NCBI GenBank assembly: GCA_021414065.1
Contig: JAIOPE010000037.1
Span: forward strand, 25,960-89,959
Reading direction: 5' to 3'
Length of the DNA: 64,000 nucleotides
From: Planctomycetota bacterium
GTDB lineage: Bacteria > Planctomycetota > JAJSAM01 > JAJVHW01
The translations under genes and the position numbers were made by a program. Shown here in pieces: positions 1 through 64,000 of the stretch. Below the pieces are notes generated by a model. It ran no database searches. It saw only the letters and a program-made list of their open reading frames with translations, and was not told where the DNA came from. The stretch's first letter is position 1. Each line of letters starts with the position of its first letter.

Positions 1-270
1 CCGGTCGCCGCGTTGCTCGACGCCGACCCTGAGGGCGCGCTTGCGTCGGAGACGCTACTCATGATCGGCTCCCTCGCTGCGAGACAGATCGGCGGCGAAG
101 TGTGGCGAGCGTGGGTCGATCGCATCGACGCGCTTCGCACGACGCAGGTCGCCGGTACGTGGCCGGCGGCGCGCAGCGGCCTGGCGGCGTCGCAGTTCAC
201 TTCGACGGCGCTCCGAACGCTGGCGCTCGAGTGGCGCCAGGGCTACGTGAGGGTGGCAAGGACGAAGTGA
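1..270 (+). CDS. C-terminal end of a prenyltransferase/squalene-oxidase-repeat-like protein (partial)
   Basis: The frame is open from base 1 and stops at 268-270, so only the last 89 residues are present and the true start lies left of the window. The tail contains a W-P-A-A-R-S-G block, then T-S-T-A-L-R-T-L-A-L-E, which resembles the last alpha-hairpin of prenyltransferase/squalene-oxidase (alpha-alpha toroid) repeats, where a glycine-rich turn is followed by a TALxxLxLE helix. Many planctomycete secreted proteins carry such repeats. Function cannot be read from this fragment. It converges on the minus-strand gene that ends at 278, seven bases away. Confidence 0.5.
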   Translation, partial: PVAALLDADPEGALASETLLMIGSLAARQIGGEVWRAWVDRIDALRTTQVAGTWPAARSGLAASQFTSTALRTLALEWRQGYVRVARTK

Positions 271-277
271 CGCAACC

Positions 278-2302
278 TCACTTCGCCGCGAGGCACCTCT
301 CGACCGCGACGCCGACGAGCGTCGTCCCGACCGTCGAGTCGGCGACGAACGCGATTTTCCCGTCCCTGCCGACGACGAACGTCAGCCCGGCGCCCAGCGC
401 GTCGATCTCCGCCGTCGTGGCGACGACAAATGGGAACGAGAGCCCGTAGTTCGCGCGGAGCTGACGCAGGACGTCCGGGAACTTCTCGGCGTCGCCCGCC
501 GGGAGTGGCGCGACGTCGCGCGGATCGGACGAGCCCTTCGGCGGCATCGGAAACGTGCGGTCCTTCACGTGCGCCGCCGCCGCGACGACGGTGAGCCCCG
601 CCGGGCCCCTGTCCCGCGCGAGCCGGTCGAGATCGAGGAGCATCTTCCGTTGCTCGTTCGAGCCCGGGTCGTAGCACTGCACGACGACGACGCGGCCCCG
701 CAGCGACGAGAGCGGCTTCGCCGACGACCCGATCCACGTCGTCGCGCCGAGCTCCGGAGCGGCCGAACCGATGCGCGCGCCCCGGGCTGCGTCGCGGCTC
801 ACCCACAAGCGCCACGCCTCGGGGTCGGCCGTCTCCGCCTCGCGCCACGCGACGAGCGCCCCGCCGGCGTTGCCCTGCGCCGCGCGGATCTCGCCGATCC
901 TCGACCACGCGACGCATCGCTCCGCCGGGTTCCCAGCCTGGGCGACCGCTTCGTACAGCGAGAGCGACCGGGCGACGTCGCCCGCGCGCAGCACCGCCGC
1001 CGGCAGTGCGGTGCGGAGCGACGCCGCCGACTCCGGGAACCGGGACGTCACGGCCTCGAGATATCGCACCTCGCCCGCGGCGTCGAACGCCCAATGCGCC
1101 TGCATCGCAGCGTTCACAAGGCCCCGGCGCAGATCGTCCGGACGCGCCGACGCGCCGACGTTCTCCCAGTCGCTCGCGGCGAACGCGCGGTACCAGGCGG
1201 CGCACGCGGCGTCCACGGCGGCCGCGACGGCGCGCGTCTCGTCGGGGTCGGGGTCGTTCGAGATGCGCCCGGCGAGTTCCGCAGCGACCGCGGCGTCCAT
1301 CGCACGCACGACGTCGGACCACGGCACGGGCGTGCCGGGGGCGGAGACGGAAGGCGACGCCGCAATCGACGCCGCGGCGGGCCGCGGTCCCGGCGGCTCG
1401 CTCGTCCGCTGCACGTGGATCTCCGTCGCGTGCGACTCCGTCGAGTCCTTGTCGGTGCGGCGGAGCACGATCGTCTCGCGGCCCGACACCGGGAGGCCGT
1501 CGGCGGCGGAGAACGTCCACTCGCCCTTGACGGTGTTCGTGTCGGCGTCGCCGACCGTCTGGTTGTCGCCGGTGAGCAGGTGCGCCGCGCCGGTCGTGCG
1601 GACGCGCACGATCTCGTCGTTCGCCGAGACGATCTCCGCGCGGCGGTTCACCCAGATGTACCCACCGAGCGCGGGCGTCGCGACCTCGCCGACGGCGCTC
1701 CACGAGCGCGACGGGCCCGAGAGCTTCGCGGGCAGCGGCGCCGGCCCCGCGAGCACGGACCACAGACGCATCGCCGCCGCGTTCGTCGCGTGCGAACGGA
1801 GCAGTTCGGCGTCTCCGGCTGCGAACCCGGGCCGCTCGACGGCGGCGCGGGCCGCCTGGTCCACGCCGTACAAGATCTTCGCCGAGCCGTCCGGGCGGAG
1901 CCGCAGGCCGACGTCCAGCCCGCCGAGCGCCGTCGCCGCCGCGACCTCGGATCGCCCGAGGCGCTGCGGGAACGGCGCCCCGGAAATGAACTCGATCCCC
2001 GCGACGTCGCCGTGGCCGAACGCGCCGGCGATCCGCCCGATGCGGAACCGCGCGTCGAAGTTCCCCGCCGTCGTTGGTGCGAGCACCTCGACCGACACGT
2101 CGAACTCGCAGTGAGCGTCGCGGTTCTCCTGCGGCGTGGACGAGTACTTCACCGCGGAGTGGTGGTCCATCGCCACCGTGAACGTCACCGGACGCCCGGG
2201 CGCCGGAACGACCGACACGTCACGCGCGGACGGCGGCCCGTCCTCGCCCGTCGCGACCGCGACGAGCGACAGCAGCGCGATCGCGGCGGTCCTTCGCCTC
2301 AC
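278..2302 (-). CDS. Secreted protein with degenerate TlpA/thioredoxin-like C-terminal domain
   Basis: A 674-residue protein with an N-terminal hydrophobic signal (after MRRRT), an unassigned beta-rich region to about residue 300, an alanine-rich helical TPR-like middle (about 310-500), and a C-terminal stretch resembling the TlpA/AhpC-TSA thioredoxin fold (about 510-674). Where the family has WCxxC, this protein reads VVVQCYDPGSNEQ, with one cysteine and no CxxC, so dithiol exchange is unlikely. The C-terminal pattern (FVVGRDGKIAFV, then V-x-x-C-LAAK) parallels the neighbour at 2299-3513, so the two look like paralogues. The GTG start at 2302 overlaps the upstream stop (GTGA), implying coupling. 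A role in binding or scaffolding is only a guess. Confidence 0.75.
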   Translation of the reverse strand: MRRRTAAIALLSLVAVATGEDGPPSARDVSVVPAPGRPVTFTVAMDHHSAVKYSSTPQENRDAHCEFDVSVEVLAPTTAGNFDARFRIGRIAGAFGHGDVAGIEFISGAPFPQRLGRSEVAAATALGGLDVGLRLRPDGSAKILYGVDQAARAAVERPGFAAGDAELLRSHATNAAAMRLWSVLAGPAPLPAKLSGPSRSWSAVGEVATPALGGYIWVNRRAEIVSANDEIVRVRTTGAAHLLTGDNQTVGDADTNTVKGEWTFSAADGLPVSGRETIVLRRTDKDSTESHATEIHVQRTSEPPGPRPAAASIAASPSVSAPGTPVPWSDVVRAMDAAVAAELAGRISNDPDPDETRAVAAAVDAACAAWYRAFAASDWENVGASARPDDLRRGLVNAAMQAHWAFDAAGEVRYLEAVTSRFPESAASLRTALPAAVLRAGDVARSLSLYEAVAQAGNPAERCVAWSRIGEIRAAQGNAGGALVAWREAETADPEAWRLWVSRDAARGARIGSAAPELGATTWIGSSAKPLSSLRGRVVVVQCYDPGSNEQRKMLLDLDRLARDRGPAGLTVVAAAAHVKDRTFPMPPKGSSDPRDVAPLPAGDAEKFPDVLRQLRANYGLSFPFVVATTAEIDALGAGLTFVVGRDGKIAFVADSTVGTTLVGVAVERCLAAK

Positions 2303-3513
2303 TTGGCCGCGAGGAGACGGTCCACGACGATCTTCAACATCGTCTCGTCGCCGCCGCCGACCTTCACGAACGCGACCTTGCCCTGGCGGTCGATCACGGC
2401 CATCGTCGGAATGCCCGAGACCTTGTAGGCCTTGAACTCCGCGTCGGTCGCCGTGACGAACGGATACGTGATCGCGAGGTTCGTCTTGAACTGCTTCAGG
2501 TGGTCCGGGAACTGGGCTTCGGTCAGGTTCGACACCTTCTCGCCGTCGGAGACCGGCTCCTTCGTGCCCGCCTTCGGCATGAAGCCGCTCGGGTAGAAGT
2601 GCGTCACGCCAAGCACGACGAGACCGTCCTTCTTCTTCGCCTCGAACATCTCATTGAGCGCCGGCATCACGCCGCGGCACGGCGGGCACCACGTCGCCCA
2701 GAAGTCCACGACGACGACGGAGCCCTTGTGCGCCGAGAGCGGCTTCGCCTCGCCGTCGAGCCACGTCTTCGAGTCGATCTCGGGGGCCGGGTTCCCGACG
2801 AGCGTGAGGCGCAGATCGGCGTAGGGCTTCAACTGGTTCACGGCGTCGCGCGGGTTCGCGCCGGCCGGCATGTCCGCGATCTGCTGCCAGAACGCCTTCG
2901 CGGCTGCGACGTCGCCCTCCGCGGCCTTCACGTCGCCGAGATTGAGGAGCCCGTCGCACTTGACGGCCGGGTCGGCGTCGGCGGCGTTCTTCTCCCAGAT
3001 CGCGACGGCCTTCGGAAGCTGGCCGGCCATCAGGTGCGCCATCGGCAGCATCCGGCCGCCGACGGACTTCGCGGCCGGAGAGTCGGGGAGCTTCGCGAGG
3101 AACGTCTCGCAGAGCTTCACGCCCGACGCGCCGTCGCCCTTGCCGAGCGCGTCGTTCATCAGCATCTGAAGTCCCGTGCCGAGCAGGTCCATCTCGGCCT
3201 TCGGGTCGATCTTCTCCCAGTCGGCCTTCGCGAACGCGGCCTTGAACTCCTGCTGCTTCGCCATGTACTCCGTCCGCGCGGTCTGCATCGCGGCCATGTC
3301 CTTCGCGGCGGCGGCGGCCTTCATCGTGTCCTGCAGGGCCTTCATGTCGTCCCACGCCTTGCGGACGGCGTCCTTCTCGACCGGTTTCGCCGGAGCGACG
3401 GGCGGAGCGACCGGCGCGTCGTTCGCGCCGGGGCCGGCGGGAACGTCCTGCGCGATTGCGAAGGTCGCGACGGCGAGCAAGGCGGCTGCAGTCAGGGCGA
3501 AGCGGTTCTTCAT
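2299..3513 (-). CDS. Secreted TlpA-family thiol-disulfide oxidoreductase with helical N-terminal region
   Basis: A 404-residue protein. The chosen ATG at 3513 follows an AGGAG about eight bases upstream and begins a classic signal peptide (KNRF, then an alanine-rich hydrophobic core ending in AIAQ). Residues about 30-230 are helical and TPR-like; residues about 240-404 form a TlpA/thioredoxin-like domain with the redox motif WCPPC near residue 275, the segment SGIPTMAVIDRQGKVAF (the family's cis-proline region) and a Lys-rich loop. It probably acts in the periplasm as a thiol reductase or sensor. It is the first gene of a two-gene operon with the CxxC-less paralogue downstream. A longer open frame reaches 3849 but reads through the divergent promoter and has no coding character. 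Confidence 0.85.
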   Translation of the reverse strand: MKNRFALTAAALLAVATFAIAQDVPAGPGANDAPVAPPVAPAKPVEKDAVRKAWDDMKALQDTMKAAAAAKDMAAMQTARTEYMAKQQEFKAAFAKADWEKIDPKAEMDLLGTGLQMLMNDALGKGDGASGVKLCETFLAKLPDSPAAKSVGGRMLPMAHLMAGQLPKAVAIWEKNAADADPAVKCDGLLNLGDVKAAEGDVAAAKAFWQQIADMPAGANPRDAVNQLKPYADLRLTLVGNPAPEIDSKTWLDGEAKPLSAHKGSVVVVDFWATWCPPCRGVMPALNEMFEAKKKDGLVVLGVTHFYPSGFMPKAGTKEPVSDGEKVSNLTEAQFPDHLKQFKTNLAITYPFVTATDAEFKAYKVSGIPTMAVIDRQGKVAFVKVGGGDETMLKIVVDRLLAAK

Positions 3514-3645
3514 GGGGAGGCTCCTCGATGGGCGGCGGTTCCGCAGTTTCGGTCCCGTTCGGACGTCCGAGGCTATCGCTGAGTTCCGTGCCGCGCGAAC
3601 GCACTCCGATGGAAGGCGAGACCAAAACGGATTCCGGATTCCCGA

Positions 3646-3686
3646 TTGACACGCACCGCGCTGTGTACTATCTGTATTAGTACACA
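3646..3686 (+). promoter_or_regulatory. Promoter and autoregulatory operator of the GntR/YtrA-type regulator
   Basis: A -35 box TTGACA (3646-3651) is followed after 17 bases by TATCTG (3669-3674). A perfect 9-bp inverted repeat, TGTGTACTA (3662-3670) and TAGTACACA (3678-3686) with a 7-base spacer, covers the -10 box and ends on the first base of the ATG at 3686. GntR proteins of the YtrA subfamily commonly bind such GTGTACTA-type palindromes in their own promoters. The expected transcription start falls within about five bases of the ATG and no Shine-Dalgarno is present, so the mRNA may be leaderless. The promoter is seen directly; repression is inferred. Confidence 0.75.
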
Positions 3687-4111
3687 TGGCGCAGTTCTCG
3701 TTCCGAGTCGACCCGTCGAGCGCAGAGCCGCTCTTCGCCCAGATCGTCTCCGGCGTGAAGCACGCGGTCGCGACGGGGCGCCTCGCGCCCGGTGATCGTC
3801 TGCCGTCGGTGCGGGAACTCGCGCGCGAGCTCGTCATCAATCCCAACACGATCGCGAAGGCCTACGAGGCACTCGAAGCAGAGGGCATCACACTCTCGCG
3901 GCACGGCGCGGGCACGTTCATCGCGGAGCGCCGCGCGGTGCTCTCGGGTGACGAGCAGCGGCGCCGCATCCGCGAGGCACTCACGGCGCTCCTGACCGAC
4001 GCCGTCCACCTCGGGCTGCGCGAGTCGGACGTCCGCCGTGAGTTCGACGCCGCGCTCCACCGCTTCCGGTTCGACACCGGCGGCGACGACACAGGGAAGA
4101 GGAAGGGATGA
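3686..4111 (+). CDS. GntR family transcriptional regulator, YtrA subfamily
   Basis: A 141-residue protein with an N-terminal winged helix-turn-helix (about residues 10-75; LPSVRELARELVINPNTIAKAYEALE is the GntR recognition region, given here only as a landmark). There is only a short helical tail and no FadR, UTRA or aminotransferase domain, which is the YtrA layout. Such proteins usually repress an adjacent ABC-transporter operon. The ATG overlaps a perfect palindromic operator. Its stop overlaps the ATPase start (ATGA), so regulator and transporter are translated together. The effector is unknown; related systems respond to cell-envelope antibiotics, which is family knowledge only. Confidence 0.9.
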   Translation: MAQFSFRVDPSSAEPLFAQIVSGVKHAVATGRLAPGDRLPSVRELARELVINPNTIAKAYEALEAEGITLSRHGAGTFIAERRAVLSGDEQRRRIREALTALLTDAVHLGLRESDVRREFDAALHRFRFDTGGDDTGKRKG

Positions 4112-5013
4112 GCGACGCACCGATCGTCTTCGACCGGCTCACGCGCTACTTCGGCTCGCGCTGCGTGCTCGACACGCTCTCGATCGAGGTGCCGCGAGGC
4201 TCCGTGTTTGCGCTGCTCGGCCGGAACGGCGCGGGCAAGACCACCGCGATCCGCTGTCTGCTAGGCCTCCTCGAGCCGACGCGCGGGTCCGCCCGCGTGC
4301 TCGGCCACGACGCCCGCCATCTGCCGCCGGACATCCGCGCCCGCATCGCCTACGTCGCCGAGGACCACCGGATGGTCCCGTCGATGCGGCTCGGCGCGAT
4401 CGTCGATCTCCAGGCCGCGTCGTTTCCGGCGTTCGATGCGCACGCGTGCCGCGGCCGCCTCAATCAACTCGGGCTCTCCGAGAAGGCGAAGCCGAAGAAC
4501 CTCTCGCGTGGACAGCGGGCCCAGGCGTCGCTTGCCCTCGCGCTCGCAACGACGCCGGAGGTCGTCGTGCTCGACGATCCCGCGCTCGGACTCGACGCCG
4601 TCGTGCGCCGCGAGTTCCTCGAAACCGTCATCGAGCTGATCCAGCACGAGGGCCGCACCGTGTTCCTCACGTCGCACCTGCTCGGAGACGTCGAACGCGT
4701 CGCCGACCACGTCGCGATCCTCGTGAACGGCGTGCTGCGCGTGGCCGCCCCGCTCGACGAAGTCCGCCGGCGCGTGGTGCGCCTCCACGGCTTCTTCCCG
4801 GGCGAGGCGCCCGAGTTCCCCGGCGGGATGCCGGGTGTGGTGCGGAGCGTGCGCCGCCGGAACGAGCTGCTCGTGACGGTCGCGAACGAGGCGACGGCGG
4901 CCGGAGAGCGCCTGCGCGCGATGGGCGCGACGCTCGTCGAGGAGGAGACGCTCGGGCTGGAGGACCTGTTCATCGACTACACGGGCGGCACCGCCCAGGG
5001 AGCGGGGGAATGA
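4108..5013 (+). CDS. ABC transporter ATP-binding protein (YtrB-like)
   Basis: A 301-residue single nucleotide-binding domain. Walker A is GRNGAGKTT at residues 38-46, the signature is LSRGQ near 132, Walker B is VVVLDDP near 153-159 (Asp in the place of the usual catalytic Glu), and the switch histidine lies in TSHLLGD. After residue about 220 there is a C-terminal extension as in drug- and bacitracin-type export ATPases. It overlaps the regulator (ATGA) and the permease (ATGA). DDP instead of DEP is typical of the YtrB group and may slow hydrolysis. Transport substrate is not evident. Confidence 0.9.
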   Translation: MSDAPIVFDRLTRYFGSRCVLDTLSIEVPRGSVFALLGRNGAGKTTAIRCLLGLLEPTRGSARVLGHDARHLPPDIRARIAYVAEDHRMVPSMRLGAIVDLQAASFPAFDAHACRGRLNQLGLSEKAKPKNLSRGQRAQASLALALATTPEVVVLDDPALGLDAVVRREFLETVIELIQHEGRTVFLTSHLLGDVERVADHVAILVNGVLRVAAPLDEVRRRVVRLHGFFPGEAPEFPGGMPGVVRSVRRRNELLVTVANEATAAGERLRAMGATLVEEETLGLEDLFIDYTGGTAQGAGE

Positions 5014-5639
5014 GGCATCTGTTGATGAAGGAGGCCGCGGACCTCGCGCCCGTCGGCCTGGTGGCGGCGGCCGCGGGGGCGCTCATCGCGGGTGGTGTCG
5101 CGCGGAACGACTCGTTCCCGACGCCCGGACTCACGCTCCTGTGCGTCGGACTCGGCGCGGCCGTCGGGGTCACGCAGGGCATCCTCGACCGCAGCCGCCG
5201 CGACGACCCGTTCCTGCTCCACCGCCCCGAGCCGGCGGAAGCGATCCATGCAATGCGCGGCGCCGCGGGGGCACTGTGGACGGCCGCCGTCGCCGCGCTC
5301 GCGATGTCGGTCGCGGCCATCGTGCCGCCGGGGTTCGCGCCGTACATCAACGCGAGCGTCTCCCCAGAGATCGCCCCGGACAGCATCCGCATCGACCCAG
5401 GGTTCACGGGCGCGCTGGTCGCCGTTGCGGGTGCGCTCGTCTTCCACGCCGTCGCGCGCCTCGCGCTCACTCCACGGGGGTGGATCGCGTCCGCGACGCT
5501 TCTCGTCGCGCTCCCGGTGATGGTCCTCTACCTACTCCTGAGCCACGAGTCGCAGTCGGCGCCCTGGCTCCTCTTCGCCGCGGTCTTCGCGATCGCCACA
5601 GCCCTCGCCGACCTGAACCTCGCCCGGAGGCCCGCATGA
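5010..5639 (+). CDS. Integral membrane protein, probable ABC permease subunit
   Basis: A 209-residue hydrophobic protein with about five or six membrane segments (near 15-30, 42-60, 85-110, 130-150, 160-178, 183-200). The ATG at 5010 overlaps the ATPase stop by four bases. No strong family motif is visible, but its position directly behind a YtrB-like ATPase and its size make it the likely membrane partner. A loop at about residues 105-130 would be extracytoplasmic. The family assignment rests mainly on context. Confidence 0.75.
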   Translation: MRHLLMKEAADLAPVGLVAAAAGALIAGGVARNDSFPTPGLTLLCVGLGAAVGVTQGILDRSRRDDPFLLHRPEPAEAIHAMRGAAGALWTAAVAALAMSVAAIVPPGFAPYINASVSPEIAPDSIRIDPGFTGALVAVAGALVFHAVARLALTPRGWIASATLLVALPVMVLYLLLSHESQSAPWLLFAAVFAIATALADLNLARRPA

Positions 5640-7204
5640 GCGCCGCACCGCGGACGACGTTGCTCCACCGCGTGCGGGCGGGACTCGTGCTCGTCGTGGC
5701 GCTGTTCGTCCTGCTCGAAACGCTGCGTTACTTCACTACGGCGATGTGGCGGCAGCAGTTCGAGGTGCTTCCGTCCGTCGGCGTGACGAAGGACGGCGCG
5801 CCGGTCTACTGGGCGTGGCGCATGTTCGACGAGGGCCCGCTCCGTGCGGGTTACGAGGGCAATCTGTACGACGGCTCCCGGCATCCGACGGAGTGGACGA
5901 CGACGGCGCCGACGGCCCTCCGCGAGTGCGTTGCGACGGCGTGGTTCGGACAGCCGCAGATGGAGGACTCACCGCTCTACCGGTCGGGTTCCTACGGGCC
6001 GCCGTGGATGCCGATCGGGCGCTGGTCCGCCTCTCGCCGCGAGATACTCAAGGCGCCGCAGACGTTGCCGCTTGCGAGTTCGATGCCCTACCAGGTCGGC
6101 GGCGTGCTCGGCGCGCACTGGCGCAGCGACGACGGCCGCATGGTACTCCGCGGACCGGACCGGAAGGTCATGGGCGGTTTCGGCCCGGACGGCTGGGTCG
6201 CGGGGCCGGACGGCGTCGGGGGCGAGCGGTTCATCCAGCCATTCAGTGTCGGCCTGCACTGGACCATGCCGAGCGGAGCCGCCGACGGCCGAACGACGAT
6301 GCTCGTCGTAGATTCGAAGCTCCGGGAGGCGTTCTTCGTCCGTTCGGTGATGTCCGAGGCCGGGAAGCCGCAGCCTGCGACGAAGCCCGACTGGATCTCG
6401 GTGTCCCGCCTGCCACTCGACGGCGACGGCCCGATCCGCCCGCTCAGCGCGTACGCAGCCGGGTCGAGTCCGTTCGCGGTGCTCGTCGGCGACGAGATCG
6501 TGACGTTCACGGTGGATGGCCGCGTACGCAGTCGCGCACCCGCCGAGCCCGACGCTGCACCGCTCGCCACGTTCGGCGGCGCATGGCCCGTCGCCCCACG
6601 CGGCCCGGACGCGATCGGGCCGATCGTCGTCGCAACCACGCCCGCGCCGGTCTCCGTGATCGGTGCCAGGATGCGTTTCCGCGTCTTCGACACCGACAAG
6701 CCGCCGGTCGTCACCGACGTGGACCTCTCCCCCGTCACGGGCGCCGAGCACGCGATGGCGTGGGGCCGCCGCCTGCTCGCGATCGTGCGTCCGCCGGTGC
6801 TCTCGGCCGCGTCCTTCGCGACCGCCGCGCCCGCCAACTACGAGGCGATGTTCTCGACGTGGCTCACCGACCCGCTCTACGCGGGGGGCAGCGAGACGCT
6901 CACGCTGGCGATCTGCCTGCTCCTCGGCGCCGCGTGCGCGGTCCGCGCACGTCGGCAGGCGCGGCTCCGCGTTCCCGCCGCAGGCGCCGTGCGCTTCTGG
7001 ACGGCGTCGGCCTTCCTGCTCGGGCCGGTCGGCCTCGTGTGGATGCGGATCGTCATCCCGAAGCAGGCGCTAATGCCGTGCGCATGCGGCGCGAGCCGCG
7101 CGGTGAGCGTCGAAACATGCAGCGCGTGCGCGGCGTCGTGGCCGACACCGAAGCCCACGGGGATCGAGGTCTTCGCGGCGCGAGCCGAGCGTCAGCCCGC
7201 GTGA
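5636..7204 (+). CDS. Membrane protein of unknown function with C-terminal zinc-ribbon-like cysteines, ABC operon member
   Basis: A 522-residue protein starting at an ATG that overlaps the permease stop (ATGA). One N-terminal membrane helix (about 12-32) is followed by a large region rich in beta-propeller-like segments (VLRGPDRKVMGGF, VDGRVRS and similar), then two helices (about 420-440 and 455-475) and a cytoplasmic tail with two Cys pairs (CACG and C-S-A-C) that could bind zinc. I do not recognise the family. Its place as the last gene of the GntR-ABC operon suggests a regulatory or accessory role for the transporter. It ends 13 bases before the convergent HEAT-VWA gene. Confidence 0.65.
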   Translation: MSAAPRTTLLHRVRAGLVLVVALFVLLETLRYFTTAMWRQQFEVLPSVGVTKDGAPVYWAWRMFDEGPLRAGYEGNLYDGSRHPTEWTTTAPTALRECVATAWFGQPQMEDSPLYRSGSYGPPWMPIGRWSASRREILKAPQTLPLASSMPYQVGGVLGAHWRSDDGRMVLRGPDRKVMGGFGPDGWVAGPDGVGGERFIQPFSVGLHWTMPSGAADGRTTMLVVDSKLREAFFVRSVMSEAGKPQPATKPDWISVSRLPLDGDGPIRPLSAYAAGSSPFAVLVGDEIVTFTVDGRVRSRAPAEPDAAPLATFGGAWPVAPRGPDAIGPIVVATTPAPVSVIGARMRFRVFDTDKPPVVTDVDLSPVTGAEHAMAWGRRLLAIVRPPVLSAASFATAAPANYEAMFSTWLTDPLYAGGSETLTLAICLLLGAACAVRARRQARLRVPAAGAVRFWTASAFLLGPVGLVWMRIVIPKQALMPCACGASRAVSVETCSACAASWPTPKPTGIEVFAARAERQPA

Positions 7205-7217
7205 CCGGAACGCGCCG

Positions 7218-8687
7218 TCACTTCAGAACGCAGCGGCCGCCCGCGTCCCTCGCCACGCCCTCCATGAAGCCGCGCTCCGTGGACTTCTGCGCGCCGAACC
7301 CGATCGTGTGGATCGCGACCTTGCGCGTGCGGTTGACCTGACGGATCGCGGCCTGCACGCGCGTCTTGTCCACCATGTCGCCCGCGCTCGGCGCGCCGTC
7401 GGAGAGCAGGTAGATGGTGTCCACGTCGTCCTCGGCGATCGCGTCGAGCACGCCGCCGAGCAGGTTGCCGCGCTCGCCGGGCGTCAGCTTGCAGAAGGAG
7501 TCGATGTCCTTCCGGGCCCGCGGCGTCAGCGCCGTCGGCTTGTCGAAGCAGCGCTTCGTCTCGAGCTGGAAGAGGAGCACGTTCGTCTTCGACGTGTCGG
7601 GCATCGCACCGATCGCCTGCTGGAGTTCCGCGCGAGCGATGTCCCAGCGCGTCTTCGGGCCGCCCTTCGTCGGCGGGTCCTTCATCGACCCGGAGAAGTC
7701 GATGACGTACGCGACCCGGTCGGATGCGATCTCGATGCCGTGATAGCTGACCGTGGCCTTCCCCGAGTCGCCCGCGGCTGCGAGTTCCTCGAGCTTGCCG
7801 TGCGGCGCTTTCCAGGTGGCCTTCGCCTGCTCCCACCACGACTTCCACAGGTCGGGGTCACGGCCGAAGTCCTTCGTGCTGAGTTGCTGCAGGGCCCGGT
7901 GCGCGGCGCCGGAGACGCGGCCGACGGGGTCTGCGACCAGCTTGACGAGCGCCTCCATCGACGGCGCCTCGCGCAGCCACGCGGCGTCGTCGACGGCCTG
8001 GGCGCGCACGCGCCAGCTCGCGTCGGCGGCGGCCTCGCCGATCGTCGTATTGGCTTCATCCCGCGCGACGAATCGCATCTCGAGCCGCGCCACGCAGCGC
8101 ACGCCGTCGGCGGCGTCGGTGAGCGCCTTCTTCACGATCTCGGCCGCGCCTTCGCCGCCGATACGTCCCGCGGCCTCGACCGCTGCGGCGCGCACGAACG
8201 GGTCGGTGTCGGCGGCGGCGTCCTTCGCGATCGCGAGGGCCGCAGCGCTGCCCTTGAACAGCCACAGCGCGTCGAGCGCCTCGGCCCGCACGGCCGCCGA
8301 CGCGTCCTTCCGCGCGAGCTGCCCGAGCGTCGCGAGAGCGTTCTCCTGCTTCGTCTTGCCGAGCGCCGCGGCGACGTTCCGTCGCGTCAGCTCGTCGCGC
8401 GACGTCGCGGCCTTCGCGACCACGTCCACCGAGGCCGCCTGCGTGATGCTCTCACACGACTCGACCGCCGCGTCGCGGACGTACGCATTCTTGTCCTCGA
8501 ACAGCTCGGCAAGAATCGCGGCCGCCTCGGGGGAGCCGTCCTTCGCCAGCGTGCGAGCGGCGTCGGAGCGCTTGAAGCTGTCGGCGTCCTTCGCCTGCTT
8601 CTTCAGCGCAGGGTCCACGGCGAACGCGATCGACGCAAGCGTGAGAGCAGCGGCGCACGCGCCGACGAGGGTGAGACTCCGCTTCAT
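7218..8687 (-). CDS. Secreted HEAT-repeat and von Willebrand factor A domain protein
   Basis: A 489-residue protein. Signal peptide (KRSLTLVG with an alanine-rich core), then an array of HEAT/PBS-like alpha repeats (about residues 25-270; recurring D-x-x-V-R-x-x-A-A-x-A), then a VWA domain (about 315-489) with a complete MIDAS: DFSGS near 325, a conserved Thr and LSDGAPSAGD later. Such proteins are common in planctomycetes and are thought to bind metal-dependent protein ligands outside the cytoplasm. The ATG overlaps the stop of the phosphorylase gene (ATGA), although no functional link is obvious. Its ligand is unknown. Confidence 0.85.
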   Translation of the reverse strand: MKRSLTLVGACAAALTLASIAFAVDPALKKQAKDADSFKRSDAARTLAKDGSPEAAAILAELFEDKNAYVRDAAVESCESITQAASVDVVAKAATSRDELTRRNVAAALGKTKQENALATLGQLARKDASAAVRAEALDALWLFKGSAAALAIAKDAAADTDPFVRAAAVEAAGRIGGEGAAEIVKKALTDAADGVRCVARLEMRFVARDEANTTIGEAAADASWRVRAQAVDDAAWLREAPSMEALVKLVADPVGRVSGAAHRALQQLSTKDFGRDPDLWKSWWEQAKATWKAPHGKLEELAAAGDSGKATVSYHGIEIASDRVAYVIDFSGSMKDPPTKGGPKTRWDIARAELQQAIGAMPDTSKTNVLLFQLETKRCFDKPTALTPRARKDIDSFCKLTPGERGNLLGGVLDAIAEDDVDTIYLLSDGAPSAGDMVDKTRVQAAIRQVNRTRKVAIHTIGFGAQKSTERGFMEGVARDAGGRCVLK

Positions 8688-9541
8688 GATCCGCCTCCGT
8701 CGCGCGCGTCCGCGCCGATCCGTCGCACGATCTCCTCGACGAGCTGCGTGAGGCGCGGGCCGTGCGAGTGTCCTGTTTCGAGGACCTCCGATTCCGCCGA
8801 CTGCCCTGCCTGGACGACTCCGGCGGGGTTCGCGACGAGGGAGAGGACGAGGGTCTTCATGCCAAGCTGAGCCGCAGCAGTGATCTCTGGGACCGTGGAC
8901 ATCCCGACGACGTCCGCGCCCGCGGTGCGAAGGAAGCAGACCTGCGCTTGCGTCTCGAACGACGGGCCGTGCACGGCTGCGTACACCCCCACCGCAAGGG
9001 CGATGCCGAGCTTCCGCGCCGCGGCGTCGGCGAGGTCTGCGAGGTCGGGATCGTGCGCGCGTCCTGCGAGGACGACGAAGCGGTCGCCGAAGCGCGGGTC
9101 GTGGATGCCGGTGAGCGCGTCGAAGCCCATCAGGTTGAGGTGATCGCGGACGCGGACGATGTCGCCGGCCCGGAGCAACGGGTCCACGCCGCCGGTCGCG
9201 CTCGTGAGGATGGCACGTTTCACGCCGAGCAGGCCGGCCACGCGGATCGGGCGGATCACGTGCGCGGGCTCGTGTCCCTCGTAGCAGTGCAGGCGCCCTT
9301 CGAGGACGAGCACCGGCACGCCGCGGCAGAGCCCGTGGTGGATCGCGCCGCGGTGCCCCGGCGCCGTGGCCCGCGGGAGGCCCTCGATCGCCGTCCAAGG
9401 AAGCGAGTGGGCGCCGGTGAGGTGCGGCATCGGGATGCCCGATCCCGTCTGGATCACGGCAAGCGCGCCGTCGAACCCCTCTGACGCAAGACGTGCCGCG
9501 GCGGCGGCGGCGAGGTCGTACTCGGCGCGGTGATCGATCAT
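8684..9541 (-). CDS. Purine nucleoside phosphorylase (trimeric PNP class)
   Basis: A 285-residue enzyme that cleaves purine (deoxy)nucleosides with phosphate into base and (deoxy)ribose 1-phosphate. Family landmarks are present: TGSG phosphate loop (about 32-35), RGAIHHG, H-C-Y-E-G-H (85-90), TSATGG (113-118), GPSFET (192-197), GMSTVPE (213-219) and the base-binding Asn in SLVANPAG (N238). The ATG at 9541 is chosen because it begins the conserved helix; upstream in-frame sequence is antisense to vapC. Together with deoC and the BMP importer 6-9 kb away it suggests nucleoside salvage. MTA phosphorylase is a less likely alternative. Confidence 0.92.
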   Translation of the reverse strand: MIDHRAEYDLAAAAAARLASEGFDGALAVIQTGSGIPMPHLTGAHSLPWTAIEGLPRATAPGHRGAIHHGLCRGVPVLVLEGRLHCYEGHEPAHVIRPIRVAGLLGVKRAILTSATGGVDPLLRAGDIVRVRDHLNLMGFDALTGIHDPRFGDRFVVLAGRAHDPDLADLADAAARKLGIALAVGVYAAVHGPSFETQAQVCFLRTAGADVVGMSTVPEITAAAQLGMKTLVLSLVANPAGVVQAGQSAESEVLETGHSHGPRLTQLVEEIVRRIGADARDGGGS

Positions 9542-9594
9542 CGGGGGCGATTGTCCGCGCCTAGCACGTGCGGGGGACGAAAACCGCACTGCGA

Positions 9595-10029
9595 TCACCG
9601 AACGAGCGGGTTCCTCACGCGCAGCGAGGGGAACCGCTTGAAGTCGCGGTCGGCGGACCAGAGTTCGCGCACGCCGTGGAAGATGCATAGCGCGGCGATG
9701 CGGGCGTCGTGGACCTTCGGGCCGTCGATGTCGCCAGCGATCAGCAGGTCCGCGAGGATCGGCAGGTAGCCATCCGACTCCGCCAGGAAGACCAGCGAAG
9801 GCGACGCGCGCCAGACCTCGACCTGCGCGAGCGCGTGATCGCGCGGCGTCGGCACAGGCCAGATTCGCCGGTTCGTGACGACACCGAGGAACTCGTGAAC
9901 GCACGTCCACGGGATCGCCCACGGGTCATGCGACTCCGCGAGCTCCGACAGGAGTCCCTTCGCACGCTGGTGGGTCGGGAGCTCGGCACGATGCGCATAC
10001 ACGAGCAGATTCGTATCGACCGCGATCAC
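9595..10029 (-). CDS. vapC: VapC-type PIN-domain ribonuclease toxin
   Basis: A 144-residue PIN domain. The start is taken as GTG at 10029, overlapping the antitoxin stop (GTGA) and giving the usual VIAVDTNLLVYAH opening; a GTG at 10038 would add three residues. The acidic catalytic set is present: D5, E46 (VHEFLG), D108 (VHDAR) and D127/D129 (SADRDF). VapC toxins are Mg-dependent endoribonucleases, many of which cleave tRNA or rRNA. Activity is held in check by the VapB gene just upstream. Confidence 0.93.
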   Translation of the reverse strand: MIAVDTNLLVYAHRAELPTHQRAKGLLSELAESHDPWAIPWTCVHEFLGVVTNRRIWPVPTPRDHALAQVEVWRASPSLVFLAESDGYLPILADLLIAGDIDGPKVHDARIAALCIFHGVRELWSADRDFKRFPSLRVRNPLVR

Positions 10030-10265
10030 TGCCCCCACTCCCCGTAGGACAGCTCGATCATGTCCTCCATCTTGATCCCCGGACGGAGGCCCGTGCCACG
10101 GAAGCTGGCATCCTTCAGCTTGAACTTCTTCCGCCGCACGGGGCGCGCGGAGAGTGCGTCGCGAAGGACCTCCTCAAACAACGCGCGGAGGGTCCGCTTC
10201 TCCCGGTGGGCGCGTTCCTTCGCGCGGCGGAGCAGGTCGTCGTCGATGTCGATCGTGGTGCGCAT
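10026..10265 (-). CDS. vapB: VapB-type antitoxin (ribbon-helix-helix)
   Basis: A 79-residue protein. The ATG at 10265 gives MRTTIDIDDDLLRRAKERA, the opening of RHH/VapB antitoxins. The N-terminal RHH dimer would bind the operator and the Lys/Arg-rich C-terminal tail (RRKKFKLKD, then IELSYGEWGQ) would wrap the toxin. It precedes and overlaps vapC. The cognate operator is expected in 10266-10320 but I see no clear palindrome there. Confidence 0.9.
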   Translation of the reverse strand: MRTTIDIDDDLLRRAKERAHREKRTLRALFEEVLRDALSARPVRRKKFKLKDASFRGTGLRPGIKMEDMIELSYGEWGQ

Positions 10266-10320
10266 GGACGCCAGCATACCACGCGATGTGGGTGTGTGGG
10301 TGCGGGTCTTCCTCTGCCAT

Positions 10321-10563
10321 TCAGGCGGAGACGTCGGGCTCGAAGCACGCGCGGCCGTGCTCGCGGCCGCAGCGGTCGGGGTTTGCGGGCGCCATGTCCG
10401 GCCCCATCGCCCATCCGGCGGAGTTGCACCAGAAGACGGCGGTGGACGGCGGGTGCGGGATCTCGGGCGGCGGGCCGTCGTCGCCGAGGACGAACATGGC
10501 CTTCGTGCGGAGGTGGCGGCAGATCTCGCCGCAGGCGATGCGTTCGCGGATGGGGTGGGCCAT
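10321..10563 (-). CDS. Small Cys-rich protein downstream of the molybdenum hydroxylase genes
   Basis: An 80-residue protein starting at an ATG two bases after the stop of the FAD subunit. Five cysteines (C11, C15, C46, C65, C73) and three or four histidines (H3, H17, H37, H69) suggest a bound metal or iron-sulfur cluster; C11-x3-C15 and C65-x7-C73 are the tightest pairs. No signal peptide or membrane segment. I do not recognise the family. Tight spacing to the oxidoreductase operon suggests a maturation or electron-transfer role. High GC3 and ordinary amino-acid composition argue that it is real. Confidence 0.6.
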   Translation of the reverse strand: MAHPIRERIACGEICRHLRTKAMFVLGDDGPPPEIPHPPSTAVFWCNSAGWAMGPDMAPANPDRCGREHGRACFEPDVSA

Positions 10564-10565
10564 GG

Positions 10566-11585
10566 CTACTTCGACCTCGCAACGGCGGCTTCGATCGCAC
10601 GACGGACGACGGCGCGGAGTTGGCGGACCTTGTGGCCGTTCCGCGCGAGCGGGGTGGCGCCCTGCGTCGCGGCGGCGGCGGCGGCGTCCCAGGCGGCGGT
10701 GTCGCGCAGGCCCTTGCCGCGCAGGGCGGCGGCGGCAGGCTCGGACAGGAGCGGAACCGGCGCGACGGCGCCGAGGGCGATGCGCGCGTCTGCGATCTTG
10801 TCGCCCTCCACGTCGAGCACGACCGCGCAGGCGACGCTCGCCCAGTCGTAGCTCTGCTTCTGATTGATCTCGACGTACGCGGAGACGGGCGCAGCCGGGA
10901 CGAACGCCGCCCAGAGCAACTCGCCCGGCGCGATCGCGGCCTCGATCAGCGGGTCGTCCTCGGGACGGACGAAGAAGCCGTCGGAGAGCTCGACGGTGCG
11001 CCAGACCAGCCCGCCCTTCGCGCCGATCTCGACCGTGATGGTCGCCAGGCCGGCCTGCGGCGCTGCGAGGAGCGCGGTCGCGAGATTGCTCGGGTGCGTC
11101 GCGCAGCACTTCGCGTTGCCGAAGATCGCCATTTCGTCGTGGACGCCGTCACGCGCCGGGCACGACGTGCCGCCCCGCTTCAGGCAGTCGAAGAACGGGT
11201 CTCGGAAGTACGCGCAGCGCGGCCGCTGGAGGAGGTTGCCGCCAAGCGTGGCGACGTTGCGGATCTGCGGCGTCGCGGCCGCGGCGGCCGCGTCGGCGAG
11301 CGCCGGGAAGATGCGCAGGACGTCCGCCGACGCGGCGATCTGCGCGAGCGTGACGCGCGCGCCGATCTCCAACTGGCCGCCCTCGGCGACGGTGACGCCG
11401 TCGAACCGCGGACCGCCCTCTTGGACACTGATGCGCGAGAGATCGACCAGCGTCGCAGGCGTCGAGACGCCGCGCTTCGCAAGGTCCAGCAGGTCGTTCC
11501 CGCCCGCCTTCGGTCGCGCCGTCGGAGAGAGGAGCTTCAACACGTCGGCGGCCGTCGTCGGGCGCGCGTACGAGAAGGGCTTCAT
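10566..11585 (-). CDS. FAD-binding subunit of a xanthine dehydrogenase family enzyme, PaoB-like with an extra [4Fe-4S] loop
   Basis: A 339-residue subunit. The N-terminal FAD-binding PCMH fold (AGGNDLLDLAKRG, then ATLGGNLLQRPRC) and C-terminal CO-dehydrogenase flavoprotein domain are intact. After GGNLLQ comes a cysteine-rich insertion, C-A-Y-F-R-D-P-F-F-D-C-L, then SCPARDG and K-C-C-A-T-H-P-S, which matches the insertion carrying a [4Fe-4S] cluster in E. coli PaoB and 4-hydroxybenzoyl-CoA reductase. Electrons would pass from Moco via 2Fe-2S centres to FAD. The ATG abuts the stop of the large subunit with no gap. Confidence 0.92.
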   Translation of the reverse strand: MKPFSYARPTTAADVLKLLSPTARPKAGGNDLLDLAKRGVSTPATLVDLSRISVQEGGPRFDGVTVAEGGQLEIGARVTLAQIAASADVLRIFPALADAAAAAATPQIRNVATLGGNLLQRPRCAYFRDPFFDCLKRGGTSCPARDGVHDEMAIFGNAKCCATHPSNLATALLAAPQAGLATITVEIGAKGGLVWRTVELSDGFFVRPEDDPLIEAAIAPGELLWAAFVPAAPVSAYVEINQKQSYDWASVACAVVLDVEGDKIADARIALGAVAPVPLLSEPAAAALRGKGLRDTAAWDAAAAAATQGATPLARNGHKVRQLRAVVRRAIEAAVARSK

Positions 11586-13802
11586 CTACTTGCCTCCCTT
11601 CGCGGCGCGTTCGGCGGCCTCGATCGCCGCAATCACTCGCGCCGGCGTCATCGGCGCCTCGCGGACGCGAGCGCTGCCGTCGCCGACGCCGGAGAGCGCG
11701 TGTGCGATGGCGTTCGCGATCGCCCCGGCGGTCGGAATCGCGGGCGGCTCGCCCAGGCCCATCATGCCGACGGAGTTCCCGGCGTTCGCGACGTCGGTCA
11801 TCATCACCTCCACGTCCGGTACGTCGCGCGGCCCAGCGATCCTGTACGCCTCGAGATCGCCGTTGAGGAGGCGCCCGGTCTTCGGGTCCATCACGCGGTC
11901 CTCGAACAGCGCCCACGAGATCCCGCCGATCACCGCGCCGATCACCTGGCTCTCGGCGGTGAGTGCGTCGATGACACGCCCGCAGTCCTGCATCGCGAGC
12001 ACCTTCACGACGCGGACAACGCCCGTGTCGGTGTCCACCTCGACCTCGACGAACTGGCAGCCGGCCGTCTGGCCCTGGTACCGCTCGTAGGCCGGTCCGC
12101 GCCCGCCGGTGAACGTCTGCGACTCGCCCTCCATCTTGGCGCACGCCGACTTCCACGCCGCCTTCGAGGGCTTCGCTTCGCCCAGCACCGCAGACCTCGC
12201 GGCCTCGGCGGCGTTGCGCGCGCACGGCCCGATGCTCGCCGCGGTCGTCGATCCGCCGGAACCGGGGCCGAACGGAAGCTCCGACCGGCCGAGGTTCACC
12301 TTCACGTCGGCGACGTCCAGTCCGAGCACCTCGGCGACGATCACTGCGAGCACGGTGCGCGTGCCCGTGCCGATGTCCTGCGCACCGTTCGACACCTCGA
12401 CGCTGCCGTCGCGGTGCGCCGTAACCGACACCGTCGCGCCCGGCCCGCCGCCGTTGTACCAAACCGCAGAACCCATCCCGACGCCGCGGCGGAACGGTCC
12501 CTTGCCGTTCGCGCGCTTGCGTTTCTCGGCCCATCCGAACCGCTTCGCACCCTCTTGGTACTGCCAGCGGCGCACGGGGTTCTTGTCGAGACGGAGACGG
12601 AACTCCAGCGGGTCGGTGTCGAGCGCTGCCGCCATCTCGTCGATCGCCTGTTCGAGCGCGAACGAGCCCTGCGGGTGCCCCGGCGCGCGGAACGCGGTGG
12701 ACGGCCCCGCCTGCGTGACGACCGTGAACTCGTCTTTCGCCGTCGCACCGAGCCCGTAGATCATCGGATTCGACGCCCCCGCGCCGCCCTCGCTGATCCC
12801 CGCGGTGCCGTAGATGCGCGCGGTGTACGCGACGACTTCGCCCGCCTTCGTCGCGCCGATCCGCACCTGCTGCACCGACGACGGCCGGTTGCCGCCGACG
12901 AGATGTTCCTCGCGACGGTCGAGGATGCAGCGCACCGGCCGCTTCAGCGACATCGCGGCGCGCGCCGCCTCGTTGCCGAACGACGATCCGTGTGCGTTGA
13001 CGCCGAACTTCGCGCCGAACCCGCCGCCCACGTGCTCCGCGATCGCGTGGACCTTCGACTGGTCGATCTTCAGCGCGCCCGAAAGGCCGTCGCGCACGGA
13101 GAACGTGCCCTGCGTCGAGCACCACACCGTGACCCCGCCGTCTTCGTCGGGCCGGATGACAACCCCGTGCGGTTCCAGCGCGGAGTGCGTCTGCACCTGC
13201 GTGCGGTACGTGCGTTCGAGAACGATGTCGGCCCGCTTCATCGCCTCGTCGGCCTTCGCGAACGCCGCGTCGGCGTTGCCCGCTCCGCCGCGACCGCCGC
13301 GGCGCACGTTCGAGTCGCTCGACGCGTGGACGGTCGGCGAACCGGACTCCTTCGCGGTCTCCACGTCCACGATCACAGGCCCCGATTCGATGTCGGCCTT
13401 GCAGAGTCGGATCGCGTCCTCGGCCTGATCCGGCGTCTCCGCCACCACGATCGCGAGATCCTGGCCCTCCATGAGAACCGGCTGGCCGGGTTGGCGCATC
13501 ACGCGGACGTACACCACGCCCGGCGCCTTCTCCGCGGCCGAAACGTCGATCGATCGCACCTTCCCGCCGGGCGACGGCGCGCGGAAGACGCGGGCGTGGC
13601 ACAGCCCCTTCAGCCGCACGTCGGTCGTGTACTCGGCGCGACCGGTCGCCTTCGCGACGCCGTCGATGCGCGGCACGCGCGTGCCGACCACGCGCAGCTT
13701 CGCGTCGGCGCCCCAGATCTGCGGCTCGCCGTCCGGAACCGTCACGTCGATCTCGCGGGTCTCGCCCGCGAAGCCGACCTTCGTCTTCCTCTTCTCAGGC
13801 AT
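11586..13802 (-). CDS. Molybdopterin-binding large subunit of a PaoC/XdhA-type aldehyde or xanthine oxidoreductase
   Basis: A 738-residue catalytic subunit of the molybdenum hydroxylase family. It has the a/b hammerhead domain (about 40-145; DGVAKATGRAEYT) and the two Mo-binding domains: EPHGVV and GGGFGAKFG, then AFRAPG (near residue 380) and the C-terminal MGLGEPP with the Glu that acts as base in this family. No transmembrane segment or own Tat signal; export would be by hitch-hiking on the small subunit. Substrate cannot be told from sequence; aldehydes are likely by analogy with PaoABC. Confidence 0.92.
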   Translation of the reverse strand: MPEKRKTKVGFAGETREIDVTVPDGEPQIWGADAKLRVVGTRVPRIDGVAKATGRAEYTTDVRLKGLCHARVFRAPSPGGKVRSIDVSAAEKAPGVVYVRVMRQPGQPVLMEGQDLAIVVAETPDQAEDAIRLCKADIESGPVIVDVETAKESGSPTVHASSDSNVRRGGRGGAGNADAAFAKADEAMKRADIVLERTYRTQVQTHSALEPHGVVIRPDEDGGVTVWCSTQGTFSVRDGLSGALKIDQSKVHAIAEHVGGGFGAKFGVNAHGSSFGNEAARAAMSLKRPVRCILDRREEHLVGGNRPSSVQQVRIGATKAGEVVAYTARIYGTAGISEGGAGASNPMIYGLGATAKDEFTVVTQAGPSTAFRAPGHPQGSFALEQAIDEMAAALDTDPLEFRLRLDKNPVRRWQYQEGAKRFGWAEKRKRANGKGPFRRGVGMGSAVWYNGGGPGATVSVTAHRDGSVEVSNGAQDIGTGTRTVLAVIVAEVLGLDVADVKVNLGRSELPFGPGSGGSTTAASIGPCARNAAEAARSAVLGEAKPSKAAWKSACAKMEGESQTFTGGRGPAYERYQGQTAGCQFVEVEVDTDTGVVRVVKVLAMQDCGRVIDALTAESQVIGAVIGGISWALFEDRVMDPKTGRLLNGDLEAYRIAGPRDVPDVEVMMTDVANAGNSVGMMGLGEPPAIPTAGAIANAIAHALSGVGDGSARVREAPMTPARVIAAIEAAERAAKGGK

Positions 13803-13805
13803 CGC

Positions 13806-14429
13806 TCACTTCCCCTTCCGGCGCAGGGCCGACGTGGCGATCACGGCTTCGACGATCCGCGTGTACGTGCCGCAGCGGCAGAGGTTCCCGGAGATGCCCG
13901 CGCGGACCTCGTCGGGCGAGAGGACGGGCTTCGAGCGGAGGAGGCCTTCCGCAGCCGTCACCATTCCGCAGGTGCAGTACCCGCACTGAAGCGCGTCCTT
14001 CGCGACGAACTGCTGCTGCAGGTCCGACGGCGCGCCGTCCGGCCCGCACAGCCCCTCGACTGTCGTGACCTCGCGGTCGCCGACGTCGATCGCGAGCATC
14101 ATGCAGCCGCAGACGGCCATCCCGTCGAGCAGGACCGTACACCCGCCGCACGCGCCGCGGTCGCAGACCTCCTTCGGCCCCGTCAGACCGATGGTGTCCC
14201 GCAGCGCGTCGAGCAACGTCACGCGCGGCTCGATCGACAGGTCGTGGACCTTCCCGTTCACCTTGAGCCGCACTGGAGTTGCGCCCGGCCCGAGCACCGG
14301 CACGGCCGCGGCTTCCTCGTCGGCCTTTGCCGCCATCGCGATGCCGGCGAAGCCCACGGGCCCTGTCACCGCTGCGGCTCCGAGCCCCTTCAGGAACCCG
14401 CGCCGCGAGACGCCGCGTCGTTCAGTCAT
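13806..14429 (-). CDS. [2Fe-2S] small subunit of the molybdenum hydroxylase, with Tat signal (PaoA-like)
   Basis: A 207-residue protein. The N-terminus carries a twin-arginine motif (SRRGFLK) and hydrophobic stretch, so the folded complex is probably exported to the periplasm. The plant-type ferredoxin domain has C-D-R-G-A-C-G-G-C plus a distal Cys, and the C-terminal four-helix domain has CGYCTCGM and C-R-C-G-T-Y. First gene of the operon small-large-FAD-Cys-rich, an order that differs from paoABC (small-FAD-large). No XdhC/PaoD-type Moco chaperone is seen in the window. Confidence 0.93.
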   Translation of the reverse strand: MTERRGVSRRGFLKGLGAAAVTGPVGFAGIAMAAKADEEAAAVPVLGPGATPVRLKVNGKVHDLSIEPRVTLLDALRDTIGLTGPKEVCDRGACGGCTVLLDGMAVCGCMMLAIDVGDREVTTVEGLCGPDGAPSDLQQQFVAKDALQCGYCTCGMVTAAEGLLRSKPVLSPDEVRAGISGNLCRCGTYTRIVEAVIATSALRRKGK

Positions 14430-14495
14430 CGCCGACCTCCGTGGGAAGCCGATGAGGATACCGCCCCGCGTGGCCCGACTGCGCTGCTGTCTTCG

Positions 14496-15368
14496 TCAGT
14501 TCAACGGACGACCGAGCGCCGCCGGCGGCCTCGCCCGTCCGACGAGCCCCGACAGGACAACGAGAGTCACGACGTACGGCAGCATCTGCGTGACCTGGTC
14601 GGGCATCTGGAACTGCAACTGGAGGTGGTCCGAGAGCGCCGCGAGGAATGCGAACGCCACCGCCGCGATCGCGACGCGCCCCGGCCGCCACTTCCCGATC
14701 ACGACGGCCGCGAGCGCGAGGTAGCCGCGCCCGCCTGCCATGTGCTTGCTGAAACTCCCGGCCTCGAGCGCAAGGAACGCGCCGCCGAGTCCGGTGATCG
14801 CACCCGCCGCAACGACCGCGCCGAGACGCACGCGGGCCGCATTCACGCCGAGGCTCTCCGCGCACTCAGGGTTCTCGCCGACGGCGCGAAGTCGAAGGCC
14901 CGCCTTCGTCCGTGCGAGGAACCACGCGACGAGCGGGACGGCGAGCAGCGCGATCCACGTCAGCGGCGAGCCGAGCACCGCAGCGCCCGAGATCGCTTCC
15001 TTCGTGGACGGCGGGAAGGGAGGCGTCGCACCCTTCTTGTGATAGGCGGAGACGAGCACCGCGATCGTCGCGGCGTCGGCGAGCAGGTTCAGTGCGACGC
15101 CCGTGACGACGTGGTCCGCGCGGGTCTTCGTGCAGATCAGGCCGTGGACCAGCGCGACGAGCGACGCCGCCGCCACGCCCGCGACGCAGCCGACAACAGC
15201 ACTGCCCGTCGCGAGCGTCCCGGCCGCGGCGCCGAACGCACCCGCGAGCAGATACGCTTCGAGCCCGAGATTGACGACGCCCGCGCGTTCGCTCGTCACG
15301 CCGCCCATCGACGCGAAGAGCAGAGGCGTGGCGACGCGCAGCGTGGCGGCGGCGAGTTCGACGATCAT
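14496..15368 (-). CDS. BMP-family nucleoside ABC transporter permease (NupQ/YufQ-like)
   Basis: A 290-residue membrane protein with 8-9 hydrophobic segments, of the branched-chain-permease superfamily (BPD_transp_2). The opening P-L-L-F-A-S-M-G-G-V-T-S-E-R-A-G-V-V-N-L-G-L-E is the signature of the second permease of BMP transporters, and GENPECAESLGVN is the cytoplasmic EAA-like loop. It overlaps the other permease gene (ATGA). Moves nucleosides inward with the other components of this operon. Confidence 0.9.
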   Translation of the reverse strand: MIVELAAATLRVATPLLFASMGGVTSERAGVVNLGLEAYLLAGAFGAAAGTLATGSAVVGCVAGVAAASLVALVHGLICTKTRADHVVTGVALNLLADAATIAVLVSAYHKKGATPPFPPSTKEAISGAAVLGSPLTWIALLAVPLVAWFLARTKAGLRLRAVGENPECAESLGVNAARVRLGAVVAAGAITGLGGAFLALEAGSFSKHMAGGRGYLALAAVVIGKWRPGRVAIAAVAFAFLAALSDHLQLQFQMPDQVTQMLPYVVTLVVLSGLVGRARPPAALGRPLN

Positions 15369-16372
15369 GTCGCGCTCCGGTCGCGCGCCGCGGCCACTGC
15401 CGCGACGAGAATGACCACGCCCTGGACGATCGTCGCGGACTCGCGCGGCGCGACGCCGAGTGCGTCCATCGCGAACGCCCCGTTACGGAGGGCCCCCATC
15501 GCGACGGCCGCGAGCAGCACGCCGAGGCCCGACCCGCGCCCGAGCAGCGCGACCGCGATCGCGGTGAAACCGAAGCCCGGCGAGAAGCCCTCGACGTACC
15601 GCCCGTGCTGATCGAGCACCTGCTGCGCCCCGGCGAGACCTGCGACGGCGCCGGCGATCGTCATCGCGAGGAAGATGCCGCGGGACACGCGCATCCCCGC
15701 GACCTCCGCCGCGCGCGGCGCGCTGCCGACGGCGCGGGCCGCGAGCCCGGTCCGCGTGCGGAGAAGCCACAGGTCGTAGGCCAGCGCGAGCACCGCGCCG
15801 AACGCGAGCGCAGGCCACAGGTGCGACAGCGTGGCCGTCGCAACGTGCGACTGCGGGATCTGGCCGCCCTCGGCGGCCCACGCCTGTCGGATGACGAGCG
15901 CCGCGAGCGGTGCGGCGATCAGGTTCAGCAGGATCGTAGAGAGCACTTCGTGGACGCCGAGCCACGCGCGCAGAGCCCCAGGGATCGCACCCCACGCTCC
16001 GCCGACGACGATCGCCGCGAGAACGGCAGCCGGGATCGCGACCGCGGGCGGCAACGCCGCGGCGGCAAGCCCCGCGGCGAGCCCGCCGAGGACGAGTTGG
16101 CCCTCCGCCCCGACGTTGAACATTCCGAGTCGCATCGGCAGGGCGACGGCCAGCCCAGCGAGGACGAGCGGCACGGACTCCGCGAGCGTCGCGTCGATCG
16201 CCCGCTGGCTGCCGAACGCACCGGCGACGATCGCTGCGAGCGTCTGGAACGGGTCGTGGCCGAGCAACGCCACGACGACTGCCGAGACGAGCATCGCCGC
16301 GGCGAACACCTCGAGTGTCACGAGCAGGCGCTGCCCGGCGGACGGGCGAGACGGCACGGCGGCGCCACTCAT
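15365..16372 (-). CDS. BMP-family nucleoside ABC transporter permease (NupP/YufP-like)
   Basis: A 335-residue protein with about ten membrane segments. Landmarks are RLGMFNVGAEGQLVLGG, L-G-V-H-E-V-L-S-T-I-L-L-N and GSAPRAAEVAGM, as in the first permease of BMP systems. The ATG at 16372 overlaps the ATPase stop and its own stop overlaps the second permease, so all four subunits are coupled. A longer frame upstream to 16960 is antisense to the ATPase gene and is not used. Confidence 0.9.
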   Translation of the reverse strand: MSGAAVPSRPSAGQRLLVTLEVFAAAMLVSAVVVALLGHDPFQTLAAIVAGAFGSQRAIDATLAESVPLVLAGLAVALPMRLGMFNVGAEGQLVLGGLAAGLAAAALPPAVAIPAAVLAAIVVGGAWGAIPGALRAWLGVHEVLSTILLNLIAAPLAALVIRQAWAAEGGQIPQSHVATATLSHLWPALAFGAVLALAYDLWLLRTRTGLAARAVGSAPRAAEVAGMRVSRGIFLAMTIAGAVAGLAGAQQVLDQHGRYVEGFSPGFGFTAIAVALLGRGSGLGVLLAAVAMGALRNGAFAMDALGVAPRESATIVQGVVILVAAVAAARDRSAT

Positions 16373-17898
16373 CCGCTCCTCCCGGCACCGGCCATCAGGA
16401 GGCCGAGTTCGTCTTCGCTGGTCGCGCGCGGATCGACCTCGCCGGTGATTCGCCCGCCGCAGACCACCACGATGCGATCGCAGAGCGCGAGCAGTTCGGC
16501 GAGGTCGGTGCTCGCGACGAGGACTGCGCCGCCGGCGTCGGCCGCGGCGCGCAGGTTCCGGTGGACGGCTTCGGTCGCGCGGAAGTCGAGGCCGTGCGCG
16601 GGTTCCGCGGCGAGCAGCAGCTTCGGTCGCGCCCGGAGTTCCCGCGCCAGGAGGACCTTCTGCTGATTGCCTCCCGAGAGGCCGCCGACCGCGGCCGACG
16701 GATCCGGCGGTCGCACGTCGTGCTGCGCGACGGCCTCCTCGCCGGCCTTCCGGATGCCCGCGCGGTCGAGCCACCCGGACATCGCGCGCGCCCACCGACG
16801 CGTGGAGGGCAGCACCACGTTCTCGGCCACGGAGAGTTCGGGCGCCAGGCCGTCGCGCAATCGGTCCTCCGGCACGTAGCCGACGCCCGCACGCCGTCGC
16901 GCGGCGACACCGAGTCGTCGCAGGTCCGCACCCGCGACCATCAGTTTCGCCGCCGCGCACGGGCGCACGCCTGCGATCGCCTCGAGCAGTTCGACCTGGC
17001 CGTTGCCCGCGACGCCGGCCAGTCCCGTCACCTCGCCGGCGCGGAGCGAGAACGTAGCGCCGTCCACGAGCGCGCGGCCGCCGGGGCCTGCGACGGTGAG
17101 CGACTCCACTTCGACGAGCGCCGCGCCGCGGGCGGCGCCCCTCGGCGCGGTGGCCCGGCGGCGCAGGTCGAGGTCGTCGCCGACCATGAGCCGCGCGAGG
17201 TCCGTTTCCACGGCCGAAGCGTCGCCCGTGATGCGCCGCTCCCCCGCGAGCCGGCCCTGCCGCAGAACGGCCGCGCGCGAACAGACATCGGTCACTTCGC
17301 GGAGCTTGTGCGTGACGAGCACCACGCCGCAGCCTTCGGCCGCGAGGCGCCGCACCAGTGCGAACAGGTCCTTCACGCCGCTCGGCGGGAGCAGACCCGT
17401 CGGTTCGTCGAGGAGCAGGACGCGCGCCCCGCGGACGAGCACCTTCAGGAGTTCCACGCGCTGCTGCTGCGCCACTCCGAGATCCCCGACGCGGGCCGAC
17501 GGATCGAGCGCGAGGCCGAACCGCTCAGCGCAGTCCTGCACCTCGCGCTCGGCGGCGGCGATGTCGAGCAGCAGGCCGGCACCCGGCTCGCGTCCGAGGA
17601 CCACGTTCTCGGCCACCGTGAGCTCGGGGATGAGCATGAAGTGCTGATGGACGAGACCGATGCCCCTCGCGGCGGCGTCGCGCGGTCCGCGCATCTGCAC
17701 GGACTTCCCGTCGATGCGCACCTCGCCCGAGTCCGGCCGGAGGAACCCCGACACGACCTTCAGCAGCGTGCTCTTCCCCGCGCCGTTCTCGCCGACGAGC
17801 GCGACGATCTCCCCTGCTTCGACCGCGAACGAGACGTCGTCGAGCGCGCGTTTGGCGCCGAACGACTTCGACACGGCGACCGCCGCGAGAGACGTCAC
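16369..17898 (-). CDS. BMP-family nucleoside ABC transporter ATP-binding protein (NupO/YufO-like, two ATPase domains)
   Basis: A 509-residue protein with tandem nucleotide-binding domains. The first has Walker A GENGAGKS, a weak signature (LGVAQQQR) and Walker B LLLDEPT. The second lacks a true Walker A (GVAGNGQ), has signature LSGGNQQK and a Walker B reading LLLAAEP, the usual asymmetry of RbsA/NupO-type ATPases in which one site is degenerate. The GTG start at 17898 overlaps the stop of the binding-protein gene (GTGA). Confidence 0.92.
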   Translation of the reverse strand: MTSLAAVAVSKSFGAKRALDDVSFAVEAGEIVALVGENGAGKSTLLKVVSGFLRPDSGEVRIDGKSVQMRGPRDAAARGIGLVHQHFMLIPELTVAENVVLGREPGAGLLLDIAAAEREVQDCAERFGLALDPSARVGDLGVAQQQRVELLKVLVRGARVLLLDEPTGLLPPSGVKDLFALVRRLAAEGCGVVLVTHKLREVTDVCSRAAVLRQGRLAGERRITGDASAVETDLARLMVGDDLDLRRRATAPRGAARGAALVEVESLTVAGPGGRALVDGATFSLRAGEVTGLAGVAGNGQVELLEAIAGVRPCAAAKLMVAGADLRRLGVAARRRAGVGYVPEDRLRDGLAPELSVAENVVLPSTRRWARAMSGWLDRAGIRKAGEEAVAQHDVRPPDPSAAVGGLSGGNQQKVLLARELRARPKLLLAAEPAHGLDFRATEAVHRNLRAAADAGGAVLVASTDLAELLALCDRIVVVCGGRITGEVDPRATSEDELGLLMAGAGRSG

Positions 17899-18929
17899 TT
17901 TCCCCCGCCCTTCGGCGCGTCCGACTCGACGACGAGTTCGCCGCTGCGGATCTTCGCCTCGAGGCCGCGGAGCCACGCTTCGTCGTCGGCCGTGACGATG
18001 CCGCGGTTGTTCTCGTCGAGCGCCCAGCCGATCGCGCCCTCCTTCACGCCGAGGCTGTGCGCGCCCGGTCGGAACCGGCCCTCGACGACTTCCCGGCAGA
18101 GTCCCAGAACCGCTACGTCGACACGCTTCAGCATCGAGGTCAGCACCGTGCCGGGCGCTTCGCCGTTCTGGTTCGCGTCGCAGCCGACCGCGAAGATCTT
18201 CTCTTCGGCCGCGCCCGTGATGACGCCGTTTCCGGTCTGCCCCGCCGCCTGGAAGACGACGTCGGCCTTCTGCCCCGCGAGCACGCGCGTCAGCTCCTTG
18301 CCGCGCACGGGGTCCGCGAAGCTGTTCGCGATCATCGTGAGCGACTTCGCGCCTGGGCGCCCGGCGGCAACGCCCTGATTCCATCCGTGTTCAAAAACGC
18401 GCAGGAGCGGCACGTCCATGCCGAGGACGATCCCGACCGTGCCCGTCTTCGACTTGCGCGACGCCAGCGCGCCGACGAGGTAGCAGCCTTCGTGCTCCCG
18501 GAACCGCACCGAGGCCACGTTCGGCAGATCCACCTGCTCGTCGATGATCGCGAAGCTCGTCCCGGGGTGACGCTTCGCCGCGCTCTCGAGCGCGCTCTTC
18601 ATCAGGAACCCGACCGCGAACACGAGGTCGAACCCCTGCTCGGCGTAGAAGTCGAGGTAGCGCTCGTCTTCGCTCATCGCCGCCGGTTCGCCGTACACAC
18701 CGATCACGCCGAGGTCGCGGCGCGCCGCCTGGAGGCCTTCGTACGCCATGTCGTTGAACGAACGGTCGCCGAGTCCGCCGACCGAGAGCACGACCGCCAC
18801 CCGCTTCTTGCCTGTCTCGGGCGCCGCGGCTTCGCCGGGCCCCCGGACGACCGCCCCCAACGCCAGCGCCCCGGCGAGGGCGAAGACGATCCATCGGACG
18901 CGGGAGGTCACTTGCATTGCGGCGGACAT
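17895..18929 (-). CDS. BMP-family nucleoside-binding protein (PnrA-like), signal peptide without lipobox
   Basis: A 344-residue periplasmic binding protein. It starts with a signal sequence (RVRWIVFALAGALALGA) and lacks the lipobox Cys typical of BMP lipoproteins. Family motifs: LGDRSFNDMAYEGL, the GFLM and FAIID segments, VASVRFREHEGCYLVGALA, and FQAAGQTGNGV (ligand-binding region). ATG codons at 18929 and 18917 are both possible; neither has a good Shine-Dalgarno. First gene of the importer operon and divergent from deoC, fitting uptake and breakdown of deoxynucleosides. Confidence 0.9.
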   Translation of the reverse strand: MSAAMQVTSRVRWIVFALAGALALGAVVRGPGEAAAPETGKKRVAVVLSVGGLGDRSFNDMAYEGLQAARRDLGVIGVYGEPAAMSEDERYLDFYAEQGFDLVFAVGFLMKSALESAAKRHPGTSFAIIDEQVDLPNVASVRFREHEGCYLVGALASRKSKTGTVGIVLGMDVPLLRVFEHGWNQGVAAGRPGAKSLTMIANSFADPVRGKELTRVLAGQKADVVFQAAGQTGNGVITGAAEEKIFAVGCDANQNGEAPGTVLTSMLKRVDVAVLGLCREVVEGRFRPGAHSLGVKEGAIGWALDENNRGIVTADDEAWLRGLEAKIRSGELVVESDAPKGGGK

Positions 18930-19084
18930 ACGAGTGGACGTTGCGGCGGGCGCCGCACCTGGCGGCGAAGCGGGTGGCGCGGAAGGTGCTGGCACGGGCA
19001 GGAAGATACAGAGGTGGCCGTCGCGGACTCCCGCCCAAATGGCGTCGCACACGTGTCGGGTCGGCGGGATAGTCTTCCCCCACC

Positions 19085-19738
19085 GTGAACGGCATCGACC
19101 TCGCCTCGTTCCTCGACCACTCCGTCCTACGGCCGGACACACGGTTGCACGACATCGACACGGCCTGCGACGCCGCGCTCCTCTACCGTTTCCGGGGCGT
19201 CGTCGTCCCGAGCGGCGCGGTCCACCACGCGAAGCGGCGCCTGATGAACACGGGAATCAAGGTCGTCGCGACCGTCGCTTTCCCTCACGGGAACCAGGCC
19301 CCCGACGTGAAGGCGAACGAAGCGATGCGCGCCGCGGCTCTCGGCGCCGACGAGATCGACTACGTGATCTCGATCGGAGCGGCCCTTGACGACGACCTGA
19401 AGTACCTGCGAGAGGAGGCACTGGCGATCATCCGGCAGACGCGCGGCAAGATCGTGAAGGCGATCCTCGAGGTCGGCTACCTGGGCGAGAAGCAGCGTTT
19501 CGAATCGGCCCGCGCGCTAGCAGCCACCGGGATCCCGTACGTGAAGACGTGTACGGGCTTCGGCCCCGGGGGGGCTCGCGCGGAGGACGTCGCGCTGCTC
19601 TGCCAGGCGGTGAACGGGAAGGCGCTGGTCAAGGCGTCCGGCGGCATCCGGACCCGCGAGCAGGTCCTCGAGATGCTCCAGGCGGGAGCTGCGGTGGTGG
19701 GTACCAGCCACAGCGCGGAGATCTGCGCCGGCACGTGA
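19085..19738 (+). CDS. deoC: Deoxyribose-phosphate aldolase
   Basis: A 217-residue TIM barrel that splits 2-deoxyribose 5-phosphate into acetaldehyde and glyceraldehyde 3-phosphate. Key residues are visible: D92 (GADEIDYV), K125 (VKAILE), the Schiff-base K154 (YVKTCTGF) and K183 (VKASGGIR). Length matches short bacterial DeoC. The start is GTG at 19085. Its promoter must lie in the 155-bp divergent space 18930-19084 shared with the BMP importer, which suggests joint control by a nucleoside-responsive regulator not encoded here. Confidence 0.95.
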   Translation: MNGIDLASFLDHSVLRPDTRLHDIDTACDAALLYRFRGVVVPSGAVHHAKRRLMNTGIKVVATVAFPHGNQAPDVKANEAMRAAALGADEIDYVISIGAALDDDLKYLREEALAIIRQTRGKIVKAILEVGYLGEKQRFESARALAATGIPYVKTCTGFGPGGARAEDVALLCQAVNGKALVKASGGIRTREQVLEMLQAGAAVVGTSHSAEICAGT

Positions 19739-19848
19739 GATTCGCGCGCGGCGCACCGTTCTCCCCCGAGGGACACTTGCCCGCGGGCCCACGTCGTGCT
19801 TTCCTTTCGTCCCGAACCAAGTCTCGAACCCCGTTCCAGGAGAGAACC

Positions 19849-20082
19849 ATGGCAAAGACCCCCGCGAAGAAGGCCGCCCCGGCCAAGAAGGCGCCTGCCA
19901 AGGCCGCCGCGAAGAAGCCCGCTGCGAAGCCGGCTGCCAAGGCCGCCGCGAAGCCGGCCGCCAAGAAGCCCGCTGCCAAGGCCGCGCCGAAGTCGGCGAA
20001 GCCCGCCGCCAAGGCCGCCCCGAAGCCCGCGATGAAGAAGTCCGCCCCGGCCCGCAAGCCGGCCGCCTCGGAAGAGGAGTAG
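19849..20082 (+). CDS. Histone H1-like Lys/Ala/Pro-rich DNA-binding protein
   Basis: A 77-residue protein made almost wholly of K, A and P, built from repeats such as PAKKAAP and KPAAKAA and ending in an acidic SEEE. ATG follows AGGAGAGAACC (Shine-Dalgarno AGGAG at 19838-19842). The composition matches bacterial histone H1-like proteins (Hc1/Hc2, AlgP tails), which bind DNA without sequence preference and condense chromatin. It stands alone, with its own ribosome site and a strong terminator 28 bases after the stop, so it is probably highly expressed. The underlying DNA is internally repetitive. Confidence 0.85.
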   Translation: MAKTPAKKAAPAKKAPAKAAAKKPAAKPAAKAAAKPAAKKPAAKAAPKSAKPAAKAAPKPAMKKSAPARKPAASEEE

Positions 20083-20109
20083 TACCCGCCGCCTCACGGC
20101 GGACAAGTA

Positions 20110-20141
20110 GGGCCCCGTCGCGACGAGCGACGGGGCCCTTT
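20110..20141 (+). terminator. Intrinsic terminator after the H1-like gene
   Basis: A perfect 12-bp stem (GGGCCCCGTCGC at 20110-20121 and GCGACGGGGCCC at 20127-20138) with loop GACGA is followed by TTT. It lies between the plus-strand H1-like gene and the minus-strand nrfA end at 20166, so it also shields nrfA from read-through. This is the clearest rho-independent terminator of the window. Confidence 0.88.
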
Positions 20142-20165
20142 CGATTCCAGCGCGCGCGAGCTCCG

Positions 20166-21629
20166 CTACTTGTGGCCCGCGTCAGGGGCCGGAGCCGGCG
20201 GCGCGGGTGCGAACTTCGGGCCGGAGATCGCCTCGGTCGCGACGAACTTCGCGTCGCGCACCGAGATGCGCCCCTGCTGCGCGAGGTCGATCGACTCGCC
20301 GAGGATGCGAGCGGCCTCCTGCGGTGCGTGGAATCCGACGGAGTTCTCGGCTTCGACGAAGTCCAGCCGGAACTGCGCCTTCCGCTGCAGGTCGCGGGCG
20401 AGGGCCACGGCGTCATCCGAAGCGCCGGCGTCCTTCGCCGCTTTGATGTCCACGATCAGCGCGCACACCGCGTCCATCGCGCGATTGCGGAGCGCGTACG
20501 TGCGCTCCTGGATCGCCTCGGCCCGCGACTTCAACTCCTCCTCGGACCACTTGTGGCACGTCTGACAGGAGCGGTTGACGTTGAGGAGCGGGCTCCGCAC
20601 GTGGTGGTCGCTCACCTTGAACGCCCCGACGCGCTTGTACGGCATGTGGCAGTCGGCGCATGCGACGCCCGACCTCGCGTGGATGCCCTGGCTCCACATC
20701 TCGAACTCGGGGTGCTGCGCCTTCAGCGTCTGCGCGCCGGACTCCTTGTGCGTCCAGTCCTTGAAACCGACCTCGTCGTAGTACGACTGGATCTGCTCGA
20801 CCTTGATGCCCTTCGCCCAGGGGTACGTCAGCCGCTTTTCGGGGCCCTTGAAGTAGTACTCGACGTGGCACTGGCCGCAGACGAACGACCGCATCTCCTG
20901 GCGCGTCGCCATGGTGTTGACGTCGTAGTCCTTCACGCCCTGGAACGCCTTCAGCGCCTTGATGCCCTCCAGGAAGCCGGGTCGCGTGATGCGCAGCGCC
21001 ATCGTCGCGGGGTCGTGGCAGTCGATGCACGCGACCGGATGCGTGATGAGCTTCTTCGCCTCGGCGTACGGCATCTGATTGAGCTTCTCGAAGCCCTTGA
21101 TCAGGTCGCCGTCGCCCGCCTTCGTGTAGGGAACGTAGACCGAACCGTGGCAGTGGATGCATGTGCCCGGCTGCTTCGCAGCCACCTGACGCTCGGTGTA
21201 GACCTGGTCCTCGAGCATGTACGCGTGGCCGCGTTCCTCGCGGAAGTCCTTCGAGAACGCGTAACCCGCCCAGATCGCCTTGAGGCGCGGGTCCTCCTCG
21301 ATCTTCGACTGAGCGACGACCGCACGCGGATCGCGTTCCGTCGGCGCGTTCGGCATCGCCTCGCTGCCGCCGTAGCGCGTGCGGACCATGTCCACGGTCT
21401 TCTTGTAGTCGTCGTACTGCAATGGGAAGTTCTTGCCCCAGACGGCAGGGTCCTCCGTCGTGTCGTCGATCTCGACCACGCGGAAGAACGGGTTCTTCGC
21501 CTCCGCCTTGCGCTCGGAGACGTTCATCAGGAGCGCCGTGGCGCCCGCGGCGGCGGCCGCGCAGAGCACGATCGTTCCCACGAACACGCCCATGCGACCG
21601 CCGCTCTTCGACCGGCCCTGTTCGATCAT
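20166..21629 (-). CDS. nrfA: Ammonia-forming pentaheme cytochrome c nitrite reductase, CxxCH-type active-site heme
   Basis: A 487-residue protein with an N-terminal membrane anchor/signal (about 12-35). Five heme motifs are seen: CIHCH (157-161), CIDCH (201-205), CGQCH (251-255), CADCH (324-328) and CQTCH (355-359). The NrfA hallmarks CGQCHVEYYF and K-A-Q-H (303-306) are present, which separate it from octaheme relatives. Heme 1, the catalytic one, has CxxCH and not the classical CxxCK, so its distal-side ligand should be His in place of Lys. It catalyses six-electron reduction of nitrite to ammonium in the periplasm, with electrons from NrfH encoded just upstream. Confidence 0.93.
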   Translation of the reverse strand: MIEQGRSKSGGRMGVFVGTIVLCAAAAAGATALLMNVSERKAEAKNPFFRVVEIDDTTEDPAVWGKNFPLQYDDYKKTVDMVRTRYGGSEAMPNAPTERDPRAVVAQSKIEEDPRLKAIWAGYAFSKDFREERGHAYMLEDQVYTERQVAAKQPGTCIHCHGSVYVPYTKAGDGDLIKGFEKLNQMPYAEAKKLITHPVACIDCHDPATMALRITRPGFLEGIKALKAFQGVKDYDVNTMATRQEMRSFVCGQCHVEYYFKGPEKRLTYPWAKGIKVEQIQSYYDEVGFKDWTHKESGAQTLKAQHPEFEMWSQGIHARSGVACADCHMPYKRVGAFKVSDHHVRSPLLNVNRSCQTCHKWSEEELKSRAEAIQERTYALRNRAMDAVCALIVDIKAAKDAGASDDAVALARDLQRKAQFRLDFVEAENSVGFHAPQEAARILGESIDLAQQGRISVRDAKFVATEAISGPKFAPAPPAPAPDAGHK

Positions 21630-21638
21630 CGGATCCTC

Positions 21639-22094
21639 CTATCGCAGATGTCCGACCGAGTCGTGGCACGTCACGCAGGAACGCGTCGCGTCCCCGTGGC
21701 CGTCCACCGTCTCGGCGATGTCTTCGTGGCAGCGCCTGCACTGCGTCTCGAGCACCTCGCGACTGCGTTCCTTCGCCCGGATGTGCTCCGGGTAGTCGCC
21801 CGTGGTGAACGCCGACGAGTGGTGCCACCCGTTCGTCGACTTGACCCACCACTTCGCGAAGAACGAGTCCATCGGCACGTGGCAGTCGTTGCAGACCGCC
21901 ACCTTGTGGTGGCTCGACTTCTGCCACCCGTCGAACTGCTCCTGCATCACGTGGCAGTTCGCACACGCAGCCGGGTCGTTCGTCATGTACGACCCGCCCT
22001 TGGCGTACACGAACGTGTAGCCGCCGAGCCCCACGGCCACGCCGAGCGCAGCCGCTGCTCCGAGTCTCAGGATCGTCGCCGTCTCGAGCGCCAC
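21639..22094 (-). CDS. nrfH: Tetraheme quinol dehydrogenase subunit NrfH
   Basis: A 151-residue NapC/NirT-family protein: one N-terminal membrane helix (about 8-26) then four heme motifs, CANCH (with the NrfH-type Met two residues after the His: CHVM), CNDCH, CRRCH and CVTCH. GTG at 22094 is chosen because GGAGG lies five bases upstream; a GTG at 22139 would add an unlikely 15-residue Arg/Pro-rich leader. It takes electrons from menaquinol and passes them to NrfA, nine bases downstream. Confidence 0.92.
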   Translation of the reverse strand: MALETATILRLGAAAALGVAVGLGGYTFVYAKGGSYMTNDPAACANCHVMQEQFDGWQKSSHHKVAVCNDCHVPMDSFFAKWWVKSTNGWHHSSAFTTGDYPEHIRAKERSREVLETQCRRCHEDIAETVDGHGDATRSCVTCHDSVGHLR

Positions 22095-22175
22095 CGTGGC
22101 CTCCGCGGGACGCCCGTTCCTCGGCGTCCTGCGACCCACGCTAGCCTCCCCCCGGCCGGGCGCGCTTGACGCGAA

Positions 22176-22964
22176 TCAGTTCGCGGAGAGATGGAGGAAC
22201 ACCAGGTTCAGCGCGTTGAAGGCCACGTGCACGCGGATCGCAGCGCTCAACGACGCCGTGCGGGCGTACGTCCAGCCGCAGATCGCGCCGACGAGACCGA
22301 GCGGGATCGCGAGCGGCCACCACGCGGGAGGCGACGCCGCAACGTGGATGGCCCCGAACGCGGCCCCCGAGAGGAGCACCGCCCGCGGCATCCCTGTCCG
22401 CCGCGCGATCGCGGGCATCACGGCCCCGCGCCAGAAGATCTCCTCTCCGACGGGCGCGAGCACCAGCGTAGCGAGCATCGTCCCCGCCTGCTCGACCCCC
22501 GACACCGACCGCGCGAGCGCCACGACGTCCTGCTCGGGCGGCTTCGCGCCGAACGCCGCGTACCCGAGCGTGAGCAGCTCGCCCGTGAGCCCCACGACGC
22601 CGAACGTCGCGAGCCCCGCGAGCCAGCCCGCCGCGCGGAGCGCCCGCGGCGTGAGCGTCGGCGCCGGCACGCCCCGTCGCACGAACGGCAGGATCACGAG
22701 CGCGATCGCGAGGTGGACCGCCGACCCGAGGATCGTGAACCCGCCGGCCGAGAGCCCGGCCCCCGTCCCGATCGCGGGGACGATCCACATCGCGGCGATC
22801 CACGCGGGGATCGCAATGAGGAGCGCGTCTCCGGTGTCGGGGAACGCGCCCTGCGGCTGCGCGCCGAGCGGATCGCGCCCGCCGCGCACACGCCACGCCC
22901 ACCAGACGACGACGGCGAGTCCGAGCGCGGCCGTCGCGTACGACGCCGCGACGGCGAAGTTCAC
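22176..22964 (-). CDS. CPBP (CAAX/Abi) family intramembrane metalloprotease
   Basis: A 262-residue protein with about eight membrane segments. The three family motifs are present: EEIFWRG (EExxxR), FGAIH (FxxxH) and HVAFN (HxxxN), which build the intramembrane metal site. GTG at 22964 overlaps the thiG stop (GTGA), so it is coupled to the thiamine genes, though a functional link is not clear. Bacterial CPBP proteins take part in peptide maturation, bacteriocin immunity or membrane anchoring; the substrate here is unknown. Confidence 0.88.
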   Translation of the reverse strand: MNFAVAASYATAALGLAVVVWWAWRVRGGRDPLGAQPQGAFPDTGDALLIAIPAWIAAMWIVPAIGTGAGLSAGGFTILGSAVHLAIALVILPFVRRGVPAPTLTPRALRAAGWLAGLATFGVVGLTGELLTLGYAAFGAKPPEQDVVALARSVSGVEQAGTMLATLVLAPVGEEIFWRGAVMPAIARRTGMPRAVLLSGAAFGAIHVAASPPAWWPLAIPLGLVGAICGWTYARTASLSAAIRVHVAFNALNLVFLHLSAN

Positions 22965-23761
22965 GTCTTCGACCCGACGACACCCTCGACCGGCGACGAC
23001 GGCGCGCCCTCGGGCCGCACGGCCATGCGGCCCGCGAGCCAGCCGAGCCGCCCCGCCTCGCACGCGAGCCTCATCCCCCGCGCCATCGCGACGGGATCCT
23101 GCGCCAGAGCGACGGCGGTGTTGACGATCACGCCGTCCGCACCGAGTTCCATCGCCTGCGCCACGTGCGACGGCGCGCCGAGTCCGGCATCCACCAGCAC
23201 CGGCACGCCCGCGTGCTCCTTGATGAACCCGATGTTCCGCGGGTTGAGGATGCCGAGCCCCGTGCCGATCGCCGCGCCGAGCGGCATCACCGCCGCCGCG
23301 CCGCGCTCCTCGTACCGCTTCGCGAGAACCGGGTCGTCGCCGCAGTAGACCATCACAGTGAAGCCCTCCTTCACGAGCACGTCGAGCGCCTTGAGCGTCT
23401 CGAGCGGCTCCGGCAGGAGCGACTTCTGGTCGTAGAGGACCTCGAGCTTCAGCAGCTCGTGACCGAGCAGTTCCCGCGCGAGCCGCGCCACCCGCACGGC
23501 GTCTTCGGCGTTGAAGCAGCCCGCCGTGTTCGGCAGCACCGTCATCCGCGCGCGGTCGATGTGGTCGAGGATCGTCGGCCCCGCCTGGCCGAGCGGGATG
23601 CGCCGGATCGCGACCGTGACGCACTCCGTGCCCGAGACGTCGAGCGCGCGCTCCATCGTCTCGAAGTCCTTGTACTTGCCCGTGCCGAGCACGATGCGCG
23701 ACCGGAATGCGAACCGGCCGACTTGCAGCACGTCCGACAGAGCCTTCGAATCCGACGTCAT
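22961..23761 (-). CDS. thiG: Thiazole synthase
   Basis: A 266-residue TIM barrel that builds the thiazole phosphate of thiamine from 1-deoxyxylulose 5-phosphate, dehydroglycine and ThiS thiocarboxylate. Motifs: VLGTGKYKDF at the start of the barrel, LPNTAGCF, the Schiff-base Lys in KLEVL, and PVLVDAGLG-x-PSHVAQAMELGADGVIVNTA. Two adjacent ATGs exist (23764 and 23761); the second is better spaced from GGAGG. The source of dehydroglycine (ThiH or ThiO) is not in the window. It lies 14 bases after thiS. Confidence 0.95.
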   Translation of the reverse strand: MTSDSKALSDVLQVGRFAFRSRIVLGTGKYKDFETMERALDVSGTECVTVAIRRIPLGQAGPTILDHIDRARMTVLPNTAGCFNAEDAVRVARLARELLGHELLKLEVLYDQKSLLPEPLETLKALDVLVKEGFTVMVYCGDDPVLAKRYEERGAAAVMPLGAAIGTGLGILNPRNIGFIKEHAGVPVLVDAGLGAPSHVAQAMELGADGVIVNTAVALAQDPVAMARGMRLACEAGRLGWLAGRMAVRPEGAPSSPVEGVVGSKT

Positions 23762-23775
23762 CATCCGCCTCCGAA

Positions 23776-23976
23776 TCACCCGCCGCCGACCATCGTGACG
23801 ATCTCGATCCGATCGCCTTCCGCCAGCACCGTCGCGCCGTGCGCCGAGCGCGGCACGATCTCGAGATTCCGCTCGACGGCCACCGGCCGCCCCGCGAGCC
23901 CGAGTTCACGCAGCAGGTCCGCCAGCGTCGAGCCCGCCGGCACCTCGCGCGCGTCACCGTTCACAGAGATGGTCAC
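23776..23976 (-). CDS. thiS: Sulfur carrier protein ThiS
   Basis: A 66-residue beta-grasp protein starting at GTG (VTISVNGDAREV) and ending in the required Gly-Gly tail (TMVGGG). The C-terminal glycine is adenylated and converted to a thiocarboxylate that donates sulfur to ThiG. First gene of thiS-thiG-CPBP. The roughly 120-base leader on its 5' side lacks the conserved TPP-riboswitch segments, so no riboswitch is called. Confidence 0.93.
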   Translation of the reverse strand: MTISVNGDAREVPAGSTLADLLRELGLAGRPVAVERNLEIVPRSAHGATVLAEGDRIEIVTMVGGG

Positions 23977-24100
23977 GCGGGAGAGGTTAGTGGCCGTGTC
24001 GATACAAGTGGCACATTCGGCTGCGTTCCAGTGAGCCGACGGCAAGGCGGGCGAGGCGGGCAACTCGCTCCGTGGCGTCGATCGACCTCGCACGCCTCGC

Positions 24101-24555
24101 ATGCCACTCGCCGACAACCGGTTGCCGGAGCCCGACGAGCGCGTCCCACTCGTGATCGCGTACGCCGAAGTCGACTACCCGGACATCCCGATCGAGGACG
24201 AAACCAAGCGCGAGGCGCTCGCCGCGCTCGACAATCGTTCGCTCCGCGACGTCGTGACGGAGTGGCGTGGGAGCACCTGCGCCCCGAGGTCGAGAAGCAG
24301 GTGCTCGAGGTCCTCGCGATCCTCGACGTGGCGCCGACTGCCGTGGAGCAGGTGAGAATGGCCCGCTGGGGTCACGCGATCCCCGTGGCAGCGGTCGGCT
24401 TCGTTGCCGCGGGCCACGCAGACGTCCTCCGGCGGCCGATCGACGACCGCATCTTCTTCGTCAACCAAGACAACTGGGCGCTGCCGGCGGTCGAGACGTG
24501 CCTCACGGAGGCCATCGCGTTCGAGCCGAGCATCCGCGCGGCGGCGTTGAAGTAG
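24101..24555 (+). pseudogene. Truncated and frameshifted remnant of an FAD-dependent (amine-oxidase-like) oxidoreductase
   Basis: Two adjoining frames together make about 150 residues. From 24101 the first frame reads ...VPLVIAYAEVDYPDIPIED... to ...RDVVTEW (about 24265); one base out, the second frame continues WEHLRPEVEKQVLEVL, ARWGHAIPVAAVG, then RIFFVNQDNWALPAVETC to the stop at 24553-24555. The RWGHA and FFVNQDN-x-ALPAVE pattern is typical of the last FAD-binding segment of amine oxidase/phytoene-desaturase-like flavoproteins, which normally exceed 400 residues. The N-terminal Rossmann part is missing. The single frameshift could be a sequencing error, but the missing 5' part supports a real pseudogene. 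Confidence 0.7.
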
Positions 24556-24559
24556 CGGC

Positions 24560-26353
24560 CTAGCGGGCGCCGGCCCGCATCTTCAAGATCGCGAACCGCG
24601 CGGCGAGCTCCGTGCGGTCCGCGTCGCGATACGCCTCGGGCAGGAACCGGCGGTCGGAGCAGGCGAGCACGGCGGCCAGTTCCTGCAGCAGGAGCAGGTC
24701 GCCGTCGAGCGGGTCGATGAACGACGCGACGGCGTCGCGGAGATCCTCCACGCGCACGTCGTCGTCACGCAGTGCGAGGACGGCCCGCTCCTTCGCGCGC
24801 GTGAGGATGGCGTCCACGTCGCTGCCGGTCAGCGGGCGGGTCCCCATCTCGTCGCGCGCCCACGCGAGTTCGGTTTCGTCGAGTGCGAGCGACTTCGTCT
24901 TCGCGATGACGCGCACTAGGTCGAGGACGTCGTCCGGCCCCTGCGCCGGGAACAGCGGCACGCAGAGCCCGAACCGGCCCTGTCGCTTCATGTCGATCGA
25001 GAGGAGGTCGGGGCGCGACGTCATCGCGATCCACAACTCGCGGCCGCGAAGCGTGGAGTCGCCGATGTGGGCCGCGAACGCTGCGAACACGCGGGATGAC
25101 ACGCCGCTGTCGCCGTCCGCCTGGCGCGTCCCGAGCACCGCGTCGGCCTCGTCCACGACGACGACCACGGGCCCCAGCGCGCGGATCGTCATGAGGATGC
25201 GCATCTGCTGCCGCTCGGTGTCGCCCACCCACTTCGATCGAAACTCACCCATCTCGAGAACCGGCAGCCCGCACTCGCTGGCGAAGCAGTCGACGAGAAA
25301 CGACTTGCCGACGCCCACGCGGCCGGGGAGGAGAACGCCCCGCTCGACGACATCGGTCTTGCCGTTGCGAAGGAGCCATGCGAGCTCCCGCATCCGCGCC
25401 TTGGCCGCCGTGTGCGTCGCCACGCGGTCGAGCGTCAACCCGGGTTTCGGGTCCTTGAACCGGACCATCCCCTGGCAGTAGTCCTCGATCAGCCGACGCT
25501 TCGCCTGGCTGACATAGTCGCCGGTCACGCGACCGCCGTTGCGCACGGCCTCCGCGATCAGGTTCTGCACGCGGACGAGTGCGAGGCCCGCCGTGCGCCG
25601 TGCGAGGTCCTCCGCCGAGAGGTCGCACCACTCGGCGAGCGGGCGCCCGCCGGCAACGTCTGCGACGAACTTCGACTCGATGAATCGGCGGCGGTCTTCT
25701 TCATCGGGAAGATCGATGGCGACCTGCGCGACATGCGGGTTCTGGAGCAGGTCCGCGTGGAGCTCGGCGGCGCTCTCCGTCACGAGGATCACCGCGACGT
25801 CGAGCGCTCGCACGTCGTACGACGTCGCCCACTTGAGGATCGTCACGAGTGAGATGCGTTCGTCGGCCGACGCCCCCGACTCCTCCGTGGCGGGAACGAT
25901 CTTCTCGGGGAAGTCGATGATCAGAGTGACGCCGCGCCTCTCCCCTTTCTCTTCGGACGCGCGGAGGAAGAACCGGCGCAGCAGCGGGGCGAGCTTCGTG
26001 AACTCGCGCGGCGGTCCCGACCGGTGGAAGTCGGTGTTCTCGACGGTGTCGTAGACGGCGAGCCACTCGAAGAACCGCGTCTGCATGTCGCGGCTTCCGA
26101 ACGTGAGGCCGTCGCTGATGTCGTAGAAGAGGAGCGTTCCCCGATCGGGGAAGAGTCGGCGCGAGAGGAACGCCTTGAGCGGTGCCCACCCGATCCCCTT
26201 CTCGTCGGGGACCGGGAACAAGTCGAACACGTCGCCGTGCAGCACGAACACGGCCTGCGAGCCGGCGTTCCACCTGCGCGCGAGGTCGGCCGCCCACCGG
26301 CGGAGCGGCAGGCCGCGGCTGACCGCGAGTTGTTCCGGGGTGGCGGCGCTCAT
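24560..26353 (-). CDS. Ycf46-like AAA+ ATPase of the PspA/VWA operon
   Basis: A 597-residue protein with two AAA-like halves. The first (about 15-235) has the fold's outline (VFVLHGDVFDLF, GVTLIIDFPEKI) but no Walker A. The second (about 300-540) is complete: Walker A GRVGVGKS (344-351), Walker B VVVVVDEAD (396-404), a sensor in AMTSRPD, then KRQGRFG with a probable arginine finger. An inactive N-terminal AAA half followed by an active one is the Ycf46 layout. Last gene of a five-gene operon, overlapping the membrane coiled-coil gene (ATGA). AAA+ partners such as PspF regulate PspA, so it may remodel or control the PspA-like protein. Confidence 0.85.
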   Translation of the reverse strand: MSAATPEQLAVSRGLPLRRWAADLARRWNAGSQAVFVLHGDVFDLFPVPDEKGIGWAPLKAFLSRRLFPDRGTLLFYDISDGLTFGSRDMQTRFFEWLAVYDTVENTDFHRSGPPREFTKLAPLLRRFFLRASEEKGERRGVTLIIDFPEKIVPATEESGASADERISLVTILKWATSYDVRALDVAVILVTESAAELHADLLQNPHVAQVAIDLPDEEDRRRFIESKFVADVAGGRPLAEWCDLSAEDLARRTAGLALVRVQNLIAEAVRNGGRVTGDYVSQAKRRLIEDYCQGMVRFKDPKPGLTLDRVATHTAAKARMRELAWLLRNGKTDVVERGVLLPGRVGVGKSFLVDCFASECGLPVLEMGEFRSKWVGDTERQQMRILMTIRALGPVVVVVDEADAVLGTRQADGDSGVSSRVFAAFAAHIGDSTLRGRELWIAMTSRPDLLSIDMKRQGRFGLCVPLFPAQGPDDVLDLVRVIAKTKSLALDETELAWARDEMGTRPLTGSDVDAILTRAKERAVLALRDDDVRVEDLRDAVASFIDPLDGDLLLLQELAAVLACSDRRFLPEAYRDADRTELAARFAILKMRAGAR

Positions 26354-27309
26354 CGTTCCTCCTCACGCGCGCGTTCGATGCGCGGTTCGACGCGCTGCGC
26401 GGCTGGAACCGGACTCGGCGGCGCCGGCGCGATCCCAGCGGCGACCCGCACGCCCGGCGGCGGGCCGTCGCCCACGACATCGCGGAAGTCCTCGATCTGC
26501 GTCAGCCAGCGGGTGGTTTCCCCGAGTTGCTCCACGGTGGAGTCGATGCGCATCGAAAGCCCGTCGGCATTCCGCGTGGCCACTGCGTCGGCGCGGATCA
26601 GCTTCACCTGCTGGACCAGGCGCAAGAGCTCAGCGGACGCGACGGCGAGGTTCTCTTTGGCCTGCTCGATCCGCCGCTGGCGCTTCTCCAGCACTTCCAC
26701 GCGTTCCCGGCACGACGCGGCCAGCCGTTGCCGCGCCTCGAGCATCGGGCCGCCCCCCTTGGCGACGACATCCGCCGCCGACCGCTCCGCGTCGATCGCT
26801 TCCTGCCCGGCCTCTCGCAGCAGTTTCGGGACCTCCTCCTTGCGCTCCACTTCGAGGAACGTCTCCAACGACTGCTCGAAGGCGAGAAGGCGGAGGTATG
26901 TCCAGACGAGCTCGTCGAGTTTCCGGATGCGCGGGTCGTCCGGTGCGTCCGTCGGTGCCAGCCCTGCGGCAGTGTGCGACTGCTCCACGTCGCGGCACAC
27001 GGCGACCAACTCGCCGAGCCGCGTGCGCCGCGGCGCGGAGAGCGACGCGACCATCGCGTCCCGGCGCTTTCGGAACTCCTCGCCGTCGGCCATCGTGACG
27101 GCGGCCCGGGCCGACTGCGTGCGTCGGTCGGCCCACGCGCGGAACAGCGGAGTGTCCGGCAGGTAGATCCAGCCCAGGGCGTACGCGGCGCCGCCGACGA
27201 GCAGGCCGAGCACGTTGCCCGCGGCGAATCCGAGTCCGAGCGTCAGCACGGCGAGCCACACATGGTGCGGGCTCTTCGGGAAGAGGCGTCGGTAGGAGGG
27301 GACGTCCAT
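26350..27309 (-). CDS. Membrane-anchored coiled-coil protein of the PspA/AAA operon
   Basis: A 319-residue protein starting at ATG 27309. Two N-terminal membrane helices (about 17-34 and 36-50) are followed by a long helical, charged region (about 60-290) with heptad-like patterning suited to coiled coils, then a Pro/Ala tail (about 290-319). No catalytic motif. The topology suggests a membrane platform with a cytoplasmic coiled coil that could dock PspA or the AAA+ ATPase. The family is not recognised; role inferred from the operon. Confidence 0.7.
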   Translation of the reverse strand: MDVPSYRRLFPKSPHHVWLAVLTLGLGFAAGNVLGLLVGGAAYALGWIYLPDTPLFRAWADRRTQSARAAVTMADGEEFRKRRDAMVASLSAPRRTRLGELVAVCRDVEQSHTAAGLAPTDAPDDPRIRKLDELVWTYLRLLAFEQSLETFLEVERKEEVPKLLREAGQEAIDAERSAADVVAKGGGPMLEARQRLAASCRERVEVLEKRQRRIEQAKENLAVASAELLRLVQQVKLIRADAVATRNADGLSMRIDSTVEQLGETTRWLTQIEDFRDVVGDGPPPGVRVAAGIAPAPPSPVPAAQRVEPRIERAREEER

Positions 27310-27331
27310 CAATGCGTGCGCCGGCGGTCGC

Positions 27332-29050
27332 TCACTCGAGTGTGAACCACTGCACCTCGACGCGACGGTTCTGGTCGGAGTCCGAACCGACGGGCTCCTC
27401 CCACCCGCGCCCGACGACCTCGAGTCGCGTGGCTTCCGCCGCGTACTTGTCCACGAGGACGCGCTTGATCTCCGCGGCCCTTCGCTTCGAGAGTTCCACG
27501 GCCTGCAGGGCGGCCTTGCGCACGAGCGGTTCGCCGCCCTGGCGACGGATCTCCTCGAGGTTGGCGTTGTCCACGTGGCCGCGGAGCGTGAGGGTCGAGC
27601 CGGGGCTCACCTGGAGCAGTCGTTTCACGTCGTCGAGGTTCTTCAGGTTGTCGGCGTTCTTCATGTCCAGGTCCGCCGACATCGGCGCGAAGAGGAACCG
27701 GATGTTCTTGCTGAGGAGCGGGTCCCGCTCGACGGTCATCTCGCCCTTCGCGCGGATCGGCGCAATCGCGACCGCCTGGTCCTTGTACGTGCCGGCATTC
27801 TCGATGACGTCGAGCGCCGTGCTGTCGAGGAAACGGTCGGCGTCCACCGGGTTGCGGACGAGCGCCGCGCCGTAGGCCCACACCGCGGACTGGTAGATCC
27901 CGCCGAAGCTGCCGGCCGACGTGATCGCGCCGGAGAAGAACGCCCGCGACTCCGGCAGGTTCGCCAGGTGCACCTGGCGGAGCTGGTTCCGCACCTTCTC
28001 GCGATCCCACTTGAACGCCTTCGCGAGCACGTCGAGCTGGGCCTCGGGATTCTCGCGAACGAGCCGGTTGCCCTCAAGGAGACCGTCCACGAGCCCGCGC
28101 ACCATGTCCGGCTTCTGCTGCGCGAAGCCCTTGTTGACGACCAGGATGTCGGCCACGATCAGCAGGTTCGTGTTCGACGTGAGAGCATGCGCCCGGCCGC
28201 CAGAGCGTTCGATCGCGTCGTTCGTGCTGGGCGCCCAGCCGACGAACCCGGCGAGCGCAGGGTGATCCGCCTTCGCGTGGCGGACGAACAGTTCCGCGGC
28301 CGCGGGCGAGTCGGAGCAGAAGACCAGGTTCAGCGAACCCGGATCGGGCTTCGCCGCCAGGTCGTGCAGCACATGGACCGGGAGCCCCGCTTCGCCCGCG
28401 AGGTAGCGGACGAAGAACTCGGCCTCCGTGAACTGAACCGTCGCCAACGTGCGTCCGCGGAGAGCGTTGACCGACTTGATGTCGCTCCGCACGACGACCG
28501 CGTCGGCGCCGCGCGAGTAACCGATCTGCGCCGGGACGACGACCTCGAACTGCTTCCCGTAGACCGCGAGCACGTCCACCGTGGTCGCCGACGCGGCCAT
28601 CTTGCCCGTGTTGAGGGCCGGCCAGCTCTCCTCCTCGCTCAGCGTCAGCTTCACCTGGAAGCCGTGCTTCCGCGCGAACACCGAGTTCGGGTTCGCGTCG
28701 AGGCCACCGTTCGCGGCGATCAGCCCCGCGTAGCCCGCGTACTCAGAGAGCTCGATCTCGACGACGTTGCCCATCGGCACGTACGCCGCGGGCGGCGGGA
28801 GTTGCGAGACTTCGGCGTCCGGCTCGGTGACTTCGGGGGACTCCATCGGCGCACGGGCGGTCGCCGGGGCCGATGCGCCGGGCGCGACGCCGTTCCCGGG
28901 TGGCGTGCCGTTTGCCGACGCGGCGCCGTTCTGCGGCGTCGCGCCGGGCGCACCCGGCTGCCAGATGAGTTGCGGGTACCAGCGCCACACGCCGAACGCC
29001 AAGAGGCCCAGCACGAGCAGCGTGAGCAGGAACTTCCCTCGTCCGGTCAT
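27332..29050 (-). CDS. Membrane-anchored solute-binding (NMT1/SsuA-like) protein with C-terminal OmpA-like domain
   Basis: A 572-residue protein with GGAGG before the ATG. One N-terminal helix (about 6-23) anchors it; a Pro/Ala/Gly linker (about 30-90) leads to a type-2 periplasmic-binding fold like NMT1/SsuA (about 95-430; GYAGLIAANGGLD, VDVLAVYGKQF, ALRGRTLATVQF, ALAGFVGW). Residues about 445-572 form an OmpA/MotB-type domain (LTLRGHVDN, LSKRRAAEIKRVLV, RLEVVGRGWEEPV, NRRVEV) that would grip peptidoglycan. No ABC permease is near, so ligand sensing across the envelope is more likely than import. Third gene of the PspA operon. Confidence 0.82.
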   Translation of the reverse strand: MTGRGKFLLTLLVLGLLAFGVWRWYPQLIWQPGAPGATPQNGAASANGTPPGNGVAPGASAPATARAPMESPEVTEPDAEVSQLPPPAAYVPMGNVVEIELSEYAGYAGLIAANGGLDANPNSVFARKHGFQVKLTLSEEESWPALNTGKMAASATTVDVLAVYGKQFEVVVPAQIGYSRGADAVVVRSDIKSVNALRGRTLATVQFTEAEFFVRYLAGEAGLPVHVLHDLAAKPDPGSLNLVFCSDSPAAAELFVRHAKADHPALAGFVGWAPSTNDAIERSGGRAHALTSNTNLLIVADILVVNKGFAQQKPDMVRGLVDGLLEGNRLVRENPEAQLDVLAKAFKWDREKVRNQLRQVHLANLPESRAFFSGAITSAGSFGGIYQSAVWAYGAALVRNPVDADRFLDSTALDVIENAGTYKDQAVAIAPIRAKGEMTVERDPLLSKNIRFLFAPMSADLDMKNADNLKNLDDVKRLLQVSPGSTLTLRGHVDNANLEEIRRQGGEPLVRKAALQAVELSKRRAAEIKRVLVDKYAAEATRLEVVGRGWEEPVGSDSDQNRRVEVQWFTLE

Positions 29051-29093
29051 CGTTCAACCTCCGCGCGCCGACGTCCGGGCGCACTCAACTGGA

Positions 29094-29855
29094 TCACTCG
29101 GAGATGCGCTGGCGGTCCTCGCGCTGCGGAGCCGGCTGCGCCGGCGCGGCCGCCTCGCCCTGGACCATGCCCATCTTCTTCTTGTACTCAGCGAAGAGCA
29201 TCTGGCCGCGCGCCTTGCGCATCTCCTGCTGCCGCTGGACCGACGACCCCATCTCCTTGGCGAGATCGAGTGTGGCGCGCATCTGGCCCTCGCCGCCGGC
29301 GGCCGCCTGCCGCAGTTGCTGCATCGACTGGCCGATCTCGCCGCCCATCATTCCCTGCAGTTCGGTGATGGAGCCCTTCATCAGCGTCGCGAGGTTCTCG
29401 AGCGAACGCCCGACGGCGACCTTGACCTTCACCTGCTCGAACTCACGCTGGAACTTCTGAATCTCGCGCAGGCTCTGGGCAATGATCTGCGTGTTCTGCT
29501 GGTAGAGCTCCTCGAGACCCTGGAGCTGCGACCGGTTGTCGGCAAGATCGGCTTCGAGCGACGCCAACTGCTCGGCGGTCGCCGCGCCGTTGGCCTCGTC
29601 GTTCGCGGCGGCGCAGGCCTGGAGCATCCCGGTGAGCTCCTCCTTCTGCCGCTCCTGGCGCTTGATCTGGTCCTTCAGGAGCGCGATCTGCCCCGCGAGC
29701 TGACCGTTCGCGTAGTGGGCCTTGTCCGCCTTCGCCTTCGCGTCGCGGATGCCCCGTTCCACCATCGCCTGATTGATGGCGTCGGTCTCCGTGACCTGCT
29801 CGGCCATGAGACCCATCCAGACGAACACCCGCTTGATCGCGCGAAAGAAGCCCAT
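29094..29855 (-). CDS. PspA/IM30 (Vipp1) family membrane-remodelling protein
   Basis: A 253-residue, almost wholly helical protein. It opens with an amphipathic helix (MGFFRAIKRVFVW) as used by PspA for membrane insertion, followed by long coiled-coil helices (about 25-215) and a low-complexity Ala/Pro/Gln tail. PspA proteins assemble into ESCRT-III-like rods and rings on damaged inner membranes. GGAGG lies four bases before the ATG. It sits between the VWA lipoprotein and the binding/OmpA protein, with 12 and 43 bases of spacing. Confidence 0.85.
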   Translation of the reverse strand: MGFFRAIKRVFVWMGLMAEQVTETDAINQAMVERGIRDAKAKADKAHYANGQLAGQIALLKDQIKRQERQKEELTGMLQACAAANDEANGAATAEQLASLEADLADNRSQLQGLEELYQQNTQIIAQSLREIQKFQREFEQVKVKVAVGRSLENLATLMKGSITELQGMMGGEIGQSMQQLRQAAAGGEGQMRATLDLAKEMGSSVQRQQEMRKARGQMLFAEYKKKMGMVQGEAAAPAQPAPQREDRQRISE

Positions 29856-29867
29856 CGTGTCCTCCGT

Positions 29868-30683
29868 CTACTTCCCAGCGCCCGAGGGCCGGGGGTGCTC
29901 CACCTCGAGGAGGATCTTCTCCTCGAGGATGTACTGCATCCGCTCGTTGAGCTGCGTCTCGTCCGAAGCCCCGAGCAGTGTCGCTCCTTCGGCCCGCACG
30001 GACTTGAACTCCTCGGCGTCCACGTCGAACGCGACGAAGTGCGCCGAGAACGCCACCTGCCTGCGATCGGCCTCGGCGCGCAGAGCACGCAGGGCCGTCG
30101 CGGGGTCCGGCGGGTGCGTGTTCTTCCCGTCCGTCAGCACGACGATGTGCTTCGTGACGAGCTTCGAGCCGATGACGGCCTCGCCCGCGAGCCGCACGGC
30201 ATCGCCGAGCGGCGTCGGCCCATCGGGCTGACTGAACCCGTCCACCCACGCTCGGAGCCCCGCCGCGTCGAACGGAGCCATCCGGATTGCGAACGCGGCC
30301 TTTCCTTCGTCGGACGTGCCCTTCCTGCCGAATCGGACGAGCGCCGTCTCGAGCCGCGTCGGTCCGTCGGCCGGAGGCGAAGCGACGAACTTCTTCAGAC
30401 GTTCCACGATCCCGACGAATGCGCGGTTCGCGACCTGCCACTTGGCGCTCTGCCCGCCCTTGCCGTCCGACACGCTCTCGGACATGCTGCCGGATGTGTC
30501 GTAGACGAAACCGAGCGCAATCCCGCTCTCCAGGACCGGCGGCGGATTCGGCGTTGCGGAGTTCCCGCCGCCTGCCGTGACGGAGCCGGGCTCGTCGGAG
30601 CAGGACGCGACAGCCATGAGCGCCGCGATCGCCAACGAGGCGACGCGCAAGCTTCTACGGCGACGACCGACGTGATTGCCCAT
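29868..30683 (-). CDS. VWA-domain lipoprotein, first gene of the PspA operon
   Basis: A 271-residue lipoprotein: Arg-rich start, hydrophobic core and lipobox VAS-C (C28). After a Gly/Asn/Pro linker comes a VWA domain (about 55-260) with MIDAS DTSGS (62-66), a later Thr and VVLTDGKNTH. The ATG at 30683 follows GGGAGGG at good distance. It heads the five-gene operon VWA-PspA-SBP/OmpA-coiled coil-AAA+. VWA proteins and AAA+ ATPases often act as pairs (MoxR/VWA, RavA/ViaA); here the VWA protein is outside the inner membrane, so it may sense or gate the envelope side. Confidence 0.85.
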   Translation of the reverse strand: MGNHVGRRRRSLRVASLAIAALMAVASCSDEPGSVTAGGGNSATPNPPPVLESGIALGFVYDTSGSMSESVSDGKGGQSAKWQVANRAFVGIVERLKKFVASPPADGPTRLETALVRFGRKGTSDEGKAAFAIRMAPFDAAGLRAWVDGFSQPDGPTPLGDAVRLAGEAVIGSKLVTKHIVVLTDGKNTHPPDPATALRALRAEADRRQVAFSAHFVAFDVDAEEFKSVRAEGATLLGASDETQLNERMQYILEEKILLEVEHPRPSGAGK

Positions 30684-31065
30684 GATCGCCCTCCCGCGGC
30701 GGTACTGCACGCTAGCAGCGCCGCCGCCGCCGCGTCAACGCTGGTGTCCATTGCAGGCTCCGCCGTTGCCTGTCATCGTCGCCCGTCATCGTCAGCAGCG
30801 GCGCGCGCGACGCCGAGCCGACGAGCGTACTACGCCCGCATGGTGAACCGCGCCCGGTCGCGCGGGTTCAGCGATTGAGGCCCCGGGGGGAGGATTGACG
30901 CACGCGATTCTACGCGACGCGCGTTCGCGGAGCAGTGCAGCCGGGCCGGACCGAAGAGGACGCGACCCGGCGCTCGTGGCGACGTTCCCGACGAGGTAGG
31001 CACGAGTCGCGAACGGCACCGCGAGAGTCCCCACGAACTCACGTCCGCACCGGTACGCTCTGCGG
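30684..31065. other. Intergenic region between divergent operons
   Basis: 382 bases without a convincing gene. It must hold the promoters of the PspA operon (minus) and of the small membrane protein (plus). It contains a GAACCGCGC/GCGCGGGTTC hairpin near 30843-30868 and one copy of a dispersed 83-bp repeat (30919-31001). Frames through it have no good start context. Confidence 0.6.
30919..31001 (-). repeat. Dispersed intergenic repeat, copy 1 (83 bp)
   Basis: Read on the minus strand this block matches 52523-52605 at about 72 of 83 positions by eye, beginning GCCTACCTCGTCGGGAA and ending CTGCTCCGCGAA. Both copies are intergenic and in opposite orientation. Weaker similarity continues a further 20-30 bases. 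No coding role is apparent, although the frame translating as AYLVG(N/K)V is conserved in both. Confidence 0.7.
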
Positions 31066-31320
31066 GTGCGCTTCGCCATCATCTTCGGGATCTACGGAGT
31101 CGCTCTGGGTGCGGTCGCTACCGCGGCCGGCGCGTTCGGCGCCGTCCTCGCATGGACCGCGGCGAGCTGCCTCCTGGTCGCCACCGCGTACGCGACCGAC
31201 CGGCCCCGGCTTCTCGGCAAGCAGGACGACGGGACGCAGCGGCTTGGCGCGGTCCAGCGTGCCGCTTTCGTCGAGTTCGTCGCCCGCCGGAGCGCGGCTG
31301 CGCAGGGATCGAGAGCATGA
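31066..31320 (+). CDS. Small membrane protein
   Basis: An 84-residue protein with two membrane helices (about 3-24 and 26-44) and a short cytoplasmic tail (TDRPRLLGKQDDGTQRLG). The GTG start at 31066 has no strong Shine-Dalgarno. Its stop overlaps the next ATG (ATGA), which supports it being translated. I do not recognise a function. Confidence 0.65.
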   Translation: MRFAIIFGIYGVALGAVATAAGAFGAVLAWTAASCLLVATAYATDRPRLLGKQDDGTQRLGAVQRAAFVEFVARRSAAAQGSRA

Positions 31321-31982
31321 CGTCCGACTGGCGCCCGTCCACCCCGGCACTCGACGGGGATACGCTGCGCGAAGTGCTCGGCGACGCCTTCGCAGCCGTC
31401 GGAGCGACGCCGCGCAGTGAGCTGTTCGACGAACTCCTGGCTCACTACGCCGAGCCCCACCGCGCGTACCACAACGTGCTGCACATCAGCGAGGCGTACA
31501 GCGCTCTCGTCGAGCGCGGGAAGCGCGTCGAGCGTTGGCACGAGATCGCACTCGCGCTCTGGTTCCACGACGCGATCTACGACACGCACCGCCACGACAA
31601 CGAGGAGCGCAGCGCCGAGTGGGCGCGTGACGAACTGCTCGCGGGAGGCGCGGCGGCCGACGTCGCGGCGCGCGTCCACGCGCTCGTCCTCGCGACGAAG
31701 CACCGCGACCCGCCGGAGGGGAACGACGCGCGGCTCCTCGTCGATGCCGACCTCGCGATCCTCGCCGCGTCGCCCGACCGGTTCGCGGCCTACGAGCGCC
31801 AGATCCGCCAAGAGTACGACTGGGTCCCGGAGCCACAGTTCCGCGAGGCGCGGGAGAAGTTCCTCCGCGGCATGCTCGCCCGGCGGTCGATCTTCAGCGA
31901 CGCCGCGATGCGCGAACGGCACGAGGCGCACGCGCGGCGGAACATCGAGGAGTCGCTGCGGCGGCTCGGCACCGTTCGCTGA
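31317..31982 (+). CDS. Predicted HD-superfamily metal-dependent phosphohydrolase
   Basis: A 221-residue protein of the group annotated as predicted metal-dependent HD superfamily phosphohydrolase. Landmarks are YHNVLHI near residue 62, LALWFHDAIYD (HD pair near 93-94), HALVLATKH (near 130) and LLVDADLAILA (near 145). The start ATG overlaps the small membrane gene. Family members act on phosphomonoesters or nucleotides, but none here is pinned down. Unlinked to the convergent NAD operon except by proximity. Confidence 0.85.
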   Translation: MTSDWRPSTPALDGDTLREVLGDAFAAVGATPRSELFDELLAHYAEPHRAYHNVLHISEAYSALVERGKRVERWHEIALALWFHDAIYDTHRHDNEERSAEWARDELLAGGAAADVAARVHALVLATKHRDPPEGNDARLLVDADLAILAASPDRFAAYERQIRQEYDWVPEPQFREAREKFLRGMLARRSIFSDAAMRERHEAHARRNIEESLRRLGTVR

Positions 31983-32037
31983 TCCTCAGGCCCGCGACCA
32001 CAGTGAACGGCTGCCGCAAGTCGCAGGACGGCGGCAC

Positions 32038-32553
32038 TCACTCGCCCGACGTCGGGGCGCGGCGCTCGGCCTCGCCCAGGCTTCCGCGAAGCCGCTGGGC
32101 TTCGCCGCGCAACGAGTGCGCGAGGCGGGTGTCGGCCCGACCGTCCGCTTCGGCCGCGAGGCGGTCGAGGAGATCCGCAGCTCGTCCGGGATCGTTTGCA
32201 CGGCTGCAGAATCCGTCACCGAAGTACACGGCGACGACATCGATGCGCCCGACGATGTGCCGGTTGAACTCGTGCAGGTCCTCCGCCGGGACCCACAGCT
32301 CCTCGTGCGCGCGGCCGCCGACGATGTGCCGCTCGAACTTCGCGACGTACGCGTCGTCCACCGCGAACCGCGTCACGAACCCGATGAGCGAGTGGCTCTT
32401 CGTGTTCCAGTCTCGTGCGATCTGACGCGCGTACGCCTCGATCAGCACGGGGTAGAAGATCGGCTGCTCAGGCAGGCGCGGCGGGAACGCGCGCATGTCG
32501 GCCGCGTCGATGAGACGCAGCTCCTCGAGACCGACGGGGCGGAAGAGGATCAC
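32038..32553 (-). CDS. ADP-ribosylation/crystallin J1-type protein, last gene of the NAD operon
   Basis: A 171-residue protein starting at GTG 32553 (VILFRPVGLEEL), which overlaps the pnuC stop (GTGA). The core AFPPRLPEQPIFYPVL, ARDWNTKS, GFVTRFAVDD, ELWVPAEDLHEFNRHIVGRI matches a small conserved family usually annotated ADP-ribosylation/crystallin J1 or DUF; its activity is not established. The C-terminal 40 residues are helical and variable. Placement at the end of an NAD/ADP-ribose operon is consistent with that label, but the name itself is weakly founded. Confidence 0.8.
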   Translation of the reverse strand: MILFRPVGLEELRLIDAADMRAFPPRLPEQPIFYPVLIEAYARQIARDWNTKSHSLIGFVTRFAVDDAYVAKFERHIVGGRAHEELWVPAEDLHEFNRHIVGRIDVVAVYFGDGFCSRANDPGRAADLLDRLAAEADGRADTRLAHSLRGEAQRLRGSLGEAERRAPTSGE

Positions 32554-33221
32554 GCGGCCCGCCCGGCGGTCCGCACGGCCGCGGCGCCGCGCCGCTCCCG
32601 GTGCCATCCGACGTATCCCCACACGGCGAGCGCGAGCAGCACGACATACAGCAGCGCGACGAACTTCACGTCTTTCACGTAGTAGAGCCACACGCCGGCG
32701 ACATCGATGAGTATCCAGTAGATCCAGCTCTCGACCTGGCGTCGCGCCATCAGCCACATCGCGACCAAGCTCATCACGGTCGTGGCCGCGTCGATCCACG
32801 GGTAGTCGGCCGGGGCAGGGAATGCCGACGGAAGCCAAATGTGCACGCGTGTCATCGCGGCCCCGACTGCGACGGAGAGGACTGCTGTCGCCGCCGCCGT
32901 GACCGCGATGCTCTTCAGACTTGAGTACGCCACCGGCACCGGCTGCGAGCGGTCGGCGCGCGCCCGACTCCAGTTCCACCAGCCGTACACGCTCGCGACG
33001 AGGTAGTAGCCCTGCTCGATCGCGTCGGAGTAGAGGTGGATCTGCCAGAAGAGCGCTGCGAAGAGAACGACCGCCACGATGCCGACAGGCCACGTCAGCA
33101 TCTTGCGCCGCGCGATGAGCACGACGGACCACAGGTAGAAGACCGTCCCGACGAGTTCGATCCAGCTCATCGGGTAGCCGATCCCCGTGAACGCGATCGT
33201 GTTGACGTCGAGGTACTGCAT
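32550..33221 (-). CDS. pnuC: Nicotinamide riboside/NMN transporter PnuC
   Basis: A 223-residue membrane protein with about seven helices. PnuC landmarks are seen: WIELVGTVFYLWSV, TWPVGIV, GYYLVASVYGWWNW, and W-I-Y-W-I-L-I-D-V in the later half. The ATG at 33221 overlaps the nadR stop as TGATG and has GAGGAGG at seven bases. It imports nicotinamide riboside, which the NadR kinase traps by phosphorylation; the pair next to each other is the usual arrangement. Confidence 0.93.
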   Translation of the reverse strand: MQYLDVNTIAFTGIGYPMSWIELVGTVFYLWSVVLIARRKMLTWPVGIVAVVLFAALFWQIHLYSDAIEQGYYLVASVYGWWNWSRARADRSQPVPVAYSSLKSIAVTAAATAVLSVAVGAAMTRVHIWLPSAFPAPADYPWIDAATTVMSLVAMWLMARRQVESWIYWILIDVAGVWLYYVKDVKFVALLYVVLLALAVWGYVGWHRERRGAAAVRTAGRAA

Positions 33222-34246
33222 CACGAGACCTCCTCGCCAACGAAGGCGGCGGCTGGGTTGCCGAACTTCGTGAACCGCGAGAGCACGCGCCCCACCGTAG
33301 CGCACCGCGCGTCGAGGTCGCCGCGTAGCGTGAGGAACGGGATCTTCCGACGCGCGAGTTCGGCCAGCGTCCGCCGCTGCATGACGTCGCGGTCCACCTC
33401 GCCCGAGCGGTCCCACGTGTCGGCGTACGGGATGTCGTCGCCGCAGACGAACGTGAGGTCGTAGCGAGTGGCGCACGCATCCGCGAGGCGATCGAGCGCG
33501 GGCAGCGCCGCACCGTGGTACGCATGCGCGAAGCACAGCGTCGTCAGCGCGTTTGTGTCGGCGAACAAGGTGCGGTCCGACTCGAGCAGCAGCGCATCTT
33601 CGCGGGCGACGTGCCCCTCGGCGATCTCGACGAGCTGCTCGGGCGTGAGCCTGCGATCGACCTGATGGCGCTCCCAGACTTCGCGCCCGTACTCGGGCAT
33701 CCACTTCGTCCCGTGCTCGCGCGCCAACCGCTCAGCCAGCGTCGTCTTGCCCGTGGACGGCGCGCCGAGCAGCGCCACGTTGACGATGAGATTGCGGTAG
33801 ACCTCGGGCGCGAGCCATGCGCGGTGACGGTACGGTTCCGCGCGAATCGCCGTGCCCGACACCGGTACTCGCTCGCGCACGGGATCGACGCGTCGATCAA
33901 CGGCGCCGAGAGCGCGGCTCATGTGCTCGCCGTAGAACTCGCTCGAGTAGAAGCGGTCGATCCGCGTGCCGTCGAGAGCGCGCAGCACGCACTCCTCGTG
34001 ACGCCGCATCAGGTCGGGCGCGTCGCCGACGTCCCGCGGCCCGTCCCACACCTCGACGACGCGGGCACGCAGGTGCAGTCGACGTAACCAGTCGGCGCGG
34101 ACCGGCAGCGGGACCGACGTGACGTCCGGCGCGTCGTAGATGAGGACGACCACTTCGTCGCACTCCGCCAGCGCCGTCTCGACGACGAGTTGGTGGCCGC
34201 GGTGGAACGGCGCGAACTTCCCGAGCGTGAGGCCGCGGGTGGTCAC
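33221..34246 (-). CDS. nadR: Bifunctional NMN adenylyltransferase / nicotinamide riboside kinase NadR (no HTH domain)
   Basis: A 341-residue two-domain enzyme. The N-terminal nucleotidyltransferase has LGKFAPFHRGHQ (HxGH), YSSEFYGEHM and VSGTAIR; the C-terminal P-loop kinase (from about 170) has GAPSTGKTT, then W-M-P-E-Y-G-R-E. It converts nicotinamide riboside to NMN and NMN to NAD. The helix-turn-helix that makes enterobacterial NadR a repressor is absent; regulation here is probably by NrtR. The GTG start at 34246 overlaps the upstream stop (GTGA). Confidence 0.94.
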   Translation of the reverse strand: MTTRGLTLGKFAPFHRGHQLVVETALAECDEVVVLIYDAPDVTSVPLPVRADWLRRLHLRARVVEVWDGPRDVGDAPDLMRRHEECVLRALDGTRIDRFYSSEFYGEHMSRALGAVDRRVDPVRERVPVSGTAIRAEPYRHRAWLAPEVYRNLIVNVALLGAPSTGKTTLAERLAREHGTKWMPEYGREVWERHQVDRRLTPEQLVEIAEGHVAREDALLLESDRTLFADTNALTTLCFAHAYHGAALPALDRLADACATRYDLTFVCGDDIPYADTWDRSGEVDRDVMQRRTLAELARRKIPFLTLRGDLDARCATVGRVLSRFTKFGNPAAAFVGEEVS

Positions 34247-34398
34247 GGCGCGCGTCCCGCCCCGAGGAAACGCCACATCATCGCAACGTCCGGGTCGCGC
34301 TTCCTCACGTAGCGGAGATCCTCGTTGAACCCGCCGGCGAGCAGGACGACCGCGTCCTTGCGCCAGAAGCGGACGCCGTAGGTCGGGGAGTTCGCCAC
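34243..34398 (-). CDS. Small hypothetical protein between the ADP-ribosylglycohydrolase and NadR genes
   Basis: A 51-residue reading frame from GTG 34398 (VANSPTYGVRFWRKDAVV) to a stop that overlaps the nadR GTG. It starts three bases after the glycohydrolase stop. Composition is protein-like (aromatic, basic and hydrophobic residues in balance) and GC3 is high, unlike the Arg-rich shadow frame upstream of it. Function unknown; it would be small, soluble and basic. Its main support is the GTGA overlap. Confidence 0.5.
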   Translation of the reverse strand: MANSPTYGVRFWRKDAVVLLAGGFNEDLRYVRKRDPDVAMMWRFLGAGRAP

Positions 34399-34400
34399 GC

Positions 34401-35516
34401 CTACGTCCCGCCACCGTACGGCGGCAGCAACCGCCGGAACCCGTGACCCAGGACGATGGCGAGGAACATCACGTTGCGCGGAAGCACGAGGGGCCACGCG
34501 AGCGGCAGTTCCCCGACGCTGACGGGCGGAGAGCCGTCGTCGGGAAACTGCGGCGCGAGTCGATCGGCGAGGTCGTTCATCCACGCGACCGACCTCGGCC
34601 ACTCCCAGAGGCCGTCGATCCACGCGCGGGGGATGCCGGACGCACCGACGCCAGCGCCGCAAATCCCTCCGACGATCGCGCCTGTCGTGTCTGTGTCGCC
34701 GCCGAGGCGGATGACGTCGGTGACGGCCGCGCGGAAGTCGCCGGGGTGCGATAGCCAGGCATAGAGCGCGACGGGGACCGTGTGGTACGCGTATCCCGAC
34801 ACGCCGCGCGTCAGGCCGAGTGCTGATGCGAACTCCTGCACGGACACACCGCGCGCCACGTGCTCCTCCATGACCGTGAGTATCCCACTGAGTTCCTCGT
34901 CCGCGTCCCACACTGCCGTCCGTGCGGCGCGAAGGAACATGGCGGGAACGACCTCATCCGCGCGACGAGTCGCAGCGTACGCGGTCGCGAACGCGACGAG
35001 GAACGCAGCCCTCTCCGCTCGTTCATCCGTGTGCGTGATGCGCGTCGATGCGCGGATGAACGACCGCATGGCGCTCCGGTCGGTCGCGTGGCACACACCA
35101 ACGACGGCGGCGCGCATCGCGGGGCCGTTTCCGGCCGAGCACACGCCACTTGAGCTCGGACCGAAGCCAACCCACAACTTCGCAATCGCCCTGGCCGTGC
35201 CCAGGCCGACGCCCGCCGGCAGGCCGAGCAGCCAGAAGCGGAGCTTCCACGCGAGCGACTCCGCGAACCTCGTGGCGTCGTCGGGTGCGGCGAGGAGCGA
35301 CTGCGCGACGAGGCACGTGTGCTCGGTGTCGTCGCTGACCATGCCGCGGCCGTGGACGAGTGCGTGACGGACGTCGTCGCCGAAGATCCTCTGCGCGCGC
35401 TGGGGCGACAGGCCCTCGCGCGGCAGCCCGAGCGCGTCACCAACGGCCGTGCCGAGAAGTACGCCGGCGATGCGGTCGCGGCGAACGACGCCGGTACTCG
35501 GGGGCATGCCGCGCAT
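34401..35516 (-). CDS. ADP-ribosylglycohydrolase (DraG/ARH family)
   Basis: A 371-residue all-helical hydrolase that removes ADP-ribose from proteins or other acceptors using two Mg ions. The metal-binding motifs are present: GTAVGDALGLP, VSDDTEHT near residue 60 and GGDTDTTGAIVGGICGA near 290. It starts at ATG 35516 (TGATG overlap with the zinc-ribbon gene). In this operon it would recycle ADP-ribose released by NAD-consuming reactions. No ADP-ribosyltransferase was found in the window. Confidence 0.92.
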   Translation of the reverse strand: MRGMPPSTGVVRRDRIAGVLLGTAVGDALGLPREGLSPQRAQRIFGDDVRHALVHGRGMVSDDTEHTCLVAQSLLAAPDDATRFAESLAWKLRFWLLGLPAGVGLGTARAIAKLWVGFGPSSSGVCSAGNGPAMRAAVVGVCHATDRSAMRSFIRASTRITHTDERAERAAFLVAFATAYAATRRADEVVPAMFLRAARTAVWDADEELSGILTVMEEHVARGVSVQEFASALGLTRGVSGYAYHTVPVALYAWLSHPGDFRAAVTDVIRLGGDTDTTGAIVGGICGAGVGASGIPRAWIDGLWEWPRSVAWMNDLADRLAPQFPDDGSPPVSVGELPLAWPLVLPRNVMFLAIVLGHGFRRLLPPYGGGT

Positions 35517-35794
35517 CAGAACGACCACGGCCAGACTCGTCCGCGCCTGCGGCAGCGTGGGCAGTAGGCATCGGAGGCGCTCTCTGCCCACGCGAGACCG
35601 CACACCAGGGTTGCGAGCGTGGTGAAGCCGAGACACGCCCAGCGCCACAGCGCGACGTTCCAGTGGAAGAGCAGCACCGTTCCGATCCCGCACACGACCG
35701 CGAGTACGAAGAAGTACCCCGGCGAGTCGGTCTGCATCATGCCGCCGTGCCCGATGTCGGCGGGGAACCGCTCGCCGCAGTTCTGGCACTTCAT
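35516..35794 (-). CDS. Small zinc-ribbon membrane protein
   Basis: A 92-residue protein: a C-Q-N-C knuckle at the start (MKCQNCGERF), two membrane helices (about 26-45 and 50-68), and a second C-P-R-C knuckle near the end (YCPRCRRRGRVW). The four cysteines could form one zinc site with both termini on the cytoplasmic side. ATG at 35794 overlaps the NAD-kinase-like stop (ATGA) and its stop overlaps the glycohydrolase start. Role unknown; possibly a membrane adaptor for the SPFH protein of the same operon. Confidence 0.7.
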   Translation of the reverse strand: MKCQNCGERFPADIGHGGMMQTDSPGYFFVLAVVCGIGTVLLFHWNVALWRWACLGFTTLATLVCGLAWAESASDAYCPRCRRRGRVWPWSF

Positions 35795-36693
35795 CCGACC
35801 AACAACCTGAGCCGCGTCGCCGCCGCACGCAGCGTCGCCCGCCGTCCCCACGAGAACTCGATCCGGTCCGTCTCGATCCCGTCGCCGAAGATGACGCCGT
35901 CGTCGTCCATTTCCGACACGACCTCGACCTCGCCGCCCGCCGGAACGATCGCCTGCGTCAGCGACGTGCCGGTCGCGACGCTCGGCCAGGCCTCGCGCAC
36001 GAAGAGAACCAAGTCGCCCGACGTCGGCGCGGGCAACGTCAGGTTGCTCGCGCGTTCGCGATGGATCGACCGCGCCCAGCCGGTCGCGCCGGTGCCCGTC
36101 GCAGTGATGAGGCCCGACGACGAGTGCCGCTCCGTCTCGTTCCCCCACGTCAGCCGATAGCGTGCGGACTGGTGCGTTCGGTGGCCGACGAAGAGCTCGT
36201 TCAGAGCGACGAGACGCTGCCCGTCGTCGAGAGCGGCCTCGACCATCGTGCGCTCCTGGTACCTGCCCTTCCCCGCCGCGGCAACGTGGAGCAGTTCCTC
36301 CGCGGACTCGGGACTGTGCGGGACAAGCACGCCCTCGTAGAGGTGCGGCGCGGGGTTCAGGCCGATGACCGGCTGCCCGTCGAGGTACTTCGCGACGTTC
36401 GCGACGAGTCCGTCCTGACCGAGCGCGACGACGATGTCGTCCGGCTCGAAGAGAAAGCGGTCGAGGTCCGCGCGGTCGATGCGGTTGCGCCGCCACTGCA
36501 CGGGGATCGCGTTCATCACGGTCGCGAGCGCGCGCTCGAAGGCGGCGTGACGCGCATCGACTTCGCCGATCGACTGCCCGCGCGTCTTCAGGAAGAACTC
36601 CGCCTGCGCCCGCGTGCCGTGGCGCGCCACGAGCCGATCGAGATCGGTCGGGCGCGTCACGAGGACTAGGCGCGGGACGCGGGCGGACGTCAT
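35791..36693 (-). CDS. NAD kinase-like protein
   Basis: A 300-residue protein of the NAD/diacylglycerol kinase fold. The nucleotide loop reads ALGQDGLVANVAKYL, where NAD kinases have GGDGT; the Asp is kept but the first Gly is Gln. Downstream, NELFVGH is in the place of the NE motif and TATGTGATGWARS in the place of STPTGSTAY. The C-terminal beta domain is complete. It could phosphorylate NAD or a related nucleotide with altered specificity, or only bind it. It starts one base after the SPFH stop and is coupled to the zinc-ribbon gene. Confidence 0.82.
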   Translation of the reverse strand: MTSARVPRLVLVTRPTDLDRLVARHGTRAQAEFFLKTRGQSIGEVDARHAAFERALATVMNAIPVQWRRNRIDRADLDRFLFEPDDIVVALGQDGLVANVAKYLDGQPVIGLNPAPHLYEGVLVPHSPESAEELLHVAAAGKGRYQERTMVEAALDDGQRLVALNELFVGHRTHQSARYRLTWGNETERHSSSGLITATGTGATGWARSIHRERASNLTLPAPTSGDLVLFVREAWPSVATGTSLTQAIVPAGGEVEVVSEMDDDGVIFGDGIETDRIEFSWGRRATLRAAATRLRLLVG

Positions 36694-36694
36694 C

Positions 36695-37738
36695 TCAGCT
36701 CACACCCTTGGACGTCGCGACGCCGGTCGTCAGGCGCTTCGTCCCGGCTTCGAGGAGATCGGTCAGCGCCCCGCCGAGGACGTCGCCGCCGAGGTTCAGG
36801 TGGTCGATGCGCTCGACCTTCCCCGCGAAACGCCGGGCCGCGAGACCTAGCAGGACCTGGCTCGGCAGGTCGCGATAGATGTCGATGCGTCCCTTCTCCG
36901 CCTCGACCTTCGCCGTCTGCACGAGGCGGACGAACTCGGCCTGCGCGGCCCCGTCGATCCGCTGCCGCGCCGCCGCCGCTTCGGCGGCGATCGCCTCGGC
37001 GTCGGCCGTCTCGCGCGCGAGTCGCTTGCCGTTCGCGCCTTGCTGTCCGATGAGCAGTTCCTCGCGCTTCGCCAGCTCGATCTTGTTCTGCAACTCGTTC
37101 TCCTGGATCGCGCGCTCCTTCTCCACGGCGAGCGCCCGCCGTTGGAACGTCGCCTCGTCGGCCTGCTGCTGAATCGACTCGCGGGTCGGCGTCTGGAGCG
37201 CCTTCTCGAGGTCAGCCGACGGCGCGACGCCGGTGATCCGCACCGCGACGATCTCGAGCCCCATTTCCGCGAGCGGCGCGTGCTTCGTGAAGCCTTCGCG
37301 GATCTTCTCGCAGACGTGATCCATGCCCTCGGCGAGGACCGCGCGAACGGGCGTGTGCGCGACGTAGTCCCACGCGAACTGCTGCGCGAGCTGTGAGAGG
37401 AGGTGCCCGATCTGCTCGAGCGGCGTCTGCTTCCACACGCCACGGACGAGGTCGATCGAGAAGTCCACACGGTCCGCCACTTTCTCCGGCGCGGCGACGC
37501 GGTAGGTGATGACGCCCTGCGTCGTCACGTCCTGGAAATCGGCCGTGCGGGCGTGGAAGAGGAACGCCAGCTCACGGTCGTCGCACGGGACCTCGGCGAC
37601 GCTCGCCGAGAGTGGCATGAACCAGTATGCGACGCCGCGCCCGCTGCGGACGAGCCGCCCGCGCCGATAGTGCAGCACGTGGTGGCTCGGGTCGCTGCGG
37701 AGGTGTCTCGTGAACGGGAACCGTGTGATCTGCGCCAT
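36695..37738 (-). CDS. SPFH/Band 7 (stomatin-like) protein
   Basis: A 347-residue protein. Residues about 20-190 form an SPFH domain (FQDVTTQGVITYRVAAPEKV, AVLAEGMDHVCEKI, GLEIVAVRITGVAPSADLEKAL) and residues about 190-280 a Glu/Ala/Lys/Arg-rich coiled coil as in flotillins. There is no N-terminal membrane helix, so contact with membrane would be peripheral or through the small zinc-ribbon membrane protein two genes on. SPFH proteins form large rings. It is the second gene of the NrtR operon, 14 bases after nrtR. Confidence 0.88.
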   Translation of the reverse strand: MAQITRFPFTRHLRSDPSHHVLHYRRGRLVRSGRGVAYWFMPLSASVAEVPCDDRELAFLFHARTADFQDVTTQGVITYRVAAPEKVADRVDFSIDLVRGVWKQTPLEQIGHLLSQLAQQFAWDYVAHTPVRAVLAEGMDHVCEKIREGFTKHAPLAEMGLEIVAVRITGVAPSADLEKALQTPTRESIQQQADEATFQRRALAVEKERAIQENELQNKIELAKREELLIGQQGANGKRLARETADAEAIAAEAAAARQRIDGAAQAEFVRLVQTAKVEAEKGRIDIYRDLPSQVLLGLAARRFAGKVERIDHLNLGGDVLGGALTDLLEAGTKRLTTGVATSKGVS

Positions 37739-37752
37739 GACTGTCTCCTTCC

Positions 37753-38547
37753 CTACGACTCTCGGGCTCTATCCGGGTTGACGTAGCGGTAGAGCTCCGC
37801 CGGCCGGTACGGCACGTCCTTCTCCATCTCGCCCGTCGCGGCGACGAGGCCGCGGGCGAGGACGCTGCGGCGGAACGAGTCCTTGTTGACGTCGCGGCCG
37901 AGGACGGCCTCGTGGACTTCCTGGAGCTGCCGCAGTGTGAAGCGGCGCGGCAGGAGCTGGAAGCCGATCGGCGCGTAGTCGAGCTTGCCGCGCAAGCGCT
38001 TGACGACGAGGCCCAGCACATCCGCGTGGTCGAACGCGAGCGGCAGTTCGCAGCCGTCGGCGTCGAGCGCCAGGACGCGCCCGCCGGCCTCGCCCTCCCA
38101 CGGAACGTCGATCCGCGCGACGACAACCTCGCCCTTCTCGGGTTGCGCGCGCCGCAGCCGAGCGTGGTCCACCAGCGCGTAGTAGGCGACGGAGATGACG
38201 CGCGTCCGCGGATCGCGGTTGACGTCGCCGAACGTGTAGAGCTGCTCAAGGAAGATGCCGGAGAGGCCCGCCTTCGTGGCGAGCACCCGCTCCGCTGCGT
38301 CGTCGAGAGACTCCTTCATTCCGACGAACCCGCCCGCGAGCGCCCACCTGCCCTTGGCGGGGTGTTCCGTGCGGCGGACGAGCAACGCGTGGAGCGCGCC
38401 GTCCGCGGTGGTGATCGGCGCGACGTCGACCGTGACGGACGGATGCGGGAACTCCGCAGCGTCGTAGGCGGCGAGGAATGCACGCTCGTCGGCGTCGTCG
38501 CGCGCGTCAGGCTTCTGCGGGATGGGCTTCGCGGTTCGTTGGGTCAT
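37753..38547 (-). CDS. nrtR: NrtR-type Nudix-related transcriptional regulator of NAD metabolism
   Basis: A 264-residue protein with a Nudix-like domain (about 35-170) and a C-terminal winged helix (about 180-250; FTLRQLQEVHEAVLG then KDSFRRSVLARGLV), the NrtR layout. The Nudix box reads GGFVGMKESLDDAAERVLATKAGL: the REx2EE core is lost, so it should bind and not hydrolyse ADP-ribose, as in characterised NrtR repressors. First gene of a nine-gene NAD/ADP-ribose operon, with a promoter-embedded palindrome just upstream. Effector and regulon are inferred from the family. Confidence 0.92.
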   Translation of the reverse strand: MTQRTAKPIPQKPDARDDADERAFLAAYDAAEFPHPSVTVDVAPITTADGALHALLVRRTEHPAKGRWALAGGFVGMKESLDDAAERVLATKAGLSGIFLEQLYTFGDVNRDPRTRVISVAYYALVDHARLRRAQPEKGEVVVARIDVPWEGEAGGRVLALDADGCELPLAFDHADVLGLVVKRLRGKLDYAPIGFQLLPRRFTLRQLQEVHEAVLGRDVNKDSFRRSVLARGLVAATGEMEKDVPYRPAELYRYVNPDRARES

Positions 38548-38567
38548 GCGGCACCTTGGATGCGACG

Positions 38568-38596
38568 AGCATATATGCGCTGAGCATTGATGTCAA
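38568..38596 (-). promoter_or_regulatory. Promoter and probable NrtR operator of the NAD operon
   Basis: On the minus strand, TTGACA (38596-38591) and TATGCT (38573-38568) are separated by 17 bases, 21 bases before the nrtR ATG. The perfect palindrome GCATATATGC (38569-38578) overlaps the -10 box. It is the only AT-rich patch here and is well placed for autorepression by NrtR. The promoter is seen; the binding protein is inferred. Confidence 0.65.
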
Positions 38597-38687
38597 GCCG
38601 GATTCCGAATCGGATGCTCGCCGCGTGACGAACGACGCCCGCCGGTGGGCGGCAGGGCCTCAACCCGAAGCCGCACGTCGATCCCCG

Positions 38688-39365
38688 TCAGTCGCGCCGA
38701 CACTCGAGGGCGGCGAGGACCTTTGCCTTGCGGCTCCGCCGCGCGATGTCGGCCGGGGTCTCGCCCGCCTTGGTGCGGGCCTCGCAGTCCGCGCCGGCGC
38801 GAAGCAGGGCCTCGACGTTCCCGACGTGGGCGCGCGTCGCCGCGACGTGAAGCGGCGTCGCGCCTTCGGGATCGGCGACGCCGGGTCGCGCGCCCCCCGA
38901 GAGCAACAGGTCGACCATCGGAGCGTCGCTCTTCCCAGCGGCGCGGTGCAACGCCGTGCGGCCGTCGTCGTCCGTCGCGTCCGGCGGGGCTCCGAGGGCG
39001 AGTAGGGCGCGGACCCCGTCGGGGCTGCGGTACTGCACGGCGTAGTGCAGCGCCTTCCAGTCGGCCCGCGCCAGTGCGGGGGCGAGCGGCATCGCCGTGA
39101 GCAGCGCGAGCGACCGCGTGCGGCCGTTGACGGCGGCGTAGGTGAGGGCGGTCCACCCGTTCGAGGGCTGCGCCGCGGCGAGGTTGGCGTTGCGCTCCAG
39201 CAAGAACCCGACGACGTCAGCATGATCGCCCGTCCAGACTGCGGCCATGAGCGGCGTGAGCCCCTTCGCGCTGGCGGCGTTCACGTCGAGTCCGCCGTCG
39301 ATTCCGGCGCGGACCGTGGAGAGGTCCCCGGACGCACAGGCTTTGAGCAGATCGGTCAGGTTCAC
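38688..39365 (-). CDS. Ankyrin-repeat protein
   Basis: A 225-residue protein with six ankyrin repeats across nearly its whole length (recurring G-x-T-P/A-L-x-x-A-A and LL-x-x-G-A). No signal peptide, so a cytoplasmic protein-binding module. The GTG start at 39365 begins NLTDLLKACASGDL, the capping helix of a first repeat. It stands alone. The 272 bases upstream (39366-39637) hold its promoter and that of the divergent surface protein; I see no gene there. Confidence 0.88.
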   Translation of the reverse strand: MNLTDLLKACASGDLSTVRAGIDGGLDVNAASAKGLTPLMAAVWTGDHADVVGFLLERNANLAAAQPSNGWTALTYAAVNGRTRSLALLTAMPLAPALARADWKALHYAVQYRSPDGVRALLALGAPPDATDDDGRTALHRAAGKSDAPMVDLLLSGGARPGVADPEGATPLHVAATRAHVGNVEALLRAGADCEARTKAGETPADIARRSRKAKVLAALECRRD

Positions 39366-39637
39366 GGTGTCAACTCCCAGGGGTCTGGCGGTGCCACCAT
39401 GTGGCCGATCGCACCGCGCTGGCGGATCAACTTACACGTCCTCGCCAGATCCGGAGCCAGCGCCGGGCGGCTCGCGGCGCGCACGGGCGGGCCACCGCCC
39501 AGCCGGGTGGACACATCCCCCGCCGCGGATCCAAGCGGACTGGACGGTCCGCGCGGCGCCAAGGCTCGAACGGTCGGAGGCTCGGTGATTGCTACGTCCG
39601 GTCGGGTCGCATGGAACCACGGCACGAGGAGGTCTCG

Positions 39638-42052
39638 ATGAATCTCGCCGCACGTATCGTCGCGTACACCGCTCTCCTCGGCGCGCTCGCCGCGACGGGC
39701 CCGGACCGGGCGGGGGCCGAAGAGGGCGAGGACGTCCGGTACACGGCGGTCGATCTCGGCGCGGGGTACGCCGTCGAGCTGACGACCTCGGGTCGGGTCG
39801 TGTACCACACGCGCGGCCCGACGGCGCCCATCGACACGAGTCGCACGTTCGTCGTGGTCCCGCCGAACACGCCGGGCGCGTCGTGGACGAGCACCGAGAT
39901 CGTCAGCGGCGACGCCGAGTTCGCGTACGTTGAGCCGCACGACGTCTCGCCGTCGGGCGTCGTGGTCGGAGCGTCGGACCTAGGACCGTTCCGGTGGACG
40001 GCCGGCACGTTCGAGCTGATCGACCTGTTGGGCCCGGTCGCGCCGCACTCGCTCACGGGCTGCGACAAGGGAGCGGCCGACCGGCCGGAGTCGTTCTCGT
40101 ACTCGCCGACCGGTGGGCTCGGCCGCTCCGGGCTCGTCGCCGTCGGCGACGACGGCACGCTCCTCGGTTTCGCCCGATACCAGGTCTACGGGTTCGACGA
40201 CGCGGCGTGCCCGAGGCCCGTCAGCGACGGCTCGCCCGCGGGCGACGCGGCCGACGCCGCGTGGCTCGCGAAGGTCGCCGACTGGTTCGCGTACTGGAAC
40301 GAGTGGGCCTCGCGCGACATGTTCTTCATCGGCGCGTCGTCTTCGCCGTTCGATGCCGCCCACACCCCCGGCGCGCACTGGGAAGGGACGGTCAGCGACA
40401 TCGGCACCGGCGGCCACATCGTGGGGCTGAAGGGTGGGCGCGCGATCCTCTACCGATCGCCTGCGAATCCGGGCGGGCGTTTCCTCGATGCGGCGCCGGA
40501 CGGGTTCGAGTGGTACGAAGTCGGGCACGTGAACGCGCAGGGCCGGGTCGCGGGGGCCTTCTCGCCGAGCTCCGGACCGGTCGAGGCCCGCGTGTGGGAG
40601 CCCGACGGGACGCGCACCGACCTCCCGGGTCCGGCCAACGGCGACGATGCGCGCGCCCTCGCCGTCAACTCGGACGGCGACGTGGTCGGGCAGACCGCGG
40701 AGCTCCTGATCCTCGAGCGCGGCGCCGCGGCGGCGCTCTGGACCGACGACGGGCTCCATGACCTGAACACGCTCGTTGACAACACGACCACGCGCTTCGA
40801 GGACGGCACGTCGTACACGTTCCTCCTGACGAAGGCCGTCGCCATCGGCGACGACGGGCGGATCCTCTGCCAAGCCGTCGCCGAGCCGGGGCAGATCGAG
40901 CCGCGGATCGTGGTCCTCACGCCGATCTGCGACACGATCGGCGTCACGCCGACGTCCATCGACTTCGGCGACGTCGAGATCGGACGCACAGTCACGGCGC
41001 AGGTGACGGTGGAGAACTGCTCCGGGCAGACCGCGAGCGTGACGGCGCGAGGCGGCTCGGGTCCGTTCCGGATCTCGGGCGCCACGCGCAAGAAGGTGAA
41101 GGACGGCGCGTCCTACGCGTTCGCCTACACGTTCCGACCGACGGCCGGAGGCGCATTCGCGGCGACCGTCTCGATCACGGGACCTGGTGGGATCGTCGTT
41201 CCCGTCGCGCTGCGCGGACGCGGCGTCGCGCCGGGCCCGCAGCTCTTCGTCTTCCCGAACCCGATGGACTTCGGTCCGACGGTGCGCGGCGTGGACAAGT
41301 ACCCGGTGATCATCCAGAACCTGCGCGACGAGCCCATCAAGGTGACCTTCGGCGACCTTGCGGCGCCGTTCGCGACGACCGGTCCCCGCACGGTCACCAT
41401 CGCGGCGAGGAAGACGGTCATGCGCGAGGTCTCGTTCAAGCCGCAGAATCAGGGCGTCTTCACCGGGGCGATGACGCTCACGACGAACGTGAAGGGGGCG
41501 CCCGTCCAGTCGGTGTCGTTCTCCGGTCAGCTCGCACGCACGGTGCGCGTCAAGCGCGTGATCCGCGGCTCGGCCGAGTTCCGGAAGTTCCCCGGCGACT
41601 GGACGGACCTGGCGGAGGGCGCGGAACTCGACGAACAGACCGAGATCTCGACCGACCCCGGCAGCGAGGTCGAGCTCGAGTACCCGGACGGCAGCACGAC
41701 GATCATCCGCCCGGCGAGCCAGATCAAGGTGCTCGCGCTGTTCACGGCGGGAGGCGTCGTGACTACCGAGATCCTCCTGAAGGTCGGGGAGCTCGCGGCG
41801 AAGGTGAAGAAGGCCGACGTCATCCGCTCGGACTTCAAAGTGCGCTCGCCGACTGCGACCGCCTCGGTGCGGGGCACGGAGTTCGACGTCGTCCAGGACG
41901 ACGTGGCCGGCACGACGACGGTACGGGTGCGGGAGGGCGTGGTCGAGGTGGACCCCGAGGGCGCGGGACTCAAGACGGTCTTCGTGAAAGCGGGCCTCCA
42001 GGTGACGGTGACGGCGACGTCGGTCGGGAAGCTCACGCGCCTTCCGAAGTAG
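39638..42052 (+). CDS. Secreted multidomain protein: HAF-type repeats, two ASH-like domains and a C-terminal FecR domain
   Basis: An 804-residue exported protein. ATG 39638 has AGGAGG at five bases and starts a signal peptide (NLAARIVAYTALLGALA). Residues about 30-415 carry HAF-like beta repeats (ALAVNSDGDVVGQ, AVAIGDDGRILCQ). Two ASH/choice-of-anchor-D Ig-like domains follow (about 430-525 and 530-630; V-x-P-x-S-I-D-F-G-D-V and PNPMDFGP). The last part (about 632-800) is a FecR-type domain (VIRGSAEFRKF, LEYPDGSTTIIR, TATASVRGTEFDV). It probably functions at the cell surface or periplasm; partner unknown. Confidence 0.85.
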   Translation: MNLAARIVAYTALLGALAATGPDRAGAEEGEDVRYTAVDLGAGYAVELTTSGRVVYHTRGPTAPIDTSRTFVVVPPNTPGASWTSTEIVSGDAEFAYVEPHDVSPSGVVVGASDLGPFRWTAGTFELIDLLGPVAPHSLTGCDKGAADRPESFSYSPTGGLGRSGLVAVGDDGTLLGFARYQVYGFDDAACPRPVSDGSPAGDAADAAWLAKVADWFAYWNEWASRDMFFIGASSSPFDAAHTPGAHWEGTVSDIGTGGHIVGLKGGRAILYRSPANPGGRFLDAAPDGFEWYEVGHVNAQGRVAGAFSPSSGPVEARVWEPDGTRTDLPGPANGDDARALAVNSDGDVVGQTAELLILERGAAAALWTDDGLHDLNTLVDNTTTRFEDGTSYTFLLTKAVAIGDDGRILCQAVAEPGQIEPRIVVLTPICDTIGVTPTSIDFGDVEIGRTVTAQVTVENCSGQTASVTARGGSGPFRISGATRKKVKDGASYAFAYTFRPTAGGAFAATVSITGPGGIVVPVALRGRGVAPGPQLFVFPNPMDFGPTVRGVDKYPVIIQNLRDEPIKVTFGDLAAPFATTGPRTVTIAARKTVMREVSFKPQNQGVFTGAMTLTTNVKGAPVQSVSFSGQLARTVRVKRVIRGSAEFRKFPGDWTDLAEGAELDEQTEISTDPGSEVELEYPDGSTTIIRPASQIKVLALFTAGGVVTTEILLKVGELAAKVKKADVIRSDFKVRSPTATASVRGTEFDVVQDDVAGTTTVRVREGVVEVDPEGAGLKTVFVKAGLQVTVTATSVGKLTRLPK

Positions 42053-42053
42053 T

Positions 42054-42239
42054 GTCTGGTTCGCGGTCGCGGCGAGGGGATGGACGGCCTCGTGGTTCGA
42101 CTCTCGCGCCGCGTCCCGCGTCCTGCGCGGCGGCGGTTGGAGCGACGCCGCCCTCTCCCTGCGATGCGCGTTCCGGAGCAGGGTCGGGCCGGGCTACCGC
42201 TTCGGCGCCGTCGGCCTGCGTCACGCCAGGTCCGTCTGA
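42054..42239 (+). pseudogene. C-terminal remnant of a formylglycine-generating-enzyme (SUMF1)-like domain
   Basis: In one frame directly after the FecR-gene stop the sequence reads W-T-A-S-W-F-D-S-R, then RVLRGGGW, then L-R-C-A-F-R-S-R, a Pro, and FGAVGLRHAR before a TGA at 42237-42239. This order (WTADW, RVLRGGSW, RxAxR, P, GFRxAR) is the C-terminal signature of FGE-sulfatase/SUMF1 domains. No start and no N-terminal part remain, so it is a fragment of about 60 codons. The rest of the gap to 42343 holds a small ACGGGC-GAA-GCCCGT hairpin (42288-42302) but nothing else recognised. Confidence 0.6.
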
Positions 42240-42343
42240 GAGGCAGACTGTAGACTTTGGGCTGGAGGCAAGGCAGCAGCAAGGGCGACGGGCGAAGCCC
42301 GTGCGATGCCGGGCCCGGGCGCTGCGCCGCGCGCCCCACCCCG

Positions 42344-42637
42344 TCAGTAGTGGTACCGCGCCTGCAGGAAGTCGATGCGGTCGTCCCGGACGAGGTAGAC
42401 GAGGCGGTGCTCCTGGGTCAGACGTCGTGACCACGCACCCGCGAGGACGTGCCGCAGCGGTTCGGGCTTCCCGATGCCGGAGAACGGATCGCGCAGCACC
42501 GCCTCCGTCAGGTCAAGCGCGCGAAGCGCCACCTTGCGGTCCGTCTCGACCCAGTGCCGGAGGTCCTCCCGGAACTCGGGGTGGAAGATCGCGAACCGGC
42601 GGCCGCGACGGTTCGGATCGCTGACACTACGCGTCAA
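42344..42637 (-). CDS. yoeB: YoeB/Txe-type ribosome-dependent mRNA interferase toxin
   Basis: A 97-residue RelE-superfamily toxin. Diagnostic residues and order are clear: F-R-E-D-L-R-H-W, then D-P-F-S-G-I-G-K-P-E-P-L (catalytic Glu), WSRRLTQEHRLVY (Arg and His), and the C-terminal ARYHY, whose last His-Tyr are catalytic in YoeB. The start is taken as TTG 42637, overlapping the antitoxin stop by 11 bases; no ATG or GTG is available in frame. Cleaves mRNA in the ribosomal A site. Confidence 0.92.
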   Translation of the reverse strand: MTRSVSDPNRRGRRFAIFHPEFREDLRHWVETDRKVALRALDLTEAVLRDPFSGIGKPEPLRHVLAGAWSRRLTQEHRLVYLVRDDRIDFLQARYHY

Positions 42638-42905
42638 GCCCGAGGTCCCCGCGGAGACCCGCCGACGACGAGGGCGCGAGCTTCCCGCGTCGCGCGCGAC
42701 GCATCGCCGTCAGAAGGCGCTGTGCGTTCTTCGGCGAACGCAGCAGGTGCGCCGTCTCGAGCAGGCTCTGCAGTTCGTCGGCCGAGACGAGCGCCACGTC
42801 CGCCGCGCCGCGGCGGCGGATGATCACGGGCTCGCGGGTCGAAGCAGCCTCGTTGCAGAGGCGCGCGAAATTCGCGCGGGCATTGGAGTACGTGGTCGTC
42901 GTCAT
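42627..42905 (-). CDS. yefM: YefM/Phd-family antitoxin
   Basis: A 92-residue antitoxin: Phd/YefM fold at the N-terminus (TTTTYSNARANFARLCNEA, then EPVIIRRRGAADVALVSADELQSLLET) and a toxin-wrapping tail (HLLRSPKNAQRLLTAMRRA). ATG 42905. It precedes and overlaps yoeB. Its promoter region carries two TGTAC-type elements that fit YefM operators. Confidence 0.93.
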   Translation of the reverse strand: MTTTTYSNARANFARLCNEAASTREPVIIRRRGAADVALVSADELQSLLETAHLLRSPKNAQRLLTAMRRARRGKLAPSSSAGLRGDLGLDA

Positions 42906-42919
42906 GGGGTTCCGATACT

Positions 42920-42938
42920 TGTACAGGAATCTTGTACC
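42920..42938 (-). promoter_or_regulatory. Probable YefM-YoeB operator
   Basis: TGTACA at 42920-42925 and TGTACC at 42933-42938 lie 15-33 bases upstream of the yefM ATG, 13 bases apart. The E. coli yefM-yoeB operator is known to consist of two spaced elements with a TGTACA core, so these are likely binding sites for YefM. Confidence 0.6.
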
Positions 42939-43173
42939 GAAGTCCAGCGAGCAGCCGAGGACGCCGGTGGCGGCTGTCGGTTCGCGTCCGCGATGGCAGG
43001 AGCGGGGAGACGGTCCGTCAGGAATTCACCTCCCCAGCGCGCCCGCGTCCCCAGCCCGGCTACTCCTCGTCCGGTCGCGGGCGTCGGACGAGATCGCGGT
43101 CGCGTCGGAGAGCATTGCGAGCCACCAGGACAAGTGACGCCGAGCGTGCCGCTCGCCTGCGTCGCTCGCGCGG

Positions 43174-43668
43174 CTACCGCGGCTCCTCCGGGAGCGGCGC
43201 CGACATCTCCCCGGTTCGAAACAACTGAGGCCCCGGCCGGACGATCGCGCCGAGGGCGCCCCACTCGTCGGAGTCAACGTAGTACACCTCGCGCCAGACG
43301 TGTCGCACACCGCCGCGCTCGAACTCGACGCGCAGGAAGTGCCCGCGCCGATCGTACGGCGCCTCGACGGACGCCCCAGGCGGCAGCGTCTCGAAGGTTG
43401 CGAACTGCCAGCCCCGCCGGGTCGCCCGGCCGGGAACGTCCGGCGCTTCGGCGATGAACCGAACGTCGCGCAGCACCTCGGACGACTCGTTCAGCAGGTG
43501 GACGTCGGTCGCCGGGAAGATCTCGAGGTAGAATCGGATGGCGACGATCGCGAGCGCCGCGAGCACTGCCACGGTCGCCGCGACGACGAGGTGAATCGTC
43601 CGCAGATGGAAGCGAGCGCCGCGTGCGGCCGGAGACGGGGCGTCGCCCGCGGATGAGCTCTGCGTCAC
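43174..43668 (-). CDS. Membrane-anchored hypothetical protein
   Basis: A 164-residue protein with GTG start, a short cytoplasmic N-terminus, one membrane helix (about 27-48) and an extracytoplasmic domain (about 50-150) with beta-strand character (VHLLNESSEVLRDVRFIAE, FLRVEFERGGVRHVWREVYYV). Family not recognised. It lies between a TA module and another membrane protein. The 268 bases on its 3' side (42906-43173) carry the yefM operator and otherwise no feature I can name. Confidence 0.6.
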   Translation of the reverse strand: MTQSSSAGDAPSPAARGARFHLRTIHLVVAATVAVLAALAIVAIRFYLEIFPATDVHLLNESSEVLRDVRFIAEAPDVPGRATRRGWQFATFETLPPGASVEAPYDRRGHFLRVEFERGGVRHVWREVYYVDSDEWGALGAIVRPGPQLFRTGEMSAPLPEEPR

Positions 43669-43723
43669 GGTTGCGGAGTCTACCGGGACGCGCGGGCAGC
43701 GGACCGATCCCGCCGTCGCCCCT

Positions 43724-44419
43724 TCACCTGCCGGGGACGGGCGGCGGCTCGTCCGGGCGGAAACCGCCGGCGACGTCGAGGAACCGCAGTGACTGCAGGC
43801 CGATGTCGCGCGGGGGCTGCTTCTTCCGTACGCGGCCCCACCACCACGTCAACGCCGGGTCCACGTCGCGCGCGGCGCAGTCGGCGAGGAAGGCGCGCAG
43901 GTCGTCGTCGCTCATCGCGCGCGGATTCGGACCGGCTTCCGGGCCCAGCGCCCTCTGGACGAGGAACCACCCCAGTGCGGCGATCGCGGCGAGCACGAGC
44001 ACCGACGCCACTGCGAAGCTCACCCACGAAAACGTCAGGTACACGTTCGAACTCCCGGTGAACGCAAACCCAGCGATCGCGGGGATCGGCGCGAGGAGCA
44101 CGAGCGACATGAGGATGATCGGCATGTGCTCGACGAACCAGTTCGTCAGCATCCATGACTGCGGACGGCTGCACGCGGCGCAACGCGCCACGCCGCGGCG
44201 CGTTGCGCGCGCGATTCGATTCAGCTTCGCGTCGATGCCGCGACCTGCCGACCGTCGCATCGCGTCATCGGACGACACGAGCGGCAACCCCGTCGAGCCG
44301 GAGGTGACCTTCCCGCCGACGACGTACGCGAACGTCGCCCGGCACTCGCCGCAGCGGATGCGGCGGATCTGGGCCCACGCGACCTGGAGGCTCAGGGTCT
44401 TGTAGACGATCACCGGCAT
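43724..44419 (-). CDS. Membrane protein with N-terminal zinc-ribbon-like cysteines
   Basis: A 231-residue protein. C-G-E-C (near 23-26) and C-A-A-C (near 80-83) flank a soluble N-terminal part and could bind zinc. Two membrane helices follow (about 98-118 and 128-152), then a cytoplasmic C-terminal region ending in a Pro-rich tail. ATG 44419. Function unknown; the topology resembles the small zinc-ribbon membrane protein of the NAD operon but the sequences are not alike. Confidence 0.65.
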   Translation of the reverse strand: MPVIVYKTLSLQVAWAQIRRIRCGECRATFAYVVGGKVTSGSTGLPLVSSDDAMRRSAGRGIDAKLNRIARATRRGVARCAACSRPQSWMLTNWFVEHMPIILMSLVLLAPIPAIAGFAFTGSSNVYLTFSWVSFAVASVLVLAAIAALGWFLVQRALGPEAGPNPRAMSDDDLRAFLADCAARDVDPALTWWWGRVRKKQPPRDIGLQSLRFLDVAGGFRPDEPPPVPGR

Positions 44420-44607
44420 CGCGAACTCCCCTCGGCGGGCCGCCCGACGTCGCTGACGGCCCCGCGCTTGGGAGTCAGCTTACGCCGCCGCCGGTCGGCT
44501 CGACAACTGGCCCGGAGGATGCGCGCGCTCTGCTGGTCGTCGCGGCGGCGCTGTCGCGATCGCCTCTCGCTGATCTCGGGCTGCCGAACTTCGTCGTCGT
44601 CCCCGCG

Positions 44608-44868
44608 ATGCTGGCCCTCTTCGCGGTGGCGTACGTTCTCGCCACGGACCTCAACCGAATCGAAGGCGGCGTGACGACCGTATTCCCGCTCGGCTTCCTG
44701 CTGACGTGTGCGCACGCGTTCGCCGGCTGGCTGAGCATCAGCTACCTGCACTCGTTCCTCGGCTCGTACTTCTGGGTGTGCATCGTGTCGTCGCTGCACT
44801 GGATCATCCCGTTCGGACTCGACCTTCGGCACAGCCGGCCAAAGAAGTCGTCTCGGCACCGAGGAGCC
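44608..44868 (+). CDS. Small membrane protein with unresolved 3' end
   Basis: From ATG 44608 a strongly hydrophobic frame gives three membrane helices (MLALFAVAYVLA; VFPLGFLLTCAHAFAGWL; YFWVCIVSSLHWIIPFGL) and a basic end (RHSRPKKSSRHR). No stop follows: the frame stays open to 45522, but beyond about 44870 it becomes Arg-rich shadow sequence antagonistic to the gene at 44870-45505. So the natural stop has been lost or a frameshift is present. Residues before the ATG (from about 44510) are also protein-like, so the start is unsure too. Confidence 0.45.
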
Positions 44869-44869
44869 T

Positions 44870-45505
44870 ATGTTCCCGGACCGAGCCGAGAGATGGCAGA
44901 ATCGACTCGATCCCATGCAGGACGACCCCGAGGGCGACACGACGGATGTCGTGTGGCACTCGTTCCGCGACTCGATCCTCGCCAGACCCGACTACGTCGA
45001 GTACTGGAATCGGGAGGTTGCAGACGCGTTCGCTGCGTGGGCGGGATCGTGGCCCGGCGACGTCGAGGACGCGTGGTGCAACGACATCGGTTGCGCGAGC
45101 TCCAACGTCTGGCTCATCTGCCACCGTCGGGAGGACGGTACCAACACCGCTGTGACGATGGTCCACGTCCCGCAGTGCCACGGGAGCACGTGGAAGCCCT
45201 GCCGCCTGCCGCTGGAGCACGTAGCGCACCTGCTCCGTTGGTTCCGCGTTCCTCCCGGCGCCGTGGAGCGCCGGGAGATCGAGCGCTCGTACACGGTCGC
45301 GAGCGTTCGAGTCGCTCGACGGCTGCGCGTGGGGTGGGTCTGGCGCCCCGACGGTGGTCTGAACTCGGCATCCGTGAGTCTCGAGGAAGCCCACGGCCCC
45401 GGGACTCCGATCTGCTTCTACCCGGCGCACATCCCCGGCTGGATCGCCGCCCTCGAACGGACGCTCGCGCCGCGCGACGCATCGACTCGGGCCCCCCGAC
45501 CCTAG
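44870..45505 (+). CDS. Hypothetical soluble protein
   Basis: A 211-residue protein with normal composition and high GC3 (MFPDRAERWQNRLDPMQDD; DYVEYWNREVADAFAAW; WLICHRREDGTNTAVTMVHV; FYPAHIPGWIAALERTL). No signal peptide, membrane segment or known motif. Four cysteines are scattered. ATG 44870 is the first in frame. A GC-rich hairpin (45489-45517) covers its stop codon and could be a weak terminator, though no T-run follows. Confidence 0.65.
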   Translation: MFPDRAERWQNRLDPMQDDPEGDTTDVVWHSFRDSILARPDYVEYWNREVADAFAAWAGSWPGDVEDAWCNDIGCASSNVWLICHRREDGTNTAVTMVHVPQCHGSTWKPCRLPLEHVAHLLRWFRVPPGAVERREIERSYTVASVRVARRLRVGWVWRPDGGLNSASVSLEEAHGPGTPICFYPAHIPGWIAALERTLAPRDASTRAPRP

Positions 45506-45591
45506 GAGGGGGGTCCCGGTAGTACAGGTACAGTAGGGACACGCGGATCATCGCTGCGGTGACGACCGCGCCACGAACGCTATGCGCCCCA

Positions 45592-45661
45592 CTACGGGCG
45601 GACATCTGCGGGCACGAAGTCGTCCCAGTCAGCCGAGATCCAGTGGTCCGCCTCCGTCGTG
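45592..45661. repeat. Direct repeat flanking HicBA, left copy (C-terminal fragment of the 46201 gene)
   Basis: Seventy bases that match 46201-46270 except at two positions, in the same orientation, 609 bases apart; looser similarity continues about 40 bases to the left in both. On the minus strand this copy still encodes TEADHWISADW-x-DFVPADVRP and its stop, that is, the last residues of the lipoprotein gene at 46201-46773. HicBA lies between the copies. Confidence 0.85.
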
Positions 45662-45690
45662 GGGGCGCGAGAGTCGTCGCCGCGCGTTCG

Positions 45691-45915
45691 TCACACCAAC
45701 GCGTCGAACGCGTCGCGCGTCAGGTCGCAGTCGCGGAGGATCTTCGCGAGCAGTCCGGGACCGAGGATCTCCGACCCGTGGACGGGGACGACGGTCGCCC
45801 GGCCGTCGGCGTGGCGCAGGAAGTGGTGGCTGCCGCGGACGCGGACGACCGCGAAGCCGGCTCGCCGGAGCGCGGAGATCATCGCCTTGCCCGTCACGCG
45901 CGGCTGGCGCGGCAT
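45691..45915 (-). CDS. hicA: HicA-type mRNA interferase toxin
   Basis: A 74-residue dsRBD-like toxin: the pattern KAMISALRRAGFAVVRVRGSHHF, with the catalytic His in GSHH, then the segment ending ATVVPVHGSE, LLAKILRD. ATG 45915 overlaps the hicB stop (TGATG). HicA cleaves mRNA independently of the ribosome. Antitoxin-first order is the less common hicBA arrangement. Confidence 0.93.
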   Translation of the reverse strand: MPRQPRVTGKAMISALRRAGFAVVRVRGSHHFLRHADGRATVVPVHGSEILGPGLLAKILRDCDLTRDAFDALV

Positions 45916-46127
45916 CAGCCGACCGTCACCCGCTGCACGCCGATGAAATCGAGCGGTTCGAGCTTCTCGCCCTGGACCTCAAGGCAGAGTTCGATCGCCT
46001 CTCGAACGCGAACCATCAGCTTGTCGAGCGACTTGGCCTGCGTGTGGCAACCCGGCAGCGCCGGCACCGAGCCGACGTACCAACCCTCGGCATCTCTCTC
46101 GATCACGACGTCGAACTCGCGGGGCAT
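45915..46127 (-). CDS. hicB: HicB-type antitoxin
   Basis: A 70-residue partial-RNase-H-fold antitoxin (FDVVIERDAEGWYVGSVPAL, PGCHTQAKSLDKLMVRVREAIELCLE). Such short HicB proteins lack a C-terminal DNA-binding domain, as here. ATG 46127 is the first sensible start. It overlaps hicA. Confidence 0.93.
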   Translation of the reverse strand: MPREFDVVIERDAEGWYVGSVPALPGCHTQAKSLDKLMVRVREAIELCLEVQGEKLEPLDFIGVQRVTVG

Positions 46128-46200
46128 CAGACGTGTCCTCCGGGTCGCATCATACGCTGCGGCGCCGGCGACACCCGCGCCGCGAACGCACGGTGCCCCG

Positions 46201-46270
46201 CTACGGGCGGACATCTGCGGGCACGAAGTCGGCCCAGTCAGCCGAGATCCAGTGGTCCGCCTCGGTCGTG
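46201..46270. repeat. Direct repeat flanking HicBA, right copy
   Basis: The right-hand partner of 45592-45661 (68 of 70 identical). Here the repeat is the intact 3' end of the lipoprotein gene 46201-46773, starting exactly at its stop codon. Confidence 0.85.
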
Positions 46271-46773
46271 TGAGCGTCCGCGTTCTGTTCCGGCGTCAGC
46301 GTCTCGCCCGGCACTCCGGTGACGTCGAACCGCGCAGTCGCACACGTGAAGAAGGGGACTCCGCGCTCGCGCGGCGACGTGTCCGGTGGGAGCCACGCCG
46401 CGCACCATCCGCGTTCCCTGGTCTCGTAGCCGACTCCGTACCGAGTCCCGTCGCGCCAGGAGAAGCCGTACGGGAAGGTCCACGGCCCCGATCGAAGCCG
46501 GTGATCGTGCGGGCCGAACAGGTACGGAGTCCCGTTCCACGGATCTATCGCTTCGCAGATCGTCGCCTTGCAGACGTAGACCGGCATCAGAACGAGGCGA
46601 CCGTCAACCGAGGCCGCAGGGCACACGGCTCGCGTGGTCTCGGGAAGTCCGGAAATCGTCAGGACGGTCCGGTCGAGCGAGCAGAACACACATCCGGGCG
46701 CTGCGATCAGGACGAGCATGAGAGTCCCACAACCTCCCCATCCCGCCACCATGACCTCGCGCAGCGCGATCAC
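46201..46773 (-). CDS. Probable secreted lipoprotein of unknown function
   Basis: A 190-residue protein with a hydrophobic N-terminus (TLMLVLIAAPGC) whose Cys may be lipidated, then a Cys- and aromatic-rich body (YVCKATICEAIDPWNGTPYLFG; GYETRERGWCAAWLPPDTSP; FFTCATARFDVTG) and an acidic tail. GTG 46773 overlaps the upstream stop (GTGA); ATG 46752 is an alternative. Its last 22 codons are duplicated beyond HicBA, so a second copy of this gene once lay there. Family not recognised. Confidence 0.65.
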   Translation of the reverse strand: MIALREVMVAGWGGCGTLMLVLIAAPGCVFCSLDRTVLTISGLPETTRAVCPAASVDGRLVLMPVYVCKATICEAIDPWNGTPYLFGPHDHRLRSGPWTFPYGFSWRDGTRYGVGYETRERGWCAAWLPPDTSPRERGVPFFTCATARFDVTGVPGETLTPEQNADAHTTEADHWISADWADFVPADVRP

Positions 46774-48068
46774 TTCTTCTCCCACTTGTACAACTCGACG
46801 ACCTCCGCCAGCGTCCGGCCCTCCTTGTCGATCTCGTGGCGGACGCGGTTCTCCTTCTCGAGGACGTCCTGCGCGCGGTTGGCCATCTCCACCGCATGCG
46901 CCTTCGGGAGGGAGATGACGCCGTCGTCGTCGGCGACGATCCAGTCGCCGGGCTCGATGACGAAACCGCCCCACTTCAGGGCGACCTGCTCCTCGCCGAA
47001 GCCCTTCGGCTCGCCAGCGTTCGGCACGGCGACCGTGGCCCACGCCGGGAAGCCGAGTTTGCGGATCTCGGGGGTGTCGCGGATCGCGCCGCGGATGACG
47101 ACGCCGGCGAGCTTCCGCTGGATGGCGCTGTGCGTGGCGAGTTCGCCCCAGAGCGCAGGAGGCACACCACCCGCGTCGATCACGAGGATGGACCCGGCCG
47201 GAGCGTGGTCGATCGCCTCGACGGGCTTCGCCCAGTCGCCGGGGGCGCTGCGGACGGTGTAGGCCGGGCCGACGGCGCGGGCGCCGGGGACGATCGGGAT
47301 GAGATCGGGAAGCGGCGGGCGGCGGTGGTAAGCGTCGGAGACGTTCGCGACGCTCACGCGCAGGAGGATCGCGCGGACCTCGTCGTCGGTGCCGCCGCGC
47401 TTGAACAGCGTGGTCGCGACCCGAACGCGCTCGTCCACAGCCTTGCGGATCATCTTCGTGGCGGCGGTGGCGTCCTCGGCCTTGCTGATGAAGCCGCCCA
47501 CGATGACGACGCTCGCGCCGGCGGCGACGGCGTCGGCCGCAGACTCGCTGTGGATGCCGCCCGCGACGGCGACCGGGATCGAGACGGCGGCCGCGACCTT
47601 GCGGAGGCGCTCGAACGGGTCCTTGCCGGACATCTGGTCGTCGATCGGGCAGTGGACGCCGACAAACGCGGCGCCCCACGCCTCGGCCTGCTTCGCGCGC
47701 GCGACCGGGTCGGGGTGCCCGAGGAGGTCCACGTAGACGCGGATGCCGTAGTTGCGGCCGGCGTCGATGCACTCCTGGATCGTGGAGTCGGAGGCGACGC
47801 CGAGCACGGTCGCGATCGACGCGCCCGCCTTCGCGGCGATCTCCATCTCGGCGCGGCCGGCGTCCATCGTCTTCGAGTCGCAGACGATCGGGATGTGCGG
47901 GAACTCGGCGTGAAGCAGGCGGACGGCCGTCAGGCCCTCGGCCTTGAGCAGGGGCGTGCCGACTTCGAGGAAGTCGGCGCCTCCGGCGGCGGCCTCCCTG
48001 GCGCATTTCAGGGCGCGCGAGTTGTCCACGAAGTCGAGGGCCACCTGGACGAGGACGCGGTCGGGCAT
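46770..48068 (-). CDS. Fusion of hexulose-6-phosphate synthase (OMPDC family) and RraA-like protein
   Basis: A 432-residue two-domain protein. Residues 1-210 form an OMPDC-superfamily barrel (VQVALDFVDNS; DFLEVGTPLLKAEG; VCDSKTMDAGRAEMEIAAKAGA with the D-x-K-x-x-D motif; VAVAGGIHSESA; GGFISKAEDA) as in hexulose-6-phosphate synthase and 3-keto-L-gulonate-6-P decarboxylase. Residues about 235-420 are RraA-like (NVSDAYHR, GDWAKPVEAIDHAPAGSILVID, GGVPPALWGELATHSA, VVIRGAIRDTPEIR). The same fusion is known in other bacteria and archaea. No hexulose-phosphate isomerase is nearby. Substrate is therefore uncertain; aldolase or decarboxylase roles are both possible. Confidence 0.88.
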   Translation of the reverse strand: MPDRVLVQVALDFVDNSRALKCAREAAAGGADFLEVGTPLLKAEGLTAVRLLHAEFPHIPIVCDSKTMDAGRAEMEIAAKAGASIATVLGVASDSTIQECIDAGRNYGIRVYVDLLGHPDPVARAKQAEAWGAAFVGVHCPIDDQMSGKDPFERLRKVAAAVSIPVAVAGGIHSESAADAVAAGASVVIVGGFISKAEDATAATKMIRKAVDERVRVATTLFKRGGTDDEVRAILLRVSVANVSDAYHRRPPLPDLIPIVPGARAVGPAYTVRSAPGDWAKPVEAIDHAPAGSILVIDAGGVPPALWGELATHSAIQRKLAGVVIRGAIRDTPEIRKLGFPAWATVAVPNAGEPKGFGEEQVALKWGGFVIEPGDWIVADDDGVISLPKAHAVEMANRAQDVLEKENRVRHEIDKEGRTLAEVVELYKWEKK

Positions 48069-48596
48069 GGTGATCGAAGGCTACCCGGCGTCGAAGCGGA
48101 CGTTGTCATGTCCGTCGAAGCGGACGTTGTCATGTCCGTCAAAACGGACGTTGCCATGTCCGTCGAAGACCCGGCGGACGATCCGCGGGGAAGTGTCCGC
48201 CAAATGTCGGCAGGATCGGCATCCGCCCGCGCGTCGCGGTGTCGGACGGCGCGCCGGGGCGCCGAAATCGTGGTTTTCTTTATCGGCCGAAGTCCCCGGC
48301 GACTCCCGCCGCGGCGCGCGCGGACGGCCCGCCCGAGCCTGGATTCGATCGCTCCAGGTCACCACACGTCGCCACGTGCCGCCCGCCGTCCCGATTGCTT
48401 GCCCTCCCCCCCTTCCATCGGGTCGAATAGCCGTTTGCCTCACGTCCGGACCACGTGGGGCGCGGACGGCGAGGTCCGAAAGACTCGCCGTCGCATCGTT
48501 TCAGGTGTCTGTTTCTCGAGTCGTCCGGCGCGCCTGCGAGGCGTACCGGAAGGCAGATGTCGGTCCGAAGGGCTGTCGTACCGGAGGACCGCACAG
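48069..48596. other. Intergenic region between divergent HPS-RraA and nusA genes
   Basis: 528 bases without a gene. Besides the tandem repeats it contains one AT-rich patch near 48267-48287 (TGGTTTTCTTTATCGG) that may mark the nusA-side promoter, but I cannot assign -35 and -10 boxes with confidence. The rimP gene often found before nusA is absent. Confidence 0.55.
48091..48168. repeat. Three tandem 24-bp repeats upstream of the HPS-RraA gene
   Basis: The unit TCGAAGCGGACGTTGTCATG plus TCCG occurs at 48091-48114, 48115-48138 and, with three changes, 48139-48162, followed by a partial TCGAAG. Each unit contains a small inverted element CGGAC-N8-GTCCG. The array lies 23-100 bases upstream of the start codon at 48068, on the leader side. 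Confidence 0.85.
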
Positions 48597-49775
48597 ATGC
48601 AGGGCGACGAGCTGCTCAGGCTGATCGACGCGATCAGCCGGGAGCGGAACATCGACAAGGAGCAGCTGTTCGGGGCGCTTGAGCACGCGTTGCTCACCGC
48701 CCTGCGGCGCCGATTCGGCGAGCAGGCCTCCGTGGCGGTCGTGATCGACCGCGAGACGGGCGCCTCGCGCGTGACCGGGCCGGACGGCCCGATGAAGCTC
48801 GACGACATGGGCCGCATCGCGGCGCAGACGGCGAAGCAGGTCTTCGGCCAGATCCTCCGCGAGGCGGAGCGCGAGGTCATCTTCAGCGAGTACGACCGCT
48901 TCCAGCGGCAGCTCGTCACCGGCACCGTCTATCGCATGGACGGCACGAACGTCGTCGTCCAGCTCGGCAAGACCGAGGGCTACCTGCCGAAGCACGAGCA
49001 GGTCCGCGGCGAGACCTACCGCATCGGCGACCGCGTGCTCTGCTACGTCGTCGAAGTGAAGAAGATCGGGAACCGGGTGAAGATCATCCTCTCCCGCTCC
49101 CACAAGGACATGATCCGGCGCCTCTTCGAGCGCGAGATCCCGGAGATCGCCGACGGCGTGGTCCAGATCAACTCGCTCGAGCGCGAGGCCGGGTACAAGA
49201 CGAAAGTCGCCTGCACCAGCCTCGACCCGAAGGTGGACCCGATCGGCGCGTGCGTCGGCGTGCGCGGCTCGCGCATCAAGAACGTCATCGACGAACTCGG
49301 CGGCGAGAAGATCGACATCATCCGGTGGAGCGACTCCCCGGAAGTGCTGATCGTGAACGCTCTGAAGCCTGCGCAGATCAACTCGATCACGCTCTACGAG
49401 AAGGAGCGCAAGGCGCTCGTGGTCGTGGACGACGATCAGCTCTCGCTCGCCATCGGCAAGAAGGGCGCGAACGTCCGGCTCGCATCGAAGCTCGCGGGCT
49501 GGGACATCGACATCCTCTCCGAGAACGAGGCGAAGGAGCGGGGCATCTTCGAAGAGCCTGCCGACGCGAACGCGGTCGTGATCGACGACCTCGGCACGCA
49601 GGCGGTCGTCGACGTGGGCCCGGACACATCGGTCCCCGACGCGGGCACGGGCCCGGCGTCGCCGACCGATTCGTCGATGGCGCTGCCGACGCATGCGTCG
49701 GCCGAGCCTGTCCCCGAGGGACAGGCGGACGGATCCGGCCCGGTGGCCGGATCTTCGACGGAGAACGGCGCCTAA
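48597..49775 (+). CDS. nusA: Transcription termination/antitermination factor NusA
   Basis: A 392-residue protein that binds RNA polymerase and nascent RNA. Order: N-terminal polymerase-binding domain (1-130; RDELLRLID-like start, EREVIFSEYDRF), S1 domain (about 133-200; GTVYRMDGTNVVVQLGKTEGYLP), KH1 (about 200-275; LFEREIPEIADG; GACVGVRGSRI) and KH2 (about 280-345; VVVDDDQLSLAIGKKGANVRLASKL). The tail is acidic and low-complexity with no extra AR repeats. ATG 48597 has GGAGG at nine bases. First gene of nusA-infB-ylxP-rbfA. Confidence 0.97.
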   Translation: MQGDELLRLIDAISRERNIDKEQLFGALEHALLTALRRRFGEQASVAVVIDRETGASRVTGPDGPMKLDDMGRIAAQTAKQVFGQILREAEREVIFSEYDRFQRQLVTGTVYRMDGTNVVVQLGKTEGYLPKHEQVRGETYRIGDRVLCYVVEVKKIGNRVKIILSRSHKDMIRRLFEREIPEIADGVVQINSLEREAGYKTKVACTSLDPKVDPIGACVGVRGSRIKNVIDELGGEKIDIIRWSDSPEVLIVNALKPAQINSITLYEKERKALVVVDDDQLSLAIGKKGANVRLASKLAGWDIDILSENEAKERGIFEEPADANAVVIDDLGTQAVVDVGPDTSVPDAGTGPASPTDSSMALPTHASAEPVPEGQADGSGPVAGSSTENGA

Positions 49776-49802
49776 CGGCGCCCAGACGGGAGCAGCCGCA
49801 CG

Positions 49803-52508
49803 GTGCGGGTCTACCAGATCGCTCGGGAGTTCGGACGTCCTCAGAGGAGCGTCCTGCAGTTGCTTCGCGAACTCGGTTACGACGTTCCGAGCCACATGGC
49901 TCGGCTCGGTCCTGACGAAGAGTTGGCCGTTCGCGAAGCGGTGGATCGGCAGTCGCGCGGCGCCGTCGCCGTGCGGCCTGCGCAGAACACCACTGCAGCC
50001 GTGAACGTGTCGCAGGTCGCGGAGGTCGAGGCCAAGGCCGACCTGCACGAAGAGGCCGGTCCGCCACAGCCGCCGACGTCGGCGGAAGCGGGCAACGAAG
50101 CGGCGAACGGCACGGCAACGAGCACGGGCGCGTCGAACGTCACGTCGAACGTCTCGTCGAACGGGGAGATCGGACCGTCCGCACCCCCGCCGTCCGCGCC
50201 CGCGAGCACGGCGCCGGGCGGCAGCGCAGCGCCGACCGGTCCCGCGACCACGGTCCGTCCCGCGGCGTCGCAGAGCACGGTCGTACGCCCCGGCGTCCAG
50301 CAGACGCGGCCCGGGCAGCGGCCCGGATCGGCGCCGAGCCTGGTCCGCCCGGTCATCAACACCACGACGGCCAAGAAGCCGGTCAAGCCCGTGGTCGGCC
50401 CGAAGCGGCCCGGCCGCGACAAGGAAGAAGTCCTCAGCGACATCGAACGCGAGGCCCTGCAGGAACAGATCGAGATGGGCAGCGACGTGGTCGGGCCCCC
50501 TGCGCCGGCCGTCGTTGCGTTCACTCCCGGCAAGCTCGTCGGCACCGTCGATCTCACGCAGGTCGAGGAAACCGGGGTCGCGCCGCCCCCGCAGGCCCGC
50601 CGCCGCGCCGTCGTCAACGTGGGTGGCCGCCAGATCCGCACGCTCCAGCGGCGCCGCTCTCGCGGACCGAAGGTGTCGCTCCAGGCCAGTCAGGAGCTCA
50701 GCGTCCAGACCCCCATTTCGCTGAAGGAGTTCTCCCAGATCTGCGGCGTGTCGGCCAACGACATGATCAAACGCCTGATCCACTCCACGGGCCTGCTGAC
50801 GTGGAACATGAACTCGGTGCTCGACGAGGAGAAGGTCAGCTTCCTCGCCGAGGCATTCGCGCGCACCGTGATCGTGAACGAGGAGCAGACGGCCGAAGAC
50901 CTGCTCGACGAAGCGACCGACGAGGACGATGCCGCCGCGGAGGGCTCCGCCCAACCGCGCGCCGCGGTCGTCGCGATCCTCGGTCACGTGGACCACGGCA
51001 AGTCGTCGCTGCTCGACCGCATCCGGAAATCGAACCGGGTGGCCGAGGAGTTCGGCGGAATCACGCAGCACATCGGTGCCTTCCAGGTCGAGACGGGCGA
51101 CGGCCGCAAGGTCACGTTCCTCGACACCCCCGGCCACGCAGCGTTCACGTCGATGCGCGCCCGCGGCGCTCAGGCGGCGGACATCGTCGTGCTGGTGATC
51201 GCGGCCGACGACGGCATCATGCCGCAGACGGAAGAGGCCATCAATCACGCGCGGGCGGCCGACTGCCCGATCGTGGTGGCGCTCAACAAGATCGACAAGA
51301 ACAACGCCAACCCCGGACGCGTCCTGCAGGAACTGTCGGCGCACGGGCTCACTCCCGAAGAGTGGGGCGGCGAGACGATCGTCTGCAAGGTCTCCGCGCT
51401 GAAGGGCGACGGCGTGCCCGAACTGATCGAGAACCTGGCGGCGCTGGCCGAGGTGCTCGAGCTGAAGGCCAATCCCGACGCCCCGGTGCGCGGGCGCGTC
51501 ATCGAGTCCAGGAAGGACCCGAACCGCGGCGTCATCGCGACTCTGCTCATCGAGGAAGGCACGCTCAGGAAGGGCGACACGATCGTGGCCGGCATGGCCA
51601 TGGGTCGCGTGCGCACGATGCTGAACGACGCCGGCAAGACCGTGCTGGAAGCGATCCCGTCGGCCGCCGTGGAGGTCTTCGGCCTCGACGACACGCCGGA
51701 GGCGGGCGACCAGTTCAAGGCCGTCGAGGACGAGCGTCTCGCCCGTCAGGCCGTGGACGAACGCAAGGCGAAGCTGCGCCAGGCGAGCGTCGTCCAACGC
51801 GAGATGCCTTCACTCGAGAAGCTGTTCGCCCAGGCTGCGGCCGACCAGAAGTCCGCGGCGGCCCCGAAGGGCCTCCAGGACCTGAAGGTCATCCTGAAGT
51901 GCGACGTGAAGGGCTCTCTCGAACCCGTGAAGGGCGAGATCGCCAAGCTCGCGCACCCCGAGGTGCGACTCGACGTGCTCTACTCCGGCCTCGGTGCGGT
52001 GACGAAGAGCGACGTTGACAACGCGGTCGCGGCCGGCGCGATCGTGATGGGCTTCCACGTGCTGACCGAGCCCGATGCGCGCAGGGAAGCCGAGCGCACC
52101 GGAGTCGAGATCCGCCACTACACGGTCATCTACGAACTCGTGGACGACCTGCGCGCCGCAATGGAGCGCCGCCTCGCCCCCGACAAGAAGGAGCACACCA
52201 CGGGTCACTCCCAGGTGCGCGCGGTCTTCCAGTCGAGCAAGGTCGGCACGATTGCGGGCTGCTTCGTCATCGACGGCACGATCCACCGCTCGGACTTCGT
52301 GCGCGTCTACCGCGACGGGCGCCTCATCTACGGGCAGGAAAAGCAGATCCCCGTGGACTCGATCAAGCGCTTCAAGGACGACGTGCGCGAGGTCCGCGAG
52401 GGCTTCGAGTGCGGCGTGCGGATCGCGACCTACCAGGACGTCAAGCAAGGCGACGTGCTCGAGTTCTACGAGATCCGCGAGGAGTCTCGGAAGCTGCTGC
52501 CGGCGTAG
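49803..52508 (+). CDS. infB: Translation initiation factor IF-2
   Basis: A 901-residue GTPase that delivers initiator tRNA. It begins with a short IF2-N helix (VYQIAREFGRPQRSVLQLLRELG), then a Pro/Ala/Thr-rich linker (about 60-250), a second N-domain (EFSQICGVSANDMIKRLI), and the G domain with GHVDHGKS (394-401), DTPGHAAF and NKID; domains II-IV follow. GTG start at 49803. A 27-base gap separates it from nusA; the ylxR gene often in between is missing. Confidence 0.97.
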   Translation: MRVYQIAREFGRPQRSVLQLLRELGYDVPSHMARLGPDEELAVREAVDRQSRGAVAVRPAQNTTAAVNVSQVAEVEAKADLHEEAGPPQPPTSAEAGNEAANGTATSTGASNVTSNVSSNGEIGPSAPPPSAPASTAPGGSAAPTGPATTVRPAASQSTVVRPGVQQTRPGQRPGSAPSLVRPVINTTTAKKPVKPVVGPKRPGRDKEEVLSDIEREALQEQIEMGSDVVGPPAPAVVAFTPGKLVGTVDLTQVEETGVAPPPQARRRAVVNVGGRQIRTLQRRRSRGPKVSLQASQELSVQTPISLKEFSQICGVSANDMIKRLIHSTGLLTWNMNSVLDEEKVSFLAEAFARTVIVNEEQTAEDLLDEATDEDDAAAEGSAQPRAAVVAILGHVDHGKSSLLDRIRKSNRVAEEFGGITQHIGAFQVETGDGRKVTFLDTPGHAAFTSMRARGAQAADIVVLVIAADDGIMPQTEEAINHARAADCPIVVALNKIDKNNANPGRVLQELSAHGLTPEEWGGETIVCKVSALKGDGVPELIENLAALAEVLELKANPDAPVRGRVIESRKDPNRGVIATLLIEEGTLRKGDTIVAGMAMGRVRTMLNDAGKTVLEAIPSAAVEVFGLDDTPEAGDQFKAVEDERLARQAVDERKAKLRQASVVQREMPSLEKLFAQAAADQKSAAAPKGLQDLKVILKCDVKGSLEPVKGEIAKLAHPEVRLDVLYSGLGAVTKSDVDNAVAAGAIVMGFHVLTEPDARREAERTGVEIRHYTVIYELVDDLRAAMERRLAPDKKEHTTGHSQVRAVFQSSKVGTIAGCFVIDGTIHRSDFVRVYRDGRLIYGQEKQIPVDSIKRFKDDVREVREGFECGVRIATYQDVKQGDVLEFYEIREESRKLLPA

Positions 52509-52522
52509 CTCGCGCACCTCGG

Positions 52523-52605
52523 GCCTACCTCGTCGGGAAGGTCCCTGCGAGTGCCCCGTCGCGTCCTCCTCGGTCCGGCCCGGCCGCGCTGCTCCGCGAA
52601 AGCGC
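52523..52605 (+). repeat. Dispersed intergenic repeat, copy 2 (83 bp)
   Basis: Matches the reverse complement of 30919-31001 at about 72 of 83 positions. It lies in the 196-bp gap between infB and ylxP, which holds no gene. Confidence 0.7.
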
Positions 52606-52704
52606 GGGGCAAGATGCGGCGTTCGTCCGGCCTCGGATACTCTTGTGTCTGTTCCCCCGATTCCCCGCACCCGCGCAGCTCCCACCCGGGTGCTGCAATG
52701 AACC

Positions 52705-52986
52705 ATGTTCGTCGGCGTCCTCCAGGCTGAGCTCTCGATCCCCGGCGCATACTCGCTGAAGGACAAGCGCCACGTGGTCAAGAGCGTGCTCGACCGCTTG
52801 CGCCGCGAGCACGCGGTCACCGCGGCCGAGGTCGGCGACCTCGACACATGGAACCGCGCGCGGATCGGCGTGGCGTTCGTCTCCAACGAGGCGCGTCACG
52901 CCGAGTCGCACCTCCAGCAGATCGTCAACCGACTCCAGCGGGAGCGCGACGCGGTCCTCCTGGACTCACAGATCGAGGTGTTCTGA
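52705..52986 (+). CDS. ylxP: DUF503/YlxP family protein
   Basis: A 93-residue ferredoxin-fold protein with the family start MFVGVLQAELSIPGAYSLKDKRHVVKSVLDRLR and the segment VGDLDTWNRARIGVAFVSNEA. YlxP is typically located between infB and rbfA, as here; a role in ribosome function is suggested but not settled. Its stop overlaps the rbfA ATG (TGATG). Confidence 0.93.
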   Translation: MFVGVLQAELSIPGAYSLKDKRHVVKSVLDRLRREHAVTAAEVGDLDTWNRARIGVAFVSNEARHAESHLQQIVNRLQRERDAVLLDSQIEVF

Positions 52987-53420
52987 TGGCCGGCAAGAGC
53001 ATTCGCATCCAGAAGCTTGAACGCATCGCGCTCGAGCGGGCGTCGAGCGTCGTGCTGTTCGAATTGTCCGACCCGCGACTCGTGAACGTGACGCTCACGC
53101 GGGCGAACCTGACGAACGACCTCTCGCTCGTGACCTTCTACTGGTCGGTCTACGGCACCGCCGCAGACCGGAACAAGACCACGCGCGCCCTGAAGGACGC
53201 AGCGGGCCACGTCCAGCGCGAGGTCGCTGCGGTGTTCGCCACACGCAGGAGCCCCCACGTGCGCTTCGAGTTCGACCCGTCGATCGAGGGCGGCATCCGT
53301 GTGACGAACCTGATCGACCGACTCGCCGCCGAGCGCACCGAGCAGGAAGCCGCGAGCGGGACGACACCGCCCGCGACTGACGGCGCGACCGACGGCGCGT
53401 CGAAGTCCGAAGAGGAGTAG
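52986..53420 (+). CDS. rbfA: Ribosome-binding factor A
   Basis: A 144-residue KH-like factor for 16S rRNA 5'-end maturation and 30S assembly. Landmarks: IRIQKLERIALERASSVVLFEL-x-DPRL at the start, VTLTRANLTNDLS, A-L-K-D-A-A-G-H-V-Q-R-E-V-A, and PHVRFEFDPSIEGGIRV. The C-terminal 25 residues are a low-complexity acidic tail. It ends one base before the convergent lpxB stop. Confidence 0.95.
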   Translation: MAGKSIRIQKLERIALERASSVVLFELSDPRLVNVTLTRANLTNDLSLVTFYWSVYGTAADRNKTTRALKDAAGHVQREVAAVFATRRSPHVRFEFDPSIEGGIRVTNLIDRLAAERTEQEAASGTTPPATDGATDGASKSEEE

Positions 53421-53421
53421 T

Positions 53422-54768
53422 TCAGGCTCCGCCGAGCGACGCGATCCAGAGCGCGGCGCGGTCGGACGTGCCCGGCGTCGCGAGCCGCGTACGGATCGTC
53501 GCCAGCGCCGCCGCGGCTCGCTCGCGGCGGGCCCCGCCCGGGAGCAGCGTCGCCAGCGCCTCGGCCACGCGCGGCCCGCTCGATGGGCCGACGAGTAGTT
53601 CGGGCAACACCTCTTCGCACGCGAGCAGGTTCGGCAGCGCGATCCACGGCGAGACGAGCAGCACCTTCGACAGCGCGCGCCCGAGCACCGACGCCCGGTA
53701 GACGACGACCGCGGGCACGCCGTGATACGCGAGATGGAGCGTGGCCGTGCCGGACACGCTGATCGCGGCGTCGGCAGCGGCCATGGCGTCGTCGCTCTGC
53801 GCGGGAGGCGCGATGCGAACGTCCAACCCCGAGGCGCGGATCGCCGCTTCGACGAGCGGGCGCAGACGCTCGGCAGCGAGCGGCACGACGAACCGGAGCC
53901 CCGGCCGCGTGGACGCAGCGCGCTTCGCAGCGTCCAGGATCACCGGCAGGCACCCGCGTACCTCGGTGCGCCGACTGCCCGGCAGCAGCGCGACGACCGC
54001 GCCGCCGGGAGCCATCCCCCGCCGCAGTTCGTCGCGGAACGCTGCGTCGGTCCCGCGTGCCGCGAGGTGCTCGAAGAGCGGGTGCCCGACATACGCCGTC
54101 CGAGCGCCGGCCGCCTCGAAGATCCCCTGCTCGAACGGAAGGATCGGCAGGACGAGATCGACCGTCCGCGCGAGTTTCGCCGTGCGCCACGGCGCCCACG
54201 CCCAGACCTGCGGTGCGACGTATGCGACGAACGGAATGCCGCGCGACCGCGCGGCGGCGGCGAGGCGCAGGTTGAGCCCCGGGTAGTCCACGCCGACGAC
54301 GACGTCGGGCGGGCACGTGTCGAAGCGCACGAGCAGATCGCGATAGAGACGGAAGAAGTCGGGCGTGCGTCGCACGACGGGCCACACACCCATCACGGGG
54401 TCGCTCACGAGATCGCGGACGATCGCGACGCCGGCCGCCGCCATCTTCGGCCCGCCGATTCCCTCGAGTTGCACGCCGGGAACGCGCCGTCGCAGTGCGA
54501 GCGCCAGGTTCGACGCGTGGAGATCTCCCGAAGGCTCGCCCGCGACGAGAAACACGCGGAGCGACCGCGCCGCCGATTCGCCTGCATCCGGCGCGGGCAC
54601 GGGTCCCGTGGAGAGCCCCGCGCGCAGTCGCGCCGCCATCGCCTCACGATCCCGTCGCCCGGTGAACGCAGCGCGCACCAGTCGCGGCAGGAACGGGACG
54701 AACGCGAACGCCGCCCGGAGCATCGTCCCGGTCGTCTCGACGGTCGCACGGAACCGCGTCCCGGTCAT
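53422..54768 (-). CDS. lpxB: Lipid-A-disaccharide synthase with N-terminal extension
   Basis: A 448-residue GT-B glycosyltransferase that joins lipid X and UDP-diacylglucosamine. The LpxB core starts near residue 69 (RVFLVAGEPSGDLHASNL), with VVGVDYPGLNLRLA, PQVWAWAPWR, GHPLFEHL, LLPGSRRTEVR and ISVSGTATLHLA. The first 65 residues (hydrophobic FAFVPFLPRLV, then basic) are extra compared with E. coli LpxB and may be a membrane-tethering segment, or the start may lie further in. Implies an outer membrane with lipid A. Confidence 0.92.
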   Translation of the reverse strand: MTGTRFRATVETTGTMLRAAFAFVPFLPRLVRAAFTGRRDREAMAARLRAGLSTGPVPAPDAGESAARSLRVFLVAGEPSGDLHASNLALALRRRVPGVQLEGIGGPKMAAAGVAIVRDLVSDPVMGVWPVVRRTPDFFRLYRDLLVRFDTCPPDVVVGVDYPGLNLRLAAAARSRGIPFVAYVAPQVWAWAPWRTAKLARTVDLVLPILPFEQGIFEAAGARTAYVGHPLFEHLAARGTDAAFRDELRRGMAPGGAVVALLPGSRRTEVRGCLPVILDAAKRAASTRPGLRFVVPLAAERLRPLVEAAIRASGLDVRIAPPAQSDDAMAAADAAISVSGTATLHLAYHGVPAVVVYRASVLGRALSKVLLVSPWIALPNLLACEEVLPELLVGPSSGPRVAEALATLLPGGARRERAAAALATIRTRLATPGTSDRAALWIASLGGA

Positions 54769-54807
54769 GCGTGCGAGGCTACTCGGCGGGACGACAATCC
54801 TGGGCGT

Positions 54808-55368
54808 CTACTCGCCGTGCCCGCCGGGGGATCGTTCCAGCACCGGACCCCATCGCCGCATCAGCGCCCAGAGGACGAGCCAATCGAACGTGACGACTGC
54901 CGCGACCTCGCCGGCAGTCGTGAATTGAGCGAGCGCGCGGCCGAGCGCCTCGTGTTCCGAGACGTCGCCGAGGAACCGGAAGAACCCCCACACCACGGCG
55001 GCGATGACGCCGAATCCGCCGAGCGTCACGCGCATCATCTGCCTCGTCCTGGCGATGTCGAGCGCGCGGCACGCGGCGCGCACCGCCTCGACGCCTGCGC
55101 CGCGCTCCAATTCCAACGCCGCCGCGCGCACGCCCTCGTTCCACGAAAGGGCCCACCGCGTCCAGATCGCGACGACGACGAGCGCGAGCAGTGCGGTCCA
55201 CAGCGTCCGCTCGCCGCCCATCCAGATTGCAGCGGCGCTCGCGATCACGAGGATCGCGCCCGCGATCGCCTCGAACTTCCCGAACCGAACGATGCTCCGC
55301 ACCGCGTCGAGCGCGGCCGGATCGGCTTCGCGAGCGGGAGCACCGTCGCCGCCTTCGGCGTGCTGCAT
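54808..55368 (-). CDS. Four-helix membrane protein of unknown function
   Basis: A 186-residue protein with membrane helices near 32-50, 55-72, 113-133 and 155-172 and a helical loop (about 75-110) rich in Ala, Arg and Glu. No motif recognised. It lies 39 bases upstream of lpxB on the same strand and could be co-transcribed, but no shared function is evident. Confidence 0.65.
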   Translation of the reverse strand: MQHAEGGDGAPAREADPAALDAVRSIVRFGKFEAIAGAILVIASAAAIWMGGERTLWTALLALVVVAIWTRWALSWNEGVRAAALELERGAGVEAVRAACRALDIARTRQMMRVTLGGFGVIAAVVWGFFRFLGDVSEHEALGRALAQFTTAGEVAAVVTFDWLVLWALMRRWGPVLERSPGGHGE

Positions 55369-55430
55369 ACCGGTGTTCTACGGCGCCGCGCGGCGCAGCG
55401 CGACACCGAATGTTCCAGTGCGGACGATCG

Positions 55431-57458
55431 TCAGGCCTGCGCCAACCGCTCCGCGAGGATCTTGTTCAGCGCGAGGCCGAGTTCCGGCTGCGCGCGGACC
55501 ATGTTGCGGAACTCCGCGCCGGAGAGAACCGACACGACGGAGTCGGCGGCGGCCTTCACCGTCGCCGATCGCGGGGCGTCGGAGAGCGCTGCCATCTCGC
55601 CGAACGCCTGACCGGCCCCGAGCGTGGCGACGGTCTTGCCGTCCTTCTCGACGGTGAATGTACCGTCGTGAATGACGAACACGTCCGTACCGGGTTCGCC
55701 CTGATTGAACGCCACGGCACCCGCCGCAAATCGGCGCTCGTCCATGTGCTCCGTCATCCAGTCGCGGTAGGGCTTCGGCAGCCCCTTGAAGAGCGGGACC
55801 TTGCCGAGCGCATCGCAGATCGCCGCCGGGGGAATCTGTTTCAGAGCGGCGGTGAGCTTCATGTTCTCGGAGTAATCGATCGGCACCGCGATGAGCGTGG
55901 GCTTGTCCGACTTCAGCGCGGCCTTGAGCGCCTTCGGCAGGTCAGAGGTCTTGCCGATCAGGTGACCGTCCCAGCCGAATGCGTCGGCGAGCTTCATGAA
56001 ATCGGGATTGCCGAAATCGATGTGCGACCACTTTCCGTATCCGGCCGTCTGCTTCCAGCGAATCAGGCCGTACTGGCTGTCCACCCATACGACCACGATG
56101 ATCGGGGTCTTCTCGCGAACGGCCGTCTCCATGTCCTGCACGTTCATCAGGAAGCCGCCGTCGCCGCACACCGCGAGCACCTTTCGGTCGGGATAGGCGA
56201 ACTTCGCGCCGATGGCGCCCGGAAGCGCGAAACCCATCGAACACCAACCGTTGCTGATCATCACGGTGTTCGGCACTTCGGTGTGGAAGTAGCGCGACAT
56301 CCACATCTTGTGGGCGCCGACGTCGGAGAGGACGATCGCGTCGTCGGGGAGAGCCTTCCGGATCTCGTGCATCACCTTCTGCGGCTTCATCGGCACGGCG
56401 CGGTCGTCGTCGTGGCGGTGGAACTCTTCGAGCATCGTCTCGCGGTACTTCGAGTAGAGCTCCGGCGACGGCTTCTTCATCTTCCGGAGGGACTTCGTCA
56501 GGGCTTCGAGCGACATGCAGATGTCGCCCACGACCTCGGCGGCGGTGCGGTAGTTCTCGTCGATCTCCGACGGACTCTGGTCCACGTGGACGATCGTCTT
56601 CGAGTTCCCCTTGTTCCAAGCCTTCGGGTGGTACTCGACCATGTCGAAGCCCACGGAGATCACGCAGTCGGCCTCTTCGACGCACACCGCCGGCCAGTCG
56701 CGCGAGCCGAGGCCGATCGTGAAGAGGCAGAGCGGGTCGGACGGCGGGAACGCGCCCTTGCCCATGAATGTGTTCAGCACGGGGATTCCCGTCGCCCGGG
56801 CGAACGCGCGGAGTTGGTCCGACGCGTTGTTCCGGAGCGTGCCGTTGCCCGTGAGGATTACAGGGAACTTCGCCTTCCGAATGACGGCGACCGCTTCCTT
56901 CAGGGCGTCCGGGTTCGGCGCACTGCGCGCCACCTCGCGCGGAGGGATCGGCTGGGCGAGCGTCGGCATCTTCGCGATGTCTTCGGGCAGGTCGATGTGC
57001 GTGGCGCCGTACTTGTCGGTCGTGGCGACGCGGACCGCCTTGCGGATGATCTCGGGGATCGCGTCGGCGTGCATCACCGACGTGCCCCACTTCACCGTCG
57101 GGCGAAAGAGCGCGACGAGGTCCATCGCCTGGTGCGACTCCTTGTGGAGCCGCGTCGTCGCGGCCTGGCCCGTGAGGACGAGGCAGGGCGCTCGGTCCAT
57201 GTTGGCGTCGCCGACGCCGGTGATCAGGTTCGTCGCGCCGGGTCCGAGCGTTCCGAGACAGCAGGAAACGCGGCCCGTGAGTCGCCCGTAGACGTCGGCC
57301 ATGAACGCCGCAGCCTGCTCGTGGCGGCAGACGATGAACCGCATCTTCGAGTCGAGGAGCGAGATCATGATGTCGGCGTTCTCTTCGCCGGGCACGCCGA
57401 AGATGAACTCGATTCCCTCGGTCTCGAGGCAGCGCAGGAACAGGTCGGAAGCCTTCAT
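55431..57458 (-). CDS. Thiamine-diphosphate enzyme (acetolactate synthase-like) fused to a cyclic-nucleotide-binding domain
   Basis: A 675-residue protein. Residues 1-545 are an AHAS/AlsS-type ThDP enzyme: catalytic Glu E47 (CRHEQAAAFMADVYGR), GPGATN, HQAMDLVALFRPTVKW and the ThDP-Mg motif GDGGFLMN (432-439). Residues 551-675 are a CAP-family cyclic-nucleotide-binding domain: F-x-x-G-A-V-A-F-N-Q-G-E, GTDVFVIHDGTFTV, and the phosphate-binding cassette FGEMAALSDAPRSATV with its Glu and Arg kept. Such a fusion suggests direct allosteric control by cAMP, cGMP or a similar ligand. It likely makes acetolactate or a related product; other decarboxylase activities are possible. Confidence 0.9.
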   Translation of the reverse strand: MKASDLFLRCLETEGIEFIFGVPGEENADIMISLLDSKMRFIVCRHEQAAAFMADVYGRLTGRVSCCLGTLGPGATNLITGVGDANMDRAPCLVLTGQAATTRLHKESHQAMDLVALFRPTVKWGTSVMHADAIPEIIRKAVRVATTDKYGATHIDLPEDIAKMPTLAQPIPPREVARSAPNPDALKEAVAVIRKAKFPVILTGNGTLRNNASDQLRAFARATGIPVLNTFMGKGAFPPSDPLCLFTIGLGSRDWPAVCVEEADCVISVGFDMVEYHPKAWNKGNSKTIVHVDQSPSEIDENYRTAAEVVGDICMSLEALTKSLRKMKKPSPELYSKYRETMLEEFHRHDDDRAVPMKPQKVMHEIRKALPDDAIVLSDVGAHKMWMSRYFHTEVPNTVMISNGWCSMGFALPGAIGAKFAYPDRKVLAVCGDGGFLMNVQDMETAVREKTPIIVVVWVDSQYGLIRWKQTAGYGKWSHIDFGNPDFMKLADAFGWDGHLIGKTSDLPKALKAALKSDKPTLIAVPIDYSENMKLTAALKQIPPAAICDALGKVPLFKGLPKPYRDWMTEHMDERRFAAGAVAFNQGEPGTDVFVIHDGTFTVEKDGKTVATLGAGQAFGEMAALSDAPRSATVKAAADSVVSVLSGAEFRNMVRAQPELGLALNKILAERLAQA

Positions 57459-57554
57459 GGACGGGTCTCCTCAGGTTCGGGCGAAGCGTTCTCGCACATC
57501 GGGGGGCGGGACTGCAATCACACTCGCACCCCGACGGACGGAGATCTTGCAGCG

Positions 57555-58340
57555 TCAGGCGCGCGGCAGGTCGCGGGCCGAGAACCGGAGCAGGCGTCGC
57601 GCAGCGGAGCCGGCGAGCGACGGGACGGCGGCGAGCCGCGCGCGGAACTCGGCGGCGGTGACGGCGTCGCGGGTCAGCGCGACGATCGCGTTGGTGAACC
57701 CCGGGCACGAGAACAGGAGCGCCGACGGGAACCTCGAGGCGACGCGCGCGTCGTCGAGGAGGCCGCTCCTCCGGAGCGTGGCGAGCTCGTCGAAGTTCGC
57801 GATCAGCACGCCTCCCGGTGCGACGAGCGACGCGACGCGGCGCCACCATCGCGTACCGGTCGCGGAGCGGATCGGCTCGCCGTCGGCCTCGTGAAAGAGG
57901 TCGTCGATGACGACGTCGAACCGCGCCGGGCGCGCGCCCCCGGACATCCGCGCGGCCCTGCGCGCAGCCACGCGACCGGCCACCCAGGCCACCGCGTCGG
58001 CTTCGACGAGGTCCACTCCCGGCGCAGCGACGTCGAAATGCTCCCGTGCGACGCCGAGCAGCACGGGCTCGCGCTCGACGGCGACGACGCGATCGACGCC
58101 CGCGTGCAGCCGGAGCAGGTGAATGGCAGCCCCGCCGCCGACGCCGAGGAGCAGCGCCGATCGACGCCGACGCGCAGCGAGCGCCGCGAGTCCGAGCGGG
58201 TCCCAGACAGCCCCCGTCAGTCCGGCGCGCGCGTTCCATGCCGTATGCAAGACGCCGTCCACGAGCAGGCGCCGCGTCGCGCCCGCAGAGCGGACCTCAA
58301 CGACGCGCCCGTCCATCCCGCCCGACCAGAGGAGTGCCAT
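57555..58340 (-). CDS. Spermidine synthase-like methyltransferase-fold protein
   Basis: A 261-residue protein with the Rossmann core of spermidine synthases: GVGGGAAIHLLRLH, VVAVEREPVLLGVAREHF, VDLVEADAVAWV and FDVVIDDLFHE. The lead-in beta domain is short and the putrescine-binding aspartates of true spermidine synthases are not all evident, so polyamine activity is uncertain. Close relatives are annotated fused or orphan spermidine synthase-like proteins. Monocistronic. Confidence 0.82.
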   Translation of the reverse strand: MALLWSGGMDGRVVEVRSAGATRRLLVDGVLHTAWNARAGLTGAVWDPLGLAALAARRRRSALLLGVGGGAAIHLLRLHAGVDRVVAVEREPVLLGVAREHFDVAAPGVDLVEADAVAWVAGRVAARRAARMSGGARPARFDVVIDDLFHEADGEPIRSATGTRWWRRVASLVAPGGVLIANFDELATLRRSGLLDDARVASRFPSALLFSCPGFTNAIVALTRDAVTAAEFRARLAAVPSLAGSAARRLLRFSARDLPRA

Positions 58341-58388
58341 CGCGGCAAGGTAGCGGGTAGCACCTCCGGCGCGGATAAGCTCGTGCCC

Positions 58389-58772
58389 ATGTCACGACCC
58401 GCCACATTCGCACGGCTGACGAGAACAGCGACCGCGCTGTGCGCCCTCGCGTCGCTCGCCGCCGGGTGCGCGTCCGGCACCCGCTGGACGAACTCGGCGG
58501 GTCAGGCCGTGATCATCTACGAGGCACCCCGCGCAGCCGACGCGGAGTCCGCGAAGGCGATCCTGGAGGCGCGGGGATGGAAGGCGACGACGGCCGTCGC
58601 CGGCGTCGCGACCCGGACGCGATCCTCGCTGGCGATCTACGGCCAGAAGGCCCGGCCCGGTCGCGGCCTCGACCTCAGCGACGCATTGCGCCCGGCCGTC
58701 GGCGACCTCGACGTGCTCCCGTTCCTGCAAGAAGGCCCCGGCGGCAACGACGCTGTGCTCTGGATCCACTGA
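58389..58772 (+). CDS. Small lipoprotein
   Basis: A 127-residue protein: basic start, hydrophobic core and a good lipobox LAAG-C near residue 24, then an 95-residue domain (VIIYEAPRAADAESAKAILEARGWKATTAVA) with alpha-beta character reminiscent of SPOR-like or putative-prokaryotic-signal-transducing modules, though not firmly matched. ATG 58389. A hairpin lies ten bases after the stop. Confidence 0.7.
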   Translation: MSRPATFARLTRTATALCALASLAAGCASGTRWTNSAGQAVIIYEAPRAADAESAKAILEARGWKATTAVAGVATRTRSSLAIYGQKARPGRGLDLSDALRPAVGDLDVLPFLQEGPGGNDAVLWIH

Positions 58773-58782
58773 CTACCGAGGC

Positions 58783-58800
58783 GGGACAATTTTTTGTCCC
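58783..58800 (+). terminator. AT-looped hairpin after the lipoprotein gene, possible terminator
   Basis: The palindrome GGGACAATTTTTTGTCCC has seven-base arms and a TTTT loop, standing out in GC-rich surroundings between convergent genes ending at 58772 and 58876. No T-run follows the stem, so a regulatory or structural role is equally possible. Confidence 0.45.
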
Positions 58801-58875
58801 ACGCAATTCGTCAACCCGAGCCGCCGAACGAGCCGTGAGCCCGCGGCGCAAGCCGGAGACGTCGCCTCGGTCCGT

Positions 58876-59079
58876 TCAGGCGAGTTCGCCCGCCGCCTCG
58901 AGCAGGAGCGCGCACTCTTCCTCGCGGACGTGCCGGAGCATCCCGCGGAGGACCTCGTGGTACGCGGACTCGGCCTCGAGACGCTCGGGGGAACCCTCGG
59001 GCGTGAGGAGTACGCGACCGATCGCGCGGCGCACTGCGCTGCAGCTCTCGGCCAGACGGATGAGGTTGTCGCTTGCCAT
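58876..59079 (-). CDS. Small helical hypothetical protein
   Basis: A 67-residue, highly helical acidic/basic protein (SDNLIRLAESCSAVRRAIGRVLL; LEAESAYHEVLRGMLRHVREEECALLLEAAGEL). No membrane segment. Codon usage matches neighbours. Function unknown. It is divergent from the RND gene across a 138-bp gap that must hold both promoters. Confidence 0.6.
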   Translation of the reverse strand: MASDNLIRLAESCSAVRRAIGRVLLTPEGSPERLEAESAYHEVLRGMLRHVREEECALLLEAAGELA

Positions 59080-59217
59080 GGAGAGGCGCTTCCTCCGAGT
59101 ACCGCCTGCCGGTCTCTCGGTGCCTCTTCATCGGAAACTCACCGGGGGTGATGTGAGAGGCTGTCGCGCGGAAACTCCGTCTGCCGTGAAGGTGTGCGCG
59201 GGCCGTAGTCTTCCGCG

Positions 59218-61626
59218 ATGGCTCCGAACGTCGTCGGGCGCACATGGCTCGTGATCGTGGTCGCGTTCCTCGCGGCGGCGGCCGCACTCGGCTCGTTCCT
59301 CCCGCGCCTCGGCGTGGATGCGAGCACGAGCATCCTCCTCGACGAGCACGACCCCGACCTGACCTACTACTCCCAGTCGCGTCTCCTCTGGCCGTCGGAC
59401 GACGAGTTCGCGATCGTGTGCTGCCGCCGCACCGACTGGTTCACACCGGAGTCCGTCGCCCTCCTTCGGAAGGTGCAGACGGACCTGGAGCAGACGCCCC
59501 ACGTCAAGAAGGTCGTCTCGATCCTCTCGATCCCGCTGCTCCGGCAGAGCCCGCTCCCGATCCCCGGGAGGACGGTCGAGTCCAAGGGTGTGGACCTCGC
59601 GAAGGCGAAGGACGAGCTGACGCATCACGCCGTAGCGCGCGGAACGCTCATCTCCGACGACGGCACGAACGCCGTCTTCCTCGCGTACCTCGACCAGCCC
59701 GCCGAGTACGCGCGCCTCGACCGCGAGAAGACGGCTGCGATCGTCGCGAAGGACGAAGCGCGCGCCGCGGCCGTCGCGGCACCGCTCGAGTCCGCGCGCG
59801 GTGAGTTGTCGGCGCGTCGCCGCGAGATGGTCGGCGCGATCCGCGCGCTGGCGACGAAGTGGACGCCCGAGATGACCGGCCCGATCCGGCTCTCCGGGCT
59901 CCCGATCATCAACCTGAGCCTCATCGAATTCGTCACCCACGACGTGAACTGGTTCGGCGTCGGGTGCATCGCGCTGTTCACGCTCGCGTTCGCCGCGATC
60001 TACCGGAAGCTCCGGTGGACGACGCTCCCGATCGTCGCGTGCACGCTGCCGGTCGTTCTGATCCTCGGATCAATGGCCGCCCTCGGTCAGAAGCTGACCG
60101 TCATCACCGCAAACCTGCCGCTGCTGCTGTTCGTGATGATGCTCCCGTACACGGTGTACTTCGCCGAGCGCTACCGCGAGCGCCGCGCGCAGGGCAGCGG
60201 CGAGTCGCACACGGAGTCCACCGACGGCGCGGTCCGCGACATCTGGCTGCCGTGCCTCTACTCGTGCACGACCACCATGGCCGGCTTCGCGTCGCTGCTC
60301 ACGAGCGGAGTCAAGCCCGTGTGGTGGTTCGGGCTGATGATGACGATCGGCCTCGCGGTCGGCCTCGGGTGCGCGTTCCTCTTCCTCCCCGCCGCGACGC
60401 GCCCGCTCGGCGCGATCGAAGACGCTCGGGCGAAGGCGACGCCGGAGCCGTCGGGCCTCGTGCGATGGCTCGAGCGCTCGGTGCTCGGTGCGCCGGTCGC
60501 GGTGGTCGTCGTCGGCGCGGTGCTGTTCGTCGCGGCGGCTTGGGGTTGCATGAAGATCACGGTCGAGAACAAGTTCATCGACTACTTCTGGCCGCGGACG
60601 GAGGTCTACCAGGGCCTCGATTCCATCGACAAGGAGATGGGCGGCACGACGCCGATGGACATCGTGCTGACGTCGAGCGAGCCCGGCTTCTTCAAGACGC
60701 CGAAGGGCGTGGACGCGATCCGCGTCGCCGCGCTCTGGGCTTCGAGCGTGCCGGAGGTCGGCAGCGTGACGTCGCTCGCGACGATCGTCGCGGAGGCGCA
60801 GAAGGCGCCGATGCTCTCGAAGCTGACACCGGACCGCGTCGTCGCCATGGCGGAGGCGAACAAGGACCTCGCACCGTTGCTTCGCGACGTCGCGACCGCC
60901 GACTTCAAGACTGCGCGCGTGCTCGTCCGGTTCCGCGAGACGGCGCCGACGCTCCACCGGCAACGCATCCTCGCCGCGATGCGTGCGGACCTCGCCGCGC
61001 GTCCGGAACTGACCGACCTCGCGCCGCGCGCGACGGGCGTCTTCCTGCTCTACGCGAACATGCTCGAGTCGCTCCTCGCGAGCCAGAAGGACACGTTCGC
61101 GATGGTCGTGGCGTCGATCTACCTCATGCTGCTGGCGCTCTTCGCGACGGTGGACCTGCGGCGGCGCGAGGCGGGCGCGAGCGTGGCGCGGTCGTTCGTG
61201 CACGCGGCGCTGCTGTCGGTCGTCGTCCTCGTCCCGCAGGTGCTCCCGGCCGTCGTCGTCCTCGGCGTGATGGGATGGACCGGCGTTCCGCTCGACCTGA
61301 TCACCGTCACGATCGCCGCCATCGCGATGGGCGTCGGCATCGACGCGGCCATCCAGTACACGGTGCGCTACCGCATCGAACTCGACGCGACCGGCGGCGA
61401 CCGCCGCGCGGCCGTCACGCGGAGCCACGCGACGATCGGCCGCTCCATCTGGATCGCAACGTCGATCATGGTCGCGGGATTCGTGGTGCTGGTCGTGTCG
61501 GACTTCGTGCCGACGGTGATGTTCGGCCTGTTCAACGCGCTGGCGATGCTCATGGGCCAGTTCGCCGCGCTCACGGTGCTGCCCGCGCTCTTCCTGCTCA
61601 CCGGACTCCCGCGGAGGACCGCGTGA
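59218..61626 (+). CDS. RND/MMPL-superfamily exporter (HpnN-like)
   Basis: An 802-residue protein with twelve membrane helices in two 1+5 halves and two large periplasmic loops (about 35-235 and 440-620). RND landmarks in both helix bundles: NLPLLLFVMMLPYTVYFAERYRE and A-I-A-M-G-V-G-I-D-A-A-I-Q-Y-T-V-R-Y, where the Asp is the probable proton-relay residue. HpnN and MmpL relatives export lipids or hopanoids; the cargo here is not known. The yjbR-like gene overlaps its stop (GTGA). Confidence 0.9.
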   Translation: MAPNVVGRTWLVIVVAFLAAAAALGSFLPRLGVDASTSILLDEHDPDLTYYSQSRLLWPSDDEFAIVCCRRTDWFTPESVALLRKVQTDLEQTPHVKKVVSILSIPLLRQSPLPIPGRTVESKGVDLAKAKDELTHHAVARGTLISDDGTNAVFLAYLDQPAEYARLDREKTAAIVAKDEARAAAVAAPLESARGELSARRREMVGAIRALATKWTPEMTGPIRLSGLPIINLSLIEFVTHDVNWFGVGCIALFTLAFAAIYRKLRWTTLPIVACTLPVVLILGSMAALGQKLTVITANLPLLLFVMMLPYTVYFAERYRERRAQGSGESHTESTDGAVRDIWLPCLYSCTTTMAGFASLLTSGVKPVWWFGLMMTIGLAVGLGCAFLFLPAATRPLGAIEDARAKATPEPSGLVRWLERSVLGAPVAVVVVGAVLFVAAAWGCMKITVENKFIDYFWPRTEVYQGLDSIDKEMGGTTPMDIVLTSSEPGFFKTPKGVDAIRVAALWASSVPEVGSVTSLATIVAEAQKAPMLSKLTPDRVVAMAEANKDLAPLLRDVATADFKTARVLVRFRETAPTLHRQRILAAMRADLAARPELTDLAPRATGVFLLYANMLESLLASQKDTFAMVVASIYLMLLALFATVDLRRREAGASVARSFVHAALLSVVVLVPQVLPAVVVLGVMGWTGVPLDLITVTIAAIAMGVGIDAAIQYTVRYRIELDATGGDRRAAVTRSHATIGRSIWIATSIMVAGFVVLVVSDFVPTVMFGLFNALAMLMGQFAALTVLPALFLLTGLPRRTA

Positions 61627-61964
61627 ACGCCGACGACTTCCGCGGCCTCGCGCTGTCCTTCCCCGGCACGGAGGAGAAGGCTCACATGGCGCACCCGGAC
61701 TTCCGCGTCGGCGGGAAGATCTTCGCGTCGCTCACGTCGAACGAAGACCCGTCGGGCATGGTGAAGGTGTCGCCTGCAGAGCAGGCAGCGCTTCTCGCAG
61801 AGGCGCCGCTCGTCTATCGCCCGGCCAACGGCGCATGGGGCCGCCAGGGCTGCACGCTCGTCCGCCTCGCCGCGGCGAACGAGACGTCGGTGCGACGCGC
61901 TCTCGCAGCGGCGTGGCGCGGGACCGCGCCGAAGCGACTCGCAGCGGCGCACCCGGAGGTGTGA
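61623..61964 (+). CDS. MmcQ/YjbR family DNA-binding-like protein
   Basis: A 113-residue protein of the YjbR (DUF419) fold: ALSFPGTEEKAHMAHPDFRVGGKIFASL, then MVKVSPAEQAALL and WGRQGCTLVRLAAA. The fold resembles a double-wing DNA-binding motif, but function is not established. GTG 61623 overlaps the RND stop. Confidence 0.9.
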   Translation: MNADDFRGLALSFPGTEEKAHMAHPDFRVGGKIFASLTSNEDPSGMVKVSPAEQAALLAEAPLVYRPANGAWGRQGCTLVRLAAANETSVRRALAAAWRGTAPKRLAAAHPEV

Positions 61965-61965
61965 C

Positions 61966-62112
61966 TCAGCGCGGGGCAGGCTGCGGTACGACGACGACCG
62001 TGGTGCCGTGCTGCCTGACCGTGACGACTTCCGGCCGCCGCGTCGCCACCCAGATCACCGCGGCGACGAGGAGCAGGGCGAGTACCGCGATCCCGATTTT
62101 CAGTCCGGTCAT
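61966..62112 (-). CDS. Very small single-pass membrane protein
   Basis: A 48-residue protein with one helix (KIGIAVLALLLVAAVIWVA) and a basic/hydrophobic tail. AAGGAG lies seven bases before the ATG at 62112, a strong ribosome site. It follows the UbiD gene by 11 bases on the same strand and ends one base from the convergent yjbR-like gene. Role unknown. Confidence 0.7.
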   Translation of the reverse strand: MTGLKIGIAVLALLLVAAVIWVATRRPEVVTVRQHGTTVVVVPQPAPR

Positions 62113-62123
62113 AGGGGTCTCCT

Positions 62124-63899
62124 TCAGACCGGGATACCGTATTCCTTCCAACGTCGGTCCACCAGGTCACGGGTCGGCGCGTCCACCTCGAGGACCTCGG
62201 GGTACCACGGCTTCATGCGGCAGTCGAAGACGACGGGCGGTTCGAGGCCGACGTGGAACCGCGCGACGTGCTGCGCGCGGCCGTGGATGTCACCCGCCGG
62301 CTCCATGCGGGTGAAGGTCGTCCAGAGGAACAACTCGGTCGTCGCCGTGGCCTCGGCGGCGTCGTCCACGAGGACGATCAGCGGCCAGTCGCGGAAGCCC
62401 TCGAACGCGGCGATGCGCGCGGCCTGGCCGGGTTCGTCGGCGTAGGGGCGGCCCGCGACGACGAGACACCCGCGGCAGAACGGCTTCGCGGCGCGGACGC
62501 CGTCGGGGAGCGGGGCGCCGGAGTCGAAGCGCTCGGGCAGCGCGCGGACGGCGTCGCCGAGACCGAGGAGCATCGCCTTGCTGCCGTGGTTCACCTTCGG
62601 GCCGGTGTAGTCGAGCGAGTCCTGCGACGTCTGGCTGACGACGATCAGGTCGCGGCTCCAGTCCACACGGGCGAGCACGGTCTCGAACGTCGTCCGGAAG
62701 TCGGCGAGGTCCACGTCGCGGTCGGTCATCAACACGAACTTCGTCAGCGAGAGTTGCCCCTCGCCCAGGATGCGGAACCCCGACGCGATCGCCTCGCGGG
62801 GGTAGCGGTCCCGGACGACCGCCCCGGCGAGCGAGTGGAAGCCCGTCTCGCCGTAGCTCCAGAGCTTCCGCACGCTCGGCATGACGAGCGGGAAGAGCGG
62901 CGCGAGCAGGTCCTGGAGGTAATCGCCGAGGTGGAAGTCCTCCTGGCGCGGGCGGCCGACGACGGTCGCCGGGAAGATCGCGTCCTTCCGGCGGAAGACC
63001 TTCTTCACGCGGAAGACGGGGTAGTCGTGGACGAGGCTGTTGTAGCCGTAGTGGTCGCCGAACGGGCCCTCGGCGCGCCGCACGCCGGGAGGCGCCTCGC
63101 CGACGAACGCGAACTCGGCGCTCGCGATGAGCGGATGCGGGCCCTTGTCGTGGACGCGCGGCAGGCGCTCGCCGAGGACCATGCTCGCGAGGAGCAACTC
63201 GGGGACGTCCTCCGGCAGCGGCGCGATGGCGGCGAGGGTCAGCGCCGGCGGACCGCCGAGGAACACCGTCACCGGCAGCGCCTGCCCCGCCTTCTCGGCC
63301 TCGTAGAGGTGGAACCCGCAACCCTTGTGGATCTGGAAGTGCAGGCCGGTCTCGGCCGGGCCGTGGATCTGCATGCGGTACATGCCGAGGTTCGGCTTCT
63401 GCGTGTGCGGGTGGTGCGTCAGGACGAGCGGCAGGGTGAAGAACGGGCCCCCGTCGGAGTGCCAGCTCGTGAGGGCGGGCAGACGGTCGAGGCGCGGCGC
63501 CTCTTCGACCTCGGTGACGGGCCCGGAGCCGACGCGCTTCATCCCGACGCGAAGCGCGGGGGCCGCGAGATCGCGGAAACTCCAGAGCTTCCCGAGCGTC
63601 GGCGGCAGCAACGTCTCGGCGGCTTCGACGACCCGTTCGAGGAACTGCTTCGGACGCGCGCCGAACGCGAGGTTCACCCGCTCGGCCGTTCCGTAGAGGT
63701 TCGTCACGAGCGGGAAGTCGGCGCCGCGCGGGTTGCGGAAAAGGAGCGCCGGGCCGCCCTTGGCGATCACGCGTCGGTGGATCTCGGCGATCTCGAGGCG
63801 CGGGTCCACCTCGGCGGTGATCTCGACGAGGTCCCCGCGGGCGCGGAGGGCGTCGAGGTACGAGCGCAGGTCGCGGAAGGGACCCATGGGATGCGGCAT
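62124..63899 (-). CDS. UbiD-family prenylated-FMN-dependent decarboxylase
   Basis: A 591-residue protein. UbiD landmarks: FRDLRSYLDALRARGDLVEI at the start, PALLFRNPRGADFPLVTNLYGT, GMYRMQIHGPAETGLHFQIHKG (Mn/prFMN site), GGPPALTLAAIAPLPEDVPEL, RRAEGPFGDHYGYNSL (catalytic E-x-P-F-G-D-H) and DRDVDLADFRTTF. It may decarboxylate a polyprenyl-hydroxybenzoate or a 1,4-dihydroxy-naphthoate precursor in quinone synthesis, or another aromatic acid. UbiX, needed to make prFMN, is not in the window. ATG 63899 has GGGAG at nine bases. Confidence 0.9.
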   Translation of the reverse strand: MPHPMGPFRDLRSYLDALRARGDLVEITAEVDPRLEIAEIHRRVIAKGGPALLFRNPRGADFPLVTNLYGTAERVNLAFGARPKQFLERVVEAAETLLPPTLGKLWSFRDLAAPALRVGMKRVGSGPVTEVEEAPRLDRLPALTSWHSDGGPFFTLPLVLTHHPHTQKPNLGMYRMQIHGPAETGLHFQIHKGCGFHLYEAEKAGQALPVTVFLGGPPALTLAAIAPLPEDVPELLLASMVLGERLPRVHDKGPHPLIASAEFAFVGEAPPGVRRAEGPFGDHYGYNSLVHDYPVFRVKKVFRRKDAIFPATVVGRPRQEDFHLGDYLQDLLAPLFPLVMPSVRKLWSYGETGFHSLAGAVVRDRYPREAIASGFRILGEGQLSLTKFVLMTDRDVDLADFRTTFETVLARVDWSRDLIVVSQTSQDSLDYTGPKVNHGSKAMLLGLGDAVRALPERFDSGAPLPDGVRAAKPFCRGCLVVAGRPYADEPGQAARIAAFEGFRDWPLIVLVDDAAEATATTELFLWTTFTRMEPAGDIHGRAQHVARFHVGLEPPVVFDCRMKPWYPEVLEVDAPTRDLVDRRWKEYGIPV

Positions 63900-63950
63900 C
63901 GGTGCAATCTCCCGTCTGGCCTGGATCCTGCACGAAGGTCCGCAGGACGA

Positions 63951-63987
63951 CGGCTCGTGACGCAGACACCGCTTGCATCACGAGCCG
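63951..63987. repeat. Inverted repeat upstream of the UbiD-family gene
   Basis: CGGCTCGTGA (63951-63960) and TCACGAGCCG (63978-63987) form perfect 10-bp arms around a 17-base spacer, 52-88 bases upstream of the start at 63899. It may be an operator or the terminator stem of a gene outside the window; no T-run adjoins it. Confidence 0.6.
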
Positions 63988-64000
63988 CCTCGCGGCACCT

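Follow-up and report, generated by a model that had tools for sequence, protein, structure and literature searches.

We identified a five-gene planctomycete operon, within the 64-kb stretch of DNA analysed here (the window), which joins a PspA/IM30 protein and a two-halved AAA+ ATPase to a solute-binding protein with an OmpA domain (SBP-OmpA), and which contains no ABC transporter genes. By sequence comparison, SBP-OmpA proteins fall into two clades, a transporter-linked group A and a transporter-free group B that includes the window protein, a division that is new here. Our preferred reading, held tentatively, is that the operon is a transporter-free variant of a PspA/double-AAA+/coiled-coil/SBP-OmpA envelope system, in which a peptidoglycan-tethered ligand sensor would be coupled to an ESCRT-III/Vps4-like core.

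Organization of the operon

The operon lies on the minus strand at positions 30683-24560 of the window, and the predicted genes that adjoin it at both ends are encoded on the plus strand. A sequence-only reading of this DNA had described five minus-strand genes with short gaps or overlaps, and all five ORFs were found where it had placed them. In 5′ to 3′ order they encode a VWA lipoprotein, a PspA/IM30 protein, SBP-OmpA, a coiled-coil protein (CC) and a double AAA+ protein, the successive intergenic gaps being 12, 43, 22 and -4 bases. Sequences resembling ribosome binding sites precede most of the five start codons and GC3 of the five ORFs is 0.87-0.92. The domain content proposed in the same reading, namely a VWA lipoprotein with a MIDAS, a PspA/IM30 protein, an anchored NMT1-like and OmpA fusion, a two-helix membrane coiled-coil protein and an AAA+ protein with one dead and one live half, was borne out for each gene as set out below. 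A reading of the operon as a defence system was rejected, the PADLOC matches being generic AAA/coiled-coil ones, as was spread on plasmids, a search of plasmid records having returned no match.

The VWA-domain lipoprotein (29868..30683, minus strand; 271 aa from an ATG at 30683, with an alternative GTG at 30710) matches Pfam VWA at 7.3e-6. Its hydrophobic N-terminus ends in a VASC lipobox and its MIDAS is intact, with residues D62-S64-S66, T157 and D185 invariant among 17 VWA relatives; such sites bind partners via a metal. The PspA/IM30 protein (29094..29855, minus strand; 253 aa) taken alone matches PspA_IM30 weakly (E=0.019, below the cut-off), but its assignment is secure because of the evidence from its family. 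PF04012 was matched by 47 of 50 relatives, the family profile matches Vipp1/PspA PDB chains at 2e-10, and the AlphaFold model, with helices 3-20, 24-83, 87-160, 192-200 and 205-227 in the PspA helix order, has Vipp1/PspA structures as its top Foldseek fold matches. PspA is a member of the ESCRT-III superfamily and its polymers shape inner membranes.

SBP-OmpA (27332..29050, minus strand; 572 aa, group B) carries an inner-membrane anchor at its N-terminus followed by an SsuA/NMT1-type solute-binding domain (SsuA family 1.4e-14, NMT1 4e-4) and an OmpA domain (3.3e-9), the latter being a domain that holds peptidoglycan. CC (26350..27309, minus strand; 319 aa, alternative start TTG 27312) is helical throughout in its AlphaFold model (pLDDT 91), in which the one strong hydrophobic stretch, at the N-terminus, is modelled as two helices (14-29 and 33-52); its long helical bundle is probably on the cytoplasmic side. 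CC gave no Pfam match and no PDB match, and no recognisable relatives outside these loci. Its best fold match (to F-BAR, E 0.08, TM 0.2) was treated as chance. Kinship of CC with PspA/Snf7 found no support in profile comparison, which detected no similarity (hhalign 0.8%).

The double AAA+ protein (24560..26353, minus strand; 597 aa) pairs an inactive N-half with an active CDC48-like C-half. Pfam AAA matches the C-half only (2.8e-19), and among 54 relatives Walker A is absent from every N-half whereas every C-half keeps both Walker A and Walker B. The N-half is still recognisable by profile as a CDC48/p97 AAA domain (~1e-6), the nearest solved structures are of CDC48/VAT type, and Pfam detected no MIT domain.

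Two clades of SBP-OmpA within a conserved backbone

After removal of near-identical copies we compared 113 SBP-OmpA proteins, 76 in group A and 37 in group B. Group A proteins share 24-30% identity with the window protein, while members of group B, which includes the window protein and forms a single clade with support 100, share 47-63%. An ABC permease or ATPase is encoded nearby at 66 of 76 unique group-A loci, compared with none of the 37 group-B loci, the window operon included (p=6e-21, a value that ignores kinship), and the contrast holds when the count is restricted to loci flanked by 3 kb or more of sequence at each end (42/46 versus 0/24). The sequence-only reading had named constant pairing of the OmpA/binding protein with a transporter as a result that would count against it; such pairing is indeed usual in group A but does not occur in the window's clade. 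The absence of a transporter from the operon suggests a sensory role for its binding protein.

In one pair of operons the backbone is more alike than the binding proteins themselves. The operon of genome G011 (locus L023) encodes a group-A protein together with a permease and an ABC ATPase, in a seven-gene order shared by locus L145 of Verrucomicrobiota. Its AAA+, PspA, CC and VWA proteins are 75%, 81%, 52% and 49% identical to those of the window, while the two SBP-OmpA proteins share just ~30%. AAA+ genes located beside group B are spread over three or more distinct clades of the AAA+ tree, each lying among sequences from group-A loci, and when PspA, CC and AAA+ were concatenated the resulting tree interleaved group-A with group-B operons. 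A single clade of group-B operons within the window's backbone clade was rejected (p-AU 0.007), which argues that modules have been exchanged. Two modules have been swapped, in one direction or the other, in an otherwise conserved backbone.

Distribution and relation to known systems

Of 392 genomes from the phylum, 46 gave strong full-length matches to the SBP-OmpA profile (E<1e-110), and the species-genome collection contains at least 501 relatives. Neighbourhood profiles recovered loci combining PspA, SBP-OmpA, permease, ABC ATPase, CC and AAA+, with or without VWA, from Planctomycetota, Verrucomicrobiota, Acidobacteriota, Elusimicrobiota, Krumholzibacteriota, Myxococcota and others; the seven-gene form with ABC genes occurs in many phyla including the first three of these. 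The double AAA+ gene is present in 36 of the 46 SBP-OmpA genomes versus 15 of the 346 others (raw counts, kinship ignored), the co-occurrence that the sequence-only reading had offered as a check. Its view of the genes as a conserved set also stood, with VWA-PspA-SBP(B)-CC found in identical order in an independent assembly, G005 (MAG.395, loci L078/L109), where AAA+ lies on another contig; G005 is among the nearest named relatives of the window's genome, which belong to Planctomycetota. Three Verrucomicrobia hold VWA-PspA-SBP(B) at one locus and CC-AAA+ at another in the same genome, suggesting that its members form one set despite the separation. With a predicted topology that spans the envelope, and with partners that co-occur even when unlinked, the set is in keeping with the trans-envelope system that had been proposed.

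The same reading could not name the five-part set as a studied system, a view that no longer holds since an ABC-linked version has been described (Ravi et al. 2024, PMC11237479, section 18). These authors report PspA with a double AAA+ protein whose N-terminal copy is inactive (example OGG56892.1), longer operons sometimes adding a PBPB-OmpA protein, a Snf7 homologue with a TM segment and the ATPase and permease of an ABC transporter. Their proposal is that such operons remodel membranes in connection with the transport of solutes. As that paper describes operons of PspA, double AAA+ and PBPB-OmpA, the window set is that system with two differences. Common to both are PspA, the AAA+ protein with an inactive N-terminal copy and the solute- and peptidoglycan-binding PBPB-OmpA protein. 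The window operon, however, is without the ABC ATPase and permease, its SBP-OmpA belonging to a distinct clade for which no locus with ABC genes was found, and it has a VWA gene, a term with no occurrence in the main text of PMC11237479. Since the paper states that the ABC genes 'may' occur, their absence marks a variant and not an exclusion. The window CC probably corresponds to the TM-bearing Snf7 homologue of Ravi et al.; it has a hydrophobic N-terminal anchor and a helical bundle, but no Snf7/PspA similarity was detected.

Three further systems share parts of this architecture. Like the ESCRT-III/Vps4 systems (archaeal Cdv, eukaryotic ESCRT), the operon encodes an AAA+ protein alongside a member of the ESCRT-III superfamily, but this AAA+ is two-halved, CDC48-like and without a Pfam MIT domain, and it has envelope-spanning partners. 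The membrane-remodelling vWA/FtsZl1/OmpA operons (Makarova & Koonin 2010, PMC2875224) likewise combine a MIDAS VWA, an OmpA protein and a cytoplasmic polymer-forming protein, with an FtsZ-like GTPase in place of PspA and AAA+. OmpA proteins of the MotB/PomB type, by profile matches, have the same inner-membrane anchor and periplasmic peptidoglycan-binding OmpA domain, whereas SBP-OmpA has an inserted solute-binding domain and no motor channel.

Proposed mechanism and alternatives

Domains, gene order, co-occurrence, the lost ABC linkage and module exchange are read from the sequences themselves, and we infer the coupling, the direction of signalling, the remodelling and the ligand. In the transporter-free sensor that we favour, PspA would polymerise on the cytoplasmic side of the inner membrane, and the AAA+ protein, with a live C-ring and a dead N-half as scaffold, would remodel or disassemble it as Vps4 does ESCRT-III. 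CC may link AAA+/PspA both with the membrane and with SBP-OmpA; it is a conserved SBP-OmpA neighbour in both groups and the commonest neighbour in group B (adjoining 14 of 37 genes), consistent with a direct link between CC and SBP-OmpA. CC and AAA+ may drive PspA assembly, as the sequence-only reading proposed. On the periplasmic side, SBP-OmpA would be fixed to the inner membrane by its anchor and to peptidoglycan by its OmpA domain, and its binding domain would sense a small ligand or the state of the envelope rather than supply a permease. The VWA lipoprotein could dock by metal-dependent binding. Counting against this reading, 15 of 37 group-B genes have no partner gene nearby, 8 of 28 genomes with group B are without the double AAA+, and no link between CC and PspA or Snf7 was detected; as most genomes are drafts, some of the absences may be gaps. 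A bolder version, which we consider rather doubtful, is of a bacterial ESCRT-III/Vps4-like machine controlled from outside by its peptidoglycan-tethered receptor, with binding proteins formerly of transport swapped between PspA/AAA+ backbones.

It is possible, though unlikely, that SBP-OmpA is an autonomous peptidoglycan-anchored protein for ligand binding or buffering, its placement with PspA/AAA+ being loose and non-functional. The 15 group-B genes with no partner nearby would fit this, as would six group-B loci (L070, L075, L077, L105, L108, L130) with a signal-peptide-like start, probably a signal peptide; five of these have other neighbours of ~250 aa, most genomes of the subgroup are without the double AAA+, and the subgroup probably works without it. 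Against autonomy, however, stand the frequent adjacency of CC noted above, the recruitment of group B into at least three AAA+ backbones, and the CC-AAA+ or PspA-CC-AAA+ loci that genomes with unlinked group B usually carry elsewhere.

We consider it improbable that SBP-OmpA still serves transport through an ABC permease encoded elsewhere, with PspA/AAA+ merely maintaining the surrounding membrane. The transporter-linked homologue in group A and the transport link proposed by Ravi et al. (PMC11237479) would fit such a role, as would the moderately related permease (E ~1e-50) of some group-B genomes (family f12). Yet at 1e-20 no related permease was detected in 12 of the 28 genomes with group B only, compared with scores of 1e-107 to 1e-112 in genomes with a group-A operon, and the window and G005 are alike in losing the ABC link. 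A search of the window's genome (G000) for a cognate permease found none, and an orphan transporter there was rejected: its single related permease belongs to a transporter that is complete in itself, ATPase and binding protein included.

The residues conserved in the two groups bear on an equally improbable account, in which the operon is a general scaffold for membrane or cell-wall maintenance and the SBP domain a structural adaptor that no longer binds ligand. Both groups retain OmpA D494 (conservation 0.99/0.95 in A/B) and R524 (1.0/0.97), which we take from the family motif to be the peptidoglycan-site Asp and Arg, and these shared OmpA residues would suit a scaffold, as does the parallel with the vWA/OmpA/FtsZl1 operons (PMC2875224). 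In group B, however, the binding-domain residues S102, Y104, Y107, R180, E209 and R215 are invariant (1.0), unlike those of a decayed pocket, and indicate that the group has its own ligand. At twelve positions of the alignment the two groups have different residues, each conserved to 90% or more within its group; ten of these positions fall in the binding domain and one falls in OmpA. As group B retains residues of its own in the binding domain together with those of the peptidoglycan site, it seems to have kept ligand binding and lost transport.

That the missing ABC genes are an artefact of assembly or binning is very improbable and was rejected: the window's genome was assembled from a metagenome (184 contigs, 88% complete), but the independent G005 assembly has no ABC genes between its VWA-PspA-SBP(B)-CC genes and VWA-PspA-SBP(B) is repeated in Verrucomicrobia.

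As a peptidoglycan-tethered sensor coupled to PspA, the operon would be a small system whose periplasmic input is defined, bearing on the control of PspA assembly in bacteria that lack PspF/PspBC and on whether any bacterial PspA has a dedicated Vps4-like ATPase. The A/B split offers natural comparisons in which one backbone occurs both with a transporter and without, so that sensing can be told apart from transport. A flavin amine oxidase gene adjoins 4 of 37 group-B genes versus none of the 76 in group A (p=0.01), although two of these four oxidases come from closely related loci, and a polyamine or amine as the group-B ligand is only a lead from these neighbours.

Xanthomonas sp. AmX2 carries genes for PspA, the double AAA+ ATPase, the membrane coiled-coil protein and a group B SBP-OmpA protein (57 % identical) at locus L121:6094-11512, a set that has no ABC genes alongside it and was probably acquired by horizontal transfer. 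This entry is by its title a strain and not a MAG. In G002, a genome from the same family as the window genome, only a PspA-AAA+ pair is present (L027:8161-10644), and its AAA+ protein and that of the window fall on different branches.

Flavin amine oxidase genes adjoin SBP-OmpA in 4 of the 37 group B cases (L072:8054-9529, L068:7670-9142, L110:2033-3508 and L102:3471-5126) and in none of group A, the other SBP-OmpA clade, a possible hint that the group B ligand is an amine. Some of these oxidases have a twin-arginine-like start.

One subgroup of group B proteins has a signal-peptide-like N-terminal segment and is accompanied by related proteins of ~250 amino acids (L077:9598-11080, also near SBP-OmpA in L070, L075, L108 and L130), which gave no Pfam match. 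The double AAA+ was absent from those genomes of this subgroup that were checked.

The window operon itself is flanked by ordinary genes, namely the ThiS-ThiG thiazole genes downstream (22961-23964) and a PnuC-type nicotinamide mononucleotide transporter upstream (32550-33221).
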